Assembly (NCBI GenBank): GCA_000158135.1
Contig: DS999531.1
Span: forward strand, 2,212,051 to 2,276,050
DNA: 64,000 bases
Source: Rhodobacteraceae bacterium KLH11
GTDB taxonomy: Bacteria > Pseudomonadota > Alphaproteobacteria > Rhodobacterales > Rhodobacteraceae
Direction of reading: 5' to 3'
How positions within the stretch are numbered: position 1 is the first letter of the stretch; each line of letters begins with the position of its first letter. Shown here one piece after another: positions 1 to 64,000 of this stretch. The position numbers and the translations under genes were made by a program. The notes beneath the pieces were generated by a model. It was not told where the DNA came from. It worked only from the letters and a program-made list of their open reading frames with translations, and ran no database searches.

Positions 1-35
1 GGTCCTGTTGCGTTTTACCCAACAAAGGACATCTC

Positions 36-461
36 ATGCTGATTTCGCTGCGCAAGGCCCGCACTATCATTCGGAAAGCTCTGGAAAAGGGGCGCGAGCA
101 GGAGTGGAAACCTCTCTCGGTCGTGGTGCTGGATGCAGGCGGACACGTGATTGCATTTGAACGCGAAGATGGTGCCGCGCCGGGCCGGTTTCCGATTGCG
201 CATGGCAAGGCTTACGGATCAGTCATGCTGGGCATGGCGGGCACGGCACAGATGCAGCGGGCCGAGGGGCAGGCCTATTTCATGGCCGCCGTGAACGGTG
301 TCTATGGCGGGCAGGTCGTTCCGGTGCCCGGGGGCGTTCTGGTCCGCGATCGCAAAGGCGCGGTGATCGGGGCGGTTGGCGTTACGGGTGACACATCGGA
401 AAATGATGCGCAGGCAGCGCTGGCCGGGATCGAGGCTGTGGGACTGACAGGCGAGATCTGA
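36..461 (+). CDS. GlcG/HbpS-family (DUF336) protein
   Basis: A 141-residue cytoplasmic protein of the GlcG/HbpS fold. Members bind haem or small ligands, or occur beside glycolate and diol degradation genes; their biochemical role is mostly unsettled. The sequence shows the family's N-terminal helix, the central V-V-V-L-D-A-G-G-H strand-turn near residues 28-37, and the glycine-rich C-terminal half (G-G-V-L-V-R-D near 99, then G-A-V-G-V-T-G-D-T). There is no signal peptide, unlike secreted HbpS. The ATG follows an AAAGGA ribosome site. The next gene is 123 bases away behind a possible terminator, so it may be transcribed alone. The family call is good; the ligand is unknown. Confidence 0.8.
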   Translation: MLISLRKARTIIRKALEKGREQEWKPLSVVVLDAGGHVIAFEREDGAAPGRFPIAHGKAYGSVMLGMAGTAQMQRAEGQAYFMAAVNGVYGGQVVPVPGGVLVRDRKGAVIGAVGVTGDTSENDAQAALAGIEAVGLTGEI

Positions 462-534
462 GAAAAAGCCGGATTGTGCGCCGTTGAACACGCGCTTGCG
501 CTGCTATGCAGTGCCTGTGCCGTTGCGCGCGGAC

Positions 535-556
535 AAACCTGCCGATAGGTTTTTTT
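535..556 (+). terminator. Weak rho-independent terminator after the GlcG-like gene
   Basis: A six-base stem AAACCT/AGGTTT with a six-base loop runs straight into a tract of seven T residues. The stem is short, so termination may be partial. It lies between the GlcG-like gene and the amidotransferase gene, where a transcription unit boundary is reasonable. Confidence 0.4.
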
Positions 557-584
557 GAGGTTCGGGTGAAACAAGGGAAATGAA

Positions 585-1364
585 ATGGCGCGCCCTGTCG
601 TCGGAATAATCGGTAACTCTTACCTGATGAATGATCAGTATCCAACCCATGCGGGGGGTACGATGAATTCGGATGCGGTCTCGAATGTTGCCGATTGTAT
701 GCCGCTTCTGATCCCGGCAGACCCGCGCTATGTCGCCGTCGATGAGTTGCTGGAGGTCTGCGATGGTTTTCTGCTGACCGGTGGCCGCCCCAACGTACAC
801 CCCGAAGAATACGGTGAGCCCGCAACAGCAGCGCATGGCGAGTTTGATCGCGCGCGTGATGCCATCACGCTGCCACTGGTTCGGGAATGCACCCGGCGCG
901 GCCAACCCTTCTTTGGGATTTGCCGCGGCTTTCAAGAGGTCAATGTTGCTCTGGGTGGTACGCTCTACCCCGAGATACGCGAATTGCCGGGGCGTCTGAA
1001 CCACCGGATGCCGCCCGATGGCACGCTGGAAGAGAAATTTGCCCTGCGCCATGTGGTAACGCTGACCGAAGGGGGCGTGTTTCACCGCCTGCTGGGGGCC
1101 AGTGAGGTGATGACCAATACCCTGCACGGGCAGGGGATCAAAACATTGGGCGAGAATGTCATCATTGATGGCCACGCGCCTGATGGCACGCCCGAGGCAA
1201 TTTATGTCAAAGACGCGCCTGGTTTCACCTTGTCGGTTCAGTGGCACCCGGAATGGGATGCCGCGAACGATCCGGTGTCGCGCCCGCTGTTTGAAGCGTT
1301 TGGTCAGGCTGTGCACGCATGGGCCAAGGGCAAGAACGCTGCGCGTTTGCAACGCTCTGCCTGA
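585..1364 (+). CDS. Gamma-glutamyl-gamma-aminobutyrate hydrolase-like class I amidotransferase (PuuD family)
   Basis: A 259-residue peptidase C26/class I glutamine amidotransferase. The closest known role is hydrolysis of gamma-glutamyl-GABA in putrescine use, releasing GABA and glutamate in the cytoplasm. The catalytic triad is visible: Cys113 in F-F-G-I-C-R-G-F, and His221 and Glu223 in W-H-P-E-W. The N-terminal P-V-V-G-I-I-G-N-S and the L-L-T-G-G-R-P-N turn near residue 64 also fit. Length is normal for PuuD. No puuA, puuB or puuC gene is in view, so the substrate could be another gamma-glutamyl amine. It is followed tail-to-tail by the molybdenum hydroxylase operon. Confidence 0.85.
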   Translation: MARPVVGIIGNSYLMNDQYPTHAGGTMNSDAVSNVADCMPLLIPADPRYVAVDELLEVCDGFLLTGGRPNVHPEEYGEPATAAHGEFDRARDAITLPLVRECTRRGQPFFGICRGFQEVNVALGGTLYPEIRELPGRLNHRMPPDGTLEEKFALRHVVTLTEGGVFHRLLGASEVMTNTLHGQGIKTLGENVIIDGHAPDGTPEAIYVKDAPGFTLSVQWHPEWDAANDPVSRPLFEAFGQAVHAWAKGKNAARLQRSA

Positions 1365-1373
1365 GGCGCGGGT

Positions 1374-1394
1374 GGTCCGGCGTATGGCCGGACC
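1374..1394. terminator. Hairpin between convergent genes
   Basis: Perfect eight-base arms GGTCCGGC/GCCGGACC around a five-base loop. It lies in the 39-base gap between the ends of the amidotransferase gene and the molybdenum hydroxylase large-subunit gene. No clear T tract is present on either strand, so it may be a shared weak or factor-assisted terminator or a 3'-end stabiliser. Confidence 0.45.
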
Positions 1395-1403
1395 GGATGT
1401 TCA

Positions 1404-3644
1404 TCAAACCAGCAGGTCGAACTGCGTGTTCAGCGGAAGGCTGCGCGCGCGCGTGCCGGTTAAATCGAACAATGCGTTCCCAAGCGCTGGCATGGATGGG
1501 GGCGTGCCGGGTTCACCGACGCCACCCAGATACTTGTTGGTTTCCAGAACGCGAACCTCGGTGACCGGAACGTTATGCATCCGCAAGGCGTCGTAGTCAG
1601 GGAAATTATACTGCTCAACCTCACCATCGGCAAAGGTGATCTCGCCCATCACTGCCGCCGAGAGGCCATAGATCATGCCGCCAATCATCTGGGCCTCGAC
1701 CGTGCCCGGATCCAGCGCCAGCCCCACATCACAGGCGATCCATGCCTTGTTGATGCGGATGGTTCCGTCTTGGTCCACCACCTCGATCACCTGGGCCACT
1801 GGCGTGCCAAAGCTGTAGGTCATGGCGACGCCGCGCCCGACACCATCAGGGGTTTTGCCGGTCCAGCCCGACATCTCTTTGACCGCGTCCAGACATCCCG
1901 CAGCAGGAGCGAACTCGGGCCTTGCCAGCTCCAGCCGGAACTCCAGCGGATCACGACCGGCGGCGTGGGCCATTTCATCCATGAAGGTCTCGTGGAAGAA
2001 CCCGTTGTGGCTGTTGCCGACCGAACGCCAGAAACCGACCGGAACGGCCAGATCAGAGATATAGCCGCTCATCCGATAGTTGGGCACCGCGTAAGGCTGG
2101 TTAAAGAACCCTTCGACCAGCACTTTGTCGGGGCCGCCGCCGGGCAAACCGGTATAGCGGGTCACCGCCTGCTGGGTCGGCGATTGCGAGGCAACCTTGC
2201 CGTCAATCAGAACAGCCTTGCCATCCTTGACTGCGCCGCGCATGCGGGCCATCGCGCTGGGGCGGTAGAAGTCGTGGCGCATATCCTCTTCGCGGCTCCA
2301 TGTGGTCTGGATCGGGGTGCCGGGCATCGCCATCGCGACCTTGGTGGCAATCTCGCTGAAATCCAGCTCACCCCGTCGCCCGAAGCCGCCACCCAGATAG
2401 GTGGTGTGAACCTCAACCGCTTCGGTTTCCAGACCAGCGGTATTGGCCACGCGCAACTGGATCAGGGTCGGGGCCTGATTGCCGCACCACAGGTCCAGCG
2501 TGTTGCCGGAATAAAGCGCGGTGGCATTCATCGGCTCCATCGTGGCGTGGGCCAGATAGGGAACGGCATATTCCGCAATAAGCTCGGTTGCGCCTTCGGG
2601 CATCACATCCACATCACCGTCATCGCGCATGGTCGAGTTCGGTGCATCATCGAACGCCTTTGCGATCCGGTCAAACAGCGCAGCGGTATCAGGCGGATAG
2701 GGCGCATCGCCCCAATCCACGTCGATAGCCTCGACCGCCTGAATGGCCAGCCATGTGTTACTGGCAATCACAGCGACCCCGGTGCCCAGATCAACGATCT
2801 TTTCCACCCCGGGCATGGTCTCGGCTGTGCTGGCATCGAAGCCGTTCATCTGCCCGCCCAGCTTTGGGTTCATACGGACGGAAGCGAACTTCAGACCTTC
2901 GGGACGTACATCGATGCCAAATTCGGCAGTGCCGGTGGATTTACCGAGTATGTCGACACGCGGCAGCGACCGCCCGAGCAAGCGCCATTGGGACGGGTCG
3001 CGCAACTCCGCCTCGGGCGGTTCAATCCGGCCCGCGGCTTCGGCGAGATCGGCATAGGGGAGGCGGGTTCCGTCTGGCGCGATAACAGTACCGTTTTCGG
3101 TTTTCAGCTGGGCACGGTCTACGCCCAGCCGATCTGCTGCTGCTTGTTTCAACGTCTCACGCGCGGTGGCGCCGGCCATGCGCATCCGCTCGAACCCGTC
3201 TTTCATCGAGGTCGATCCCCCCGTGACCTGCAGGCTGAGCGGTTTGCCCAGCACACCCAGGGCTTCGCCCAGATTGTGCTGGAAGTTCGAGATGTCATAG
3301 CCCTTGTTCGGCAGCCCTTCTCCGACAAGGGCCGAGTTGTAATAGGCTGCTGCCGCAGGTCCGTGCAGAATGCGGATGGCGTCCAGTTCAACATCCAGCT
3401 CTTCTGCGATCAGCGCTGCCCATGTTGTCATCACACCCTGACCCATTTCGGCGCGGGGGGCGAACAGGGTCACGCCCTGTTGATCGATCAGCACAAAGGG
3501 GCTGAGTGCAGTTTCCCCCTTGCCGGGTTTCAGCGGATTCGCGGCCGGACGGGTGACGTAATAGGCACCGAAGGCGACACCGCCCACAATGGCGGCAGAT
3601 CCGATCAGAAAGGTGCGGCGCAGGATTTTACCGATGCTTGCCAT
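1404..3644 (-). CDS. Tat-exported molybdopterin-binding subunit of a xanthine-dehydrogenase-family oxidoreductase (IorB-like)
   Basis: A 746-residue large subunit of the molybdenum hydroxylase family, most like the isoquinoline 1-oxidoreductase/aldehyde dehydrogenase beta type. These enzymes hydroxylate aldehydes or N-heterocycles with water as oxygen source. The N-terminus has a twin-arginine signal (R9-R10-T-F-L-I-G followed by a hydrophobic stretch), indicating folded export to the periplasm. The large domain contains the molybdopterin-contacting segments, and near the C-terminus G-V-G-E-P-G-T-P-P with the expected catalytic Glu711. The gene follows the [2Fe-2S] subunit gene with a three-base gap. 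No FAD subunit gene is adjacent, as in IorAB-type enzymes that pass electrons to a cytochrome or quinone. The substrate cannot be read from the sequence. Confidence 0.88.
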   Translation of the reverse strand: MASIGKILRRTFLIGSAAIVGGVAFGAYYVTRPAANPLKPGKGETALSPFVLIDQQGVTLFAPRAEMGQGVMTTWAALIAEELDVELDAIRILHGPAAAAYYNSALVGEGLPNKGYDISNFQHNLGEALGVLGKPLSLQVTGGSTSMKDGFERMRMAGATARETLKQAAADRLGVDRAQLKTENGTVIAPDGTRLPYADLAEAAGRIEPPEAELRDPSQWRLLGRSLPRVDILGKSTGTAEFGIDVRPEGLKFASVRMNPKLGGQMNGFDASTAETMPGVEKIVDLGTGVAVIASNTWLAIQAVEAIDVDWGDAPYPPDTAALFDRIAKAFDDAPNSTMRDDGDVDVMPEGATELIAEYAVPYLAHATMEPMNATALYSGNTLDLWCGNQAPTLIQLRVANTAGLETEAVEVHTTYLGGGFGRRGELDFSEIATKVAMAMPGTPIQTTWSREEDMRHDFYRPSAMARMRGAVKDGKAVLIDGKVASQSPTQQAVTRYTGLPGGGPDKVLVEGFFNQPYAVPNYRMSGYISDLAVPVGFWRSVGNSHNGFFHETFMDEMAHAAGRDPLEFRLELARPEFAPAAGCLDAVKEMSGWTGKTPDGVGRGVAMTYSFGTPVAQVIEVVDQDGTIRINKAWIACDVGLALDPGTVEAQMIGGMIYGLSAAVMGEITFADGEVEQYNFPDYDALRMHNVPVTEVRVLETNKYLGGVGEPGTPPSMPALGNALFDLTGTRARSLPLNTQFDLLV

Positions 3645-3647
3645 GGT

Positions 3648-4112
3648 TCAGGCCTCGTTCAGTTTGGATGCGGCATCGTGGATGGCGGCGCGGATGCGGG
3701 GATAGGTGCCACAGCGGCACAGATTGCCCTGCATCGCGTCATCGATATCCTGATCCGTAGGAGAGGGGTTTTCAGCCAGCAACGCTGCTGCCTGCATGAT
3801 TTGCCCGGATTGGCAATAACCGCATTGCGCAACCTGATGCTCGACCCATGCCTGCTGGATCATCGCCATTGCGTCGGGCGTGCCCAACCCTTCGATCGTG
3901 GTGACTTCCCCCCAGACATCGGACAGCGCGACCTGACATGACCGAACAGATTCGCCATCAATATGGACGGTACAGGCCCCGCAAGCAGCCACACCGCAGC
4001 CGAACTTGGTGCCGGTCAGCCCGACCTCATCGCGCAGGACCCAGAGCAAGGGAACATCATCGGGCAGATCGACCTGATGGGTCTTTCCGTTGATTTTAAG
4101 GGCGGTTGCCAT
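3648..4112 (-). CDS. (2Fe-2S)-binding small subunit of a molybdenum hydroxylase (IorA-like)
   Basis: A 154-residue two-domain iron-sulfur subunit that carries electrons from the molybdenum cofactor. The N-terminal plant-ferredoxin-type cluster is set by Cys39, Cys44, Cys47 and Cys59 (C-G-V-A-A-C-G-A-C). The C-terminal cluster is set by Cys97, Cys100, Cys132 and Cys134 (C-G-Y-C ... C-R-C-G). There is no signal of its own, so it presumably travels with the Tat-tagged large subunit. I chose the ATG whose product begins M-A-T-A-L-K because it follows an AGAGGT ribosome site. An in-frame start 26 codons upstream would lie inside the regulator's operator region. First gene of a two-gene operon divergent from the TetR gene. 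Confidence 0.9.
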
Positions 4113-4141
4113 GGCGCACCTCTCTTGGCTGTGGCGTCTCC

Positions 4142-4210
4142 TGACATAATTAATGAAAAGTGTCAGTGTGTCAATTGACAAAATATACAAAAAATGTCAG
4201 AGGTTTGACA
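4142..4210. promoter_or_regulatory. Cluster of TGTCA/TGACA half-sites between tetR and the molybdenum hydroxylase operon
   Basis: Half-sites TGACA or TGTCA begin at 4142, 4161, 4169, 4176, 4195 and 4206. Those at 4169 and 4176 form a perfect 12-base palindrome TGTCAATTGACA. TTGACA, a perfect -35 hexamer, occurs on both strands inside that palindrome. The segment is also markedly AT-rich compared with its surroundings. A TetR-family dimer encoded by the adjacent divergent gene is the obvious candidate ligand. It would control both its own gene and the oxidoreductase operon. Binding is inferred. Confidence 0.6.
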
Positions 4211-4788
4211 TGACGCGTATACAAGACGACCCCAAGACAACTGCGATCCTGAATTCGGCCTTTCAGGCCTTTGCAACTTACGGATTTCGAAAAACGTCGA
4301 TGGATGACATTGCAAAGGGGGCAGGGATGTCCCGGCCTGCGGTGTATCTGCACTATAAGAACAAAGAGGCCATTGTCCGGGAGCTGACCCAGTTCTACTA
4401 CGGCGAAAAGACGGCCCTTGTGGCAGAAGCGCTGGCCGGAGCCGGAACTCTGCCAGAACTGCTTGCGCATGCAATTCAGGTGCAAGCGCAGGGGATGGCA
4501 GAGATTCTGGCCTCGCCCCACGGGCTTGAGATGCTGGATGCCACAAAATCCATGTCGACGGATATTATTCAGAACGGCGAGGCGGCCTTGACCCGTCTTT
4601 ACGCAGATTGGTTGCGCCGTGAGGATGCCGCCGGTCGTGCGCATCTGCCTGTCGGACCGGATGAGGCGGCAAAGACGATCACCGCGTCGCTGAAGGGCAT
4701 CAAGATGACGGCCTCTACCGCCGAGGAGTATGAACAGAGCATTTCCCAGCTATCCGCACTGTTGGGCGCGGCGCTTGAGGTCAGGTGA
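4210..4788 (+). CDS. TetR/AcrR-family transcriptional regulator
   Basis: A 192-residue regulator. The N-terminal helix-turn-helix is clear at about residues 29-48 (T-S-M-D-D-I-A-K-G-A-G-M-S-R-P-A-V-Y-L-H-Y) with the typical Y-x-H-Y-K-N-K-E tail. The remainder is an alpha-helical ligand domain without a recognisable subfamily. I start it at the ATG preceded by CAGAGGT; an upstream in-frame ATG lies inside the operator cluster. It is divergent from the iorA/iorB-like operon across 97 bases full of TGTCA repeats, so it most likely represses that operon and itself. Its end overlaps the convergent kynureninase gene by eight bases. Confidence 0.88.
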   Translation: MTRIQDDPKTTAILNSAFQAFATYGFRKTSMDDIAKGAGMSRPAVYLHYKNKEAIVRELTQFYYGEKTALVAEALAGAGTLPELLAHAIQVQAQGMAEILASPHGLEMLDATKSMSTDIIQNGEAALTRLYADWLRREDAAGRAHLPVGPDEAAKTITASLKGIKMTASTAEEYEQSISQLSALLGAALEVR

Positions 4789-5974
4789 CACGCTGCCGGA
4801 TTTTGTATTCCGGCCTGTCCCACAGCCTGTTTGCAATGATATCGGCCAGAATATCGACGGCCCGCTCCACATCGCCCTCATCAATATAAAGCGGCGTGAA
4901 GCCAAAGCGCATGATGTCGGGGGCCCGAAAATCACCGATTACATCACGCGCGATCAGCGCCTGCATGGCGGCATATCCTTCGTTAAAATGAAACGAAACC
5001 TGACTGCCGCGCTGCGCAGGATTGCGCGGGCTGGCCAGTGTCAGCCCGGGGCAGGTGGCCTCGACACCGGCAATAAACAGCTCGGTCAGTTCGATGGATT
5101 TGGCGCGTATATCGGCAATTTCAGCCATGTCCCAGATGTCCATCGCCGCCGACAGCGCCGCCATCTGAACGACCGGAGGGGTGCCGACCCGCATCCGTTC
5201 GATCCCCGCGCCGGGGCGATAGTCAAGATCAAAGGAAAACGGTGCCTCGTGCCCCAGCCAGCCGGACAGGGCGGGGCGTACCCGATCCATCAGGCGCGGG
5301 GCGACATAGATAAACGCGGGCGCGCCGGGGCCGCCATTGAGATACTTGTAAGTGCAACCTGCCGCGAAATCCGCGTTGCAGCCGGACAGATCAACCGGGA
5401 TTGCCCCGGCGGAATGGGCCAGATCCCAAACCGTTAACACGCCGTTGGCATGGGCCAGCTCGGTCAATGCCTTCATGTCATGCATCCGTCCGGTGCGGTA
5501 ATCGACCTCGGTCAGCATCAAAACCGCGATCTCTTCGGTGATCTGCGCGGCGACGTCATCGGGGTGCACCACGCGCAGTTCATAATCTGGCCCCAGCGAC
5601 CGCAGCAGTCCGTCCGCCATATAAAGGTCAGAGGGGAAATTGCCGTTGTCCGACAGGATCACCTTACGGGTCGGGTTCAGCTCCAACGCCGAGGCGAGCG
5701 CCTGATAGACCTTGATCGACAACGTATCCCCGACAACAACACTGCCGGGTTCAGCCCCGATCAACCGCCCGATCCGGTCACCCAGATGGGTTGGCAACCC
5801 CATCCAACCGGCCTTGTTCCATCCGGTGATCAGCATCTGCCCCCACTCATCCTGCACCATCGCGCCCACCTTCCCGGCAGCAGTTTTCGGCAGCGGGCCC
5901 AGCGAGTTACCATCAAGATATAAAACCCCGTCGGGCAGGTGGAACATGGATTTGGTGGCAGAGAAATCGGTCAT
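4781..5974 (-). CDS. kynU: Kynureninase
   Basis: PLP enzyme that cleaves kynurenine to anthranilate and alanine, and 3-hydroxykynurenine to 3-hydroxyanthranilate, in tryptophan breakdown. The 397-residue product shows the N-terminal Y-L-D-G-N-S-L-G-P-L-P, the W-D-L-A-H-S-A-G motif with the pyridine-contacting Asp184, and the PLP lysine Lys210 in C-T-Y-K-Y-L-N-G-G-P-G. I take the ATG giving M-T-D-F-S-A-T-K. An in-frame TTG eight codons earlier is possible, and neither has a strong ribosome site. No kynA or kynB gene is adjacent. It converges on the tetR gene with an eight-base overlap. Confidence 0.93.
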   Translation of the reverse strand: MTDFSATKSMFHLPDGVLYLDGNSLGPLPKTAAGKVGAMVQDEWGQMLITGWNKAGWMGLPTHLGDRIGRLIGAEPGSVVVGDTLSIKVYQALASALELNPTRKVILSDNGNFPSDLYMADGLLRSLGPDYELRVVHPDDVAAQITEEIAVLMLTEVDYRTGRMHDMKALTELAHANGVLTVWDLAHSAGAIPVDLSGCNADFAAGCTYKYLNGGPGAPAFIYVAPRLMDRVRPALSGWLGHEAPFSFDLDYRPGAGIERMRVGTPPVVQMAALSAAMDIWDMAEIADIRAKSIELTELFIAGVEATCPGLTLASPRNPAQRGSQVSFHFNEGYAAMQALIARDVIGDFRAPDIMRFGFTPLYIDEGDVERAVDILADIIANRLWDRPEYKIRQRVT

Positions 5975-6182
5975 GTCGGCTTGGGGCGGCTCAGGCAAAA
6001 GTGATGGTCATGTCTGGCCTAGCTGATCGGGCTACCCCTGTCTATCGATACAAATCAGCGTCGTCCAAAGGGGGGTATTGCCTGATGCGACAACCTGAGC
6101 TTTTGCCATCAGCGCCAGAAAGCGCTAATACGTCGCCCGGAAACGACATGCATGGGTGTGTGTCGCCGTTACGGGGATGGCC

Positions 6183-6632
6183 ATGCGTCGAATTGACCTT
6201 CCACCTGTCTGGCTTGCGGGGTTTGCTGCGCTGGCGTGGGTGCAGGCGCGCGTGCTGTCTTTGGGTTTGTCGCTTGACGGTGCAGCAACCGGCCTGCTCA
6301 GCGGTATTCTGATTGGCGGGGGGATCATTCTGGCGATCATGGCAATCGTCGAATTCCGCCGCCACCGCACAACCGTCATCCCGCATGAAACACCTTCAAC
6401 CATGGTGCAATCGGGCATCTACAAGCGCAGCCGCAACCCTATCTATGTGGGCGATGTTCTGATTCTGGCGGGGCTGATCCTGCGGTTCGATGCAGTGCTT
6501 TCGCTGGTCCTGATCCCGATCTTCGTCTGGGTTCTGGAGCGCCGCTTTATCATACCCGAAGAAGATCGCCTGCGCCGTAATTTTCGCGCCGATTTTGCCC
6601 GGTACGAGCGTAAGACCCGGCGGTGGATTTAA
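6183..6632 (+). CDS. Isoprenylcysteine carboxyl methyltransferase-like membrane protein
   Basis: A small integral membrane protein of about 149 residues with hydrophobic segments near residues 8-25, 35-55 and 90-125. It has the family signature S-R-N-P-I-Y-V-G near residue 81 and a C-terminal E-E-D-R-L-R-R-N-F ... F-A-R-Y-E-R-K-T-R-R-W. These motifs mark the ICMT/phospholipid methyltransferase-like superfamily, which uses S-adenosylmethionine. Bacterial members are mostly uncharacterised, and no prenylated substrate is expected here. I start at the ATG giving M-R-R-I-D because GGGGA lies seven bases upstream; an ATG two codons earlier and a GTG nine codons earlier are alternatives. It appears to be a single-gene unit. 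Confidence 0.75.
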   Translation: MRRIDLPPVWLAGFAALAWVQARVLSLGLSLDGAATGLLSGILIGGGIILAIMAIVEFRRHRTTVIPHETPSTMVQSGIYKRSRNPIYVGDVLILAGLILRFDAVLSLVLIPIFVWVLERRFIIPEEDRLRRNFRADFARYERKTRRWI

Positions 6633-6681
6633 GGGTGTTGTTATCATGACACAACGTTGCGATTGCTGCGCTTGCGAAATA

Positions 6682-6695
6682 ATCTTGCGCAAGAT
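6682..6695. promoter_or_regulatory. Perfect 14-base palindrome upstream of pntA
   Basis: ATCTTGCGCAAGAT reads the same on both strands and is centred about 76 bases before the pntA start codon. A related half-site CTTGCG occurs ten bases earlier. The position and symmetry suit a dimeric regulator's operator. I cannot name the regulator. Confidence 0.45.
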
Positions 6696-6764
6696 ACATG
6701 TCTGCTTGTCATTCTATGCTGAATATTCAACCGGCCTGAACCAAAAATTAGGGGGAACCGACTG

Positions 6765-8336
6765 GTGAAACTAGGAACGCCGAAGGAAGTATATAGTGGG
6801 GAGGCTCGTGTTGCGTTGACGCCTGAGTCTGCTTTGCAGCTGCAGAAGCTTGGGTATACGTGTTTGATTGAGAAGGGCGCGGGTTCTGCTGCGGGTTTTT
6901 CGGATGCGGCTTATGAGGCAGCGGGTGTTGAGGTTGTGAAGACCGCGGCGGCGCTGTGGAAGGCTGCGGATATCATTGCCAAGGTGCGGCCGCCCTCGGA
7001 GACTGAACTGAAGCGTCTGACCAAGGACAAGACGTTGATTTCCTTCTTTAACCCTGCGGGGAACGAAGAAGGGATGGAGCTGGCCAGATCCAAGGGCGCG
7101 ACGGTGATCGCGATGGAGATGGTGCCGCGGATTTCCCGGGCGCAAAAGATGGACGCGCTGTCGTCGATGGCCAATATCGCGGGCTACCGTGCGGTGATCG
7201 AGGCGGGCAACAACTTTGGCCGGTTTTTCACCGGTCAGGTGACGGCGGCGGGTAAGGTGCCGCCTGCCAAGGTGCTGATCGTGGGCGCGGGCGTGGCCGG
7301 TCTGGCGGCGATCGGGACATCCACTTCGCTGGGTGCGATTACCTACGCCTTCGATGTGCGCCCCGAAGTGGCGGAACAGGTCGAATCCATGGGGGCCGAG
7401 TTTGTCTATCTGGATTTCGAGGAAGACCAGCAGGATGGCGCGGCCACCGGCGGTTATGCCAGCGTCCAGTCGGATGAATTCCGCGAGGCTCAGCTGGCCA
7501 AGTTCCGCGAGCTGGCGCCTGAGATGGATATCGTCATCACCACCGCGCTGATCCCCAACCGCGAAGCGCCTGAGCTGTGGACCAAAGATATGGTCGAGGC
7601 GATGAAGCCGGGCTCGGTGATTGTCGATCTGGCGGCGGAAAAGGGCGGCAACTGCAAGCTGACCGTGGCGGATGAGAAGATCGTGACCGACAATGGCGTG
7701 ACCATCATCGGCTATACCGATTTCCCCAGCCGGATGGCGGCGCAGAGCTCGTCGCTTTATGCCACCAACATCCGTCACATGATGACCGACCTGACGCCCG
7801 AAAAGGACGGTCAGGTGCATCATGACATGGAAGATGACGTGATCCGCGGCGCGACCGTGACCCATGAGGGCGAGATCACCTTCCCGCCGCCACCACCCAA
7901 GGTGCAGGCGATTGCGGCGCAGAAAAAGCCCGAGGTCAAGGAACTGACCCCGGAAGAGAAAAAGGCGCAGGAGGTCGCGGCCTTCAAGGCGCAGACCAAA
8001 CAGCAGTTTACCCTGCTGGGTGTCGGTGGCGCGCTGATGCTGCTGGTGGGGCTGATCGCTCCGGCCAGTTTCATGCAGCACTTCATCGTGTTTGTGCTGG
8101 CCATTTTTGTCGGCTTCCAGGTGATCTGGGGTGTCGCGCACAGCCTGCACACGCCGCTGATGGCGATCACCAACGCGATCTCGTCGATTATCATCGTGGG
8201 CGCGCTGATGCAGATCGGATCGGGGTCGTTCCTGGTGATCCTGCTGGCGGCACTGTCTGTCTTCATGGCCGGGATCAATATCTTCGGCGGCTTCCTCGTA
8301 ACCCGGCGCATGCTCGCCATGTTCCAGAAATCTTAA
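6765..8336 (+). CDS. pntA: NAD(P) transhydrogenase alpha subunit
   Basis: Subunit of the inner-membrane proton-translocating transhydrogenase that makes NADPH from NADH using the proton gradient. The 523-residue chain holds the NAD(H)-binding domain I, with the dinucleotide motif G174[10 protein letters not shown], then a Pro/Lys-rich linker near residues 380-410, then hydrophobic segments to the C-terminus. Domain I and the membrane part are therefore on one chain, as in Escherichia coli and unlike the split PntAA/PntAB of Rhodospirillum. GTG is the start, behind a GGGGGA ribosome site. pntB follows after 13 bases. Confidence 0.96.
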
Positions 8337-8349
8337 GGAGGCCGGGCAC

Positions 8350-9804
8350 ATGGAATTTGGCTTCACTACTGCCGCTTATGTTGTTGCGGCTGTTCTCTTC
8401 ATCCTGTCTCTGGGTGGTCTGTCGAACCAGGAAAGCGCCAAGCGCGCGGTCTGGTATGGCATTGTTGGTATGGCGCTGGCGGTCTTTGCCACGCTGGTTG
8501 GCCCCGGCTCGGGCCTGTGGCTGCTGTCGCTGCTGCTGATCGCGGGCGGTGGCCTGATCGGTCAGTACGTCGCACAGCGCGTGCAGATGACCGAGATGCC
8601 ACAGCTGGTGGCCGCGATGCACTCGCTGGTGGGTCTGGCGGCTGTGTTCGTCGGCTTCAACGCGCATTTCGAGATCGGCAATGTGGCCGAGGTTTTTGCG
8701 GTTGCTGACGCTGCCAAGGATGTGGACCTGTCCGATCTGGGCGCCTTTGCCAAGCTGATCGCCAAGAAAACCTCTGCCGAGCTGGCGATCCTGCATGTCG
8801 AGCTTTTCTTAGGTATCTTTATCGGGGCGATCACCTTTACCGGCTCGGTCGTGGCCTATGGCAAGCTGGCGGGCAAAGTGACATCCGCGGCGACAAAGCT
8901 GCCGGGCGGTCACGCGCTGAACGCGGCGGCGGCGAGTCTCTCGCTGATCTGCCTGATCTGGTACACCTCGACCGGAGGCCTGCTGCCGCTGATCCTGATG
9001 ACACTGGCGGCGCTGTTCATCGGCTATCACCTGATCATGGGCATCGGCGGGGCCGACATGCCGGTGGTTGTGTCGATGCTGAACAGCTATTCGGGCTGGG
9101 CGGCGGCGGCGATTGGCTTCAGCCTTGGCAACGATCTGCTGATCGTGGTCGGGGCGCTGGTGGGCTCAAGCGGTGCGATCCTGTCCTACATCATGTGCAA
9201 GGCGATGAACCGGCACTTTGTCAGCGTGATCCTGGGCGGCTTTGGTGGCCCGCAGGGTGAGCAGATGGCGGTTGAGGGCGAACAGATCGCCATTGAGGCG
9301 GATGGTGTAGCGGCGGCGCTGAACGAGGCTGACAGCATCGTTATCATCCCCGGCTATGGCATGGCCGTGGCGCAGGCGCAGCAATCGGTGTCTGAGCTGG
9401 TGCGCAAGCTGCGCGCCAAGGGCAAGGAGGTCCGCTTTGCGATCCACCCGGTTGCGGGTCGTCTGCCCGGGCACATGAACGTGCTGCTGGCCGAGGCGAA
9501 GGTGCCCTATGACATCGTGCTGGAAATGGACGAGATCAATGACGACTTCCCCGACACGGATGTGGCCATTGTCATCGGCTCGAACGACATCGTGAACCCG
9601 GCCGCACAGGAAGACCCCAACAGCCCCATCGCCGGCATGCCGGTGCTGGAGTGCTGGAAGGCCAAGCAGGTCTTCGTGTCGAAACGCGGCCAGGGCACCG
9701 GATATTCCGGCATCGAAAACCCCCTGTTCTTCAAAGAAAACACACGCATGTTCTACGGAGACGCTAAACAAAGCCTCGACAAACTCCTGCCCATGATCGA
9801 CTGA
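8350..9804 (+). CDS. pntB: NAD(P) transhydrogenase beta subunit
   Basis: The 484-residue partner of PntA. It supplies about eight or nine membrane segments up to roughly residue 290, and the C-terminal NADP(H)-binding domain III. That domain shows [27 protein letters not shown] and the loop [11 protein letters not shown] strong AGGAGG site precedes the ATG. The gene ends before a clear intrinsic terminator, so pntAB is a two-gene operon. Confidence 0.97.
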
Positions 9805-9826
9805 TCTGAGGCTGTTGAGAAATTGC

Positions 9827-9856
9827 AAAGGGCGCCTTTGGGCGCCCTTTTCTTTT
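9827..9856 (+). terminator. Rho-independent terminator of pntAB
   Basis: A perfect ten-base stem AAAGGGCGCC/GGCGCCCTTT with a TTTG tetraloop is followed by TCTTTT. The A-rich foot also gives it some activity on the opposite strand. It lies 22 bases after the pntB stop codon. Confidence 0.9.
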
Positions 9857-9865
9857 GTCTTGTAT

Positions 9866-9912
9866 GGGGGCTTTGCCCCCAAGACCCCCAGGATATTTTG
9901 GGCCAGATGAAG
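9866..9912 (+). repeat. Hairpin-plus-tail gene-end repeat, copy 1
   Basis: A G-run hairpin (GGGGGC, TTT, GCCCCC) is followed four bases later by CCCCCAGGATATTTTGGGCC and then AGATGAAG. The tail matches the copy near 21051-21077 at about 24 of 27 positions, and both copies follow a GC-rich hairpin just behind a plus-strand gene. I recall similar tails at gene ends in other rhodobacterial genomes but could not check. Confidence 0.65.
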
Positions 9913-9953
9913 CAAGCGGACTATGATAGGATCGTTTGGGAAGGAGGTGCGAG

Positions 9954-10310
9954 ATGGAGAAAGTGACTGGCATTGGCGGTGTGTTTTTTCGGGCGCGCGA
10001 TCCTGATGGGCTCAGCGCCTGGTATGAAAGGCATCTGGGGGTCACTCACTTTGCGTCTGGGCCCTGGAAGCAGCGGGAGGGTTATACTGTCTTTGCGCCA
10101 TTTGCGTTGGACACCGACTATTTTGACAGGGTCGAGCAGCAGTGGATGATCAATTTTCGCGTCGATGATCTGGAGGCTATGATCAAACAGCTTCGATCTG
10201 CGGGGATCACTGTGGAAACCCGGGCCGAGTGGGACAGTGACATTGGCCGGTTTGCCCGTATTCACGACCCCGAAGGCAACCCCATTGAACTTTGGGAACC
10301 GAGCCGGTGA
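9954..10310 (+). CDS. Glyoxalase/VOC-family protein
   Basis: A 118-residue single vicinal-oxygen-chelate domain. The N-terminal half reads G-G-V-F-F-R-A-R-D-P-D-G-L-S-A-W-Y-E-R-H-L-G, and the C-terminal half ends H-D-P-E-G-N-P-I-E-L-W-E-P, the usual layout with a metal-ligand glutamate near the end. Family members include glyoxalase I, dioxygenases and antibiotic-resistance proteins, so the substrate is open. GGAAGGAGG lies just before the ATG and decides the start over an upstream TTG. It is probably transcribed alone, between the pntAB terminator and a convergent transporter gene. Confidence 0.85.
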   Translation: MEKVTGIGGVFFRARDPDGLSAWYERHLGVTHFASGPWKQREGYTVFAPFALDTDYFDRVEQQWMINFRVDDLEAMIKQLRSAGITVETRAEWDSDIGRFARIHDPEGNPIELWEPSR

Positions 10311-10377
10311 CTTAGCATGTCAGATCTGTGTCGCTATCGACAGAGGTGATGAATGATTGCCACGTTCGGAATTGTAT

Positions 10378-10405
10378 TGATCGGCGCGCCCCAGCGCGCC
10401 GATCA
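10378..10405 (-). terminator. Hairpin terminator at the end of the peptide permease operon
   Basis: Perfect 12-base arms TGATCGGCGCGC/GCGCGCCGATCA around a CCCA loop, seven bases past the oppC-like stop codon. The following sequence on the minus strand is AT-rich but lacks a T run. It most likely ends the leftward transporter transcript and may also serve the convergent VOC gene. Confidence 0.65.
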
Positions 10406-10412
10406 GATTGGC

Positions 10413-11393
10413 TCAGCGGCCGCGAATGCGGGGATCCAGCGCGTCGCGAAGGCCATCGCCCAGGTAGTTGACGCTCAGAACTGTCAGCGAAATTGCCAGA
10501 CCGGGCCAGAACACCCGCTCGGGGTATTGCTGAAGATAGTCGACGCCGTCAAACAGCAGGCGCCCCCAGGTCGGGAAGTCAGGTGGAAAGCCAAGGCCAA
10601 GGAAGGACAGTGCGCTTTCGGTGATGATCGCCGTGGCGATGCCCAAAGTTGCCGACACCATGATCGGCGACAGCACGTTGGGCAGGATATGCCGGGTGAT
10701 GATCTGGCTGTTACTGGTGCCGATGGATCGGGCAGCCAGAACGAACTCGCGCTCTTTGATGGCCAGCACATCGCCGCGTACGATCCGCGCGGTGGGCATC
10801 CATGAGGTGATGCCGATGGCGCAGACGATCAGGATGAAAATCCCGCGCTCCAGCCCGAAGGCGGCCGACAGAGGCTCGCGGAACAGCAGCATCATGACCA
10901 GCAACAGCGGCAGCAGAGGCAGTGCCAGAAACAGGTCGGTCAGGCGCATCAAAGGGCCGTCCAACCGTCTGAAGAACCCGGCCAGCACCCCGATGAACGA
11001 GCCCAGAAACAGCGCCAGCAGCATCGCGGTGATACCGACCGAGACCGAGGTTTGCCCGCCGGACATCATCCGGGCCAGAATATCGCGGCCCAGTTGATCG
11101 GTCCCAAAGGGATGCGCCCAGCTGGGGCCTTGATTGCGTGATCTGATGTCGATCTGCGTGGGGTCGATCCCCCATATAAACGGCCCCAGATAGACACCCG
11201 CGACGATAAAGATGAACAGGATCGCCCCCAGCATCGCGCCTTTGTGGGTTTTGAACTGATCCCACACATCGCGCCACTGGCTGCGGGGCGGGGTGGCCAG
11301 TTCTTCCATCACATCGGTGGTGGGCAGAGCGGTTGAGGCGGGGGCCAATCCTTCGTCGGGGATCAGAGTATCGGTACGATCATGATCAGTCAT
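10413..11393 (-). CDS. Peptide-type ABC transporter permease (OppC/DppC family)
   Basis: A 326-residue inner-membrane permease. After a polar N-terminal stretch of about 65 residues comes the first transmembrane segment, then the soluble loop with H-P-F-G-T-D-Q-L-G-R-D and five more membrane segments. The coupling motif A-A-R-S-I-G-T-S-N-S-Q-I-I-T-R-H-I-L-P-N near residue 225 contacts the ATPase. The ATG overlaps the end of the oppB-like gene by eight bases, which implies translational coupling. It pairs with the OppB-like permease, the binding protein to the right, and the fused ATPase on the opposite arm. Substrate class (dipeptide, oligopeptide or other) cannot be told from the permease. 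Confidence 0.93.
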   Translation of the reverse strand: MTDHDRTDTLIPDEGLAPASTALPTTDVMEELATPPRSQWRDVWDQFKTHKGAMLGAILFIFIVAGVYLGPFIWGIDPTQIDIRSRNQGPSWAHPFGTDQLGRDILARMMSGGQTSVSVGITAMLLALFLGSFIGVLAGFFRRLDGPLMRLTDLFLALPLLPLLLVMMLLFREPLSAAFGLERGIFILIVCAIGITSWMPTARIVRGDVLAIKEREFVLAARSIGTSNSQIITRHILPNVLSPIMVSATLGIATAIITESALSFLGLGFPPDFPTWGRLLFDGVDYLQQYPERVFWPGLAISLTVLSVNYLGDGLRDALDPRIRGR

Positions 11394-12393
11394 AGCGAAT
11401 CCTCGGGTCCAGAATGCCGTACAGAACATCGGCGATCAGGTTGAACAGCACGATCAGCACCGCAAAGATGAAGGTCAGCGTCTGCACCATGGGCAGGTCG
11501 TTGGCCTGAATGGCTCCGATCAGCAACTGGCCGATACCGTTCACTTTGAACACCTGCTCGGTGATGATTGCGCCACCGAAAATGGCCGGGATACCCAAAG
11601 CAATCACGGTGACCACGGGGATCATCGAGTTGCGCAGGACGTGGACCATCACGACCGTGTATTCGCTGAGGCCTTTCGCGCGGGCGGTGCGGACGTAGTC
11701 TTGATTGAGGTTGTCCAGCATCGAGGCACGCATGAACCGGCTCAGCTGCGCGGTGATCTGCAGGGCCAGAACCATGACCGGCATGATCATCTGTTTCAGT
11801 TGCAGCATGAAACTGTCCCAACTGTTGACCACGAGGGTGGTGTCATAGATCGACGGGAACCATCCCAGCTGAACCGAGAAGATCACGATCACCAGCACCC
11901 CCGAGAAAAACGGCGGGACCGAGAAGCCAACCATCGACACGAAGGTGCCCATCTGGTCGAACCAGGAATACTGGCGATAGGCTGAATAGATGCCGATGGG
12001 CAGGGCGATCAGGATGGCGACCACATAGGCGGTGCCGACAACCCACAGGGTCTGCGGGATACGCTGAACGACGATGTCCATAACGGGTGAGCGGGTCTGC
12101 CACGAGATCACACGCAAATCACCTTCGGAGAAGGTGGTGCCGAACATGTGGTCGATCAGAACCTGCGGCTCGATCCAGAAGAACTGCACGATCCATTTCC
12201 AGAACCGGATATGCATCGGCTGGCCGAGGCCAAGCGCCTCGCGCATCTTCTCTTTGACTTCAGGTGGAACGGTGAGTGGTACCTGCGCCATCGGGTCGCC
12301 GGGGGCGAGCTCCAGCAGCAGGAAGATGACGAGGCTGATGAACAGAAGCGTCGGAACGGCCAGCACCAGCCGTCTGATGGTAAAGTTGAGCAT
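11386..12393 (-). CDS. Peptide-type ABC transporter permease (OppB/DppB family)
   Basis: A 335-residue permease with an N-terminal membrane anchor (F-T-I-R-R-L-V-L-A-V-P-T-L), a large periplasmic loop up to about residue 125, then five membrane helices. The ATPase-coupling motif R-T-A-R-A-K-G-L-S-E-Y-T-V-V near residue 235 is intact. It lies 91 bases downstream of the binding-protein gene, behind a strong hairpin, and overlaps oppC by eight bases. A GGCG-rich site precedes the ATG. Same transport system as its neighbours. Confidence 0.93.
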   Translation of the reverse strand: MLNFTIRRLVLAVPTLLFISLVIFLLLELAPGDPMAQVPLTVPPEVKEKMREALGLGQPMHIRFWKWIVQFFWIEPQVLIDHMFGTTFSEGDLRVISWQTRSPVMDIVVQRIPQTLWVVGTAYVVAILIALPIGIYSAYRQYSWFDQMGTFVSMVGFSVPPFFSGVLVIVIFSVQLGWFPSIYDTTLVVNSWDSFMLQLKQMIMPVMVLALQITAQLSRFMRASMLDNLNQDYVRTARAKGLSEYTVVMVHVLRNSMIPVVTVIALGIPAIFGGAIITEQVFKVNGIGQLLIGAIQANDLPMVQTLTFIFAVLIVLFNLIADVLYGILDPRIRYD

Positions 12394-12434
12394 TAAGAGG
12401 CGCCTTTATATGCGTCTTCTTGTTGGGGAGGTCT

Positions 12435-12475
12435 GCAAAGGGCCACGCCCCGAAGATCGGGGCGTGGCTTTGCAA
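12435..12475 (-). terminator. Strong intercistronic hairpin between binding-protein and permease genes
   Basis: Twelve-base perfect arms GCCACGCCCCGA/TCGGGGCGTGGC with a three-base loop, extended by TGCAAA/TTTGCA across a two-base bulge. There is no T run on the minus strand. In ABC operons such hairpins often stop part of the transcription and protect the upstream message, so the binding protein is made in excess over the permeases. That role is inferred from position. Confidence 0.6.
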
Positions 12476-12484
12476 GATTAACGC

Positions 12485-14191
12485 TTAGGAACCGGTCTTG
12501 CGGTACCAGTCCGCAATGTTCCACAGCTCGCTGTCCCATACGTTCAGGACAACACCACCCAGCGTGTTCGAATGCGCCGACAGACGACCGCGGTGCACCA
12601 GCGGGATCATGCCGCCGTTCTGAACGATGATGTCGTTCAGCTGCTTGGCGATCTCGGCGCGTGCTTCCAGACCAGCGGTCTCGGCCAGTTTGGCGTGCAA
12701 TGCGTCGAACTCTTCGTTGCAGAAGCGGCTGATGTTTTCACCCTGCCACTGGCTTTCCGGCTTCGGAGCTTTGTCGCACAGACCGTTGCCCAGATAGGAT
12801 TGTGGGTCGGTGCCGTTGAAGGTGTTCGCGTACATCTCAACGTCGGCATAGAACTTCTGGAACGTGTCGGGCGAGCCCGGGTCACCCCCGAAGAAGACCG
12901 ATGCGTTGATGTTGCGCAGCTCGGTTTCGATGCCGATCTGGCTCCACCATTCCTTGATCAGCGCCTGAAAGTCCTGACGGACAGCGTTGGTCGAGGTCTG
13001 ATAGACGATTTTCAGCGGAACACCGTCTTTTTCGCGAATGCCATCGCCGTTTGTGTCAACGATGCCAGCTTCGTCCAGCAGTGCGTTTGCGCCGTCAATG
13101 TCCTGCGTATCGCAGCTCATCGAGGTCGAGTTGAACGCGGCAGGGGCGGGAACCCAGTTACAGGTTACTTTGCCGGCCTGACCGTAACCGATCTCCACCA
13201 GCAGTGGGCGATCGATGGCCATGGACATTGCCTTGTAAACCGCCGGGTCCTGCAGGAAGGGGTGCGGATGCGTTGCGGTAGAGCGCTCGCCTTCCGGCAA
13301 ATCGGGCGAGGCGTTGGTCTGGTTCAGCATGATACGCTCGACCAGCGGGCCGAAGCCTGCAACCGGAGTACCTTTGCCACCTTCCTGCATCTGCGCGATG
13401 ACCTCAGGGGCCAGCTGCAGGTTCCAGGCATAGTCAAACTCGCCGGTTTCCATAACCGCACGGCCTGCCGCCGTTGCATCGCCGCCGCCTTTGAAGGTCA
13501 CGCTGGCAAAGGCCGGTTTCGCCGGATCGCGATAATTGTCATTGGCCGCAAAGGTGATCACGTCATTCGGTTTGAATTCGGTGACAACAAACGGGCCGGT
13601 GCCGATCGGGTTAAAGTTCTGATCGGTACATTCAGGGGCTTTAGCGCCCATGCAATCGGCGAATTGAGCGGCTTGAATGATCGGGCTTTCCCCACCGACA
13701 AACGGGCCGTAGGGGAAGGGGGTCGGCGCGTCGAATGTGACTTTTACCGTCAGGTCATCCACCGCTTCAACATCAGTGACGCCTTCAAACTTGGTCACCT
13801 GGGCGCAGCCACCTTCGGGGTCCATGCAATAGTTCGCTGTGAACACCACATCTGCCGATGTAAACGGCGTACCGTCCGACCAGGTGATTCCCGGCGCAAT
13901 TTTCCATGTGATTGTTGTCAGATCTTCGCTGACGCCGCCATTTTCAACGGTTGGAATTTCGGCTGCAAGGTAGGGAACCATGTTGCCGTCCTGGTCGTAG
14001 CGCGCCAGAGGTTCGATCACCAGCGAGGCCGCTTCAACATCCTTGGTGCCGCCCGACAGGAACGGGTTCATGATCGACGGAGCCTGCCAGTAAATGATGC
14101 TGACATTGCCGTCCGATCCACGCTCGGCAAAGGCCATCGGTGCCATTGCCGTGCTCGCAATCGCACCGAGCAAAAGGGTTTTGATCTTCAT
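12485..14191 (-). CDS. Periplasmic substrate-binding protein of a peptide-type ABC transporter (SBP family 5)
   Basis: A 568-residue secreted binding protein. The signal peptide is M-K-I-K-T-L-L-L-G-A-I-A ending A-F-A before E-R-G. The mature part has the family 5 fold, with the early A-P-S-I-M-N-P-F-L-S-G-G-T-K and L-A-x-E-I-P-T-V-E segment and the W-K-I-A-P-G-I-T-W-S-D-G-T-P-F-T motif near residue 100. I start at the ATG behind GGAG; seven upstream codons are possible but weaken the signal peptide. First gene of the leftward transporter arm, sharing a 285-base divergent region with the ATPase gene. Length fits oligopeptide or dipeptide binders; the ligand is not evident. Confidence 0.93.
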   Translation of the reverse strand: MKIKTLLLGAIASTAMAPMAFAERGSDGNVSIIYWQAPSIMNPFLSGGTKDVEAASLVIEPLARYDQDGNMVPYLAAEIPTVENGGVSEDLTTITWKIAPGITWSDGTPFTSADVVFTANYCMDPEGGCAQVTKFEGVTDVEAVDDLTVKVTFDAPTPFPYGPFVGGESPIIQAAQFADCMGAKAPECTDQNFNPIGTGPFVVTEFKPNDVITFAANDNYRDPAKPAFASVTFKGGGDATAAGRAVMETGEFDYAWNLQLAPEVIAQMQEGGKGTPVAGFGPLVERIMLNQTNASPDLPEGERSTATHPHPFLQDPAVYKAMSMAIDRPLLVEIGYGQAGKVTCNWVPAPAAFNSTSMSCDTQDIDGANALLDEAGIVDTNGDGIREKDGVPLKIVYQTSTNAVRQDFQALIKEWWSQIGIETELRNINASVFFGGDPGSPDTFQKFYADVEMYANTFNGTDPQSYLGNGLCDKAPKPESQWQGENISRFCNEEFDALHAKLAETAGLEARAEIAKQLNDIIVQNGGMIPLVHRGRLSAHSNTLGGVVLNVWDSELWNIADWYRKTGS

Positions 14192-14476
14192 TATACACTC
14201 CATGTTGGACACGTATGTGTCTCGATTATCTCCGCGATGCCCGCGGATTAGGCGTGGCCGCGTTGGGGGATAACGTTATGATGTAAAACGATAAAGAATC
14301 TCACGTTAACGTGTATTCCGTCCTCTCCCAAAAACGGTTACCGGGCACATCGAAGCAGAGTTTTGGAAAATTGCAAGCCTTGGTTTGCGATTTTTGACCA
14401 ATTGGTTTGACTTTTCCCGCCCCGCCGCCTTAGCGTTTGGCATCCGCTCAGATTTGCCACCAAGGGGAGTGCGCGC

Positions 14477-16297
14477 GTGCTGGACCAGCCGATTGCCCAG
14501 ATCAAAAAACTGCGTGTCGAGTTTCAGACCAAGGATGGCCCCGTTGTCGGGGTTGAAGATGTCTCGTTCGAGGTCAATCCGGGTGAAACCGTCTGCATCG
14601 TGGGCGAATCGGGATCGGGCAAGTCGGTATCCTCGCTGTCGCTGATGCGGCTGGTGGAATTCGGCGGGGGCGAGATTGCGGGCGGGCAACTGCTGTTTGA
14701 CCGCCGCGCGGGCGAGGCGACTGATCTGGCGGGGGCGGATCAGGATCTGATGAAGCAGATTCGCGGCAACGAGATCGGGATGATCTTTCAGGAGCCGATG
14801 ACCGCCCTGAATCCGGTATTTACCGTGGGCCGCCAGTTGACCGAAGGCCTGCGTATTCACAAGAATATGTCCAAAGCACAGGCGGAAGAACGCGCGTTGG
14901 AATTGCTGCGTCAGGTTCGCATTCCCGAACCCGAGCGTCGTCTGAAACAATACCCGCACGAGTTATCCGGCGGCATGCGCCAGCGTGTGGTGATCGCGAT
15001 GGCTATGGCGTGCGAACCACGCCTGCTGATCGCCGATGAGCCCACGACCGCGCTGGACGTGACCATTCAGGCCGAGATTCTGGCGCTGATGGACCGGCTG
15101 AAGCGCGAGACCGGCACAGCGGTGATGTTCATCACCCATGACATGGCCGTGGTGGCCCAGATGGCCGACCGGGTTGTGGTCATGTTCCGGGGCAACAAGG
15201 TTGAGGAAGGCACGGTCAAAGACATTTTCGAAAACCCGCAGCATGACTATACCAAAGCGCTGCTGGCGGCGGTTCCCAAACTGGGTGAGATGCAGGGCAA
15301 GGCCGCACCCGAGCCGATGAAACTGTTGGGAATTGAGGGGCAGAACATCGCGCCGATCCCCGGAACCGAAGAGGTCTTGCTGACGGTCAAGAACCTGACC
15401 ACGCGGTTCCCGGTCAAAGGCGGATTGCTGCGGCGGACGATTTCAAATGTGCATGCGGTTGAAGATGTCTCGTTCACGATCAACAAGGGCCAGACCCTTA
15501 GCCTTGTGGGCGAATCGGGTTGTGGGAAATCCTCGGCCGGGCGATCGATTCTGAGGCTGGTCGAACCGATATGGGGTGAGGTTGATCTGGATGGTGTTGA
15601 TGTCATGAAGCTTGATCCGGCGGGCCTGCGCAAGGCACGGCTGGACATGCAGATGATCTTTCAGGACCCGTTCGCCTCGCTCAACCCGCAGATGCAACTG
15701 GTCGATCAGGTGGCCGAACCGATGCGCAACTACGGCGTCGCGTCCGGGTCTGAACTGCAGGATCGTGTCGCGCAGCTGTTCGACAAGGTGCAGTTGCCGC
15801 GCAGCTTCATGCGCCGTTTCCCGCATGAGATGTCGGGGGGACAACGTCAACGGATCGCCATTGCCCGCGCCTTGGCCCTGAACCCCAAACTGATCGTCGC
15901 GGATGAGGCGGTCTCGGCCCTCGATGTATCTGTTCAGGCGCAGGTGCTGAACCTGATGATGGAGCTGCAATCCGAACTTGGCCTCAGCTACCTGTTCATC
16001 AGCCACGATATGGCGGTCGTCGAACGCGTCAGCCACCATGTCGGTGTGATGTATCTGGGCCGGATCGTTGAGCTTGGCCCGCGCGCACGGGTGTTCGAGA
16101 ACCCGCAGCACGCCTATACGCAGGCGTTGATGAAGGCGGTTCCGATCGCCGACCCGAACCGGCGCAAATCGGAAAAAGATCTGAATTTCAAGCCGATTCC
16201 GTCGCCAATTCATCCAATTGGCTATACGCCTGAACCCTCGCAATATCGCGAAGTTGAACCGGGCCATTTCGTCCTGACCACGGACAGCGGATACTGA
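14477..16297 (+). CDS. Fused double ATP-binding subunit of a peptide-type ABC transporter (DppD-DppF fusion)
   Basis: A 606-residue chain with two complete ABC domains. The first has Walker A at residues 43-50 (G-E-S-G-S-G-K-S), signature L-S-G-G-M-R-Q-R-V and Walker B L-L-I-A-D-E-P-T. The second has Walker A at 345-352 (G-E-S-G-C-G-K-S), signature M-S-G-G-Q-R-Q-R-I and Walker B L-I-V-A-D-E-A-V. Each ends in the C-terminal extension typical of the oligopeptide group. GTG start behind GGGGAG. It is divergent from the binding protein and permeases but is the only ATPase nearby, so it most likely energises them. The ArgE-like gene follows after five bases. Confidence 0.94.
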
Positions 16298-16302
16298 AAT
16301 CC

Positions 16303-17469
16303 ATGTCAAACCGCCTGACCCCGCTTGAGATCATGACCAGGCTGATCTCTTTCCCGACGGTAAGTCGTGAAACCAATTTGCCATTGGTTGACTGGGTTGA
16401 GGAGTATCTGAACAGCCACGGGATCGAAACCCATCGCTGGCCCGACCCCGATCAACCTCACAAAGCGGCCCTGTTCGCGCATGTAGGCCCATGGCAGGAC
16501 GGCGCGATTGTATTGTCGGGGCACACTGATGTGGTGCCGGTCGATGGCCAGCCGTGGGATACCGACCCTTTCACCGTGACCGAAAGGGATGGCAAGTATT
16601 TCGGGCGTGGCACCTGCGATATGAAAGGGTTCGACGCGCTGGCCATCTGGGCATTGGTCGAGGCGCATGGCGCAGGCGTCAAACGCCCGCTGCAACTGGC
16701 GCTGAGCTTCGATGAAGAGGTCGGCTGCACCGGCGCGCCTCCGATGATCGAGGCGATGCAGGGGGTCATCCCCAAGGGCTCGGCTGTGATTGTCGGTGAA
16801 CCTTCCATGATGCAGGCGGTCACCGGTCATAAAGGCGGGTTCGGGTATGACACACATATCGCAGGGTTCGAGGTTCACAGCTCGATCATGCATACCGGTG
16901 TCAACGCGATCATGGAGGCCGCGCCGCTGATTGACTGGGCCAACCAGTGCAATGCCGAGAATATGGCAGCGCAGCCCTCGGATATCGCTGCCGTGTTCGA
17001 CCCACCCTGGACTACCTGCCATGTGGGCATGATCGAAGGCGGTACGGCGCATAACATCACCGCCAAGGATTGCCGGTTCATGATGGATTTCCGCACCGTC
17101 CCGGATGAGGATAAAGCGATCTGGCAGAAGGCCTATTTCGACAAGGTTCGCGAGGTCGAAGCGCGGATGCAGGCGGTGCATCCGGAGGCGCGGATCGAAC
17201 TCTCCGAAAACTTCTCGATCCCCGGTCTTGTTCCTGAAGAGGATGGCGAGGCCGAGACGCTGGTGCGATCCCTGACCGGGGACAATGCCAGCCATGTGGT
17301 CAGCTATGGCACCGAGGCCGGGCAGTTTCAGCAGGCAGGCTATTCCGCTGTGATCTGCGGCCCCGGCGATATCGCGCAGGCCCATCAGCCAAATGAGTTC
17401 ATTACGATTTCTCAATTTAACGCAGGCCAAAAATTCATGGAACGTCTGATAGAACGGCTCTGCGAATAA
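16303..17469 (+). CDS. argE: Acetylornithine deacetylase-like M20 metallohydrolase (ArgE family)
   Basis: A 388-residue zinc-dependent amidohydrolase that in the known case removes the acetyl group from N-acetylornithine. Metal ligands sit in S-G-H-T-D-V-V-P-V-D, in G-R-G-T-C-D-M-K-G and in F-D-E-E-V-G-C-T-G. The dimerisation domain lies between roughly residues 175 and 290. It starts six bases after the ATPase gene, so the two are co-transcribed. In a transporter-linked operon it may act on imported N-acyl amino acids rather than in arginine synthesis, so the symbol describes the family rather than proven pathway membership. Confidence 0.88.
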   Translation: MSNRLTPLEIMTRLISFPTVSRETNLPLVDWVEEYLNSHGIETHRWPDPDQPHKAALFAHVGPWQDGAIVLSGHTDVVPVDGQPWDTDPFTVTERDGKYFGRGTCDMKGFDALAIWALVEAHGAGVKRPLQLALSFDEEVGCTGAPPMIEAMQGVIPKGSAVIVGEPSMMQAVTGHKGGFGYDTHIAGFEVHSSIMHTGVNAIMEAAPLIDWANQCNAENMAAQPSDIAAVFDPPWTTCHVGMIEGGTAHNITAKDCRFMMDFRTVPDEDKAIWQKAYFDKVREVEARMQAVHPEARIELSENFSIPGLVPEEDGEAETLVRSLTGDNASHVVSYGTEAGQFQQAGYSAVICGPGDIAQAHQPNEFITISQFNAGQKFMERLIERLCE

Positions 17470-17491
17470 CACCTCAGAGGGGAAGCCAAAG

Positions 17492-18658
17492 ATGCCCGTC
17501 AAGAACCGACTTGCGGAAATGCAGGGCGAGATCACCAAATGGCGCCGTCACCTGCATATGCACCCTGAACTGATGTATGACGTGGAAGAAACGGCGGGTT
17601 TCGTGGTCGATCGCCTGAAGGAATTCGGAGTGGACGAGATCACGCCGGGGATCGGCAAAACCGGCGTTGTCGCGGTCATCAAGGGGCGCACGGATACCAA
17701 GGGCCGTGTCATCGGGCTGCGCGCCGACATGGATGCGCTGCCGATCGAAGAGGCAACGGGGCTGGACTATGCCTCGACCGTTTCCGGCAAGATGCATGCC
17801 TGCGGGCATGACGGGCATACCTCGATGCTGTTGGGGGCGGCGCGATATCTGGCCGAGACACGGAATTTCGACGGCACTGTGGTGCTGATCTTTCAACCGG
17901 CCGAGGAAGGCGGGGCAGGTGGTTTGGCCATGTGTCAGGACGGGATGATGGACCGCTGGGGCATTCAGGAAGTCTATGGCATGCACAACATGCCCGGTCT
18001 GCCGGTTGGTGAATTCGCAATCCGGCCCGGCGCGCTGCTGGCTTCATCCGACGAGTTCGAAATTGTTGTGACCGGCAAGGGGGGGCACGCCGCCGCCCCT
18101 CATGAGGCGGTTGATACAACGCTGGTCGCGTCACATATTGTTGTGGCTTTGCAATCGGTTGTGGCACGCACTGTCGATCCGATCAAACGTGTGGTGCTGA
18201 CGGTTGGAACGTTTGAAACCGACAGCGTCGCCTCGAACGTGATTGCCCATACGGTGCGGTTGCAGGGCACGGTGCGCACGTTGGACCCGGAATATCGTAA
18301 AATCGCTGAAGAGCGCGTGCGCCGGATCGCGGAAGATACGGCCTCGGCCTTTGAGGCCAAGGCGCAGGTCACTTGGACGCCGGGTTATCCGGTGACGGTG
18401 AATTCGGACGCGGAAACCATTTATGCCGCCGAGGCTGCGCAGGCTGTGGCGGGTAGGGTGAATGACAGCACCGATCCGATCATGCCATCGGAAGATTTCG
18501 CCTATATGCTTGAAGAACGGCCCGGGGCCTACATCTTTATCGGAAACGGGGACACGGCCATGTGCCATCACCCGGAATACAATTTCGACGACGATGCCAT
18601 TCCCGCCGGATGCAGTTGGTTTGCAGAGCTGGTGGAACGGCGATTGCCCGTCGCCTGA
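17492..18658 (+). CDS. M20D amidohydrolase (hippurate hydrolase-like), paralogue 1
   Basis: A 388-residue metallo-amidohydrolase. Metal-binding and catalytic segments are R-A-D-M-D-A-L-P-I-E-E, the M-H-A-C-G-H-D-G-H-T motif with the metal Cys and His, Q-P-A-E-E-G-G, and the late C-H-H-P-E-Y-N-F-D-D. Known relatives hydrolyse N-benzoylglycine, N-acetyl amino acids or indole-acetyl amino acids. First of three tandem copies sharing the opening M-P-x-K-N-R. AGAGGGGAAG precedes the ATG. Probably works on substrates imported by the adjoining transporter; exact specificity unknown. Confidence 0.9.
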   Translation: MPVKNRLAEMQGEITKWRRHLHMHPELMYDVEETAGFVVDRLKEFGVDEITPGIGKTGVVAVIKGRTDTKGRVIGLRADMDALPIEEATGLDYASTVSGKMHACGHDGHTSMLLGAARYLAETRNFDGTVVLIFQPAEEGGAGGLAMCQDGMMDRWGIQEVYGMHNMPGLPVGEFAIRPGALLASSDEFEIVVTGKGGHAAAPHEAVDTTLVASHIVVALQSVVARTVDPIKRVVLTVGTFETDSVASNVIAHTVRLQGTVRTLDPEYRKIAEERVRRIAEDTASAFEAKAQVTWTPGYPVTVNSDAETIYAAEAAQAVAGRVNDSTDPIMPSEDFAYMLEERPGAYIFIGNGDTAMCHHPEYNFDDDAIPAGCSWFAELVERRLPVA

Positions 18659-18672
18659 TTTGGGAGGATCAG

Positions 18673-19836
18673 ATGCCAATCAAGAACCGACTTGCCGAAA
18701 TGCACGAAGAAATCACCGGTTGGCGGCGGGATATCCATAGGCATCCCGAAATTCTCTATGACACCCATCGCACCAGTGCTTTGGTGGCTGAGCGGTTGAA
18801 AGAATTCGGCTGTGACGAGGTGGTGACCGGAATCGGGCGTACCGGGGTTGTCGGCGTGATCAGGGGCAAGACAGATACACAGGGCCGGGTAATCGGGTTG
18901 CGTGCGGATATGGACGCGTTGCCGATGCAGGAACAGACGGGGCTGGATTATGCCTCTGAAACCGCAGGAGCGATGCATGCCTGCGGCCATGACGGGCACA
19001 CGGCGATGGTGCTGGGCGCGGCAAAATACCTGTCGGAGACGCGCAATTTCGATGGCACCGCCATTGTGATTTTCCAGCCTGCCGAAGAGGGTGGCAATGG
19101 TGCCGAGGCAATGTGCAAGGACGGCCTGATGGACCGGTTCGGCATTCAGGAAGTCTATGCCATGCATAATGTGCCGGGCCTTGCGACCGGACAATTCGCC
19201 ATCCGCTCGGGCCCGTTGCTGGCGGCTGCGGATGAGTTTGATCTTTATGTCGAAGGCCGTGGCGGACATGCGGCGAAACCTCAGGAAACGGTTGATACAA
19301 CGGTGATGCTGTCCCAGCTGATCGTGGCCCTGCAGACCATCGTGTCGCGCAATGCTGACCCGACCCTGCAGGCGGTTCTGTCTGTGACCTCGGTTGAAAC
19401 CTCGTCCAAGGCGTTCAATGTGATTCCGCAATCGGCCCGGGTGCGGGGGACGGTGCGGACCCATTCCAATGACATGCGGGATCTGATTGAACAGCGTTTG
19501 AAAGAGGTTTGCGCAGGGATCGCCGAAACCTTTGGGGGAACGGTGAATGTAACCTACACGCGCGGCGTTCCGGTCACGATCAACGCCGAGGAACAGACGG
19601 GTTATGCCGCCGAGGCCGCGATCTCGGTCGGGGGCAGTTGCGATGAGGCACCGATGGTGATGGGGGGCGAGGATTTCTCGTTCATGCTGGAAGAACGGCC
19701 CGGGGCCTTCATAATTCTGGGCAACGGCGACAGCGCCGGGCTGCACCATCCCGAATACAACTTCAACGACGAGATTATCCCGATGGGATGTTCATGGTTT
19801 GCTGAAATGGTCGAGCGCCGGATGCCGGCAGCTTGA
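18673..19836 (+). CDS. M20D amidohydrolase (hippurate hydrolase-like), paralogue 2
   Basis: A 387-residue paralogue of the preceding gene. It keeps R-A-D-M-D-A-L-P-M-Q-E, M-H-A-C-G-H-D-G-H-T, Q-P-A-E-E-G-G and the late L-H-H-P-E-Y-N-F-N-D. Start set by GGGAGGA before the ATG of M-P-I-K-N-R-L; a longer reading frame upstream runs into the previous gene and is not needed. It is visibly closer to the third copy than to the first (both have T-V-M and the S-S-K-A-F-N-V-I-P-Q stretch), so the second duplication looks more recent. The gap to copy 1 is only 14 bases. Confidence 0.9.
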   Translation: MPIKNRLAEMHEEITGWRRDIHRHPEILYDTHRTSALVAERLKEFGCDEVVTGIGRTGVVGVIRGKTDTQGRVIGLRADMDALPMQEQTGLDYASETAGAMHACGHDGHTAMVLGAAKYLSETRNFDGTAIVIFQPAEEGGNGAEAMCKDGLMDRFGIQEVYAMHNVPGLATGQFAIRSGPLLAAADEFDLYVEGRGGHAAKPQETVDTTVMLSQLIVALQTIVSRNADPTLQAVLSVTSVETSSKAFNVIPQSARVRGTVRTHSNDMRDLIEQRLKEVCAGIAETFGGTVNVTYTRGVPVTINAEEQTGYAAEAAISVGGSCDEAPMVMGGEDFSFMLEERPGAFIILGNGDSAGLHHPEYNFNDEIIPMGCSWFAEMVERRMPAA

Positions 19837-19853
19837 GTGAGGAGAGAGAAAAG

Positions 19854-21017
19854 ATGCCAGTTAAAAACCGATTTGCCGAATTGCAGGATGAAATCACCGC
19901 ATGGCGACGGGATATTCATGAAAATCCCGAAATCCTGTTCGAAACCCATCGCACCAGCGCTCTGGTCGCCGACAAGCTGAAGGAATTTGGCTGCGATGAG
20001 GTCGTTACGGGGATAGGTCGCACCGGGGTTGTTGGTGTGATCAAGGGTAAGGCCGACAGCAACGGCAAAGTCATCGGACTGCGCGCGGATATGGATGCGT
20101 TGCCGATTCATGAGGCGACCGGGCTGGATTATGCGTCCAAGACTGATGGTGCCATGCACGCCTGTGGCCATGACGGGCACACGGCGATGCTGCTGGGTGC
20201 CGCGAAATACCTGTCGGAGACGCGTAATTTCGACGGTACGGTTGTGGTGATCTTTCAGCCCGCCGAAGAAGGCGGCGGCGGTGGTCGCGAGATGTGTGAA
20301 GACGGCATGATGGAGCGCTGGAACATTCAGGAGGTCTATGGCATGCACAACTGGCCGGGCCGTCCGGTGGGCAGTTTTGCCATCCGTCCGGGCTCATTCT
20401 TTGCGGCGACCGATCAGTTCGACATCACGTTCGAAGGGCGGGGCGGCCACGCGGCGAAACCGCAGGAAACGGTGGATACAACCGTGATGACAGCGCAGGC
20501 GGTTCTGGCGCTGCAGACGATCGCCTCGCGCAATGCGGACCCGATTGATCAGGTTGTGGTGTCGGTGACATCATTTGAGACATCCTCCAAAGCGTTCAAC
20601 GTGATCCCGCAGACAGTGCAGATCAGAGGGACCGTGCGCACCATGAGCAAAGAGATGCGCGACCTGGCTGAGAAGCGGATCAACGAGATTTGTACCGGCG
20701 TGGCGGCGACGTTTGGCGGGACTGCACAGGTTGATTATATCCGGGGCTATCCGGTTATGGTGAACAGCGATGAGCAGACCGATTTCGCCGCCGAGGTCGC
20801 GCGGTCAGTTTCGGGCGGATGCGATGACGCGCCGTTGGTAATGGGTGGGGAAGATTTTGCCTTCATGCTGGAAGAGCGGCCCGGCGCGTATATTCTGGTG
20901 GGCAATGGCGACACTGCGGCGGTGCATCATCCAGAGTATAATTTCAACGACGAAGCCATCCCGGCCGGGTGCAGCTGGTGGGCGGAGATTGTTGAGCAAC
21001 GGATGCCTGCGGCCTGA
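19854..21017 (+). CDS. M20D amidohydrolase (hippurate hydrolase-like), paralogue 3
   Basis: A 387-residue third copy with all metal-site motifs intact: R-A-D-M-D-A-L-P-I-H-E, M-H-A-C-G-H-D-G-H-T, Q-P-A-E-E-G-G-G-G and V-H-H-P-E-Y-N-F-N-D. I start at the ATG preceded by GAGGAGAG, 17 bases after copy 2; an in-frame TTG seven codons upstream overlaps the previous stop and is less likely. Differences from copy 2 cluster around the presumed substrate pocket (for example M-H-N-W-P-G-R in place of M-H-N-V-P-G-L), which could mean divided specificity. Last gene of the rightward operon. Confidence 0.9.
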   Translation: MPVKNRFAELQDEITAWRRDIHENPEILFETHRTSALVADKLKEFGCDEVVTGIGRTGVVGVIKGKADSNGKVIGLRADMDALPIHEATGLDYASKTDGAMHACGHDGHTAMLLGAAKYLSETRNFDGTVVVIFQPAEEGGGGGREMCEDGMMERWNIQEVYGMHNWPGRPVGSFAIRPGSFFAATDQFDITFEGRGGHAAKPQETVDTTVMTAQAVLALQTIASRNADPIDQVVVSVTSFETSSKAFNVIPQTVQIRGTVRTMSKEMRDLAEKRINEICTGVAATFGGTAQVDYIRGYPVMVNSDEQTDFAAEVARSVSGGCDDAPLVMGGEDFAFMLEERPGAYILVGNGDTAAVHHPEYNFNDEAIPAGCSWWAEIVEQRMPAA

Positions 21018-21026
21018 TAGGGCGGA

Positions 21027-21077
21027 GCGAGGGGCGCTGCCCCTCGCGCTCCCCGGGATATTTCTGGCCAGATGAAG
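21027..21077 (+). repeat. Hairpin-plus-tail gene-end repeat, copy 2 (also a likely terminator)
   Basis: GCGAGGGGC/GCCCCTCGC arms with a GCT loop follow the third M20 gene, then comes the tail CCCCGGGATATTTCTGGCC with AGATGAAG. Same design and orientation as the copy after pntB. It ends the M20 operon and faces the convergent waaA gene. Confidence 0.65.
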
Positions 21078-21100
21078 AGGGATCGGTCTGGGTGGTGTCG

Positions 21101-22399
21101 TTAGCCGAGAGACAAGCGACTGCACAGGGTTTCGATGACATCATCCAGCGCTGATTTCTGGGTGTTCACGCAGTTTCGGGCGGCTGAGCGCGCGGTCGCG
21201 AGGGCAGCCGTGTCCGAGAGCCACAGGGCCACGGTTTTGGCGAGTTCGGTGCTGGATTGGACCTGCGCCGCGCCGCCGGTCTTGATCAGCGGGGCGAAGG
21301 TTTCGGCGAAATTGAAATAGCCCGGGCCGGTAATCACAGCGGCCCCTGCCTGTGCCGGTTCAAAGGGATTGTGGCCGCCGATCTCTTTCAGCGAGCCGCC
21401 GAGGAAAACAATCGGGCAGAGGGCATACCAGGTTCCGGTTTCGCCGAGTGTATCGGCAATGTAGACCTGTGTATTTTGCGTGATGGGCTGGTGTGTGCTG
21501 CGCAGCGCGAAGGGCATGCTTGATTTTTGGGCAAGCCCGGCGACCTCTTCCCGGCGTTCGGGATGGCGGGGGATCAGCAGCAGCAGCAGGTCGGGCCATT
21601 GCCGGAGCAGTTCGGCATGGGCGGCGAGAATGATTTCTTCCTCGCCGACATGAGTGGAACTGGCGATCCAGACCGGACGTTTGCCGATCCGGGTGCGGAT
21701 GTCGGCCAGGGTGGTCTGGTCCACTGGCAGAGGGTCGGACATGGCCTTGAGGTTGGTGCCGGGTTGCACGCGTGACGCCTCGGCCCCCATAGCGATCAGG
21801 TTGTCGGCGGTTTTGTCGTTCTGGGTCAGAAACAGGTTGAAATGATCAAGGATAAACCGGGCGGTTCGAGAGCGTTTTTGCCAACCCTGCACTGATTTGT
21901 CGGACAGGCGCGCGTTGAGCAGCGCCAGTGGTGTGCCACCTTCGGCAGCTTCGACAATCAGGCGGGGCCAGATTTCGCTTTCCACAAAGATGGCTGCATT
22001 TGGTTTCCAATGGTTCAGAAACCGGCGGACCGGGGCGGCGCTGTCCAGCGGCGGGTATTGGTGGCGGGTGCGCGGGGGCAGGCGTTTTGCGATCAGGGCT
22101 GCCGAGGTTGGTGTGCCCGAGGTGATCAGAAACCCGGTATCCGGCAGGCGTTGGCCCAACCGTCGGATCAGGCTGAGGACCGAGAGGCTTTCGCCGACGC
22201 TGGCGGCATGGAACCAGATCAGTTGCCCTTGGGGGCGCGGTTGGCTGGCGTGCCCCAGTCGTTCGCGTTGGCGGGGCTCGGGAACGTCAGCAGCCTGCAG
22301 CTTACTGCGCACCTTGCGCCAGACCAACGGCCCGGCAATGGTGGTCAGGCCGCAATACAGATTGTACAGCAGTGTTGGTTGTGCGTTTGCGCCCGGCAT
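21101..22399 (-). CDS. waaA: 3-deoxy-D-manno-octulosonic acid transferase (Kdo transferase)
   Basis: Glycosyltransferase family 30 enzyme that adds Kdo to lipid A precursor at the cytoplasmic face of the inner membrane. The 432-residue chain begins with the hydrophobic anchor L-L-Y-N-L-Y-C-G-L-T. It shows W-F-H-A-A-S-V-G-E, T-S-G-T-P-T-S-A near residue 95, F-V-E-S-E-I-W-P-R-L, and the late F-L-G-G-S-L-K-E-I-G-G-H-N-P-F-E-P-A-Q. The ATG directly abuts the moaA stop codon, which suggests coupled translation. No lpxK or other lipid A gene is adjacent in this window. Confidence 0.93.
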   Translation of the reverse strand: MPGANAQPTLLYNLYCGLTTIAGPLVWRKVRSKLQAADVPEPRQRERLGHASQPRPQGQLIWFHAASVGESLSVLSLIRRLGQRLPDTGFLITSGTPTSAALIAKRLPPRTRHQYPPLDSAAPVRRFLNHWKPNAAIFVESEIWPRLIVEAAEGGTPLALLNARLSDKSVQGWQKRSRTARFILDHFNLFLTQNDKTADNLIAMGAEASRVQPGTNLKAMSDPLPVDQTTLADIRTRIGKRPVWIASSTHVGEEEIILAAHAELLRQWPDLLLLLIPRHPERREEVAGLAQKSSMPFALRSTHQPITQNTQVYIADTLGETGTWYALCPIVFLGGSLKEIGGHNPFEPAQAGAAVITGPGYFNFAETFAPLIKTGGAAQVQSSTELAKTVALWLSDTAALATARSAARNCVNTQKSALDDVIETLCSRLSLG

Positions 22400-23407
22400 T
22401 CAGCCGCCTGTATGGCTCATGTGGCGGGTCATCTGGCCGTCAATCGCTTGTCGGGAATAGTCGAAATCGTGGCCTTTGGGCTTGAGATTTATTGCGGCGC
22501 GGATCGCATCCTCAAGCGGTTGTTCGGTGCCGGGGTGATCGCGCAGGGCGCCGCGCAGATCGGCCATGTCTTCCTGACCGAGGCACATGTAAAGTTCACC
22601 GGTGCAGGTCAGGCGGACGCGATTGCAGCTTTCGCAGAAATTATGGCTGAGCGGGGTGATGAAGCCGATTTTCTGACCCGTCTCCTCCAGCCGGACATAT
22701 CGCGCGGGGCCGCCTGTGCGTTCAGCCAGATCGCTGACTGTATAATGGTTTTCATATTCCTTGCGCACATCTTTCAGCGACCAGTATTGATCCAGCCGGT
22801 CTTCGTTGCCGATATCGCCCATGGGCATGACTTCGATCCAGGTCAGGTCCATATCGCGTTCGGCGCACCATTCGGTGATCCGGGGCAGCTCGGGTTCGTT
22901 GAAACCTTTCAGAGCGACCGCGTTGATCTTGATCCGTAATCCGGCCTTTTGGGCGGCATCGATGCCGTTCAGCACCTGCTTCAGGCGACCCCAGCGGGTG
23001 ACGCGGGCGAATTTATCGTCATCCAGAGTGTCCAGCGAGACATTTACACGCCGCACTCCGGCAGCATAGAGATCATCAGCGAAACGGTGGAGTTGCGAGC
23101 CATTGGTGGTCAGCGTCAGCTCTTTCAATGCGCCGCTGTCCAGATGCCGGGTCATGCCATTGAAGAAGGACATGATGTTTCGGCGTACCAGTGGTTCCCC
23201 GCCGGTGATGCGCAGTTTCTCAACGCCCATATTCACGAAGGTCGTGCACATGCGATCAAGCTCTTCCAGCGTCAGCAGGTCTTTCTTGGGCAAAAAGGTC
23301 ATATTTTCCGACATGCAATAGACACAGCGGAAATCACAGCGGTCCGTGACGGAGACGCGGAGATAGGTGATGGCGCGGGCAAACGGGTCGATAAGCGGAG
23401 CTGTCAT
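22400..23407 (-). CDS. moaA: GTP 3',8-cyclase
   Basis: Radical SAM enzyme for the first step of molybdenum cofactor synthesis, converting GTP to 3',8-cyclo-7,8-dihydro-GTP. In the 335-residue product the radical SAM cluster uses Cys24, Cys28 and Cys31 (C-D-F-R-C-V-Y-C). The second cluster uses Cys258, Cys261 and Cys275. The chain ends in the characteristic Gly-Gly. I start at M-T-A-P-L-I-D-P; longer in-frame starts upstream would overlap the divergent lipoprotein gene. Its cofactor serves enzymes such as the molybdenum hydroxylase at the left of the window. It shares a junction with waaA, not with other moa genes. Confidence 0.95.
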
Positions 23408-23498
23408 GGCCCATAGGTAAAGCGGCGGCAGGGGCGCGGCAAGGGTCAACCGTGTTTTTAGGTGGTACTGATACAGGCGGGGCATTAAGTTTCGGGAT

Positions 23499-23921
23499 AT
23501 GAAATATGCATTGGTGTTGATTTGCGCTCTGGTCGCGGGCTGTGATGTGGTTCGTTCGACAACGGATCGGGTGTTTGGTGGGGCAGATACCCAGCCCGAG
23601 GCTAAACCCGTTGCCGTTGCGCCCGACATCGCCGAGCAACCCCCGGCACCCGTCGCCGCGGGGGTGGGGTGGCGCGGTGCGAAAACCACAATTGCCGGGT
23701 TGGGTGATCCCAACACGCCGGGGCGTTGGTTGCAGACCCCGTTGGTCGACACCGAGATCAATGGTCGTGTGGTGGTGCCACGCACGGGGGCGCAGGCCTA
23801 TCTTACGCTTGTTCCCGCGCCGGGGCCGGAAGGGGGCGGCAGCCGTCTTTCGCTTGAGGCGATGCGCGCCCTGCTGGTGCCGTTTGATGAACTGGTGGAA
23901 CTCGACGTCTATTCCGACTGA
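23499..23921 (+). CDS. Hypothetical lipoprotein
   Basis: A 140-residue protein I cannot assign. A lipoprotein signal is clear: [15 protein letters not shown] with lipobox L-V-A-G-C15. A Pro/Ala-rich stretch (residues 30-55) follows, then a compact domain with [13 protein letters not shown] and [13 protein letters not shown]. It is probably membrane-anchored facing the periplasm. It is divergent from moaA across 91 bases and overlaps the convergent AlkD-like gene by 13 bases. High GC and normal codon use point to a resident gene. Confidence 0.75.
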
Positions 23922-24604
23922 GCACGCAGGTACTTGCCCGCTTCTTTGCGGGCGAAGGGTTTCATTGCATCACCATGTGTTTGCAGAAACCGTGTTACGC
24001 GGTCAGGGTCGTGCTTGGATAATTCGCGCAACCACCACGCGATGGTTTTCTGGATGAACCAGTCCCGGTCAGGAACATAGGTGGCAGCCCAGCCGAGAAT
24101 ACGGTCTCGGCGTTCCAGATCCTGCGGTTTCGGGTGGTTTTGCTTGGTCCAGGGCAGAGTGGCGACCAGAGCGGCCCGTTTGGTCCACATGTGGTCGGAT
24201 ACGGTCCAGCGTTCGACCTTGTCCAGCCGGGCGGGATCAGCCGACAGGCGTTTTTGCATCGCCATGCAGGCGTGATCGGCCACCGCCCAGGCGTCGAAAT
24301 CGGGCAACCAGCTTTGCAGCAGATCCCACGCCGCCTCATCCGGCCGGATACGGGCCTGCGTAAGCAGTTTTGCGGCGGCGATACGGGCCTCGTGGATATT
24401 TGTCTGCCACAGGTCATCCGCGACGGTCACGCGCTCAGCGACGTTAAGTTCCTGCCGCCAGGCTTTGGTCAGGTCATTCAGGATCGGGTTTGGAACGCCC
24501 AGATAGGGGCGGTCGATCTTGTGATAGGCTGCAACCTGTTTTGCGCGTTCAGGATCGGTGTGGGCTTTGATCTGATCCAGATAGGGGTCAGTCCTTGTAT
24601 TCAA
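23909..24604 (-). CDS. DNA alkylation repair protein-like (AlkD family, HEAT-like repeats)
   Basis: A 231-residue all-helical protein with the AlkD-type signature: G-V-P-N-P-I-L-N-D-L near residue 37, D-L-W-Q-T-N-I-H-E-A-R, the W-A-V-A-D-H-A segment and T-K-R-A-A-L-V-A-T-L. The known enzyme excises 3- and 7-alkylated purines. The best available start is TTG, overlapping the preceding stop as TTGA, so translation is probably coupled to the PNPOx-like gene. No ATG lies close. Family call firm; glycosylase activity not shown. Confidence 0.8.
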   Translation of the reverse strand: MNTRTDPYLDQIKAHTDPERAKQVAAYHKIDRPYLGVPNPILNDLTKAWRQELNVAERVTVADDLWQTNIHEARIAAAKLLTQARIRPDEAAWDLLQSWLPDFDAWAVADHACMAMQKRLSADPARLDKVERWTVSDHMWTKRAALVATLPWTKQNHPKPQDLERRDRILGWAATYVPDRDWFIQKTIAWWLRELSKHDPDRVTRFLQTHGDAMKPFARKEAGKYLRAQSE

Positions 24605-25143
24605 ACCGGAGTACCTGTCGGTTTGCCATCAATGGTGTTCTGGTTCTTGGCCGCCCAATAGGCCCGGATGTCATCATCGGATTTATCATCAACCCATTTC
24701 TGCATCGTCGGCCGCTCGGCTTGATATTCCATGAACGGCACGGCGTATCCGCACGAGGTCTGCACCATATCGATGCTGACATCATAAATCTGCCGGGCGC
24801 TGCGATGAGATGGAAAATGGGTGCTGAGTTCGGCCCAGCCCGCGTCTCCGGCGTGGATCGTGCGTGCCGTTCCATAGGTGCGCAGGATCAGTGGGCGTGT
24901 CGTGAAAGAGCACCACATCAGCGTCATGCGGTTTGCGTCCAGCAGATGCCCGGCTGTCTCATTCCCGCTGCCGGTCAGGTTCATCCAGATAATCCGGTTT
25001 GCCCCCATCACCCGCAGCGAATCCATCCCCTTGGGCGAGATGTTGACCCGCCCATCGCGCGCGGCGGATCCAACGAAAAACATATGTTGCTGTTCAATGA
25101 ACTTCTGATGAGCGTCATCCAGTTGCGGGAATTGCTTGGCCAT
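24601..25143 (-). CDS. Pyridoxamine 5'-phosphate oxidase-family flavoprotein
   Basis: A 180-residue FMN-binding split-barrel protein. The N-terminal half has F-V-G-S-A-A-R-D-G-R-V-N-I-S-P-K-G, typical of the putative oxidase group rather than true PdxH. The rest carries R-I-I-W-M-N-L-T-G-S-G-N-E-T and L-R-T-Y-G-T-A. It lies three bases after glmS in the same direction and is coupled to the AlkD-like gene downstream. Function unknown beyond likely flavin or haem binding. Confidence 0.82.
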   Translation of the reverse strand: MAKQFPQLDDAHQKFIEQQHMFFVGSAARDGRVNISPKGMDSLRVMGANRIIWMNLTGSGNETAGHLLDANRMTLMWCSFTTRPLILRTYGTARTIHAGDAGWAELSTHFPSHRSARQIYDVSIDMVQTSCGYAVPFMEYQAERPTMQKWVDDKSDDDIRAYWAAKNQNTIDGKPTGTPV

Positions 25144-25146
25144 GGA

Positions 25147-26967
25147 TCACTCCACCGTCACGGATTTCGCCAGATTGCGTGGTTGATCCACATCCGTGCC
25201 TTTCGCAACTGCGGTGTGATAGGCCAGCAATTGCGCGGGTACGGAATACAGGATCGGTGCAAGGCTGCGGTGTACATGTGGCATCCGGATCGTGTTCCAG
25301 ACCCCGTCTTCGGCATCAGCAATACCATCATCGTCCGAGACAAGAATAACTTTGCCTTTGCGCGCCATCACCTCCTGCATGTTCGAGACCGTCTTGTCGA
25401 ACACCGCGTCACGCGGGGCCAGAACGACAACCGGCATATGCTTGTCAATCAGGGCGATGGGGCCGTGTTTGAGTTCGCCCGAGGCATAACCTTCGGCATG
25501 GATATAGCTGATTTCCTTGAGTTTCAGCGCACCCTCCATGGCCAGCGGGTACATCAGGCCACGCCCCAGAAACAGGACATCGCGCGCCTCAGACAAGCGT
25601 TGGGCCGACTGCCGAATGGTATCCCCCTGATCCAGCGCCGCATTCAAAACGGTCGGCAGACCGCGCAGGGCAGCGGCGTGATCGGCCAGCTCATCTTCGC
25701 TTAAAGTGCCACGATCCGCTGCAGCTTTCAGCGCCAGCATCAGCAATACACTCAGCTGGCAGGTGAAGGCTTTGGTTGAGGCGACGCCGATTTCCACGCC
25801 TGCATGAATTGGCAGGGCAATATCGCTCTCGCGTGCGATCGAGCTTTCAGGCACATTGACGACCGAGACGATCTTGTCGGCTTTGCCTTCACAATAACGC
25901 AGCGCGGCAAGCGTGTCGGCGGTTTCACCTGACTGGCTGACAAACAGCGCCAGCGTGCGGTCTGTAATCGGGGGTTCGCGATAGCGGAACTCGCTGGCGA
26001 TATCGACCTCAACGGGCATCTTGGCCAGCTGCTCAAACCAGTATTTCGCGGTAAGACACGCATAAAATGCGGTGCCGCAGGCCACCATGGTCAGCCGATC
26101 CAGCTTGGTGAAATCCAGGGTCTCGGGCAAAACGACCTGATCGCTGCCGGTTGGCAGATATGACCGAATTGCCTCGGCCACCACCACGGGCTGTTCGGCG
26201 ATTTCCTTGGCCATATAGTGTTTGTGCCCGGCCTTGTCGGTGCGCGCCTGATCCAGTTGGATCTGACGAATCTCGCGGTTGGCAACCTCTCCTGCCTCAT
26301 TGCGGATTTCAAGCGAGGTCCGGGTCAGCACCGCCCGGTCGCCTTCCTCAAGATAGGTGATGCGATCTGTCAGCGGGGCCAGCGCGATGGCATCTGATCC
26401 CACATACATCTCGCCATCTCCGTGACCGATGGCCAGGGGCGAGCCCTTGCGGGCCGCCACGATCAGATCATCCTGCCCGTCAAACAGGAAGGCCAGTGCG
26501 AAGGCACCCTGTAACTGATCTATGGTTCTGAACGCCGCGTCGACCGGATTCAGACCTTGTGACATATGGTGTTCCGCCATCAGGGCGATGGTTTCTGTAT
26601 CGGTATCCGTCCGAAACCCGACGCCGTGACCGGCCAGTTCCGCGCGCAGCTCGCGATAATTTTCGATGATGCCATTGTGCACCACCGCGACCGGCCCGGC
26701 CTTGTGCGGATGCGCATTCTTGACCGAGGGCACCCCATGCGTGGCCCAGCGGGTATGGCCGATGCCGGATTTGCCGGGCAGGGGATCATGCACCAGCAGA
26801 TCACCAAGGTTCACCAGCTTGCCCACGGCCCGCCTGCGCCCCAGCGCGCCATCATTCACGGTGGCGATGCCTGCGCTGTCATAGCCGCGATATTCCAGCC
26901 GTTTCAGGGCCTCGACCAGGATAGGGGCGGCTTCGTGGCTGCCCAGAACACCTACAATTCCACACAT
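25147..26967 (-). CDS. glmS: Glutamine-fructose-6-phosphate aminotransferase (isomerizing)
   Basis: Makes glucosamine 6-phosphate from fructose 6-phosphate and glutamine, the entry to peptidoglycan and LPS sugars. The 606-residue chain starts M-C-G-I-V-G with the catalytic Cys exposed after Met removal. The glutaminase domain runs to about residue 240 (H-T-R-W-A-T-H-G, T-D-T-E), followed by two SIS domains (S-Q-S-G-E-T-A-D-T) and the C-terminal K-S-V-T-V-E. It is three bases downstream of glmU, so the two steps are made together. No glmS ribozyme can fit in that gap. Confidence 0.97.
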   Translation of the reverse strand: MCGIVGVLGSHEAAPILVEALKRLEYRGYDSAGIATVNDGALGRRRAVGKLVNLGDLLVHDPLPGKSGIGHTRWATHGVPSVKNAHPHKAGPVAVVHNGIIENYRELRAELAGHGVGFRTDTDTETIALMAEHHMSQGLNPVDAAFRTIDQLQGAFALAFLFDGQDDLIVAARKGSPLAIGHGDGEMYVGSDAIALAPLTDRITYLEEGDRAVLTRTSLEIRNEAGEVANREIRQIQLDQARTDKAGHKHYMAKEIAEQPVVVAEAIRSYLPTGSDQVVLPETLDFTKLDRLTMVACGTAFYACLTAKYWFEQLAKMPVEVDIASEFRYREPPITDRTLALFVSQSGETADTLAALRYCEGKADKIVSVVNVPESSIARESDIALPIHAGVEIGVASTKAFTCQLSVLLMLALKAAADRGTLSEDELADHAAALRGLPTVLNAALDQGDTIRQSAQRLSEARDVLFLGRGLMYPLAMEGALKLKEISYIHAEGYASGELKHGPIALIDKHMPVVVLAPRDAVFDKTVSNMQEVMARKGKVILVSDDDGIADAEDGVWNTIRMPHVHRSLAPILYSVPAQLLAYHTAVAKGTDVDQPRNLAKSVTVE

Positions 26968-26970
26968 AAC

Positions 26971-28323
26971 TCAGGCTCCTTTATCGCGGCGCGCCTTCTT
27001 GGACTTCAACATATCAAACAGCTTGCGCGCATAACCGGGCTTGTTTTCCTGTTTGGCGCGCGCCACGGCCAGCGCTTCGGGCTCTACATCTTTGGTCACC
27101 ACGGTTCCGGTGGCCGTCATCGCGTTATCGCCGACTGTAACGGGGGCCACCAGCATCGTATTTGACCCGATAAAGACGTTTTCCCCGATCGTCGTCCTGT
27201 GCTTCATCACGCCGTCATAGTTGCAGGTGATCGTGCCCGCCCCGATATTCGAGGCCGCGCCCACCGAGGCATCGCCGACATAGCTGAGGTGATTCACCTT
27301 GGCCCCTTCAGCGATCGCGGCGTTTTTAATCTCCACAAAGTTGCCGATGCGCGTGTTTTCCGACAGCTCTGCACCCGGACGCAGGCGGGCATAGGGGCCG
27401 ACGATGGCGCCGCGGCTGACGTGACACCCTTCGAGATGGGAAAACGCCCGGATCGTGGCGCCGCTTTCTACGGTCACGCCCGGCCCAAAAACCACGTTGG
27501 GTTCAATCACTGTGTCTCGTCCGATGATGGTGTCAGCGGCCAGATAGACTGTTTCGGGAGCCATCAGGGTGACGCCCAGCTCCAGCAAGGCGGCGCGTGC
27601 CCGGGCCTGAAAGACCGCATCGGCCGCGGCCAGATCAACCCGCGAGTTTACGCCCAGCGTTTGCGCCTCGTCACAGGCGACAGCAGTGACGCTCAGGCCC
27701 CGGTCGCCTGCGATTTCAACCACATCAGGCAGGTAGTATTCACCCGACGCATTGTCATTGCCAACGGCGTCGATCAGCGCAAACAGCGTTTTTGCATCAC
27801 ATGCCAAAAGTCCTGAATTGCAAAGCGTTATGGCGCGTTCTTCATCTGTTGCGTCTTTGAATTCAACAATCCGCTCTAACGCATTGCCATTCATGACCAA
27901 TCGGCCATAGCGGGCGGGATCAGCGGCCTCAAACCCCAGAATGACCAGATCGTTTTCCGCCCTTGCGGCGATCATTCGTTCCAGCGTGTCGGGCTGCAGA
28001 AATGGCGTATCACCATAGAGCACGACCACATCCCCATCGAACCCTTCCAATGCGGATCGCGCCTGTGCGACCGCGTGGGCGGTGCCAAGCTGTTCTTCCT
28101 GAACGGCGATCTGCGTGCTGTCATCCTCGGCTTTGGCGACCTTGGCTACGGCTTCTGCCCCGTGGCCGGTGACGATCACGGTGCGTTCGGGTGACAGGAC
28201 GGCCCCGGCGCGCATGGCGTGGACCAGCATCGGGACCTGAGCAATGGGGTGCAGGACTTTGGGAATATCAGAGTTCATCCTCGTGCCTTTTCCGGCGGCA
28301 AGGATGACAAGGGCGGTGCTCAT
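26971..28323 (-). CDS. glmU: Bifunctional glucosamine-1-phosphate acetyltransferase/UDP-GlcNAc pyrophosphorylase
   Basis: Produces UDP-N-acetylglucosamine in two steps. The 450-residue chain begins with the nucleotidyltransferase loop L-A-A-G-K-G-T-R-M with the following K-V-L-H near residue 22. It switches at about residue 230 to hexapeptide repeats forming a left-handed beta helix (G-A-T-I-R-A-F-S, G-P-Y-A-R-L-R-P-G, N-F-V-E-I-K-N, G-A-G-T-I-T-C-N-Y-D-G). It heads a glmU-glmS-PNPOx-AlkD operon and diverges from gph across 133 bases that must hold both promoters. Confidence 0.97.
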   Translation of the reverse strand: MSTALVILAAGKGTRMNSDIPKVLHPIAQVPMLVHAMRAGAVLSPERTVIVTGHGAEAVAKVAKAEDDSTQIAVQEEQLGTAHAVAQARSALEGFDGDVVVLYGDTPFLQPDTLERMIAARAENDLVILGFEAADPARYGRLVMNGNALERIVEFKDATDEERAITLCNSGLLACDAKTLFALIDAVGNDNASGEYYLPDVVEIAGDRGLSVTAVACDEAQTLGVNSRVDLAAADAVFQARARAALLELGVTLMAPETVYLAADTIIGRDTVIEPNVVFGPGVTVESGATIRAFSHLEGCHVSRGAIVGPYARLRPGAELSENTRIGNFVEIKNAAIAEGAKVNHLSYVGDASVGAASNIGAGTITCNYDGVMKHRTTIGENVFIGSNTMLVAPVTVGDNAMTATGTVVTKDVEPEALAVARAKQENKPGYARKLFDMLKSKKARRDKGA

Positions 28324-28456
28324 GAAATTGTTTTCTCTTTTGTTTTGACGTGGCCCGTTTTATCCGCTGTGGGCAAAGGCGCAAGCGGTTCGGCCATCAA
28401 AGAAGATTGCCGTTTGCAACATGGTATGGCGGAATTCCGCCCGTTAAGGAGGTAAA

Positions 28457-29128
28457 ATGCGCACTGTCATCTTCGATCTGGACGGTACATTGGCGGATAC
28501 GTCCGGCGATTTGCTGGCGGCTGCAAATCACTGTTTTCGGCAGATGGGTCATGGTGACGTGTTGATCCATGAACAGGATGCAGGTGTCGCCTTGCGCGGT
28601 GGCCGCATGATGCTGACCCATGGGTTAAAGCGGGTCGGGGCCTATAAGGACGAGACGGTTCAGGCCTATTATCCGATCTTGCTTGAGGCCTATGCGCAGG
28701 CCATCGACACCCACACGGTTTTTTATCCCGGCGCACTTGAGGCGGTAGAGGCGCTGAAGGGTGCAGGCTATGGCGTGGGGATCTGCACCAACAAACCCGA
28801 GGCACTGGCCGATCTGTTGCTGACCCGGTTGGGCGTGCGCGACCGGTTTGCCGCGCTGGTGGGGGCCGATACATTGCCGGTGCGCAAACCCGACCCCGAG
28901 CCCCTGCGCGAAGCGGTGCGCCGGGCAGGGGGGCATCCCGATCACTGCATCCTGATTGGCGACTCGGACACCGACCGCAACACGGCACGCGCTGCAGGCG
29001 TGCCGTCGGTTCTGGTGACCTTTGGCCCCTCTGGGGAAGATATGGCCGCGTTGGAGCCCGAGGCGCTGCTGCATCACTTTGATGATTTGCCGAAACTGGT
29101 CTCCGATTTGATCGGAGTGGTGGCCTGA
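28457..29128 (+). CDS. gph: HAD-superfamily hydrolase, phosphoglycolate phosphatase-like
   Basis: A 223-residue HAD subfamily IA phosphatase. Motif I is F-D-L-D-G-T-L-A-D-T near residue 6, motif II C-T-N-K, motif III K-P-D-P, and motif IV G-D-S-D-T-D. This fits phosphoglycolate phosphatase, which removes 2-phosphoglycolate formed by DNA repair or oxygenation, but related sugar phosphatases look alike. GGAGG lies just before the ATG. Divergent from glmU; the DegT-family gene follows 39 bases later and may be co-transcribed. Confidence 0.82.
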   Translation: MRTVIFDLDGTLADTSGDLLAAANHCFRQMGHGDVLIHEQDAGVALRGGRMMLTHGLKRVGAYKDETVQAYYPILLEAYAQAIDTHTVFYPGALEAVEALKGAGYGVGICTNKPEALADLLLTRLGVRDRFAALVGADTLPVRKPDPEPLREAVRRAGGHPDHCILIGDSDTDRNTARAAGVPSVLVTFGPSGEDMAALEPEALLHHFDDLPKLVSDLIGVVA

Positions 29129-29167
29129 TCTCTTGACCCGCCCGGCGCGCGGTATCAGAACGGTTTC

Positions 29168-30358
29168 ATGACCGAGATATTCACTGGCAGTTTCACCCAG
29201 CAGGAACCCATCCCCGAAGACGCGATCGAGGCCGCTCTGGCTGTGATGCGCCATGGCCGCCTGCATCGCTATAACGTCGTCCCCGGCGAATTGAGCGAGA
29301 CGGCTTTGCTGGAGCAGGAGTTCGCTGCCCGGATGGGGGCGGACTATTGTCTGGCGGTGTCATCGGGCGGCTATGCGCTGGCCACCGCGCTGCGGGCCGT
29401 GGGGGTTCAGCCGGGTGATCCGGTTCTGACCAATGCGTTCACATTGGCTCCGGTTCCGGGTGCGATTGCCTCGGTCGGGGCGCGGCCGGTTTTCGTCGGG
29501 GTCACCGAGGCGCTGACCATTGATCTGGACGATCTTGAAGCCAAGCTGGATCAGGCGAAGGTGCTAATGCTCAGCCATATGCGTGGGCATCTGTGCGATA
29601 TGGATCGGCTGATGCGGATGTGTGACGCCGCCGGGGTGCGCGTGATCGAGGATTGCGCCCATACGATGGGGGCGGCCTGGAAGGGGCAATTGTCGGGGCG
29701 GCAGGGGGTTATCGGCTGTTATTCGTGCCAGACCTACAAGCATGTCAATTCGGGTGAAGGTGGGTTGCTGATCACGGAGGACGCAGAGTTGGCCGCGAAG
29801 GCGACGATGCTGTCGGGCTCATACATGCTGTATGAACGCCATCTTGCTGCGCCGGGGCCAGAGGTGTTTGAGCAGATCAAATACACCACGCCCAATGTGT
29901 CGGGCCGGATGGATAATCTGCGCGCCGCGATCCTGCGCCCGCAGCTGCGCGATCTGGACCAGCAGGTGCAACGCTGGAACGAGCGCTACGCCGAGATTGA
30001 ACGCGGATTGCTTGGTATTCCGGGCCTGACCGTGGTCGAGCGACCGGAGGCCGAGACCTATGTTGGATCGTCTATCCAGTTTCTGCTGTTGGATTGGTCT
30101 TCGGAACGTATTGCGGATGTGCTTGGCAGATGTGCGGAACGCGGGGTCGAGTTGAAGTGGTTTGGCGGGGCTGAGCCTGCGGGTTTCACCTCGCGCTATG
30201 ACAGTTGGCGCTATGCGGACAGTGAGCCCATGCCGGCCAGCGATCGGATTTTGGCGGGGATCATTGATATGCGGGTGCCGCTGACTTTCTCGCTGGACGA
30301 TTGCCGCCTGATCGCACGGATCATCCGGGCCGAGGTGAGCGCGGTTTATCAGTCGTAA
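29168..30358 (+). CDS. DegT/DnrJ/EryC1/StrS-family PLP aminotransferase
   Basis: A 396-residue PLP enzyme of the family that aminates nucleotide-linked keto sugars. The cofactor lysine is Lys191 in C-Q-T-Y-K-H-V-N-S-G-E-G-G, and V-I-E-D-C-A-H-T-M-G-A provides the pyridine-contacting Asp. No nucleotide-sugar dehydratase or glycosyltransferase neighbours exist, so a role in surface polysaccharide is only a family-based guess. Some family members instead make aminated cyclitols or act on keto acids. A strong terminator follows. Confidence 0.82.
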   Translation: MTEIFTGSFTQQEPIPEDAIEAALAVMRHGRLHRYNVVPGELSETALLEQEFAARMGADYCLAVSSGGYALATALRAVGVQPGDPVLTNAFTLAPVPGAIASVGARPVFVGVTEALTIDLDDLEAKLDQAKVLMLSHMRGHLCDMDRLMRMCDAAGVRVIEDCAHTMGAAWKGQLSGRQGVIGCYSCQTYKHVNSGEGGLLITEDAELAAKATMLSGSYMLYERHLAAPGPEVFEQIKYTTPNVSGRMDNLRAAILRPQLRDLDQQVQRWNERYAEIERGLLGIPGLTVVERPEAETYVGSSIQFLLLDWSSERIADVLGRCAERGVELKWFGGAEPAGFTSRYDSWRYADSEPMPASDRILAGIIDMRVPLTFSLDDCRLIARIIRAEVSAVYQS

Positions 30359-30398
30359 TCCAATTGAGTGCGCTTGCAGCGCACGCTTTATTCTTTGG

Positions 30399-30426
30399 AA
30401 ACGCCGCCCGATTTCGGGCGGCGTTT
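30399..30426 (+). terminator. Rho-independent terminator after the DegT-family gene
   Basis: Perfect 12-base arms AAACGCCGCCCG/CGGGCGGCGTTT around an ATTT loop, followed by GCGTTTGG. The run of A and T at the stem base makes it plausible in both directions. It separates the housekeeping block from the leucine degradation cluster. Confidence 0.75.
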
Positions 30427-30482
30427 GCGTTTGGTGCAATGGCTGACGTTGACCGATACCGGATTCGCTGCTATTTCGTTAT

Positions 30483-30496
30483 TGAACACTTGTTCA
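30483..30496. promoter_or_regulatory. Inverted repeat TGAACA-CT-TGTTCA upstream of ivd
   Basis: Six-base arms with a two-base spacer, centred about 33 bases before the ivd ATG, in a locally AT-rich stretch. Leucine/isovalerate gene clusters in proteobacteria are known to be controlled by LiuR (MerR type) or LiuQ (TetR type) proteins. This could be such an operator, but neither regulator gene is in the window. Confidence 0.4.
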
Positions 30497-30521
30497 TTAA
30501 TGCTGGAAGGGGAGCGCCCGC

Positions 30522-31685
30522 ATGTTCAACGCCACTATGCAATTCGATCTGGGCGAAGATGTGAACGCCCTGCGTGAGATGGTTCATCGCTGGGCACAGG
30601 AACGCGTCAAGCCGATGGCGGCAGAGATTGACGCCTCTAACGCTTTCCCGAACGAGCTGTGGAAAGAGATGGGGGAATTGGGGCTGTTGGGCGTTACGGT
30701 GCCCGAGGAATATGGCGGCGCGGGGATGTCTTATCTGGCGCATACCATCGCGGTCGAGGAGGTGGCGCGGGCCTCGGCCTCGGTCTCGTTGTCTTATGGA
30801 GCGCATTCGAACCTGTGCGTCAATCAGATCAAGCTGAACGGCACGGAAGAGCAGAAGCAAAGGTATTTGCCACGGCTGATCTCGGGCGATCATGTGGGGG
30901 CGTTGGCCATGTCTGAACCTTCTGCCGGGTCGGATGTGGTCTCGATGAAGCTGCGCGCGGAAAAGCGCAACGATCATTACCGGCTGAATGGCAACAAATA
31001 CTGGATCACCAACGGGCCGGATGCGGATACTCTGGTCGTGTATGCCAAGACCGATCCCGATGCCGGGTCAAAGGGGATCACGGCGTTTCTGATCGAGAAA
31101 GAGATGAAGGGATTTTCCACCTCACCCCATTTCGACAAGCTGGGGATGCGAGGGTCGAACACGGCTGAACTGATTTTTGAGGATGTCGAAGTGCCGTTCG
31201 AGAATGTTTTGGGCGAAGAGGGGCGCGGGGTGGCGGTTCTGATGTCCGGTCTGGATTATGAACGCGTGGTTCTGGCCGGGATCGGGACAGGCATCATGGC
31301 GGCCTGTCTGGACGAGGTGATGCCCTATCTGGCCGAGCGCAAACAGTTCGGCAAGCCGATTGGCAGCTTTCAACTGATGCAGGGGAAGATTGCCGATATG
31401 TATACGGCGATGAATTCGGCCCGTGCCTATGTATACGAAGTCGCCAAGGCCTGTGACCGGGGGGATGTGACGCGTCAGGATGCGGCGGCCTGCTGCCTTT
31501 ACGCGTCAGAGCAGGCGATGGTGCAGGCGCATCAGGCCGTACAGGCGCTGGGCGGGGCCGGGTTCCTTTCGGATGCGCCGGTCAGCCGGATTTTCCGTGA
31601 CGCGAAGCTGATGGAGATTGGCGCCGGTACCAGCGAAATTCGCAGGATGCTGATCGGCCGCGAGATGATGAATGAAATGCTATGA
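30522..31685 (+). CDS. ivd: Isovaleryl-CoA dehydrogenase
   Basis: FAD enzyme oxidising isovaleryl-CoA to 3-methylcrotonyl-CoA in leucine breakdown, passing electrons to electron-transfer flavoprotein. The 387-residue chain has the acyl-CoA dehydrogenase motifs M-S-E-P-S-A-G-S-D and W-I-T-N-G. The subtype is clear: the usual late catalytic Glu is replaced by Gly ([11 protein letters not shown]), and the base is instead Glu247 in G-L-D-Y-E-R-V-V, as in human isovaleryl-CoA dehydrogenase. AAGGGGAG precedes the ATG. First gene of the leucine cluster, cut off from the rest by the reversed ompW-like gene. Confidence 0.94.
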
Positions 31686-31691
31686 GCGGAC

Positions 31692-31716
31692 CCCCGTGGT
31701 TTGATGAACCACGGGG
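31692..31716. terminator. Shared hairpin terminator between ivd and the ompW-like gene
   Basis: Ten-base perfect arms CCCCGTGGTT/AACCACGGGG around a five-base loop, placed in the 46-base gap between two convergent genes. No T run follows on either strand; it may act on both transcripts. Confidence 0.6.
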
Positions 31717-31731
31717 ATGCAGGCGATTGGA

Positions 31732-32337
31732 TCAGAAGCGATGGACGTAAGACAGGCCAACAAGGAACGGATCGATTTCGGCGGTGCCAACGTCGTTGCC
31801 GTCAAGCGTGACGTCCGAGTCGATATCGAACCAGCGCACGTTCAGTCGCACGGCTCCTTGTTCGGTGACCATGTAATCCAGACCGGCCTGCAGCGCGACG
31901 CCGAAAGAATTGTCGAGCTCCAGATCGCCCAGCGGAGAATCCTCTTCGAAAAAGATGGTGTAGTTCACACCGGCGCCGACATAGGGCTTCCAGGCGCTGT
32001 TGGTCGGGAAGTGGTAGTTCAGCGACAAGGTGGGTGGCAGATGTTTGACACGGCCTGCATCAAGGCTGCCGCCAAGCGTGACATCGTGATCATACGGGGT
32101 CGACGCCAGCAGTTCGATCCCCAGATTGTCCTGAATGAAGTACTCGACAGTGAAAATCGGACGGGTGTCGGAATCGACATCGGCGTCGAACCCGGCAAGC
32201 GTGCCGTTGTTGGATTTGGGGTCCAGATAGCCCAGCCCGACACCCAGTGTCCAATCCCCCTGCGATTGGGCGAATACCGGAGCTGCCAGCATGGTGAGCG
32301 CGGTGGAAAGAGTCAAAGCGGCGAGTTTCTTGATCAT
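31732..32337 (-). CDS. ompW: OmpW-family outer-membrane porin
   Basis: A 201-residue eight-strand beta-barrel protein. The signal peptide is M-I-K-K-L-A-A-L-T-L ending V-F-A before Q-S-Q. The mature chain has W-T-L-G-V-G-L-G-Y, P-I-F-T-V-E-Y-F near residue 68, L-N-Y-H-F, Y-V-G-A-G-V-N-Y-T and the terminal aromatic residue (Y-V-H-R-F) used by the barrel assembly machine. OmpW channels are linked to passage of small hydrophobic compounds and to oxygen or stress responses. The gene interrupts the leucine cluster in reverse orientation, and a near-perfect FNR-type box lies about 65 bases upstream. Confidence 0.92.
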   Translation of the reverse strand: MIKKLAALTLSTALTMLAAPVFAQSQGDWTLGVGLGYLDPKSNNGTLAGFDADVDSDTRPIFTVEYFIQDNLGIELLASTPYDHDVTLGGSLDAGRVKHLPPTLSLNYHFPTNSAWKPYVGAGVNYTIFFEEDSPLGDLELDNSFGVALQAGLDYMVTEQGAVRLNVRWFDIDSDVTLDGNDVGTAEIDPFLVGLSYVHRF

Positions 32338-32395
32338 GGTGATGCCTTTGGTTTCGTTGATATGAACCGTATGGGGCGCGCGTCAGGCCGGGGCT

Positions 32396-32409
32396 CTGAT
32401 CTGCATCAA
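32396..32409. promoter_or_regulatory. FNR/FnrL-type box between the ompW-like gene and the acyl-CoA ligase gene
   Basis: CTGAT-CTGC-ATCAA matches the consensus TTGAT-N4-ATCAA at nine of ten defined positions. The centre is about 65 bases upstream of the ompW start, suitable for activation at -41.5 with a short leader, and about 71 bases upstream of the ligase gene. FnrL is the known oxygen-responsive regulator in Rhodobacterales. Assignment to ompW is preferred because OmpW is FNR-linked elsewhere. Confidence 0.55.
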
Positions 32410-32473
32410 GTTCATGTGCGCCGGGCTGCCGTCGGGAACGGCCCAAAGCCCAGTAAAACAAAGAGAATTCAGC

Positions 32474-33997
32474 ATGCGATCCACTGACGGCATACCGGGT
32501 TTGCACCAGGATCAGAGCTGGGTGATTCCGGAACGGATCAACATGGCGCAGCAATGCCTGTCGCAACCGCTCTCGCGTGTGGCGATTCTGGAGCTGACCG
32601 ACGGTGATACGCACGCCGTAACCTATGGTGATCTGGCAGATCTGGTTGACGCGCTCGCGCGCGCGCTGCTGGACCGCGTCCAGCCGGGGGATCGGGTGGG
32701 GGTCCTGCTCAGCCAGTCGCGCTGGTGTGCGGCAGCGCATCTTGCGATCTGGAAGATCGGGGCGATCTCAGTGCCGTTATTCAAGCTGTTCAAACACGAT
32801 GCGTTAAGCTCGCGCGTTCGGGATGCAGGGGCGCAGGTTGTTCTGACCGATGAGGATGGCGCAGCGATGCTGGGCGATCTGGCGCAGCCGCTGATCGCTG
32901 CCGAGATCGGTCGGGATGGTGCGCCGGTGCCTTTTGCGGAAACCGGCCCCGAAGACCCGGCGGTGCTGATCTATACCTCGGGCACGACCGGAAGCCCCAA
33001 GGGTGCTCTGCACGGGCACCGGGTGCTGACAGGCCATCTGCCGGGCGTTTCGATCAGCCACAACCATCTGCGCGATGGCGACTGCCTGTGGACACCCGCC
33101 GACTGGGCGTGGATCGGCGGGCTGTTTGATGTGCTGATGCCGGGGCTGGCGCTGGGCATTCCGGTGGTTGCGGCGCGGCTGGACAAGTTCACCCCCGACA
33201 CCTGTGCCGATGTCATCGCGCGCGGCGCAGTGCGCAATGTGTTCTTTCCCCCAACTGCGTTGCGGATGCTGAAAGCGGCGGATCAGGCAATCCCCAGCCT
33301 GCGCTCGGTTGCTTCCGGAGGAGAGCCATTGGGCGCCGAGATGCTGGCCTGGGGGCAGCAGGCGTTTGGCCTGACGATCAACGAGTTCTATGGCCAGACC
33401 GAATGCAATATGGTTGTGTCCTCCTGTGCCGAGGATTTCCCGGTGCGCCCGGGATGTATCGGCAAACCGGTGCCGGGGCATGAGGTGGCGGTGATTGATG
33501 AGGACGGCACTCCGACAGATGAAGAGGGCGACGTGGCCATCCGGCGCGGCTCGGCCTCGATGCTGCTGGAATACTGGAACCGGCCTGAGGCGACGGCTGA
33601 GAAGTTCCGGGAGAATTGGCTGATCACCGGAGACCGCGGCGTGTGGGAGGGCGACTATCTGCGCTTTGTGGGTCGCGATGATGACGTGATTACGTCCTCC
33701 GGCTACCGTATCGGCCCGGCTGAGATCGAGGACTGTCTGCTGACCCACCCGGCGGTGGCAACGGTTGGCGTGGTCGGCAAGCCCGACAAGCTGCGGACCG
33801 AAATCGTGAAGGCCTATGTGGTGCTGAAACCGGGGGCTGAGGCGGCGGAGCAGGAGTTGCAGGACTGGGTCAAAGACCGTCTGGCGCAGTACTCCTATCC
33901 GCGGGAGGTGGCGTTTCTGGAGGAATTGCCGATGACGGTGACGGGCAAGGTGATCCGCAAGGAATTGAAGGCGCGGGCGGCGGGGGAATTGAAGTGA
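32474..33997 (+). CDS. AMP-forming acyl-CoA synthetase
   Basis: A 507-residue ANL-superfamily ligase that activates a carboxylic acid through an acyl-adenylate. Motifs: the P-loop Y-T-S-G-T-T-G-S-P-K-G, Y-G-Q-T-E, T-G-D-R, the hinge region S-S-G-Y-R-I-G-P-A-E-I-E, and the C-terminal T-G-K-V-I-R-K with the catalytic lysine. Start at M-R-S-T-D, 20 codons inside the longest frame. Its place in the leucine cluster suggests isovalerate, acetoacetate or a related short branched acid as substrate; this is inference from context. The next gene overlaps its stop by four bases (GTGA). Confidence 0.88.
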   Translation: MRSTDGIPGLHQDQSWVIPERINMAQQCLSQPLSRVAILELTDGDTHAVTYGDLADLVDALARALLDRVQPGDRVGVLLSQSRWCAAAHLAIWKIGAISVPLFKLFKHDALSSRVRDAGAQVVLTDEDGAAMLGDLAQPLIAAEIGRDGAPVPFAETGPEDPAVLIYTSGTTGSPKGALHGHRVLTGHLPGVSISHNHLRDGDCLWTPADWAWIGGLFDVLMPGLALGIPVVAARLDKFTPDTCADVIARGAVRNVFFPPTALRMLKAADQAIPSLRSVASGGEPLGAEMLAWGQQAFGLTINEFYGQTECNMVVSSCAEDFPVRPGCIGKPVPGHEVAVIDEDGTPTDEEGDVAIRRGSASMLLEYWNRPEATAEKFRENWLITGDRGVWEGDYLRFVGRDDDVITSSGYRIGPAEIEDCLLTHPAVATVGVVGKPDKLRTEIVKAYVVLKPGAEAAEQELQDWVKDRLAQYSYPREVAFLEELPMTVTGKVIRKELKARAAGELK

Positions 33998-34377
33998 GTC
34001 TTCATTCGAGATTTGCGCATTTTCAATGCCCAAAGTGTCAGACTGTCCAGCCAGCATTTCCGTTGCTGACCACCGTTCGCGGCGGCATAGTTAATGTCGC
34101 ACTGAATCCGAGCTATTCCTGCCACAACTGTCGAGCGGATATTCGTTTGCTATGGCGAAATGGAATGGGCGGTCTTCTTCTCGGGGCAGTTGTATCTTTT
34201 GTGCTGCTCGCTGTGTTCTTCATTTGCTCAGTCGTCATTTTGGCTCTGCTAAGCCTATATGTGAACGCGATTTCTCTGATAGCTCTGGCGGTGGTTTGGC
34301 TGGTCTCGGGCATTTACTTGTTGGAGCTATTACGCGTCCTTGTGATGCGTCGTATGTGGAAAGTAGAAGAAATATGA
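33994..34377 (+). CDS. Orphan zinc-ribbon membrane protein inserted in the leucine operon
   Basis: A 127-residue protein I cannot assign. The N-terminal half has C-P-K-C (residues 12-15) and C-H-N-C (about 43-46), which look like a zinc ribbon. Two hydrophobic helices follow at about residues 58-80 and 88-112. The GTG start overlaps the ligase stop as GTGA, and its TGA overlaps the liuB start as ATGA, so it fits the junction exactly. Base composition is about 50% GC by my count of two lines, well below its neighbours. It has no obvious link to leucine degradation and looks recently acquired. Confidence 0.7.
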
Positions 34378-35978
34378 AACTCACATCCAAAGCCATGCCA
34401 GCCTCTGAAGGCTTTAAGGCAAACCGCACCGCCCATCTCGACGCTCTGGCGCAAATCTCCACCGCTGCCGAAGCCGCCCGCATGGGCGGTGGCGAGAAAT
34501 CCCGCGCGCGGCATGTCTCTCGGGGCAAGATGCTGCCTCGGCGCAGGGTGGCGAACCTGCTTGATCCGGGGTCTCCGTTTCTGGAAATCGGCGCGACGGC
34601 GGCGCATGGGATGTATGGCGATGCCGCGCCTTGTGCCGGGGTGATCGCGGGCATTGGCCGAGTACAGGGGCGTGAGGTCATGGTGGTGTGCAACGACGCC
34701 ACCGTGAAGGGTGGTACCTACTATCCGATGACCGTCAAAAAACATCTCCGCGCGCAGGAGATTGCCGAAGAAAACCATCTGCCCTGCATCTATCTGGTCG
34801 ATAGCGGCGGCGCGAACCTGCCCAATCAGGATGAGGTCTTCCCCGACCGCGATCACTTTGGCCGCATTTTCTACAATCAGGCGCGGATGAGCGCGAAGGG
34901 CATCCCTCAGATCGCTGTCGTTATGGGCTCGTGCACGGCGGGTGGGGCCTATGTGCCTGCGATGTCGGATGTGACCATCATCGTGAAAGAACAGGGGACG
35001 ATCTTTCTGGCCGGGCCGCCGCTGGTTAAAGCCGCGACCGGAGAGGTTGTCAGCGCCGAAGATCTTGGGGGCGGCGACGTGCACACCCGCCTGTCCGGCG
35101 TGGCAGATTATCTGGCCGAAGATGACGCTCATGCGCTGGCCCTGGCGCGGCGGGCGGTCGGGTCGCTGAACCGGCGCAAACCGGAGGCTGTGGAATGGGC
35201 CAGCCCCGAGGACCCGGCCTATGACCCTGAAGAAATACTCGGCGTCGTTCCCGCCGACCTGCGCACGCCCTATGATATCCGCGAAGTGATCGCGCGGCTG
35301 GTCGATGGATCCCGGTTTGATGAGTTCAAACCGCGGTTTGGAGAGACGTTGGTGACAGGCTTTGCCCATGTCAAAGGCTGCCCGGTCGGGATCATCGCGA
35401 ACAATGGTGTGTTGTTTTCCGAGGCGGCCCAGAAGGGCGCGCATTTTGTCGAGCTGTGCTCTCAGCGTCGCATCCCGCTGGTGTTTTTGCAGAACATCAC
35501 CGGCTTCATGGTTGGGCGGAAATACGAAAACGAAGGCATCGCGCGGCATGGGGCGAAGATGGTGACGGCGGTGGCGACGACCTCGGTGCCTAAGGTCACC
35601 ATGCTGGTGGGCGGGTCCTTTGGAGCCGGGAATTATGGCATGGCGGGGCGGGCTTACCAGCCGAGGTTCTTGTGGACCTGGCCGAACTCTCGGATTTCTG
35701 TGATGGGCGGTGAGCAGGCGGCAGGCGTGCTGGCGACGGTTAAGCGCGACGGCATTGAAAGGCAGGGCGGTGCTTGGTCCGACGAGGAAGAGGCCGAGTT
35801 CAAACGCCCGACGCTGGAGATGTTCGAGGAACAATCGCACCCTCTATATGCCTCGGCGCGATTGTGGGACGATGGCATCATCGATCCCCGAAAAAGCCGC
35901 GATGTACTGGCCTTGTCGTTGAGTGCTGCGTTGAATGCCCCGATTGAAGAAACACGTTTTGGCGTGTTCAGGATGTGA
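34374..35978 (+). CDS. liuB: Methylcrotonyl-CoA carboxylase, carboxyltransferase (beta) subunit
   Basis: A 534-residue biotin-dependent carboxyltransferase subunit. With the biotin-carrying alpha subunit it converts 3-methylcrotonyl-CoA to 3-methylglutaconyl-CoA. It has the two crotonase-like halves of this family: [18 protein letters not shown] near residue 141, the [10 protein letters not shown] oxyanion segment, and [10 protein letters not shown] near residue 378. The subtype, rather than propionyl- or acetyl-CoA carboxylase, follows from the Q-D-E-V-F-P motif and the cluster. I start at M-K-L-T-S-K, which overlaps the orphan gene's stop as ATGA. Confidence 0.94.
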
Positions 35979-35987
35979 TGATGCGGG

Positions 35988-36041
35988 AGAATTTTCGACG
36001 AAAATTCTTGAACCAAAATCCTTCGTCGAAGGATTTTGGTT
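35988..36041. repeat. Paired palindromes between liuB and liuD
   Basis: Two nearly perfect hairpins stand side by side. The first has AGAATTTTCG/CGAAAATTCT around one base; the second has AACCAAAATCCTTCG/CGAAGGATTTTGGTT around one base. A similar pair occurs between nuoJ and nuoK, sharing the AGAATTTTC arm and the TTCG-T-CGAA centre. The arms are AT-rich in a GC-rich genome. It resembles REP-type elements that settle between operon genes and alter message stability. Confidence 0.75.
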
Positions 36042-36059
36042 GGGAGAGTGAGGGGATCA

Positions 36060-37991
<1,932 letters not shown>

Positions 37992-38070
37992 CCTGTCCCG
38001 GCAACGCATTGCGTGGCACAGTCGGGCCATCCGTATTTGAAACGAGAAGAAGCCGGGAAGGGATGCGCTG

Positions 38071-38925
38071 ATGAAAGAACGGGTCGAGATATTCGAGGTC
38101 GGGCCGCGGGACGGTTTGCAGAACGAGCAGCGTGAGATTCCGGTGGCCGAGAAAGTGGCGCTGGTCGATTGCCTGAGCCGCGCGGGGTTCAACCGGATCG
38201 AGGTTGGCAGCTTTGTGTCTTCGAAATGGGTGCCACAGATGGCGGGCAGCGGCGAGGTTCTGGCCGGGATCAGGCGCGCGGATGGCGTGCGCTATGCTGC
38301 GTTGACGCCGAATATGCGCGGATATGAGGACGCGCTGGCGGCACAGGCAGATGAGATTGCGGTATTTGCCTCGGCGTCCGAAGGGTTCTCGAAGGCGAAT
38401 ATCAACGCGACAATTGCGGAATCGATCGAACGCTTCGTGCCGATCCTTGAGGCCGCGCGGCATATTGATCTGCCAGTGCGGGGCTATGTCTCGTGCGTGA
38501 CTGATTGCCCGTATGACGGGCCGACCCCGCCCGACAAGGTAGCCAAAGTGGCGGACGCCCTGTTTGCGCATGGCTGTTATGAGATTTCGCTGGGCGACAC
38601 GATCGGGCAGGCGACCCCGGATAAGATCGCACATATGTTGTTGGCGGTGCGTGAACGGGTACCGGTGACCCGGCTCGCGGGTCATTTCCATGACACCAAC
38701 GGGCGGGCGATTGACAATATCGATGCCGCGCTGGCGCTGGGCGTGCGGGTGTTTGATACAGCTGTCGGCGGTTTGGGTGGCTGTCCCTATGCCCCCGGTG
38801 CGGCGGGCAATGTGGCGACCGAGGTGGTGGCCGCACATCTTGAGAGATTGGGATACGAGACCGGTCTGGACGCTTCGGTTCTGGAGCAGGCAGCAGACCT
38901 GGCGCGGGCAATGCGGGCGGAGTAG
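38071..38925 (+). CDS. liuE: Hydroxymethylglutaryl-CoA lyase
   Basis: A 284-residue TIM-barrel lyase that cleaves HMG-CoA to acetoacetate and acetyl-CoA, the last step of leucine degradation. Signatures: E-V-G-P-R-D-G-L-Q-N-E near residue 10, G-D-T-I-G near 174, H-F-H-D-T-N-G-R-A metal ligands near 206, and the catalytic Cys238 in G-G-C-P-Y-A-P-G-A. Length is usual. The hydratase gene that makes its substrate follows after three bases. Confidence 0.95.
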   Translation: MKERVEIFEVGPRDGLQNEQREIPVAEKVALVDCLSRAGFNRIEVGSFVSSKWVPQMAGSGEVLAGIRRADGVRYAALTPNMRGYEDALAAQADEIAVFASASEGFSKANINATIAESIERFVPILEAARHIDLPVRGYVSCVTDCPYDGPTPPDKVAKVADALFAHGCYEISLGDTIGQATPDKIAHMLLAVRERVPVTRLAGHFHDTNGRAIDNIDAALALGVRVFDTAVGGLGGCPYAPGAAGNVATEVVAAHLERLGYETGLDASVLEQAADLARAMRAE

Positions 38926-38928
38926 CAC

Positions 38929-39717
38929 ATGTACGACACGATCACTCTGAATACGGACACGCGGGGCGTTGCCACGCTGACGCTGAACCGACCCGAAAAG
39001 CACAACGCGATGTCGGCTCAGATGATTTCGGAACTTACACAAGCGGCCGCGCAACTGGCTGATGATGCGGCGGTGCGGGTGGTTGTTCTGACGGGCAGCG
39101 GCAAAAGTTTCTGCGCAGGTGGTGATCTGGGTTGGATGCGGGCGCAGATGGCGGCTGACCCCGATACCCGTTTTGCCGAGGCCCGCAAGCTGGCCGAGAT
39201 GCTGAACTTGCTGAACACGCTACCCAAACCGCTGATCGGGGCGTTGCAGGGCAACGCGTTTGGCGGTGGTGTTGGCATGGCGGCGGTTTGTGATGTCGCC
39301 ATCGGCGTGAACAGCCTGAAAATGGGGCTGACCGAAACCCGGCTTGGCCTGATCCCGGCCACGATCGGCCCCTATGTGATCGCACGGATGGGCGAGGCGC
39401 GCGCCCGGCGTGTCTTTATGTCAGCCCGCTTGTTTGACGCCGCCGAGGCCGTTGATCTGGGCCTGCTTGCCCGAACGGTGCCCGCTGACGCTCTGGCCGA
39501 GGCGGTTGAGGCCGAGGTGCTGCCTTACCTGTCTTGCGCGCCGGGGGCGGTGGCGTCGGCCAAGGAACTGGTTCAGTCGCTTGGCCCCCGCGTTGACGAT
39601 GCTGTGATCGACCACACCATTGGGCAGCTTGTCACGCGCTGGGAAACCGACGAGGCGCGCGAAGGGATTACAGCCTTCTTCGACAAGCGAAAACCTGTAT
39701 GGAATAAGCAGGTTTAG
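38929..39717 (+). CDS. liuC: Enoyl-CoA hydratase/isomerase, probably methylglutaconyl-CoA hydratase
   Basis: A 262-residue crotonase-fold enzyme. It shows N-R-P-E-K-H-N-A-M near residue 19, the oxyanion and CoA-binding stretch S-F-C-A-G-G-D-L-G-W-M near 62, and G-N-A-F-G-G-G-V-G-M-A near 107. A glutamate in the segment T-E-T-R-L-G-L-I-P-A is the likely catalytic residue. In this cluster it should hydrate 3-methylglutaconyl-CoA to HMG-CoA. It lacks other subtype proof, so the pathway call rests on context. Last leucine gene before the nuo promoter region. Confidence 0.88.
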   Translation: MYDTITLNTDTRGVATLTLNRPEKHNAMSAQMISELTQAAAQLADDAAVRVVVLTGSGKSFCAGGDLGWMRAQMAADPDTRFAEARKLAEMLNLLNTLPKPLIGALQGNAFGGGVGMAAVCDVAIGVNSLKMGLTETRLGLIPATIGPYVIARMGEARARRVFMSARLFDAAEAVDLGLLARTVPADALAEAVEAEVLPYLSCAPGAVASAKELVQSLGPRVDDAVIDHTIGQLVTRWETDEAREGITAFFDKRKPVWNKQV

Positions 39718-39810
39718 CCCTTTGTGATACGCTTGCGAATGTGACCCAAAGTCAATGCGCTGCGCCGTTGAAAAGCACGTAACAATAGCGACCTGCGTGG
39801 CTGTGCTCGG

Positions 39811-39839
39811 TTGACCCTCTGACCCCACAGGGATACAGA
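39811..39839 (+). promoter_or_regulatory. Candidate sigma-70 promoter of the nuo operon
   Basis: TTGACC and TACAGA are separated by 17 bases, ending 66 bases before the nuoA start codon. The -35 matches five of six consensus bases and the -10 three of six. It is the best pair I found in the 188-base gap between liuC and nuoA. Confidence 0.4.
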
Positions 39840-39905
39840 ATGTCCAGTCAACACGCCAATTGACGGCGCACCCGTTTCGGACCGTGCGCAGGAAAGGAGC
39901 TTTAC

Positions 39906-40271
39906 GTGGAAGACCTGTTGCGGGAGTACCTCCCGATCCTGGTGTTTCTGGCCGTTGCTATTGGGCTTGGAATCGTCCTGATTCTCGCTGCTATAGTGCT
40001 TGCTGTCCGCAATCCCGATCCCGAAAAGGTCAGCGCATATGAATGTGGCTTCAACGCGTTCGACGATGCGCGGATGAAGTTTGATGTTCGTTTCTATCTG
40101 GTCTCGATTCTGTTCATCATCTTTGACCTCGAAATTGCTTTCCTGTTTCCCTGGGCTGTTGGTTTCAAGGACATCAGCGATGTGGGGTTCTGGTCCATGA
40201 TGGTGTTTCTGGGCGTTCTGACCATCGGCTTTGCCTATGAATGGAAGAAGGGGGCCCTGGAATGGGAGTGA
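39906..40271 (+). CDS. nuoA: NADH-quinone oxidoreductase subunit A
   Basis: A 121-residue membrane subunit of complex I with three transmembrane helices. The conserved [12 protein letters not shown] loop near residues 40-51 contains the cysteine that reports the active/deactive state in mitochondria, and [12 protein letters not shown] near 77 is diagnostic. GTG start behind AAAGGAGC. First gene of the 14-gene nuo operon; its end overlaps nuoB. Confidence 0.97.
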
Positions 40272-40795
40272 TGACGGGTGCAAACACCGCCGGCGTCGAC
40301 AAAGAAGTCGCCACCCAGGCCCTGAATGCCGAGTTGCAGGACAAAGGGTTTCTGCTGACCTCGACCGAAGATATTATCAACTGGGCCCGCACCGGCTCGC
40401 TGCACTGGATGACCTTTGGTCTGGCCTGCTGCGCGGTTGAGATGATGCATACCTCGATGCCGCGCTACGACGCCGAACGTTTCGGCATCGCGCCCCGCGC
40501 CTCTCCGCGTCAGTCGGACGTGATGATCGTGGCCGGAACTCTGACCAACAAAATGGCCCCGGCGCTGCGCAAGGTTTACGACCAGATGCCCGAGCCGCGC
40601 TATGTGATCTCGATGGGCTCCTGCGCCAATGGTGGTGGGTATTACCACTATTCCTATTCGGTGGTGCGGGGATGTGATCGTATTGTGCCGGTCGATATCT
40701 ATGTGCCCGGCTGCCCTCCGACGGCTGAGGCATTGCTATACGGTCTGATGCAATTGCAACGCAAAATCCGCCGGACAGGGACGATTGTACGATAG
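40262..40795 (+). CDS. nuoB: NADH-quinone oxidoreductase subunit B
   Basis: Peripheral-arm subunit holding the terminal cluster N2, next to the quinone site. Ligands are in [19 protein letters not shown] and P-G-C-P-P-T-A-E. The start used gives 177 residues and overlaps the nuoA stop by ten bases. An ATG three codons later (overlap TGATG) is equally possible. An AT-rich unknown gene follows, overlapping its end by 11 bases. Confidence 0.97.
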
Positions 40796-41144
40796 GCTCA
40801 AATTATGTTTACACGAAAGCTGCACTTTGACTGACCAACTGAAGAAATACTTGGGCGCTGTTGCTATACTTATCCCAGTTGCAGGGTTTTTCGGCTATCG
40901 CGGGTTCGAGCAAAGTATCGAAAGCGTTGCAGTCGTTTGTCCGTCGTTGATTGAAGGGGGGGACTGCGTTTGTGTGACCGATAGGTTCAGAGAGAACTAC
41001 GGTGTGGTGCGTGGCGTATTGGAACACATGCCGATAGTCCAGCATGTTTCCAAAAACGATGATGGTCGTTTAATGTCGGCGCTTGAAAAAGCTGCCGGAC
41101 AATGTGGTGCACGTATGGTCAGTTTTGATGGGGACACTTCATGA
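40785..41144 (+). CDS. Orphan small membrane-associated protein between nuoB and nuoC
   Basis: Up to 119 residues; not recognised. No ATG is available. TTG at the given position overlaps the nuoB end by 11 bases, and a second TTG 14 codons later (L-T-D-Q-L-K-K-Y) is an alternative. One hydrophobic segment follows ([14 protein letters not shown]), then a polar domain with three cysteines (C-P-S-L, C-V-C-V) and a fourth near the end. GC is about 48% in the line I counted. Its TGA overlaps the nuoC start as ATGA. Coding is supported by length and exact fit, but expression is unproven. Confidence 0.55.
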
Positions 41145-41743
41145 GCGAAGCACTCAAGGAACTCGGCGCGCAGCTGGAACTGAAGCGGTCGGATTGTGTT
41201 CTGTCCTGGGATGTGACCCATGGTGAGTTGAATGTGGATGTGGCCCCGTCGAACCTTGTGGAGTTCGTTGAGTTCCTGAAATCCGACCGGTCCTGCCAGT
41301 TCTCGTCACTGGTAGACGTTACCGGCGTGGATTACCCCGAACGCGCCAAGCGGTTCGACGTGGTCTATCACTTCCTGTCGATGTATCAGAACCAGCGTAT
41401 CCGCCTGCGGGTTTCGATCCGTGAGGATGACATGGTGCCCTCGATTGTCGATGTTCACCCCTCGGCCAACTGGTTCGAGCGTGAGGTGTTCGACATGTTC
41501 GGCATCCTGTTCTCGGGCCATCCGGACCTGCGGCGCATCCTGACCGATTATGGCTTCCGCGGTTATCCGCTGCGCAAGGATTTCCCGACCACAGGGTATA
41601 CGGAAGTGCGGTATGACGAGGCGCAGAAGCGCGTGGTTTATGAGCCGGTCTCGCTGGTGCAGGAATACCGTCAATTTGATTTCATGTCCCCGTGGGAAGG
41701 GGCGAACTACATTCTGCCGGGGGATGAAAAACAGGAGTCGTAA
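41141..41743 (+). CDS. nuoC: NADH-quinone oxidoreductase subunit C
   Basis: A 200-residue peripheral-arm subunit (30-kDa type) that packs beside NuoD. The signature [27 protein letters not shown] is present in pieces from about residue 110. It is separate from NuoD, unlike the NuoCD fusion of Escherichia coli. The start codon overlaps the stop of the preceding orphan gene. Confidence 0.97.
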
Positions 41744-41746
41744 GCC

Positions 41747-41920
41747 ATGGAGTTCCTGATCTGGTTGGCTGTCACCGTTGCCACGATCATCCCGATGCTG
41801 AAACTGCTGCCGCATTTCGGGATCGAAAAATACTGGGTGGTCGCCTGTGTCATTCCCATTGGAACTCTGGTCCTGATCTGGATCATGGCCATGAAACTGC
41901 AAGAGATGGAGCGTCGCTGA
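41747..41920 (+). CDS. 57-residue membrane protein between nuoC and nuoD
   Basis: Begins M-E-F-L-I-W-L-A-V and ends Q-E-M-E-R-R. It has two hydrophobic stretches (about residues 3-21 and 30-48) joined by a short loop with H-F-G-I-E-K-Y-W. It starts three bases after the nuoC stop; GGAG lies 14 bases upstream and is shared with the nuoC end. Base composition and codon use match the nuo genes, so it is probably a long-standing member of the operon, like the unidentified reading frames known in Rhodobacter and Paracoccus nuo operons. Function unknown. Confidence 0.65.
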   Translation: MEFLIWLAVTVATIIPMLKLLPHFGIEKYWVVACVIPIGTLVLIWIMAMKLQEMERR

Positions 41921-41921
41921 G

Positions 41922-42050
41922 ATGCTGGGGGAACTGATCATTTTGGGCGCTCTTGGGGTGCTGCTTGCCGGGGCTGCTGCCAAGGCGCTTGAGGCGGAAA
42001 AGGCCCGGGTGCGGGCTGAAAAGAAGAACAACAAACGGGGGCGTCGCTGA
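41922..42050 (+). CDS. 42-residue small protein between nuoC and nuoD
   Basis: M-L-G-E-L-I-I-L-G-A-L-G-V-L-L-A-G forms one short membrane helix, followed by a helical, strongly basic tail (K-A-R-V-R-A-E-K-K-N-N-K-R-G-R-R). It begins one base after the 57-residue gene's stop and ends overlapping the next start as TGATG. A GAGCG-type site precedes it. High GC as in core nuo genes. It looks like a membrane-anchored helper; the role is unknown. Confidence 0.55.
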   Translation: MLGELIILGALGVLLAGAAAKALEAEKARVRAEKKNNKRGRR

Positions 42051-42268
42051 TGGATTTTGTCGAAGTGTCATTTCTCGATTTTTTGACGGTGATATCGGTG
42101 GGATTGGGCGCGTATGTTTTTTTGCTCGCACCTCTGCTGCTTGTGCTTCGCATCCAAAGGGTTCCAGCAAGTCGCGTAGCGCTTTGCTTATTGCCAATGA
42201 TTGGACCTGTAGTGCTAATTGTTACAACTATCGCTCGTGCGGAGCGTCGATATTCTGAGGTCTCATGA
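42050..42268 (+). CDS. Orphan 72-residue membrane protein before nuoD
   Basis: Two hydrophobic helices (about residues 9-33 and 43-61) with a short basic loop between them. No family recognised. It is AT-rich (about 45% GC in the line I counted), unlike the 42-residue gene before it and nuoD after it. Its start overlaps the previous stop (TGATG) and its TGA overlaps the first possible nuoD ATG. Same insertion pattern as the other AT-rich orphans. Confidence 0.55.
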
Positions 42269-43491
42269 TGGACGGCTCAAGATATGATGACGGCAGCACG
42301 GACGCGCTGAGCGGAGAACAGAAGATCCGCAACTTCAACATCAACTTCGGCCCGCAACACCCTGCTGCGCACGGGGTTTTGCGCCTTGTGCTTGAGCTGG
42401 ACGGCGAGATCGTCGAGCGCTGCGATCCGCATATCGGCCTGCTGCACCGTGGCACCGAAAAGCTGATGGAAAGTCGGACCTATCTGCAGAACCTGCCGTA
42501 TTTCGACCGTCTGGATTACGTGGCGCCGATGAACCAGGAACACGCCTGGTGTCTGGCCATCGAAAAACTGACCGGGGTCGAGGTGCCGCGCCGGGGTTCG
42601 CTGATCCGGGTTCTGTATTCCGAGGTCGGGCGCGTTCTGAACCACCTGCTGAATGTGACCACACAGGCGATGGACGTGGGCGCGCTAACCCCGCCGCTTT
42701 GGGGTTTTGAAGAGCGCGAAAAGCTGATGGTGTTTTATGAGCGTGCCTGCGGTGCCCGCCTGCACGCCGCCTATTTCCGCCCCGGTGGCGTCCATCAGGA
42801 CCTGCCGCCCGAACTGCTGGACGATATCGAGGCCTGGAGCCACGAATTCCCCGCCGTTCTCGATGACATCGACGGGTTGCTGACCGAAAACCGCATCTTC
42901 AAGCAGCGCAACGCCGATATTGGTGTGGTGACCGAGGATGACATCCAGAAATACGGCTTCTCGGGCGTGATGGTACGCGGATCGGGGCTGGCCTGGGATT
43001 TGCGTCGCGCACAACCCTATGAATGCTATGACGAATTCGAGTTCCAGATCCCTGTTGGCAAGAACGGCGACTGCTATGATCGCTATCTGGTGCGGATGGA
43101 GGAGATGCGCCAATCGCTGCTGATCATCCGTCAGGCCATCGCCAAAATCCGCGAGTGCCCCGGCGACGTTCTGGCGCGCGGCAAGATCACCCCGCCGAAA
43201 CGATCCGATATGAAGACTTCGATGGAGAGCCTGATCCATCACTTCAAGCTCTATACCGAAGGCTTCCACGTCCCTGCTGGCGAGGTTTATGCCGCCGTCG
43301 AAGCCCCCAAGGGCGAATTCGGCGTTTACTTGGTCGCCGACGGCACCAACAAGCCTTACAGGGCCAAATTGCGCGCGCCGGGTTTCCTGCATTTGCAAGC
43401 CATGGACCACGTGGCCGGAGGGCACCAACTGGCCGACGTCGCCGCGATCATCGGGACAATGGACGTTGTGTTTGGGGAGATTGATCGGTGA
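42268..43491 (+). CDS. nuoD: NADH-quinone oxidoreductase subunit D
   Basis: A 407-residue 49-kDa-type subunit forming the quinone pocket with NuoB. It has [10 protein letters not shown] with the pocket histidine, L-H-R-G-T-E-K-L near residue 61, and the C-terminal [10 protein letters not shown] choose the second of two adjacent ATGs because the GAGG ribosome site lies seven bases before it. The stop overlaps the next gene as GTGA. Confidence 0.97.
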
Positions 43492-43904
43492 AGAAGCTCT
43501 GGGCGTTTACCTTAGCTATCCTTCCTATGGGCCATGCGGTATCGGCGGCGCCTTTGAGTGATTTTTGCCTCTTTCTATCCCCAGACATTCTGGAGAAAGT
43601 AGCCGACTGTAGTGCAACGAAGGGTTGCTACCCGGTTGACGAGTTTCCGGAGGTATTCGAGCACTACAGATCGCTTGAAGAGCGCGCTTCGAACTATGTT
43701 TTGAGCAAATTAAGCTCATCAAAAAAATGCATGACCTACAGAGATTTGTTGGCGGGATCGGGCGTAGAGAACTGTTCCTCCGGACAAGTTCCATTTGTAT
43801 GGGCTATTTTCGACCTAGAAGCAGCTGAATTGATTTCGTCCAATAACTCAGATGATCCCGAGTTTTGGACACTTGGATTGGCAGAAAATGGGGAATGTGC
43901 TTAA
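43488..43904 (+). CDS. Orphan secreted cysteine-rich protein between nuoD and nuoE
   Basis: A 138-residue protein without recognised relatives. GTG start ([12 protein letters not shown]) and A-V-S-A-A cleavage region give a convincing signal peptide, so it should be periplasmic. The mature part has seven cysteines (F-C-L, D-C-S, G-C-Y, K-C-M, N-C-S, E-C-A and others), suggesting disulfides. A segment at 43681-43740 is only about 38% GC by my count. It overlaps nuoD as GTGA and nuoE as TAATG. A secreted protein inside a complex I operon is unexpected. Confidence 0.65.
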
Positions 43905-45001
43905 TGCTCCGCCGTCTTCACCCCGAACAACCCGATAGCTTTGCCTTCACCGCTGCCAACCAGCAATGGGCCGAAGCGCAGATCACCAAGTACCCCGAAG
44001 GCCGTCAGGCCAGCGCGGTGATCCCTCTGCTGTGGCGCGCACAGGAGCAGGAGGGCTGGTTGACCCGTCCGGCGATTGAATCCGTCGCCGACATGCTGGG
44101 CATGGCGTATATCCGCGTGCTTGAGGTGGCCTCGTTCTATTTCATGTTCCAACTGCAACCGGTTGGGTCTGTGGCGCATATTCAAGTCTGCGGTACGACC
44201 TCCTGCATGATCTGTGGGGCCGAGGATCTGATCGCGGTTTGCAAGGAGAAGATCGCCGCCAAACCGCATGTTCTGTCCGCCGATGGCAAGCTGAGCTGGG
44301 AAGAGGTGGAATGCCTCGGCTCCTGCACCAATGCGCCGATGGCGCAGATCGGCAAGGATTATTATGAGGACCTGACGGCTGAGAGCTTTGGCAAGCTTCT
44401 CGACGATCTGGTGGCGGGCAGGGTGCCCATTCCGGGGCCGCAGAACGGGCGCTATGCGGCAGAGCCGCTGAAGGGGCTGACCAGTCTGACCGCGCATGAC
44501 AGTGGCAGAACACAGTATAACGCCAGCGTTCAACTGGCCAGCGATCTGGGCGACACGGTCAAACGCATTGACGGGACCGAAGCTCCGATCCTGACGCCGT
44601 GGCTGGGCAAGGATGGCAAAGCGGCTGCGGCGAAGGCTGCTCCGAAGCCGCCGAAAGCGGCGGCGCCGGCGAAGCCTGCGGTGAAGCAGGCGGAAGAGGC
44701 CAAAGCCAAAGAAGACCAGCCTGAAACACTGACCACAGCGCGGGATGGCCAGGCGGATGATCTGAAGATGCTGAAAGGCGTCGGGCCCAAGTTGGAGCAG
44801 ACATTGAACGGGCTGGGTTTCTTCCATTTTGACCAGATTGCGAAATGGACGCCTGCTCAGGTCGCATGGGTGGATGCGCGGCTGAGGTTCAAGGGCCGAA
44901 TTGAACGTGACGGCTGGATCGAACAGGCCGCAAAACTGGCGGCGGGTGAAGAGACCGAGTTCGCCAAACGCGCCAAAAAAGGCGACACATATAAGGATTA
45001 A
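43904..45001 (+). CDS. nuoE: NADH-quinone oxidoreductase subunit E with C-terminal helix-hairpin-helix extension
   Basis: The N-terminal part is the 24-kDa-type subunit with the N1a [2Fe-2S] cluster on Cys96, Cys101, Cys137 and Cys141. The chain is 365 residues, about twice the bacterial norm. After the thioredoxin-like domain comes a segment to about residue 240. An Ala/Lys/Pro linker (about 245-275) follows, then a domain starting near residue 285 with [16 protein letters not shown] and [12 protein letters not shown], a helix-hairpin-helix-like fold similar to the L21-type extension seen in other alphaproteobacteria. Its role is not known. The start overlaps the orphan gene's stop. Confidence 0.95.
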
Positions 45002-45031
45002 ACGAGTGCCCGCCCGGGGCATCAGAGGAAA

Positions 45032-45253
45032 ATGGACAACGACAAGCAACAGGCCATAGCCCGAAAGGGCCGACATATCGCCATCGTCATCGCGGTGACG
45101 ATGTCGATCTGGCTTGTCATGAACCTGTTTATCGGCCCTGCGCTGGGTTTGACAACGCGACACGCATTGCTGTTTGATTTTGCCGCTCTGGCGGCGTTCA
45201 TCTACGCGGGCGTCAACATATTTCAACTCTGGCGCATGCGTCAGGACAGCTGA
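45032..45253 (+). CDS. DUF5337-like small membrane protein
   Basis: A 73-residue protein with two transmembrane helices (about residues 15-36 and 42-64) and a basic N-terminus (D-N-D-K-Q-Q-A-I-A-R-K-G-R). I recall this type, annotated DUF5337, from nuo operons of Rhodobacterales. GAGG precedes the ATG by five bases. It sits between nuoE and nuoF with composition like the core genes, so it is probably a resident accessory protein. Function unknown. Confidence 0.75.
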   Translation: MDNDKQQAIARKGRHIAIVIAVTMSIWLVMNLFIGPALGLTTRHALLFDFAALAAFIYAGVNIFQLWRMRQDS

Positions 45254-45262
45254 AGGTAACGA

Positions 45263-46564
45263 ATGATGCTGAAGGATCAGGACCGGATCTTTACCAACAT
45301 CTACGGCATGCATGAACGTACGCTGAAAGGCGCACAGGCCCGGGGGCACTGGGATGGCACTGCTGGCCTGATCAACAAAGGGCGCGACTGGATCATCCAG
45401 ACGATGAAGGATTCCGGCCTGCGGGGGCGCGGTGGTGCGGGTTTCCCGACGGGTCTGAAATGGTCATTCATGCCCAAGGAAAGCGACGGTCGCCCCTCTT
45501 ATCTGGTTGTGAATGCAGATGAATCTGAGCCCGGAACCTGCAAGGACCGCGAGATCATGCGCCATGATCCGCATACGCTGATCGAAGGGTGCCTGATCGC
45601 GTCGTTCGCGATGAATGCGCATACCTGCTATATCTACCTGCGCGGCGAATACATTCGCGAGCGTGAGGCGCTGCAGGCCGCGATTGACGAAGCCTATGAT
45701 GCCGGTCTTCTGGGCAAGAACGCCGCCGGTTCGGGCTGGGATTTCGACCTGTTCCTGCATCACGGGGCCGGGGCGTATATCTGCGGAGAGGAAACCGCCC
45801 TGATCGAAAGCCTTGAGGGCAAGAAGGGCATGCCGCGGATGAAACCTCCGTTCCCTGCGGGCGCGGGGCTCTATGGCTGCCCGACGACGGTGAACAACGT
45901 GGAATCCATCGCTGTCGTGCCGACCATCCTGCGCCGGGGCGCTGATTGGTTTGCAGGCTTTGGCCGTCAGAACAACGCAGGCACCAAGCTGTTTGCGATC
46001 TCGGGCCATGTGAACAACCCCTGCGTTGTCGAAGAGGCGATGTCGATTTCCTTTGAGGACCTGATTGAAACCCATTGCGGCGGCATTCGCGGCGGCTGGG
46101 ACAATCTGCTGGCCGTGATACCGGGCGGGTCCTCCGTGCCTTGTGTGCGCGGCGAGAACATGCGCGACGCAATCATGGATTTCGATTATCTGCGGGGCGA
46201 GCTGGGCTCGGGCCTTGGTACGGCGGCAGTGATCGTGATGGACAAGTCTACGGATATCATCAAGGCGATCTGGCGTCTGTCCAAGTTCTATAAACACGAA
46301 AGCTGCGGCCAATGCACGCCCTGTCGCGAGGGCACCGGCTGGATGATGCGCGTGATGGATCGTCTGGTGCGGGGCGAGGCCGAGCTGGAAGAGATCGACA
46401 TGCTGTTTGACGTGACCAAGCAGGTCGAAGGCCACACGATCTGCGCCCTTGGTGATGCGGCGGCCTGGCCCATTCAAGGTCTGATCCGAAACTTTCGGGA
46501 AGAGATCGAAGATCGCATCAAGGCCCAGAAATCGGGCCGTATGGGCGCGATGGCGGCAGAGTGA
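45263..46564 (+). CDS. nuoF: NADH-quinone oxidoreductase subunit F
   Basis: The 433-residue NADH-binding subunit with FMN and cluster N3. NADH/FMN site: [16 protein letters not shown] near residue 52, N-A-D-E-S-E-P-G-T near 87 and I-C-G-E-E-T-A-L near 174. Cluster ligands [12 protein letters not shown] near 347 and a distal Cys. Two consecutive ATGs could start it; the first has AAGG six bases away. Its end overlaps the upstream part of the reading frame leading to the next lipoprotein gene. Confidence 0.97.
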
Positions 46565-46632
46565 GCGGGGGTGCCGGGATGTTCAATTCAGCTGCAGATG
46601 TCACAAGCGCCAACCACGAAACAGGAGCGGGC

Positions 46633-46992
46633 ATGACAACGAGACGTGCAATCGCGATGACGATGTTTTTGGCGGGGGGGCTTCTTGTTTCGGCCTGCGG
46701 AACGGCACCGTCCAGCGCCACCCGGGTGGCGTTTGATGGTATTTATTTCAGTGCCAAGGCCAAACACGTCAACAAGAAAGCCACGCCTGCTGATTTCACG
46801 GTGACGGTAAACCGGGTTTCGCAGTCACTGGACGGCGCGCGAGAGGCCGGGCGGTATGAGGGCACAAAATTCTGCATTCAGAATTTCGGTTCATCCAGAA
46901 TCGCATGGAAGGTTGGCCCGGACACGAAGCCTCAGAATCTGCGCATCGAGAATGACAAGCTGACCTTCGCCGGAAGCTGCCAGCGCCCATGA
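46633..46992 (+). CDS. Hypothetical lipoprotein in the nuo operon
   Basis: A 119-residue unknown. The signal is M-T-T-R-R-A-I-A-M-T-M-F-L-A-G-G-L-L-V with lipobox L-V-S-A-C. The mature part has G-I-Y-F-S-A-K-A-K-H-V-N-K-K and a C-terminal C-Q-R-P that could pair with C-I-Q-N. I start at the ATG behind AGGAGC; the frame is open 24 codons further up, overlapping the nuoF stop, but that would bury the signal peptide. First of three consecutive exported proteins between nuoF and nuoG. Confidence 0.7.
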   Translation: MTTRRAIAMTMFLAGGLLVSACGTAPSSATRVAFDGIYFSAKAKHVNKKATPADFTVTVNRVSQSLDGAREAGRYEGTKFCIQNFGSSRIAWKVGPDTKPQNLRIENDKLTFAGSCQRP

Positions 46993-46999
46993 TCCACCG

Positions 47000-47079
47000 T
47001 ATCGCATATCAGGGCAGGCCCAATAAGCTGATATCGCATATCAGGCGCGTTGCAGATCGTCTTGGGAAACCCAAGACGA
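47000..47079 (+). repeat. Direct repeat and two hairpins before the first DUF5333-like gene
   Basis: TATCGCATATCAGG occurs twice, 32 bases apart. The second copy lies in a hairpin CTGATAT/ATATCAG. A second, stronger hairpin TCGTCTTGGG/CCCAAGACGA with an AAA loop ends one base before the AAAGGAA ribosome site. The arrangement could control translation of the next gene or mark an RNA processing point in the long nuo message. Confidence 0.55.
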
Positions 47080-47090
47080 AAGGAATCGCT

Positions 47091-47495
47091 ATGTCTTCTG
47101 TCAAACTTCTTGTCATGCTTTCTTTTATGGCTGTCCCTGCTATCGCTGAGGCAAAGCCGCCATTGAGGGATGTCAAAGAGATCGACAATGAACTCTACTA
47201 TATCGCCATCGCAAATGAGATTTCTGAATACTGCCCCTCGATCAGCGGGCGGCGGCTGAAAGCGATTGGTGTGATGTGGGGCCTGCGCTCAAAGGCCAAT
47301 GAAATGGGATATTCGGATACGGAAATTCGCGCCTACGTGGATTCCGACGCCGAAAAAGACCGGATGCGGGCCAAGGGCGAGGCTTATCTGGCGCAAAACG
47401 GCGTATCTTACGACAAGCCCAAGACCTTCTGCACGCTGGGCAGGAAAGAAATCGACAGAAACAGCGCGATCGGCGTGTATTTGAGGGCAAATTGA
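47091..47495 (+). CDS. DUF5333-like exported protein, paralogue 1
   Basis: A 134-residue protein with signal peptide M-S-S-V-K-L-L-V-M-L ending A-I-A-E-A before K-P-P. The mature domain has Y-I-A-I-A-N-E-I near residue 40, C-P-S-I, G-Y-S-D, and the closing F-C-T-L-G-R-K-E-I ... I-G-V-Y-L. It shares these marks with the next gene, so the two are tandem paralogues. I recall the family as DUF5333 in Rhodobacterales. Two conserved cysteines probably form a disulfide in the periplasm. Role unknown. Start chosen at the ATG behind AAAGGAA. Confidence 0.75.
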   Translation: MSSVKLLVMLSFMAVPAIAEAKPPLRDVKEIDNELYYIAIANEISEYCPSISGRRLKAIGVMWGLRSKANEMGYSDTEIRAYVDSDAEKDRMRAKGEAYLAQNGVSYDKPKTFCTLGRKEIDRNSAIGVYLRAN

Positions 47496-47498
47496 CGG

Positions 47499-47945
47499 AT
47501 GGGCGGTAAAATACTGAAATCCGGCGCATTTGGTGCGGCCATCCTGTTGGCGGTATCCGCGTGTCAGTCGACGCCTGCAGGTGATGCTGCGGCGCCGGGA
47601 TCGCGCGCGGAATTCCGCAGTGAACTGCCCCCGGAAGTCTATGATTTTGCCTTTGCAAACGCGATGGCTGAGCAGATTGTGAGCGGGTGCCGGTCCCTGA
47701 AACTGAACCGCTCGGCCGTTGCTGAAAAGACTGAAGCGCTTTCGCAAGAGTTCGAGGCCAGAGGCTATACAGAAAGCGATTTCCGTCATCTGGGCCGAAA
47801 TTTACCGCTCAAACGGCTGCAGGATGACACGATCCGGTATATCCAGACAAACGGCATTGTATTGAGTGACCCCAGCACCTTCTGCACCGCTGGCCAGCGC
47901 GAAATTGCCAACGGCACCCAGATCGGTGCATTCCTGAAAGGCTAA
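47499..47945 (+). CDS. DUF5333-like lipoprotein, paralogue 2
   Basis: A 148-residue relative of the preceding protein, but with a lipoprotein signal ([11 protein letters not shown]) in place of the cleavable one. It keeps the paired cysteines and the closing F-C-T-A-G-Q-R-E-I ... I-G-A-F-L. One paralogue would thus be soluble in the periplasm and the other membrane-anchored. It starts four bases after paralogue 1 ends and sits eight bases before nuoG. Function unknown. Confidence 0.72.
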
Positions 47946-47952
47946 CGAAATC

Positions 47953-49974
47953 ATGTCTGACCTCCGCAAGATCAATATCGACGGGCAGGAAATCGAAGTC
48001 GATGGTGCGATGACCCTGATCCAGGCCTGCGAACAGGCCGGGGTCGAGGTGCCGCGTTTCTGCTATCACGAGCGTCTGTCGATTGCCGGAAACTGCCGGA
48101 TGTGTCTTGTCGAGGTTGTGGGCGGGCCGCCGAAACCTGCGGCCTCCTGCGCGATGCAGGTGCGCGATCTGCGCCCGGGGCCGGAAGGGCAGGCCCCGCA
48201 GGTCAAGACGAACTCACCCATGGTCAAGAAGGCCCGCGAAGGGGTGATGGAGTTTCTGCTGATCAACCACCCGCTGGATTGCCCGATCTGCGATCAGGGC
48301 GGTGAGTGCGATCTGCAAGATCAGGCGATGGCTTATGGCGTTTCGGGGTCGCGCTTCAAGGAAGCCAAGCGGGCGGTGGATGATCTGGATCTCGGGCCGC
48401 TGGTGGGCACCGCGATGACCCGCTGCATCAGCTGCACCCGCTGCGTGCGCTTCACCACCGAGGTGGCCGGGATCACCCAGATGGGCCAGACCGGGCGCGG
48501 AGAAGATGCCGAGATCACCTCGTACCTCAATCAGACGCTGGATTCGAACCTGCAGGGCAACATCATCGACCTGTGCCCGGTTGGGGCGCTGACGTCGAAA
48601 CCGTATGCCTTTACGGCGCGGCCCTGGGAGCTGACGAAGACCGAGAGCATCGATGTGATGGACGCTTTGGGCTCGAACATCCGGGTGGATACCAAGGGGC
48701 GCGAAGTGATGCGCTTTCTGCCGCGCAACCATGATGGTGTGAACGAGGAATGGATCAGCGACAAGACCCGCTTTGTCTGGGACGGCCTGCGCCGTCAGCG
48801 ACTGGACAAGCCCTACGTGCGCGAAAACGGCAAACTGCGCCCTGCAACATGGCCCGAGGCGCTGAGCAAGGCCGCCGAGGCGCTGAAGGGTGCTGCGAAG
48901 CCTGCGGGTCTCGTCGGTGATCTGGCCCCGGTCGAAGCCATTTTTGCACTGAAACAGATGATCGAAGCTCAGGATGGTGTTGTTGAATGCCGTACGGATG
49001 GGGCCAAGCTGCCTGCGGGCAACCGTGGGGCCTATGCCGGAACAGCCGCGATCGAGGATATTGACACGGCCGATCGCATCCTGCTGATCGGCACCAACCC
49101 GCGTGATGAAGCGCCCGTTCTGAACGCGCGTATCCGCAAGGCGTGGGCGCATGGGGCCGAGGTGGCTCTGGTCGGGCCTGCGGTCGATCTGACCTACTAC
49201 TATCACCATATGGGCGATGACCGTGCGGCGTTGCAGCAGGTTCTCGACATGGGTGGTGATGATGAGATCAAGGGCAAGCGCTCGCTGGTGATTGTCGGGC
49301 AGGGCGCACTGCAGGAGGCTGACGGGGCCGCCGTTCTGGCCGCTGCGCACACCGCCGCGGCCAATACCAATAGCGGTCTGATCATCCTGCACACCGCTGC
49401 CTCGCGCGTCGGTGCGATGGACGTGGATGCCACCAACGCAGGCGGTATGGAGGCTGTTAACGCGGCAGATGTGATCTATAATCTCGGTGCGGATGAGGTC
49501 GAAATTGGTGACGGCGCTTTCGTCATCTATCAGGGCAGCCACGGGGATCGGGGGGCACACCGCGCTGACGTGATCCTGCCGGGGGCCGCGTATACCGAGG
49601 AAAACGGTCTGTTCGTGAACACCGAAGGCCGCCCGCAACTGGCCATGCGCGCCGGGTTCGCACCCGGTGAGGCCAAGGAAAACTGGGCCATTCTGCGCGC
49701 CCTGTCTGCTGAACTGGATGCCACGCTGCCTTATGACTCGCTGGCGCAGCTGCGCAATGCGCTGATCGAAGCGGTACCGCACCTGTCCCGAATTGATGAA
49801 GTGGTCGAGAATGACGTGGCGGCGCTGGAGCCCGGAAAGCTGGGCGGTGCAAGCTTCCGCTACGCGATCAGAGATTTCTACCTGACCAACCCGATTTCGC
49901 GGGCCTCGCAATTGATGGCGGACCTGTCAGCGCAGGCGCAGGCGCGCAATGCGGGAAAGATCGCGGCGGAATGA
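47953..49974 (+). CDS. nuoG: NADH-quinone oxidoreductase subunit G
   Basis: The 673-residue 75-kDa-type subunit that carries clusters N1b, N4 and N5. Ligand groups: [15 protein letters not shown] near residue 37, [11 protein letters not shown] near 113, and [10 protein letters not shown] near 157. The C-terminal molybdopterin-oxidoreductase-like half has no cofactor, as expected. A possible small reading frame overlaps its stop as ATGA before nuoH. Confidence 0.97.
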
Positions 49975-50177
49975 AACGGGCCTGTTTCATATCGCTCTTT
50001 TGTGGTTACGATTCTGTGACCGGTGACATGCGTGTGAGACGCAACAAAAAGGCTGGCGCGGGGATGGCAGATGCTGTTTACACCAACGCGCCGACCCAGC
50101 CGCAATATGCGCAGGCATCTGGCCTATGCATCGCACGCGGAAAACGGAATACCCACGGTGTGAGGACCAATGGCTGA
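49971..50177 (+). CDS. Possible 68-residue reading frame between nuoG and nuoH
   Basis: It begins with ATG overlapping the nuoG stop (ATGA) and ends eight bases inside nuoH. The product is basic, has no membrane helix and no known motif (it begins M-K-R-A-C-F-I-S). The only support is the junction fit and an open frame across a gap where nuo genes normally abut. It may equally be a non-coding leader of nuoH, whose own ribosome site GTGAGGACC is good. Confidence 0.25.
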
Positions 50178-51207
50178 TTTCTTTAACACCCCAGGCGGCA
50201 TCGCTATCATCATTTTCGCGCAAGTGCTTGCCGTTGTTGCCTTTGTGATGATCTCGCTTCTGTTTCTCGTGTACGGAGACCGCAAGATCTGGGCCGCCGT
50301 CCAGATGCGCCGCGGCCCCAACGTAGTTGGCGTTTATGGCCTGCTGCAATCTGTGGCGGATGCGCTGAAATATGTGGTCAAAGAGGTGGTGATCCCGGCA
50401 GGCGCGGATCGCACGGTCTTTATGCTGGCACCGCTGACATCCTTCGTTCTGGCCATGATTGCCTGGGCGGTGATCCCGTTCAACGAAGGCTGGGTTCTGT
50501 CCGATCTGAACGTCGCGATCCTCTATGTCTTCGCCGTATCCTCGCTGGAGGTTTACGGTGTGATCATGGGCGGTTGGGCGTCGAACTCAAAGTACCCGTT
50601 CCTTGGTTCTCTGAGGTCCGCGGCGCAGATGATCTCTTACGAGGTCTCCATCGGTCTGATCATCATCGGGGTGATCATCTCGACCGGGTCGATGAACTTC
50701 GGGAACATTGTCGCGGCACAGGATGGCCGTTTTGGCTTCTTCAGCTGGTACTGGCTGCCGCACTTCCCGATGGTGTTCCTGTTCTTCATCTCGGCACTGG
50801 CCGAAACCAATCGCCCACCGTTTGACCTGCCCGAAGCGGAATCCGAGCTGGTTGCCGGTTATCAGGTCGAATATTCGGCCACGCCCTTCCTGTTGTTCAT
50901 GGCCGGAGAATACATCGCGATCTTCCTGATGTGCGCCCTGACCACGCTGTTGTTCTTCGGTGGCTGGCTGTCGCCGATCCCGGGCCTGCCGGACGGCGTG
51001 CTATGGATGGTCGCCAAGATGGCGTTCTTCTTCTTCCTCTTCGCGATGGTCAAGGCCATCACGCCCCGCTACCGCTATGACCAGTTGATGCGGCTGGGCT
51101 GGAAAGTGTTCCTGCCGTTCTCGCTGGTCTGGGTGGTCTTCGTGGCCTTCGCGGCAAGGTTCGACTGGTTCTGGGGCGCGTTCGCGCGTTGGAGCGTAGG
51201 AGGCTGA
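50170..51207 (+). CDS. nuoH: NADH-quinone oxidoreductase subunit H
   Basis: The 345-residue membrane subunit at the heel of complex I, with about eight helices that form part of the quinone entry path. Diagnostic loops are [17 protein letters not shown] near residue 38, and [20 protein letters not shown] near 215. nuoI follows after one base. Confidence 0.97.
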
Positions 51208-51208
51208 T

Positions 51209-51703
51209 ATGGCAAACGTTGACTATACCCGCGCCGCAAAATACTTCCTTTTGCAAGACTTTTGGGTCGGCATGAAGCTGGGGCTGAAGTATTTTTTCTC
51301 TCCCAAAGCCACCATCAACTACCCGCATGAAAAGGGTCCACTTAGCCCTCGTTTCCGGGGCGAGCATGCTCTGAGGCGTTACCCGAACGGTGAAGAACGC
51401 TGCATCGCCTGCAAACTGTGCGAGGCGATCTGCCCGGCGCAGGCCATCACCATCGACGCCGAACCGCGCGAGGATGGCAGCCGCCGCACCACGCGCTATG
51501 ACATCGACATGACCAAGTGCATCTATTGTGGTTTCTGCCAGGAGGCCTGCCCGGTCGATGCCATCGTCGAAGGCCCGAACTTCGAATTCGCCACGGAAAC
51601 CCGCGAGGAACTGTTTTACGACAAGGAAAAACTCCTGTCGAACGGCGAACGTTGGGAGGCTGAGATCGCCCGCAATCTGGAAATGGACGCGCCGTACCGA
51701 TGA
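51209..51703 (+). CDS. nuoI: NADH-quinone oxidoreductase subunit I
   Basis: A 164-residue ferredoxin-like subunit with two [4Fe-4S] clusters (N6a, N6b). Ligands are [12 protein letters not shown] near residue 65 and [12 protein letters not shown] near 105. Its stop overlaps the AhpD-like gene's start by four bases. Confidence 0.97.
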
Positions 51704-52110
51704 GTGACACGCCGACAAACCCCTTTGAGCTGATGATGAAGCAGGCGCAGGACATGGCCAAGGCGATGAACCCGGCGATGGAGAATTTCTCGCCTAAGGG
51801 GTTCGAGGCGCTGTGGCCGACCATGCCGAAAGAGGTCATGGAGATGATGTTCGGCAACACCGTCAACAAGGACGGGCTGGACGCCAAAACCCGTCTGCTG
51901 CTGACGCTGGCCGGGTTGACCTGTCAGGGCGCGCAGGCGGATGCGGCAGTGCGCCAGACCGTGCGTCATGCCTTGGAGGCAGGCGCCAAGAAACAAGAGA
52001 TCGTGGAAACGATCGGTCAGATGTCGGTCTTTGCCGGCATCCCGGCCATGACCCGCGCGCTGGATCTGGCGCAAGAGGTTCTGGGCGATAACGAGGATGA
52101 GGATCAATGA
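51700..52110 (+). CDS. Carboxymuconolactone decarboxylase/AhpD-like protein inside the nuo operon
   Basis: A 136-residue helical protein with the CMD core: [18 protein letters not shown] near residues 60-77, then [14 protein letters not shown] and I-V-E-T-I-G-Q-M near 108. AhpD uses a C-x-x-C pair as a peroxide-reducing centre; only one cysteine is present here, so redox catalysis of that kind is unlikely. Start and stop overlap nuoI and nuoJ by four bases each, showing tight coupling. It could be a complex I assembly or protection factor, which is inference. Confidence 0.78.
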
Positions 52111-52709
52111 CCGTCTTTGCCTTCTATCTGTTTGCCATCAGCGCCATCACCGGCGGGCTGTTCACGGTGATCAGCCGCCAGCCGGTGCATTCGGTTCTGT
52201 GGCTGATCCTGTCCTTCCTGTCGTCGGCCGGGCTGTTTGTGCTGCTGGGGGCCGAGTTCGTGGCGATGCTGCTGATCATTGTCTATGTCGGCGCGGTTGC
52301 TGTTCTGTTCCTCTTCGTGGTGATGATGCTGGACGTGGATTTTGCCGAGCTCAAGGCCGAGATGGCACGCTATATGCCGCTGGCCCTGCTGATCGGACTG
52401 GTCATTTTGATGCAGTTCGTCATGGCCTTCGGGGCCTGGGACAGCGCGCAAGGTGCTGCGGCCAATCTGGCGCAGCCGGTCCCGACGGATCGCCACAACA
52501 CCGAGGCGCTGGGTGTTATCCTTTACGATCAATACTTCCTTCTGTTCCAACTGGCGGGCTTGATCCTGCTGGTGGCCATGATCGGCGCCATTGTGCTGAC
52601 ACTGCGCCACCGTCAGGACATCAAGCGCCAGGACATTATCGGCCAGATGATGCGCGACCCGGCCAAGGCGATGGAATTGAAGGACGTGAAACCGGGGCAG
52701 GGGTTGTGA
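52107..52709 (+). CDS. nuoJ: NADH-quinone oxidoreductase subunit J
   Basis: A 200-residue membrane subunit (ND6 type) with five predicted helices, including [19 protein letters not shown] with the pi-bulge glycine region. The C-terminal tail is charged ([10 protein letters not shown]). Its ATG overlaps the previous stop as ATGA. A paired-palindrome element fills the 81-base gap to nuoK, the largest inside the second half of the operon. Confidence 0.96.
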
Positions 52710-52716
52710 TGACCAA

Positions 52717-52762
52717 GATTTTTCGTCGAAAAATCACGCCGAGAATTTTCACAGAAAATTCT
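52717..52762. repeat. Paired palindromes between nuoJ and nuoK
   Basis: Two hairpins: GATTTTTCG/CGAAAAATC around one base, and AGAATTTTC/GAAAATTCT around ACA. The AGAATTTTC arm and the TTCG-T-CGAA centre are shared with the liuB-liuD element. AT-rich against the background, and placed so that nuoK keeps its own ribosome site. Probably a REP-like element, or a processing and stability signal in the nuo message. Confidence 0.75.
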
Positions 52763-52790
52763 TCCCGTACAGAGCAGGTAAGGCAGAGCT

Positions 52791-53096
52791 ATGATCGGAC
52801 TTGAACACTATCTCACGGTCGCGGCGATGCTGTTCGTCATCGGCATCTTCGGTCTCTTCCTGAACCGCAAGAACGTCATCATCCTGCTGATGAGCATCGA
52901 ACTGATGCTGCTGGCAGTGAATATCAACCTTGTGGCGTTCTCCAGCTTCCTCGGCGATCTGGTCGGGCAGGTGTTTACGCTATTCGTGCTGACTGTGGCA
53001 GCGGCTGAGGCGGCGATTGGGCTGGCCATTCTGGTCTGTTTCTTCCGCAACCGTGGCACCATCGCGGTTGAAGACGTCAATATGATGAAGGGCTAA
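52791..53096 (+). CDS. nuoK: NADH-quinone oxidoreductase subunit K
   Basis: A 101-residue three-helix subunit (ND4L type). It has the two conserved membrane glutamates, one in [10 protein letters not shown] near residue 34 and one in A-A-A-E-A-A-I-G near 70, that form part of the proton path. It follows the paired-palindrome element; nuoL starts seven bases later. Confidence 0.97.
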
Positions 53097-53103
53097 GAGA
53101 ACT

Positions 53104-55251
53104 ATGGAAACCACCATCCTCTTTGCCCCGCTGGTGGGCGCGCTGCTCTGCGGGTTTGGCTGGCGATTTATCGGCGAGAAGGCGGCCATGTGGACCGCGA
53201 CGGGTCTGTTGTTTCTGGCCTGTCTGCTGTCGTGGATCGTGTTCTTCACCTTCGATGGCGTAACCCAACAGATCGAGATCATGCGCTGGATCGAGAGCGG
53301 ATCGTTGTCGACAAGTTGGGCCGTGCGTCTGGACCGGTTAACCGCGATTATGCTGATCGTGGTGACGACCGTCTCGGCGCTCGTGCATCTGTACAGCTTC
53401 GGCTACATGGATCACGACCCGCAATGGCGCGAGGGCGAGAGCTATAAGCCGCGTTTCTTCGCTTATCTCTCGTTCTTTACCTTCGCGATGCTGATGCTGG
53501 TGACGGCGGACAATCTGGTGCAGATGTTCTTTGGCTGGGAGGGCGTGGGCGTCGCGTCATACCTGCTGATTGGCTTTTATTACCGGAAACCAAGCGCTAA
53601 CGCGGCGGCGATGAAAGCGTTTATCGTGAACCGGGTCGGCGATTTCGGCTTTGCTTTGGGCATCTTCGCGATCTTCTTCCTGACCGACAGTATCAATTTC
53701 TCGGACATCTTTGCCTCGGCTCCGACGCTGGCCGATACGCAACTGTCTTTCCTGTGGGGGGAATGGACCGCGATCGAGGTGATCTGCGTGCTGCTGTTCA
53801 TCGGTGCGATGGGGAAATCGGCGCAGTTGATCCTGCACACATGGTTGCCCGATGCGATGGAAGGCCCGACGCCGGTGTCGGCGCTGATCCATGCCGCGAC
53901 TATGGTGACGGCGGGTGTGTTCCTTGTTTGCCGGATGTCGCCACTGATGGAGTTCGCACCCGGCGCGACCGGGTTCATCACTTTCCTTGGCGCCTCGACC
54001 GCATTCTTCGCCGCAACGGTGGGTCTGGTGCAGACCGATATCAAGCGCGTCATCGCCTATTCGACCTGTTCACAGCTGGGCTACATGTTCGTCGCGGCAG
54101 GCGTTGGCATGTATTCAGCCGCGATGTTCCACCTGCTGACGCATGCGTTCTTCAAGGCACTGTTGTTCCTCGGCGCGGGCTCGGTGATCCACGCGATGCA
54201 TCACGAGCAGGAGATGACCGAATATGGCGGCTTGCGGAAGAAAATCCCCTATACGTTCTGGGCGATGATGATCGGGACGCTGGCTATTACCGGCGTTGGC
54301 ATCCCGCTGACCCAGATCGGTTTTGCCGGGTTTCTGTCGAAAGACGCCATCATAGAAAGCGCCTTTGCGGGGGGCACCGGCTATGCTTTCTGGATGCTGG
54401 TGATCGCCGCGGTCTTCACCTCGTTCTACAGCTGGCGTCTGATCTTCCTGACCTTCTATGGCGAGGAACGCGGCGACAAGCATACCCATGAACATGCGCA
54501 TGAAAGCCCGATGACCATGCTGATACCGCTGGGTGTTCTGTCACTGGGCGCGGTGTTTGCCGGGATGCTTTGGTATGGCAACTTCTTTGGCCATGCGGAC
54601 AAGGTGGGCAAGTTTTATGGCATTCCGGTGGCTGAGGCCCATGCGGACGGTCACGATGCTGCCACCCATGCCGAGCATGTGGCTGATGGCACTGCCGACG
54701 CCCATCATGGCGACGGGGATGAAGCGCATGCGGATGGCGGCCATGATAAGAAAGAGGCCCATGGCGGCGATCATCACTATGCGTTTGTAGGTGAGCCGGG
54801 TGAGGGCGCGCTTTATATCGCACCGGACAACCATGTGCTGGATGAGGCCCATGCGGCCCCGAAATGGGTCAAGGTTTCGCCCTTTGTCGCAATGCTGCTG
54901 GGCTTTGTCGTGGCCTATTGGTTCTACATCGTGAACACTTCGCTGCCCGCGCGTCTGGCGGCAAGCCAGCGTCCGCTGTACCTGTTCCTGCTGAACAAAT
55001 GGTACTTTGACGAGATCTACGATGCGGTCTTTGTCAAACCCACCGTGGCGCTTGGCCGGTTCCTGTGGAAGCGCGGCGACGGCAACACAATCGACGGCTT
55101 CCTGAACGGGGTGGCGATGGGCGTTGTACCATTCTTCACCCGCCTCGCAGGCAAGGCGCAAACCGGTTACATCTTTACTTACGCCTTCTGGATGGTTTTG
55201 GGGATTGCTGCCCTCGTCACCTGGATGTCGATTGGCGGAGGCGCACACTAA
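53104..55251 (+). CDS. nuoL: NADH-quinone oxidoreductase subunit L with histidine-rich insertion
   Basis: A 715-residue antiporter-like subunit with the long lateral helix at its C-terminus. The core has the W-E-G-V-G-V-A-S-Y glutamate near residue 144, H-A-A-T-M-V-T-A-G near 260 and the later lysine helices. It is about 100 residues longer than in Escherichia coli. Most of the excess is a hydrophilic loop at roughly residues 508-560 with about 11 histidines plus many Asp and Glu, preceded by another cluster H-T-H-E-H-A-H near 460. Such a loop could bind divalent metal. The stop overlaps nuoM as TAATG. Confidence 0.97.
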
Positions 55252-56795
55252 TGGACAATATCCTATCTATTGTCACCTTCATCCCCGCCATCGCCGCAGG
55301 CATTCTGGCCCTGTTCCTGCATGGCGAGGACGCAGCCGCGCAGCGCAACGCCAAATGGGTAGCGCTGGTTGCGACCTCTGTGACCTTTCTGGTCTCGATC
55401 GGCATTTATACCGGCTTTGACCCCGCGAATACCGGCTTCCAGATGGTGGAAGAGGGGGAGTGGCTGCTGGGTCTGAAATACAAGATGGGCGTCGATGGGA
55501 TCAGCGTTCTGTTCGTGCTGTTGACCACCTTCATCATGCCCCTGACCATTCTGGCCAGCTGGAACGTGACGGATCGCGTCAAGGAATACATGATCGCCTT
55601 CCTGTTGCTGGAAACGCTGATGCTGGGCGTGTTCATGGCGCTGGATTTGGTGCTGTTCTACCTGTTCTTCGAGGCAGGCCTGATCCCGATGTTCCTGATC
55701 ATCGGCATCTGGGGGGGCGCGAACCGGATTTACGCCAGCTTCAAGTTCTTCCTCTATACCTTCCTCGGCTCGGTGCTGATGCTGGTTGCCATGGTGGCGA
55801 TGTATGCGGATGCGGGCACCACGGATATCGAGGCGCTGATGAGCCATCAGTTCTCGTCCGAAGGGTTCAGCGTGTTGGGCATCTACATCGTCGGTGGAAT
55901 GCAGACGCTGATGTTCCTTGCGTTCTTTGCCTCGTTTGCGGTGAAGATGCCGATGTGGCCGGTCCACACATGGTTGCCGGACGCGCACGTGCAGGCGCCC
56001 ACCGCAGGTTCGGTCGTGCTGGCGGCGATCCTGCTGAAGATGGGCGGCTATGGCTTCCTGCGGTTCAGCCTGCCGATGTTCCCGGTGGGGTCGGCAGTGA
56101 TGACGGATGTGGTGCTGTGGATGTCGGCGATTGCCGTGGTCTACACCTCGCTGGTGGCGCTGGTGCAGGAGGATATGAAGAAGCTGATCGCCTATTCCTC
56201 GGTCGCGCATATGGGCTTTGTGACCATGGGTATCTTTGCGGCGAACCAGCAAGGCATTGACGGCGCGATCTTCCAGATGCTGAGCCATGGGTTTATCTCA
56301 GCCGCGCTCTTCCTGTGTGTTGGCGTGATTTATGACCGGATGCATACCCGCGATATCGAAGCCTACGGGGGGCTGGTGATCCGCATGCCTGCCTATGCGC
56401 TGGTCTTCATGCTGTTCACCATGGCCAATGTGGGCTTGCCGGGCACCTCCGGGTTCATCGGCGAATTCCTGACCCTGATGGGCGCGTTTCAGGTCAACAC
56501 ATGGGTGACGGCTGTGGCCGCAACCGGTGTGATCTTTTCGGCCGGATATGCCCTGTGGCTTTACCGTCGGGTGGTCTTTGGCGATCTGATCAAGGAGAGC
56601 CTGAAGGCGATGACGGACATGAGCGCGCGTGAGCGGCTGATTTTTGCGCCGCTGATCCTCATGACGATCCTGCTGGGCGTCTACCCGTCGCTGGTGACGG
56701 ATGTGATCGGCAACTCGACCGCTGCGCTGATCTCGAACTATGACACGGCTCTGGCCGCGGCCGAGGCCGTGACCCAGTCAGCCGCTTCGCATTAA
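55251..56795 (+). CDS. nuoM: NADH-quinone oxidoreductase subunit M
   Basis: A 514-residue antiporter-like subunit with about 14 helices. It shows [10 protein letters not shown] near residue 139 with the conserved Glu, [16 protein letters not shown] with the conserved Lys, and A-Y-S-S-V-A-H-M-G. The ATG overlaps the nuoL stop; a longer upstream frame is only an overlap artefact. nuoN follows after 15 bases. Confidence 0.97.
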
Positions 56796-56810
56796 GGAGG
56801 CTTTGGAGAC

Positions 56811-58253
56811 ATGATCCAGGCTGATCTCACAACTATTCTGCCGGAAATCGTGCTGGCACTTTATGCGATGGCGGCGCTGATCGGGGCTGTTTATACCAGC
56901 AAAGACGGGTTGGCCCGGGCTCTGGTCTGGTCAACCTCGGGTCTGATGGCGGTTCTGGCGATCCTGATCGCGATGAACGGGGGTGGCACAAACATCGCCT
57001 TCAACGGGATGTTCGTGGATGACGGATTCTCGCGCTTTGCCAAGGTTGCGATCCTGCTGTCTGCTGCCGCTGTCCTGCTGATGAGCCAGGATTACATGGC
57101 CCGCCGTGGATTGCTGCGGTTTGAGTATCCGTTGCTGGTGGCACTGGCGGCTGTTGGCATGATGGTGATGGTCAGCGCGGGCGATCTGATGTCGCTTTAT
57201 ATGGGGTTGGAACTGCAATCGCTGTCGCTTTACGTTGTGGCGGCCCTGCGACGGGACAGCGCAAAATCGACCGAGGCGGGGCTGAAATACTTTGTGCTGG
57301 GCGCGCTCAGTTCGGGCCTGCTGCTGTATGGTGCGTCGCTGGTTTATGGCTTTACGGGCACCACGCTGTTCTCGGGTATCATCCAGACCGTCCATCACGA
57401 CGATATCTCGGTCGGATTGCTGTTTGGTCTGGTCTTCCTGATTTCCGGCCTTGCCTTCAAGGTTTCAGCGGTGCCGTTCCATATGTGGACGCCGGATGTG
57501 TACGAGGGCTCACCCACGCCGATCACGGCCTTCTTTGCCACCGCGCCGAAAGTGGCTGCGATGGCGCTGTTTGCCCGGCTGTTGCATGACGCGTTTGGCG
57601 GCGTGGTCAAGGACTGGCAGCAGGTGATTGTGCTTCTGTCGGTGCTGTCGATGCTGCTGGGTGCGGTCGCGGCCATCGGGCAGCGGGATATCAAGCGGCT
57701 GATGGCGTTCTCGTCCATTGCGCATATGGGATATGCGCTGATCGGTCTGGCTGCGGGTACCGAATTGGGCGTCAAGGCCATGCTGATGTATCTGACCATC
57801 TATGTGACCATGAATATCGGCACCTTTGCCTTCATCCTGATGATGGAACGTGATGGCAAACCGGTGACGGATATTGACGCGCTGCGGCAATATTCGAAAC
57901 GCGATCCGGGTAAGGCTCTGGCCGTTCTGATCCTGATGTTCAGCCTTGCGGGGGTCCCTCCGATGCTGGGTTTCTTTGCCAAGTTCGGCGTCTGGCAGGC
58001 CGGCGTTGCAGCCGGTTTGACCGGGTTGGTGATCGTGTCAGCCATCGCTTCGGTCATCGGGGCGTTCTACTACCTGCGGATCGTGTTCTACATGTATTTC
58101 GGGGCCGAGAATGAAGACCCGATTGAAACCCGCTCGTCCCCTGTTCTGTGGGGGGCGTTGATGGGATCGGCGGCGCTGATGCTGATCGGTGTGTTCTACC
58201 AATTCGGTATCGAAGGCGCGGCTGCTGCTGCGGCGACAACGCTTGTCAACTGA
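56811..58253 (+). CDS. nuoN: NADH-quinone oxidoreductase subunit N
   Basis: The 480-residue third antiporter-like subunit. Conserved [10 protein letters not shown] near residue 130 holds the membrane glutamate; [16 protein letters not shown] near 221 and [11 protein letters not shown] near 303 hold the lysine and histidine sites. Last structural gene of complex I; AAGGAGG precedes its ATG. birA follows 54 bases later. Confidence 0.97.
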
Positions 58254-58307
58254 TCCGGCCCGTTTGAGCAGCATAGGAGCGCGGTCATCCAACCGGGCCT
58301 TTTGGGC

Positions 58308-59057
58308 ATGAGCGACTGGCCGCAAGGATACGGCCTGCATGTTTTGCAGGAGGTGGACAGCACCCTGAATGAGGCGGCACGGCTAGCGCCCACGGCATCG
58401 GGGCCGGTCTGGATCATGGCACATCGCCAAACCGCCGCGCGCGGGCGGCGTGGGCGGGCCTGGAGCAACCCGAAGGGTAATCTGGCAGCTACGTTGCTGA
58501 TGCGTCCTCCGGGTGATCCGGAACAGGCGGCACTACGCAGCTTTGTGGCGGCGCTGGCTTTGTTTGATGCCTGTGTCGCCGTGACCGGCCGCGCGGCAGG
58601 CCTGTCGTTGAAATGGCCCAATGATGTGGTGCTGAATGGTGGCAAGCTGGCAGGTATTCTGTTGGAGAGTACGGGGCAGGGCCGCGGCGTGTCGCATCTG
58701 GCGATCGGGATTGGCGTCAATCTCTCTGAGGCCCCCGGAGCCGAAAGTGTCGAGCCCGGCGCGGTACGGCCCGTTTCGCTGTTGTCAGAGACCGGAGCAC
58801 ATGTGACGCCCGAGGATTTTCTGGCTGAACTGGCTGTCGCCTATGCGCATTATGAAACCCAGTTCATGACCTACGGGTTCCAGCCGATCCGTACCGCCTG
58901 GCTCAATCGTGCAGCGCGGTTGGGAGAGGTGATAACCGCCCGGACCGCTGTATCGGAAACGGTTGGTACCTTTGAAACAGTAGACGCGGGCGGTAGCCTT
59001 GTCCTAAACACCGCCAAGGGCCGTGTCAGCATACCTGCCGCGGATGTCTATTTCTGA
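58308..59057 (+). CDS. birA: Biotin-[acetyl-CoA-carboxylase] ligase, catalytic-only form
   Basis: A 249-residue biotin protein ligase that joins biotin to carrier lysines such as that of LiuD. The biotin loop A-R-G-R-R-G-R-A-W-S is near residue 44 and K-W-P-N-D-V near 102. There is no N-terminal helix-turn-helix, so it cannot repress bio genes directly, unlike the Escherichia coli protein. The ATG is preceded by a poor ribosome site; a TTG two codons upstream is an alternative. Part of the nuoN-birA-coaX-rnj order common in Rhodobacterales. Confidence 0.93.
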   Translation: MSDWPQGYGLHVLQEVDSTLNEAARLAPTASGPVWIMAHRQTAARGRRGRAWSNPKGNLAATLLMRPPGDPEQAALRSFVAALALFDACVAVTGRAAGLSLKWPNDVVLNGGKLAGILLESTGQGRGVSHLAIGIGVNLSEAPGAESVEPGAVRPVSLLSETGAHVTPEDFLAELAVAYAHYETQFMTYGFQPIRTAWLNRAARLGEVITARTAVSETVGTFETVDAGGSLVLNTAKGRVSIPAADVYF

Positions 59058-59068
59058 AAGGGGCGCAG

Positions 59069-59848
59069 ATGCTTCTGGCCATTGATTGCGGCAATACCAA
59101 CACCGTTTTCTCGATCTGGGATGGCGCTGAATTCCTGTGCACCCTACGGACCTCAACCCACCACGCCCGCACCGCGGACGCCTATTTCACCTGGTATTCG
59201 ACACTGGTGAAACATTACGGGATCGAGGCGGATATCACAGATGTCATCATCTCGTCGACAGTGCCTCGCGTGGTGTTCAACCTGCGGGTCTTTGCGGATC
59301 GCTTCTTTGGCTGCCGTCCCTTGGTGGTTGGGAAACCGGAATGCCTTTTGCCGGTCAATCCGCGTGTGGATGAGGGTACGATCCCCGGCCCGGATCGTCT
59401 GGCCAACGCCGCCGCCGCCTTTGATCGCCACGGTGGCAACGTGGTGGTGGTTGATTTTGGCACTGCGACAAATTTCGACGTGGTTGCCGCTGATGGGGCC
59501 TATGTGGGCGGTATCATCGCGCCGGGTGTGAACCTGAGCCTTGAGGCTCTGCACCAGGGCGCCGCTGCCCTGCCGCATATCGACATCACTAGACCGGAAA
59601 AGGTGATTGGCACAAATACGGTTGGCTGTATCCAGTCGGGTGTGTATTGGGGATATTCCGGCCTGATCGAAGGGCTGATCTCGCGCGTTAAGGCTGAATA
59701 CGGCATGTCGATGAAGGTAGTGGGCACCGGGGGGCTGGCACCTTTGTTCGATCAGGCGGATGTGGGGTTTGATGCAATCGAGGATGATCTGACGATGCAC
59801 GGGCTGACCGTGATCCATCGCTATAACAAGGAAAATAGCTCAACATGA
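59069..59848 (+). CDS. coaX: Type III pantothenate kinase
   Basis: A 259-residue ASKHA-fold kinase for the first step of coenzyme A synthesis. Motifs: L-A-I-D-C-G-N-T-N-T near residue 4, the substrate site G-P-D-R-L-A-N-A near 110, and V-D-F-G-T-A-T near 128. GAAAGGGGC precedes the ATG, and the rnj start overlaps its stop as ATGA. Confidence 0.95.
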   Translation: MLLAIDCGNTNTVFSIWDGAEFLCTLRTSTHHARTADAYFTWYSTLVKHYGIEADITDVIISSTVPRVVFNLRVFADRFFGCRPLVVGKPECLLPVNPRVDEGTIPGPDRLANAAAAFDRHGGNVVVVDFGTATNFDVVAADGAYVGGIIAPGVNLSLEALHQGAAALPHIDITRPEKVIGTNTVGCIQSGVYWGYSGLIEGLISRVKAEYGMSMKVVGTGGLAPLFDQADVGFDAIEDDLTMHGLTVIHRYNKENSST

Positions 59849-61512
59849 GCAGTGAACGACTGATCTATCTGCCGCTGGGCGGTGCAGGCGAAATCGGCAT
59901 GAATGCCTATGTTTATGGCTACGGCGAACCGGGGCAGGAGCGGTTGATCCTGGTGGATCTGGGCGTGGCGTTTCCGGATATGGACAGCTCGCCCGGGGTC
60001 GATCTGATCTTTGCCGATATCTCGTGGCTGAAAGAACGCGCCGACCGGCTGGAGGCGATTTTTGTCACCCATGCGCATGAAGATCATGTCGGCGCTGTCG
60101 CGCATTGTTACGAGGCGTTGGGTGCGCCGATCTATGCGCGTGCGTTCACGGCCAATATTGCCCGGCGCAAGATGGATGAACATGGTCACCCGACCGAGGC
60201 AGTGCGCACGGCCTCTGCCTGGCCTGAGCAGATCAAGGTTGGTCCGTTTTCGGTGGGGTTTCTGCCCGTGTCGCACTCGATCCCCGAAAGCGCGGGGCTG
60301 GTCATCGAAACCCCCGCCGGGCGCGTGGTGCATACCGGTGACTTCAAGCTCGATGCCGACCCGATCGTGGGCGAGCCCTTTGACCCTGACCTGTGGGCCG
60401 AGGTCGCCAAACCCGGCGTCAAAGCGCTGATTTGTGACAGCACCAATGTGTTCTCATCCCATCCGGGGCGCTCGGAATCCGAAGTGGGCCCCGAGATCAC
60501 GCGCCTGGTCAAAGAAGCCAGCGGTATGGTTATCGCGACGACTTTTGCCTCGAACGTGGCTCGTGTGAAGACACTGGCCGAAGCAGGGCAGAATGCGGGC
60601 CGCTCGGTCGTTCTGCTGGGGCGTGCCATGCGGCGCATGATTGAGGCGGCGACCGAAACGGGTATCTTGGGTGATTTTCCCAAGGTGATCAGCCCGGAAG
60701 AGGCACAAGAGGTGCCCCGCGCGAACCTGATGCTGATTGTGACCGGCAGCCAGGGCGAACGCCGCGCGGCCAGTGCGCAATTGGCACGGGGCAAATATCG
60801 CGGGCTTGAGGTGAAAGAAGGCGATCTGTTCCTGTTCTCGTCCAAGACCATCCCGGGGAATGAACGCGGTGTCATTCGCATCATGAACCAGCTCAGCGAA
60901 AAGGGTGTGGATGTGGTTGATGACAGCGCGGGGCTGTATCACGTGTCTGGCCATGCCAACCGCCCGGATCTTGAAAAGATCCACGCGCTGGTTGACCCGC
61001 AAATGATTGTTCCGATGCATGGTGAGCATCGCCACCTGCGCGAGCATGCAAAGCTGGCCGAGGCGGGTGGGCGCACCGGTATTCTGGCGGTGAACGGCAC
61101 GATGCTGGATCTGACGGGCAATGCGCCGAAAGTGGTGGATTACGTCGAGACCGGGCGCACCTATCTGGACGGTACGGTCAAGATCGGCGCTCTGGACGGT
61201 GTGGTCCGCGACCGTATCCGCATGGCGCTGAACGGGCATGTCACGATCACTGTCATTCTGGATGAAGAGGACGAGCCGCTGGGCGAACCATGGTGCGATA
61301 CCATGGGTTTGCCCGAGATGGGAAGTTCGCGCGCCGGGCTGGTTGAGGTGCTGGAAGAAGACCTGAACCAGTTCCTGATGCGCGCCGGGGCCAAGACGTT
61401 GCGCGATGACGACAAGCTGGAAGAGGGGCTGCGCCGGATCGCGCGCCAGACCGCACAGGCCGAGATCGGCAAGAAACCCGAGGTAACGGTGGTTGTCAGC
61501 CGGATGCGTTAA
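59845..61512 (+). CDS. rnj: Ribonuclease J
   Basis: A 555-residue metallo-beta-lactamase-fold ribonuclease (exo- and endonuclease) for RNA maturation and decay. Metal ligands His76, His78, Asp80 and His81 lie in T-H-A-H-E-D-H-V-G, and H-T-G-D-F-K-L-D is near residue 165. The beta-CASP domain includes S-S-K-T-I-P-G-N-E, and the late S-G-H-A-N-R-P-D-L motif is present. Translationally coupled to coaX. Its stop overlaps that of the convergent NUDIX gene by four bases, leaving no room for a terminator. Confidence 0.95.
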   Translation: MSSERLIYLPLGGAGEIGMNAYVYGYGEPGQERLILVDLGVAFPDMDSSPGVDLIFADISWLKERADRLEAIFVTHAHEDHVGAVAHCYEALGAPIYARAFTANIARRKMDEHGHPTEAVRTASAWPEQIKVGPFSVGFLPVSHSIPESAGLVIETPAGRVVHTGDFKLDADPIVGEPFDPDLWAEVAKPGVKALICDSTNVFSSHPGRSESEVGPEITRLVKEASGMVIATTFASNVARVKTLAEAGQNAGRSVVLLGRAMRRMIEAATETGILGDFPKVISPEEAQEVPRANLMLIVTGSQGERRAASAQLARGKYRGLEVKEGDLFLFSSKTIPGNERGVIRIMNQLSEKGVDVVDDSAGLYHVSGHANRPDLEKIHALVDPQMIVPMHGEHRHLREHAKLAEAGGRTGILAVNGTMLDLTGNAPKVVDYVETGRTYLDGTVKIGALDGVVRDRIRMALNGHVTITVILDEEDEPLGEPWCDTMGLPEMGSSRAGLVEVLEEDLNQFLMRAGAKTLRDDDKLEEGLRRIARQTAQAEIGKKPEVTVVVSRMR

Positions 61513-62210
61513 TCCGCATGGGGCATTGGATAGCCCCGAAGCTGCAGGAACAGGCTGGCCTCATCATTGTTGAGAAAGAAGGGGACAGTTTCCGGTGGGT
61601 TCGGGTCAGCGGTGCGGGCTGCGATTTCTGCCAGAACGACTTCGGTAATGAAGGGCAGATCGAATTCGCGCGCCTGGCTGATCTTGACCCATTGCAGGTG
61701 CGACAACTCATCTGACGCGTGGGTGAAATCGTCCAGGTCCCCCTGAATCGCCCCGGCATCGACCAGAAAGAACCTTGCATCAAACCGGCGTGGTCGTCCC
61801 GGCGGCGTGACCGCGCGGAAGACGAATTGCAGGGCCTCTGCCGAGGGGCGATAGCCCTTTTCAGCAAAGCTCTGCCAATCGGGTGGGATGGGATCTGACC
61901 ATGGGCCGGGTTGCCCGAGGATAAGGCCGGTTTCCTCCCACAGCTCCCGGATCGCCGCAGCGGCCAGCGCGTTGTGCAGATCAGGTTCGGATTGTTGCGT
62001 CAGGCGTTCCACACACAGATCGGGAAGGGGGCTGCTGAGCGCAATGCCCGCATCCGCCGAATCGACAGCCCCGCCGGGAAACACAAACTTGTTTGGCATA
62101 AACGCCGCTTTGGCACCGCGCTGCCCCATCAGGATCGACGGATCATCAAACCGGTCACGCAGAACGATCACGGTTGCCGCGTTGCGAATGGCGGTTTTGT
62201 CCGAACTCAT
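61509..62210 (-). CDS. NUDIX hydrolase
   Basis: A 233-residue NUDIX protein. The box is F-V-F-P-G-G-A-V-D then, after a long insertion, A-A-A-I-R-E-L-W-E-E-T-G-L with the metal-binding glutamates. The insertion between the glycine and the R-E-x-x-E-E half is typical of the NUDT19/CoA-type subgroup, so a coenzyme A or nucleotide-sugar diphosphate is a likely substrate. Start at M-S-S-D-K-T, whose ATG overlaps the DUF983 gene's stop as ATGA; longer in-frame starts lie inside that gene. Confidence 0.85.
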   Translation of the reverse strand: MSSDKTAIRNAATVIVLRDRFDDPSILMGQRGAKAAFMPNKFVFPGGAVDSADAGIALSSPLPDLCVERLTQQSEPDLHNALAAAAIRELWEETGLILGQPGPWSDPIPPDWQSFAEKGYRPSAEALQFVFRAVTPPGRPRRFDARFFLVDAGAIQGDLDDFTHASDELSHLQWVKISQAREFDLPFITEVVLAEIAARTADPNPPETVPFFLNNDEASLFLQLRGYPMPHAD

Positions 62211-62605
62211 TTGGATTTGTCGAACCCGTGCATTCTCCGTGCCCATTGATAGGCCACAACGGCACCTTTGAGACGGGGAAGAAGATACAGCGACAGCGCG
62301 ACGCAACCGATTGAGAAGGCGATCGCCATGATCCACGGATCAGGCCGCCAATGCACATATGAGACATGCAGCGCAGGGGCCAGCAAATGCCCCACGATCA
62401 GAATCGTCAGGTAGGCCGGGCCGTCATCGGCGCGATGGTGAAACAGCTCTTCTCCGCATTTCGGGCAGGTGTCATTTACCTTGAGGTAGCTGTGCAGCAG
62501 CTTGCCTTCACCGCAATTCGGACATTTGCCCCGGAACCCGCGCAGCAGAGCAGGCTTGGTGGGGCGATCTTCCTGGGCCGTGGTGTCGATAGTCTGGTCA
62601 GTCAT
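62207..62605 (-). CDS. DUF983 membrane protein
   Basis: A 132-residue protein with a zinc-ribbon-like N-terminus (C-P-N-C near residue 29, C-P-K-C near 47) and two hydrophobic helices at about 67-83 and 90-113. This is the DUF983 family, often found near cytochrome oxidase or NUDIX genes in alphaproteobacteria; function not established. Coupled to the NUDIX gene by a four-base overlap. Confidence 0.88.
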   Translation of the reverse strand: MTDQTIDTTAQEDRPTKPALLRGFRGKCPNCGEGKLLHSYLKVNDTCPKCGEELFHHRADDGPAYLTILIVGHLLAPALHVSYVHWRPDPWIMAIAFSIGCVALSLYLLPRLKGAVVAYQWARRMHGFDKSK

Positions 62606-62826
62606 ATGAAACTCGCGCGTTCATCCTCGGGCGATATAGGCGCTATCAAGCCCTGCGGAAAAGGGGGGTGCGTCGCTTTGCGTCGATACCTCGCCAGCTT
62701 ATCAGCTTTGGCGGGTGTTTCAAATGGTTGGAAAAAGTTGCAGCCGATGCGACGGAAATCCGGTCGGGGGCCGTTTGAACAGGTATCAACAGCGGCTCGG
62801 GCCGCCTAAACCAAGGAAGTTTCGAT

Positions 62827-63282
62827 ATGAAATCCACAACCTTCATCCCGGCCATCGTTATTGCGGCGATCGCGGTCACCGCCACCTCGGCTGCGGCGAA
62901 AGGTCCGCGACCGACGTTCGAGGAACTGGATGCCGATGGCAACGGGCAGGTGACTCAGGAAGAGGTTGCAGCACATCGCCTGCAGAAATTCACCCAAGCT
63001 GACGCAAATGGCGACGGTCAGCTGAGCGTCGAGGAAATGCAGGCCGCGGCGCAGGCCAAGGCCAACGCGCGTGTTACGAAGATGTTTGAAAAACATGACG
63101 CAAACGCGGATGGGCTTCTAAGCGAAGATGAATTGCCCAAACCGCGCCGGGCCTCCAAGATGTTCGAACGTATCGATGCGGATGGAAACGGGTCGATCTC
63201 AGAGCAGGAATATGCGGATGCAAAGGATCGGATGGGTCGTAAACACAAACGGCATCAGAAACCGGATGCCGACAACAACTGA
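62827..63282 (+). CDS. Exported EF-hand protein with four calcium-binding loops
   Basis: A 151-residue protein. Signal peptide M-K-S-T-T-F-I-P-A-I ending A-A-A-K near residue 25. EF-hand loops begin at Asp35 (D-A-D-G-N-G), Asp59 (D-A-N-G-D-G), Asp91 (D-A-N-A-D-G) and Asp117 (D-A-D-G-N-G), each ending with Glu at position 12. A basic, His-rich tail follows. Likely a periplasmic calcium sensor or buffer. Its gene lies six bases before the ECF sigma factor gene, so the two probably share an operon. Confidence 0.87.
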   Translation: MKSTTFIPAIVIAAIAVTATSAAAKGPRPTFEELDADGNGQVTQEEVAAHRLQKFTQADANGDGQLSVEEMQAAAQAKANARVTKMFEKHDANADGLLSEDELPKPRRASKMFERIDADGNGSISEQEYADAKDRMGRKHKRHQKPDADNN

Positions 63283-63288
63283 TGCAGG

Positions 63289-63903
63289 GTGGAGGACCTG
63301 ACCTCTCATCCGGACAAGATGCGCGGTGGCGGTGATACCGTGCCCGAGCCCAGTGACGAGATGTTGCTGGGCCGGTTCGCTGATGGGGATGCCACCGCTG
63401 CCCGGCTGCTGACCGAGCGGTTGGGTCCGCGCAGCTATTCCGTGGCCCTGCGGATGCTGGGAAACCGGGCCGAGGCCGAGGATGTAACGCAAGAGGCGAT
63501 GATGCGCCTGTGGAAAATGGCACCCGATTGGGTATCGGGGCAGGCGCAGCTGTCGACATGGCTTTATCGTGTGACGCTGAACCTGTGTGTCGATCTGCGC
63601 CGCCGCAAGCGCCCCGATGCGCTGGAAAATGTGGCAGAGCCAGCGGATGGTGCTGCCAGTGTGGTCGACCGGATGCAGGATGCTGCGCGCAAGGATGCGC
63701 TGCAGGCGGCGCTGGATCAGTTGCCCGACCGGCAGCGACAGGCGGTTGTTCTGCGGCATATCGAAGAGCTGTCCAACCCGGAAATCGCCGGGATCATGGA
63801 CATTTCGGTTGAGGCGGTCGAAAGCCTGACCGCGCGCGGGAAACGCGCTTTGGCCGCGATACTGGCGGGGCGAAGGGATGAACTGGGGTATGAACATGGC
63901 TGA
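63289..63903 (+). CDS. ECF-type RNA polymerase sigma factor
   Basis: A 204-residue sigma factor. Region 2 has A-L-R-M-L-G-N-R-A-E-A-E-D-V-T-Q-E-A-M-M-R-L-W near residues 55-75, and region 4 has L-P-D-R-Q-R-Q-A-V-V-L-R-H-I-E-E-L-S-N near 143 with its helix-turn-helix. GTG start used; an ATG ten codons later and a GTG 17 codons later also fit, and none has a decisive ribosome site. It is followed by an overlapping gene that could encode its anti-sigma factor. Stimulus unknown; the EF-hand neighbour hints at calcium or envelope stress. Confidence 0.88.
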   Translation: MEDLTSHPDKMRGGGDTVPEPSDEMLLGRFADGDATAARLLTERLGPRSYSVALRMLGNRAEAEDVTQEAMMRLWKMAPDWVSGQAQLSTWLYRVTLNLCVDLRRRKRPDALENVAEPADGAASVVDRMQDAARKDALQAALDQLPDRQRQAVVLRHIEELSNPEIAGIMDISVEAVESLTARGKRALAAILAGRRDELGYEHG

Positions 63904-64000
63904 TGAAGAAACTGAACTCGACCACCTGTTCGCGCAGGCTCGTACTGCGCGGGACGTGCTTCCTGATGCTCTTGCAGTCCGGATCGAAACGGATGCCGAG
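63896..64000 (+). CDS. Start of a gene after the sigma factor (truncated by the window), possible anti-sigma factor
   Basis: Only 35 codons are visible, beginning M-A-D-E-E-T-E-L-D-H-L-F-A-Q-A-R, an acidic helical N-terminus. GGGG lies seven bases before the ATG, and the frame overlaps the sigma factor stop by eight bases, implying coupled translation. Such a partner is usually an anti-sigma factor, but nothing in the visible part proves it. Confidence 0.5.
   Translation, partial: MADEETELDHLFAQARTARDVLPDALAVRIETDAE

Follow-up and report, generated by a model that had tools for sequence, protein, structure and literature searches.

A highly conserved operon of energy metabolism is usually treated as fixed. 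Inside the nqo/nuo operons of Paracoccus and Rhodobacter there are unidentified reading frames, and the accretion of ORFan genes into operons belongs to the ideas on how operons evolve. The locus studied here lies in a 64,000-nucleotide stretch of DNA from Rhodobacteraceae bacterium KLH11 (the window) and carries three small open reading frames, ORF1 to ORF3, between nuoC and nuoD. It resembles the Paracoccus and Rhodobacter frames in having extra genes between core complex I genes of Rhodobacterales, and differs from them in that, for the present locus, gene turnover, the exchange of alleles and an empty site could be demonstrated. Like operon-accreted ORFans, it involves short, AT-richer orphans inserted in old operons. 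Unlike these, however, the present inserts mostly keep overlaps of -4 or -1 bases with their neighbours and turn up repeatedly at particular junctions of a single operon, and the atp region, compared in 20 of these genomes, is free of length change. Searching the literature, mostly outside subscription journals, we found no text naming ORF1 to ORF3 at the nuoC-nuoD junction and no paper describing the extra frames of Paracoccus and Rhodobacter; the accessible part of PMC9696053 holds nothing on ORF1 to ORF3.

Accessory proteins of bacterial complex I have been described in Alphaproteobacteria. For the Paracoccus denitrificans structure, the accessible part of the report names only NDUFS4, NDUFS6, NDUFA12 and CI-PIMT as extra subunits (PMC11522691), of which CI-PIMT binds NDUFS3, the counterpart of NuoC, and is described there as confined, to date, to the enzyme of P. 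denitrificans. By comparison, ORF1 is a 57-residue membrane hairpin that matches no PDB chain and is known from sequence and a structural model. The binding of CI-PIMT to the NuoC counterpart, as given in that part of the report (PMC11522691), makes a lineage-specific accessory plausible in the case of ORF1, and is no test of ORF1 itself.

Layout and coding status of the nuoC-nuoD interval

The two nuo genes, the three frames, the TGATGG copies and the two further orphan inserts described below lie on the forward strand. ORF1 (41747..41920) follows nuoC (41141..41743) and encodes 57 amino acids in what we call a class C allele (see below). ORF2 (41922..42050) encodes 42 amino acids with an N-terminal hydrophobic stretch and a basic tail, and ORF3 (42050..42268) is an orphan of 72 amino acids that ends within nuoD (42265..43491). 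The spacings from nuoC through to nuoD are 3, 1, -1 and -4 bases, in agreement with the first-pass annotation, which had seen frames of 57, 42 and 72 codons tiling the gap at distances of 3, 1 and -1. The G+C content is.53 in ORF1,.62 in ORF2 and.47 in ORF3. Since the surrounding locus has.57, the third frame is AT-rich, as the annotation had put it. An AGGAG in the last codons of nuoC precedes ORF1.

We compared the window with 53 further genomes of its genus (54 operons). The genus is presumably Ruegeria, judging from the nearest named NuoC loci (97%). GGAG precedes ORF1 in 51 of 53 of these operons and ORF2 in 34 of 54. Wherever ORF1 is present (53 operons), it is 57 or 58 codons long, and ORF2 measures 39 to 45 codons in 53 of the 54 operons and 70 codons in the remaining one. 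Third codon positions account for.72 to.73 of the within-class differences in ORF1 and for.66 to.81 in ORF2. Stops or frameshifts in close relatives had been named as the observation that would speak against these genes. Judged by frame length, with each frame read to its first stop, this objection fails for ORF1 and ORF2: lengths are stable throughout the genus and differences fall mainly at third codon positions. Within allele classes B and A, the pN/pS of ORF1 is.07 and.08, respectively, compared with.08 and.05 for nuoC; between classes A and B, it reaches.60. The corresponding pN values of nuoD were not used, being inflated at least by one broken nuoD (L132). In this metagenome-derived locus (L007/L132), the nuoD match misses the N terminus even though the start is present, perhaps through an assembly error. 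By eye, hydrophobic stretches are found in all three products. On this point the annotation is supported: the genus counts and the selection on them mark ORF1 and ORF2 as real, conserved small genes with hydrophobic products, and for ORF1 a structural model points the same way.

In and around the stretch, a promoter scan found no promoter and an Rfam scan no family, RNA folding gave no structure excess (z 0.41), and one terminator-like site was detected, against an average of 1.0 in shuffles. ORF1 to ORF3 are thus presumably transcribed as part of the nuo mRNA, and their translation would be linked by stop-start coupling. That the stretch is non-coding, a spacer or an RNA element setting the translation of nuoD, is scarcely credible. 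The tight stop-start spacing at both of its sides would suit such an element, but the stable frame lengths, the codon-position bias and the low within-class pN/pS speak against it, and so do the blank promoter, Rfam and structure scans and terminators at shuffle level.

Distribution, relatives and allele classes of ORF1

ORF1 is found in 53 of the 54 genus operons. The exception, L121, retains a short remnant of its end between nuoC and ORF2. Among 295 genomes of the family, 75 have ORF1 relatives (E up to 0.01) and 220 lack them. We checked the positions of the nuo genes in the 74 other family genomes with a match, and 72 of the 79 family-sample matches sit between nuoC and nuoD, so that ORF1 does occur in the nuo operons of relatives, where the first-pass annotation had proposed to look for it. 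Of the rest, one lies behind nuoC with nuoD on a separate contig, two share contig and strand with nuoC but are 4 to 5 kb past it, three are at other places, and one comes from a genome that gave no match to nuoC. At the level of the order, relatives occur in 57 of 196 genomes, and the matches listed all belong to the same family.

In the class sample, the ORF1 profile matches 7 of 289 genomes, two of them in the family. A broader profile matches 46 of 385 class-sample genomes, and the proteins found are small two-helix proteins, often in tandem pairs. They share a motif like RxGxSxWxALxxxPxxNxxxLWxxAFxxWP and form a broad alphaproteobacterial small-protein family. At one place in another family, related to the window only at class level (L208/L214), the ORF1 homologue again lies between nuoC and nuoD. 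The 32 other higher-ranking class-level loci, which include some places counted twice, have no nuo gene within about 1.5 kb. Such wider relatives, often in tandem pairs, include those of L219, L224, L241 and others, and in some loci they follow a gene that looks by eye like rlmN or precede one that looks like argG.

The AlphaFold2 model of ORF1 is a helical hairpin with a mean pLDDT of 92. No PDB chain matched by sequence, and a fold search of the PDB with the model gave no match at E below 5. ORF1 scored above no curated cut-off in Pfam and NCBIfam and matched no PADLOC or PHROG family. We considered DUF4212, the small subunit of a sodium symporter, and rejected it because the scores are below cut-off (PF13937, 17.3 bits versus 30; TIGR03647, 14.9 versus 26.05), the match is weak and seen in 4 of 18 family members, and other membrane models are equally weak. 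The small membrane families DUF805 and DUF5684 (PF05656 and PF18936) are the nearest described likeness: they are weakly matched by 4 of 7 wider ORF1 relatives (E 1.1e-4 to 0.056), with 14.5 to 23.1 bits against cut-offs of 25.7 to 27.4. In contrast, neither ORF1 nor its 17 other family members match them, and ORF1 would represent a derived, nuo-resident branch.

The 53 ORF1 sequences of the genus, grouped by single linkage at.78, fall into class B (33 sequences), class A (16) and class C (4, including the window). Members of the same class are at least.86 (B),.84 (A) or.79 (C) identical, while identity between classes is.44 to.58 (A-B),.49 to.60 (B-C) and.63 to.72 (A-C). A and B are sharp classes, and C, that of the window, is a looser third. 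On a tree that FastTree built from 12 other nuo genes, from which L117 was left out for its contig end, the class changes at least 12 times, the minimum possible being 2. When classes were shuffled, the mean was 17.4 changes and none of 200 shuffles had as few as 12, indicating that the classes are partly inherited and partly switched. Two pairs of sister rows, L118/L127 and L119/L123, carry different classes.

Within classes, ORF1 distance rises with core distance (Spearman.39; nuoC.61). The ratio of fourfold-site differences between same-class and other-class pairs is.83 for ORF1 and.81 for ORF2, as compared with.94 to 1.01 for nuoC and nuoD. We found no conserved core-subunit residue that tracks the ORF1 class. 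The best normalised mutual information was.51, in the fast-changing FG1 protein, and the top class-associated columns are mostly in this protein, followed by the NuoE tail, ORF2, NuoG and NuoN. In a protein tree with other genera, which is limited by its few columns (57 residues) and an unsettled bootstrap, class B of Ruegeria forms one group (96/87) nested in a larger group (95/94) that also contains Roseobacter, Primorskyibacter and others. Class A joins a Tropicibacter and an uncultured relative (91/96), and class C is not firmly one group. We read the classes as old versions of one gene that are occasionally exchanged via short recombination tracts.

ORF2, ORF3 and inserts at other junctions

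ORF2 is present in all 54 genus operons and in few other genera. It matches 7 of 295 family genomes; two of these matches are weak and inside long frames, so that 5 are at the proper place. Pfam and NCBIfam scans found no family for it. Kinship with the single-helix ORFs of other genera was also considered, and has slight support, with an hhalign probability of 24% across 23 columns. ORF2 is a younger addition of the Ruegeria group, perhaps with a role related to that of ORF1.

ORF3 is carried by 2 of the 54 genus genomes, the window and L006/L124, which are not sisters on the operon tree. Between the two carriers, dS is.19 for ORF3,.29 for ORF1,.42 for ORF2,.48 for nuoD and.55 for nuoC, values that are rough for short genes. 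As ORF3 differs so much less than nuoC and nuoD in non-sisters, it was probably shared after the lineages had split. Its dN/dS is.43, from this one pair of short genes. Most of the displayed relatives free of the insert read ...CGTTGATGGACGGC... at the junction, and this empty site is clean in close relatives. In the window, the insert is bracketed by two copies of TGATGG, one at the ORF2 stop and ORF3 start (42048..42053) and one at the ORF3 stop and the start region of nuoD (42266..42271), each copy being the stop-start overlap. This suggests that ORF3 was inserted by short homology at the stop-start overlap, which would have left reading into nuoD intact.

We found no source for ORF3 in plasmids, phages or viral contigs (for the latter, close relatives only were sought), no homologue beyond a few relatives, other genera being covered through the best 80 of 582 NuoC loci, and no match in Pfam, PADLOC or PHROGs. 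On an hhalign profile comparison (probability 0.3%), we rejected the idea that ORF1 and ORF3 descend from one gene. ORF3 is most likely a passenger, with no sign of a complex I role.

We next consider the junction in a wider set, the best 80 of 582 NuoC matches, which come from Rhodobacterales and bins filed near them. The nuoC-nuoD distance ranges from -4 to about 2000 bases in these 80 loci, and ORF1 relatives are found in 39 of them (E below 1e-7). After leaving out L007, whose nuoD N terminus is unaligned, and L033, in which nuoD was not found, 78 were measured, of which 18 are without an insert (under 60 bases) and 60 carry one. In the 60 filled relatives, ORF tiling covers.986 of the insert, compared with.716 in dinucleotide shuffles, which were tiled in the same way because tiling favours short gaps. 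In 42 of these 60, the last insert ORF runs into nuoD by 4 or 1 bases (shuffles, 28%), and in 44 the first insert ORF overlaps the stop of nuoC (shuffles, 21%). Other inserts at this junction are single-helix peptides and sulfotransferase-like, GFA-type and Lumazine_bd_2/SnoaL-like genes, one example of each of the last three being identified by Pfam. The sulfotransferase-like genes, sometimes two, were recognised by eye in L025, L045, L049, L052, L054, L057, L067, L069, L070 and L072, and the one in L052 is that checked by Pfam. There are 52 rare clusters of insert ORFs (at most 11 members each), and the mean G+C of 33 of them lies between.46 and.52; some of the clusters are artefacts of the tiling, and signal-peptide or membrane-type starts were seen by eye in many of the others.

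Inserts over 90 bases also occur at other junctions within the genus: nuoB-nuoC (9 of 54 operons), nuoD-nuoE (23 of 54), nuoH-nuoI (5 of 53), nuoJ-nuoK (19 of 53) and nuoM-nuoN (1 of 53). At nuoA-nuoB, nuoK-nuoL and nuoL-nuoM, there is never one in the 54 genus operons. The window itself has two more AT-richer orphan inserts of the ORF3-like kind, one between nuoB and nuoC (40785..41144), shared with L131 (2 of 54), and one between nuoD and nuoE (43488..43904), with a signal-peptide-like start by eye and confined to the window (1 of 54).

Several further genes stand between nuo genes of the window. A lipoprotein-like gene (by eye; 46561-46992), located between nuoF and the DUF5333 genes and matched in all 54 genus operons, evolves very fast, with a pN/pS of about.5 to.7 over 52 aligned sequences. 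Two adjoining DUF5333 genes (46989-47495 and 47499-47945) lie upstream of nuoG, the second being matched in 42 of 54 operons, although some of these matches may be to the related first gene. Between nuoI and nuoJ there is a carboxymuconolactone decarboxylase-family gene (51700-52110), found in 53 of 54 genus operons, which overlaps by 4 bases the preceding gene in 50 of 52 and the following gene in 52 of 52 tiled operons.

Junction lengths more than 60 bases off the median amount to 65 of 338 in nuo, 0 of 160 in atp and 55 of 197 in suc. The nuo and atp controls come from the same 20 genomes. The suc set (20 genomes, L186 to L205) shares 19 of them because G309, with a partial sucC match, was replaced by G298. 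Median-based counts overstate change where two lengths are common, as at nuoD-nuoE, nuoJ-nuoK and likely some suc junctions, and some gene starts were wrongly set, which leaves the atp zero unaffected. With suc as variable as nuo and atp invariant, the nuo operon is insertion-permissive, but not uniquely so.

Possible roles of the stack

We give roughly even credence to the view that the stack arose by layered accretion at an insertion-permissive nuo junction, with ORF1 as an accessory, ORF2 as a younger layer and ORF3 as a passenger. ORF1 is the oldest layer. It encodes a two-helix inner-membrane protein, has its seat between nuoC and nuoD, is maintained by selection comparable in strength to that on NuoC, and appears to pass between species as entire allele versions on short recombination tracts. 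Most likely, it would serve as a dispensable accessory of complex I, helping the enzyme to assemble or stabilising it where the NuoC/NuoD arm meets the membrane. Its linkage to nuo genes across lineages, including one genome of another family, and its strong constraint together favour a role with complex I. On the other hand, ORF1 is not present wherever the lineage has complex I, and its absence from most of the family genomes and its loss in L121 indicate that the enzyme can do without it. The core subunits showed no covariation with ORF1, which is unexpected for an intimate partner, and together with the patchy presence and the loss this points to either a dispensable helper or an independent passenger. 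Nor is insertion into nuo by itself a sign of a complex I role, since the suc region has as many length changes. Also counting against such a role, no PDB chain resembles ORF1, the accessible part of the P. denitrificans report lists just four extra subunits, and the class-level loci examined, apart from L208/L214, lie away from nuo genes.

The strongest competitor, to which we give somewhat better than one chance in three's worth of belief, is that ORF1 and ORF2 are useful membrane proteins that work apart from complex I and are merely housed in a strongly expressed, insert-tolerant operon. The sulfotransferase-, GFA- and Lumazine_bd_2/SnoaL-like genes found at the same junction elsewhere fit this idea, as do the equally variable suc-region junctions, the wider ORF1 relatives examined, which mostly lie away from nuo genes, the missing core-subunit covariation and the absence of ORF1 from 220 of 295 genomes. 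A pure passenger, however, would be expected at other places too, and nearly all family matches are between nuoC and nuoD, under a constraint that resembles that of NuoC. The first-pass annotation had suggested that small proteins made between nuoC and nuoD could act during assembly, where NuoC and NuoD touch. As a joint action of all three, this is very improbable: gene order, tight spacing and hydrophobic products agree with it, but the frames differ in age and distribution, ORF3 occurs in only 2 of 54 genus genomes, ORF1 and ORF3 are unrelated, and 18 of the 78 relatives measured among the best 80 of 582 loci have no insert at all. Unrelated genes at the junction, the loss of ORF1 in L121 and the lack of any class-tracking core residue also oppose it. 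What may survive of the proposal is an assembly role for ORF1, which is possible, while the same role is unlikely for ORF3.

Negative frequency-dependent selection could also keep the ORF1 classes, for example if a phage, toxin or inhibitor attacked the respiratory membrane via ORF1, which would then be a target or a shield and not an aid to assembly. We consider this improbable, if slightly less so than a joint role of the three proteins. Discrete classes with lineages beyond the genus, repeated switches, strong constraint inside A and B and an exchange signal confined to ORF1 and ORF2 are what such selection would produce; against it stand the blank PADLOC and PHROG searches and a class history made uncertain by 57 residues and few columns. 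Returning to ORF1 as an accessory in a layered stack, we put forward only tentatively, and as rather unlikely in this full form, that it is an exchangeable complex I hairpin bound to the foot of the peripheral arm, of which Rhodobacteraceae keep a few discrete versions and exchange them among species in short cassettes. If this were true, an otherwise invariant respiratory enzyme would carry a trans-species polymorphism.

Overall, the nuo operon is here a site of gene gain, where small genes enter certain junctions and most keep stop-start overlaps, and one such small gene appears to exist as a few old versions exchanged between species. Two questions can thereby be put directly to the test: by what route a new gene can join an operon while the gene behind it continues to be translated, and whether bacterial complex I has small membrane partners peculiar to single lineages, which would escape notice when the enzyme is purified from a handful of model species.
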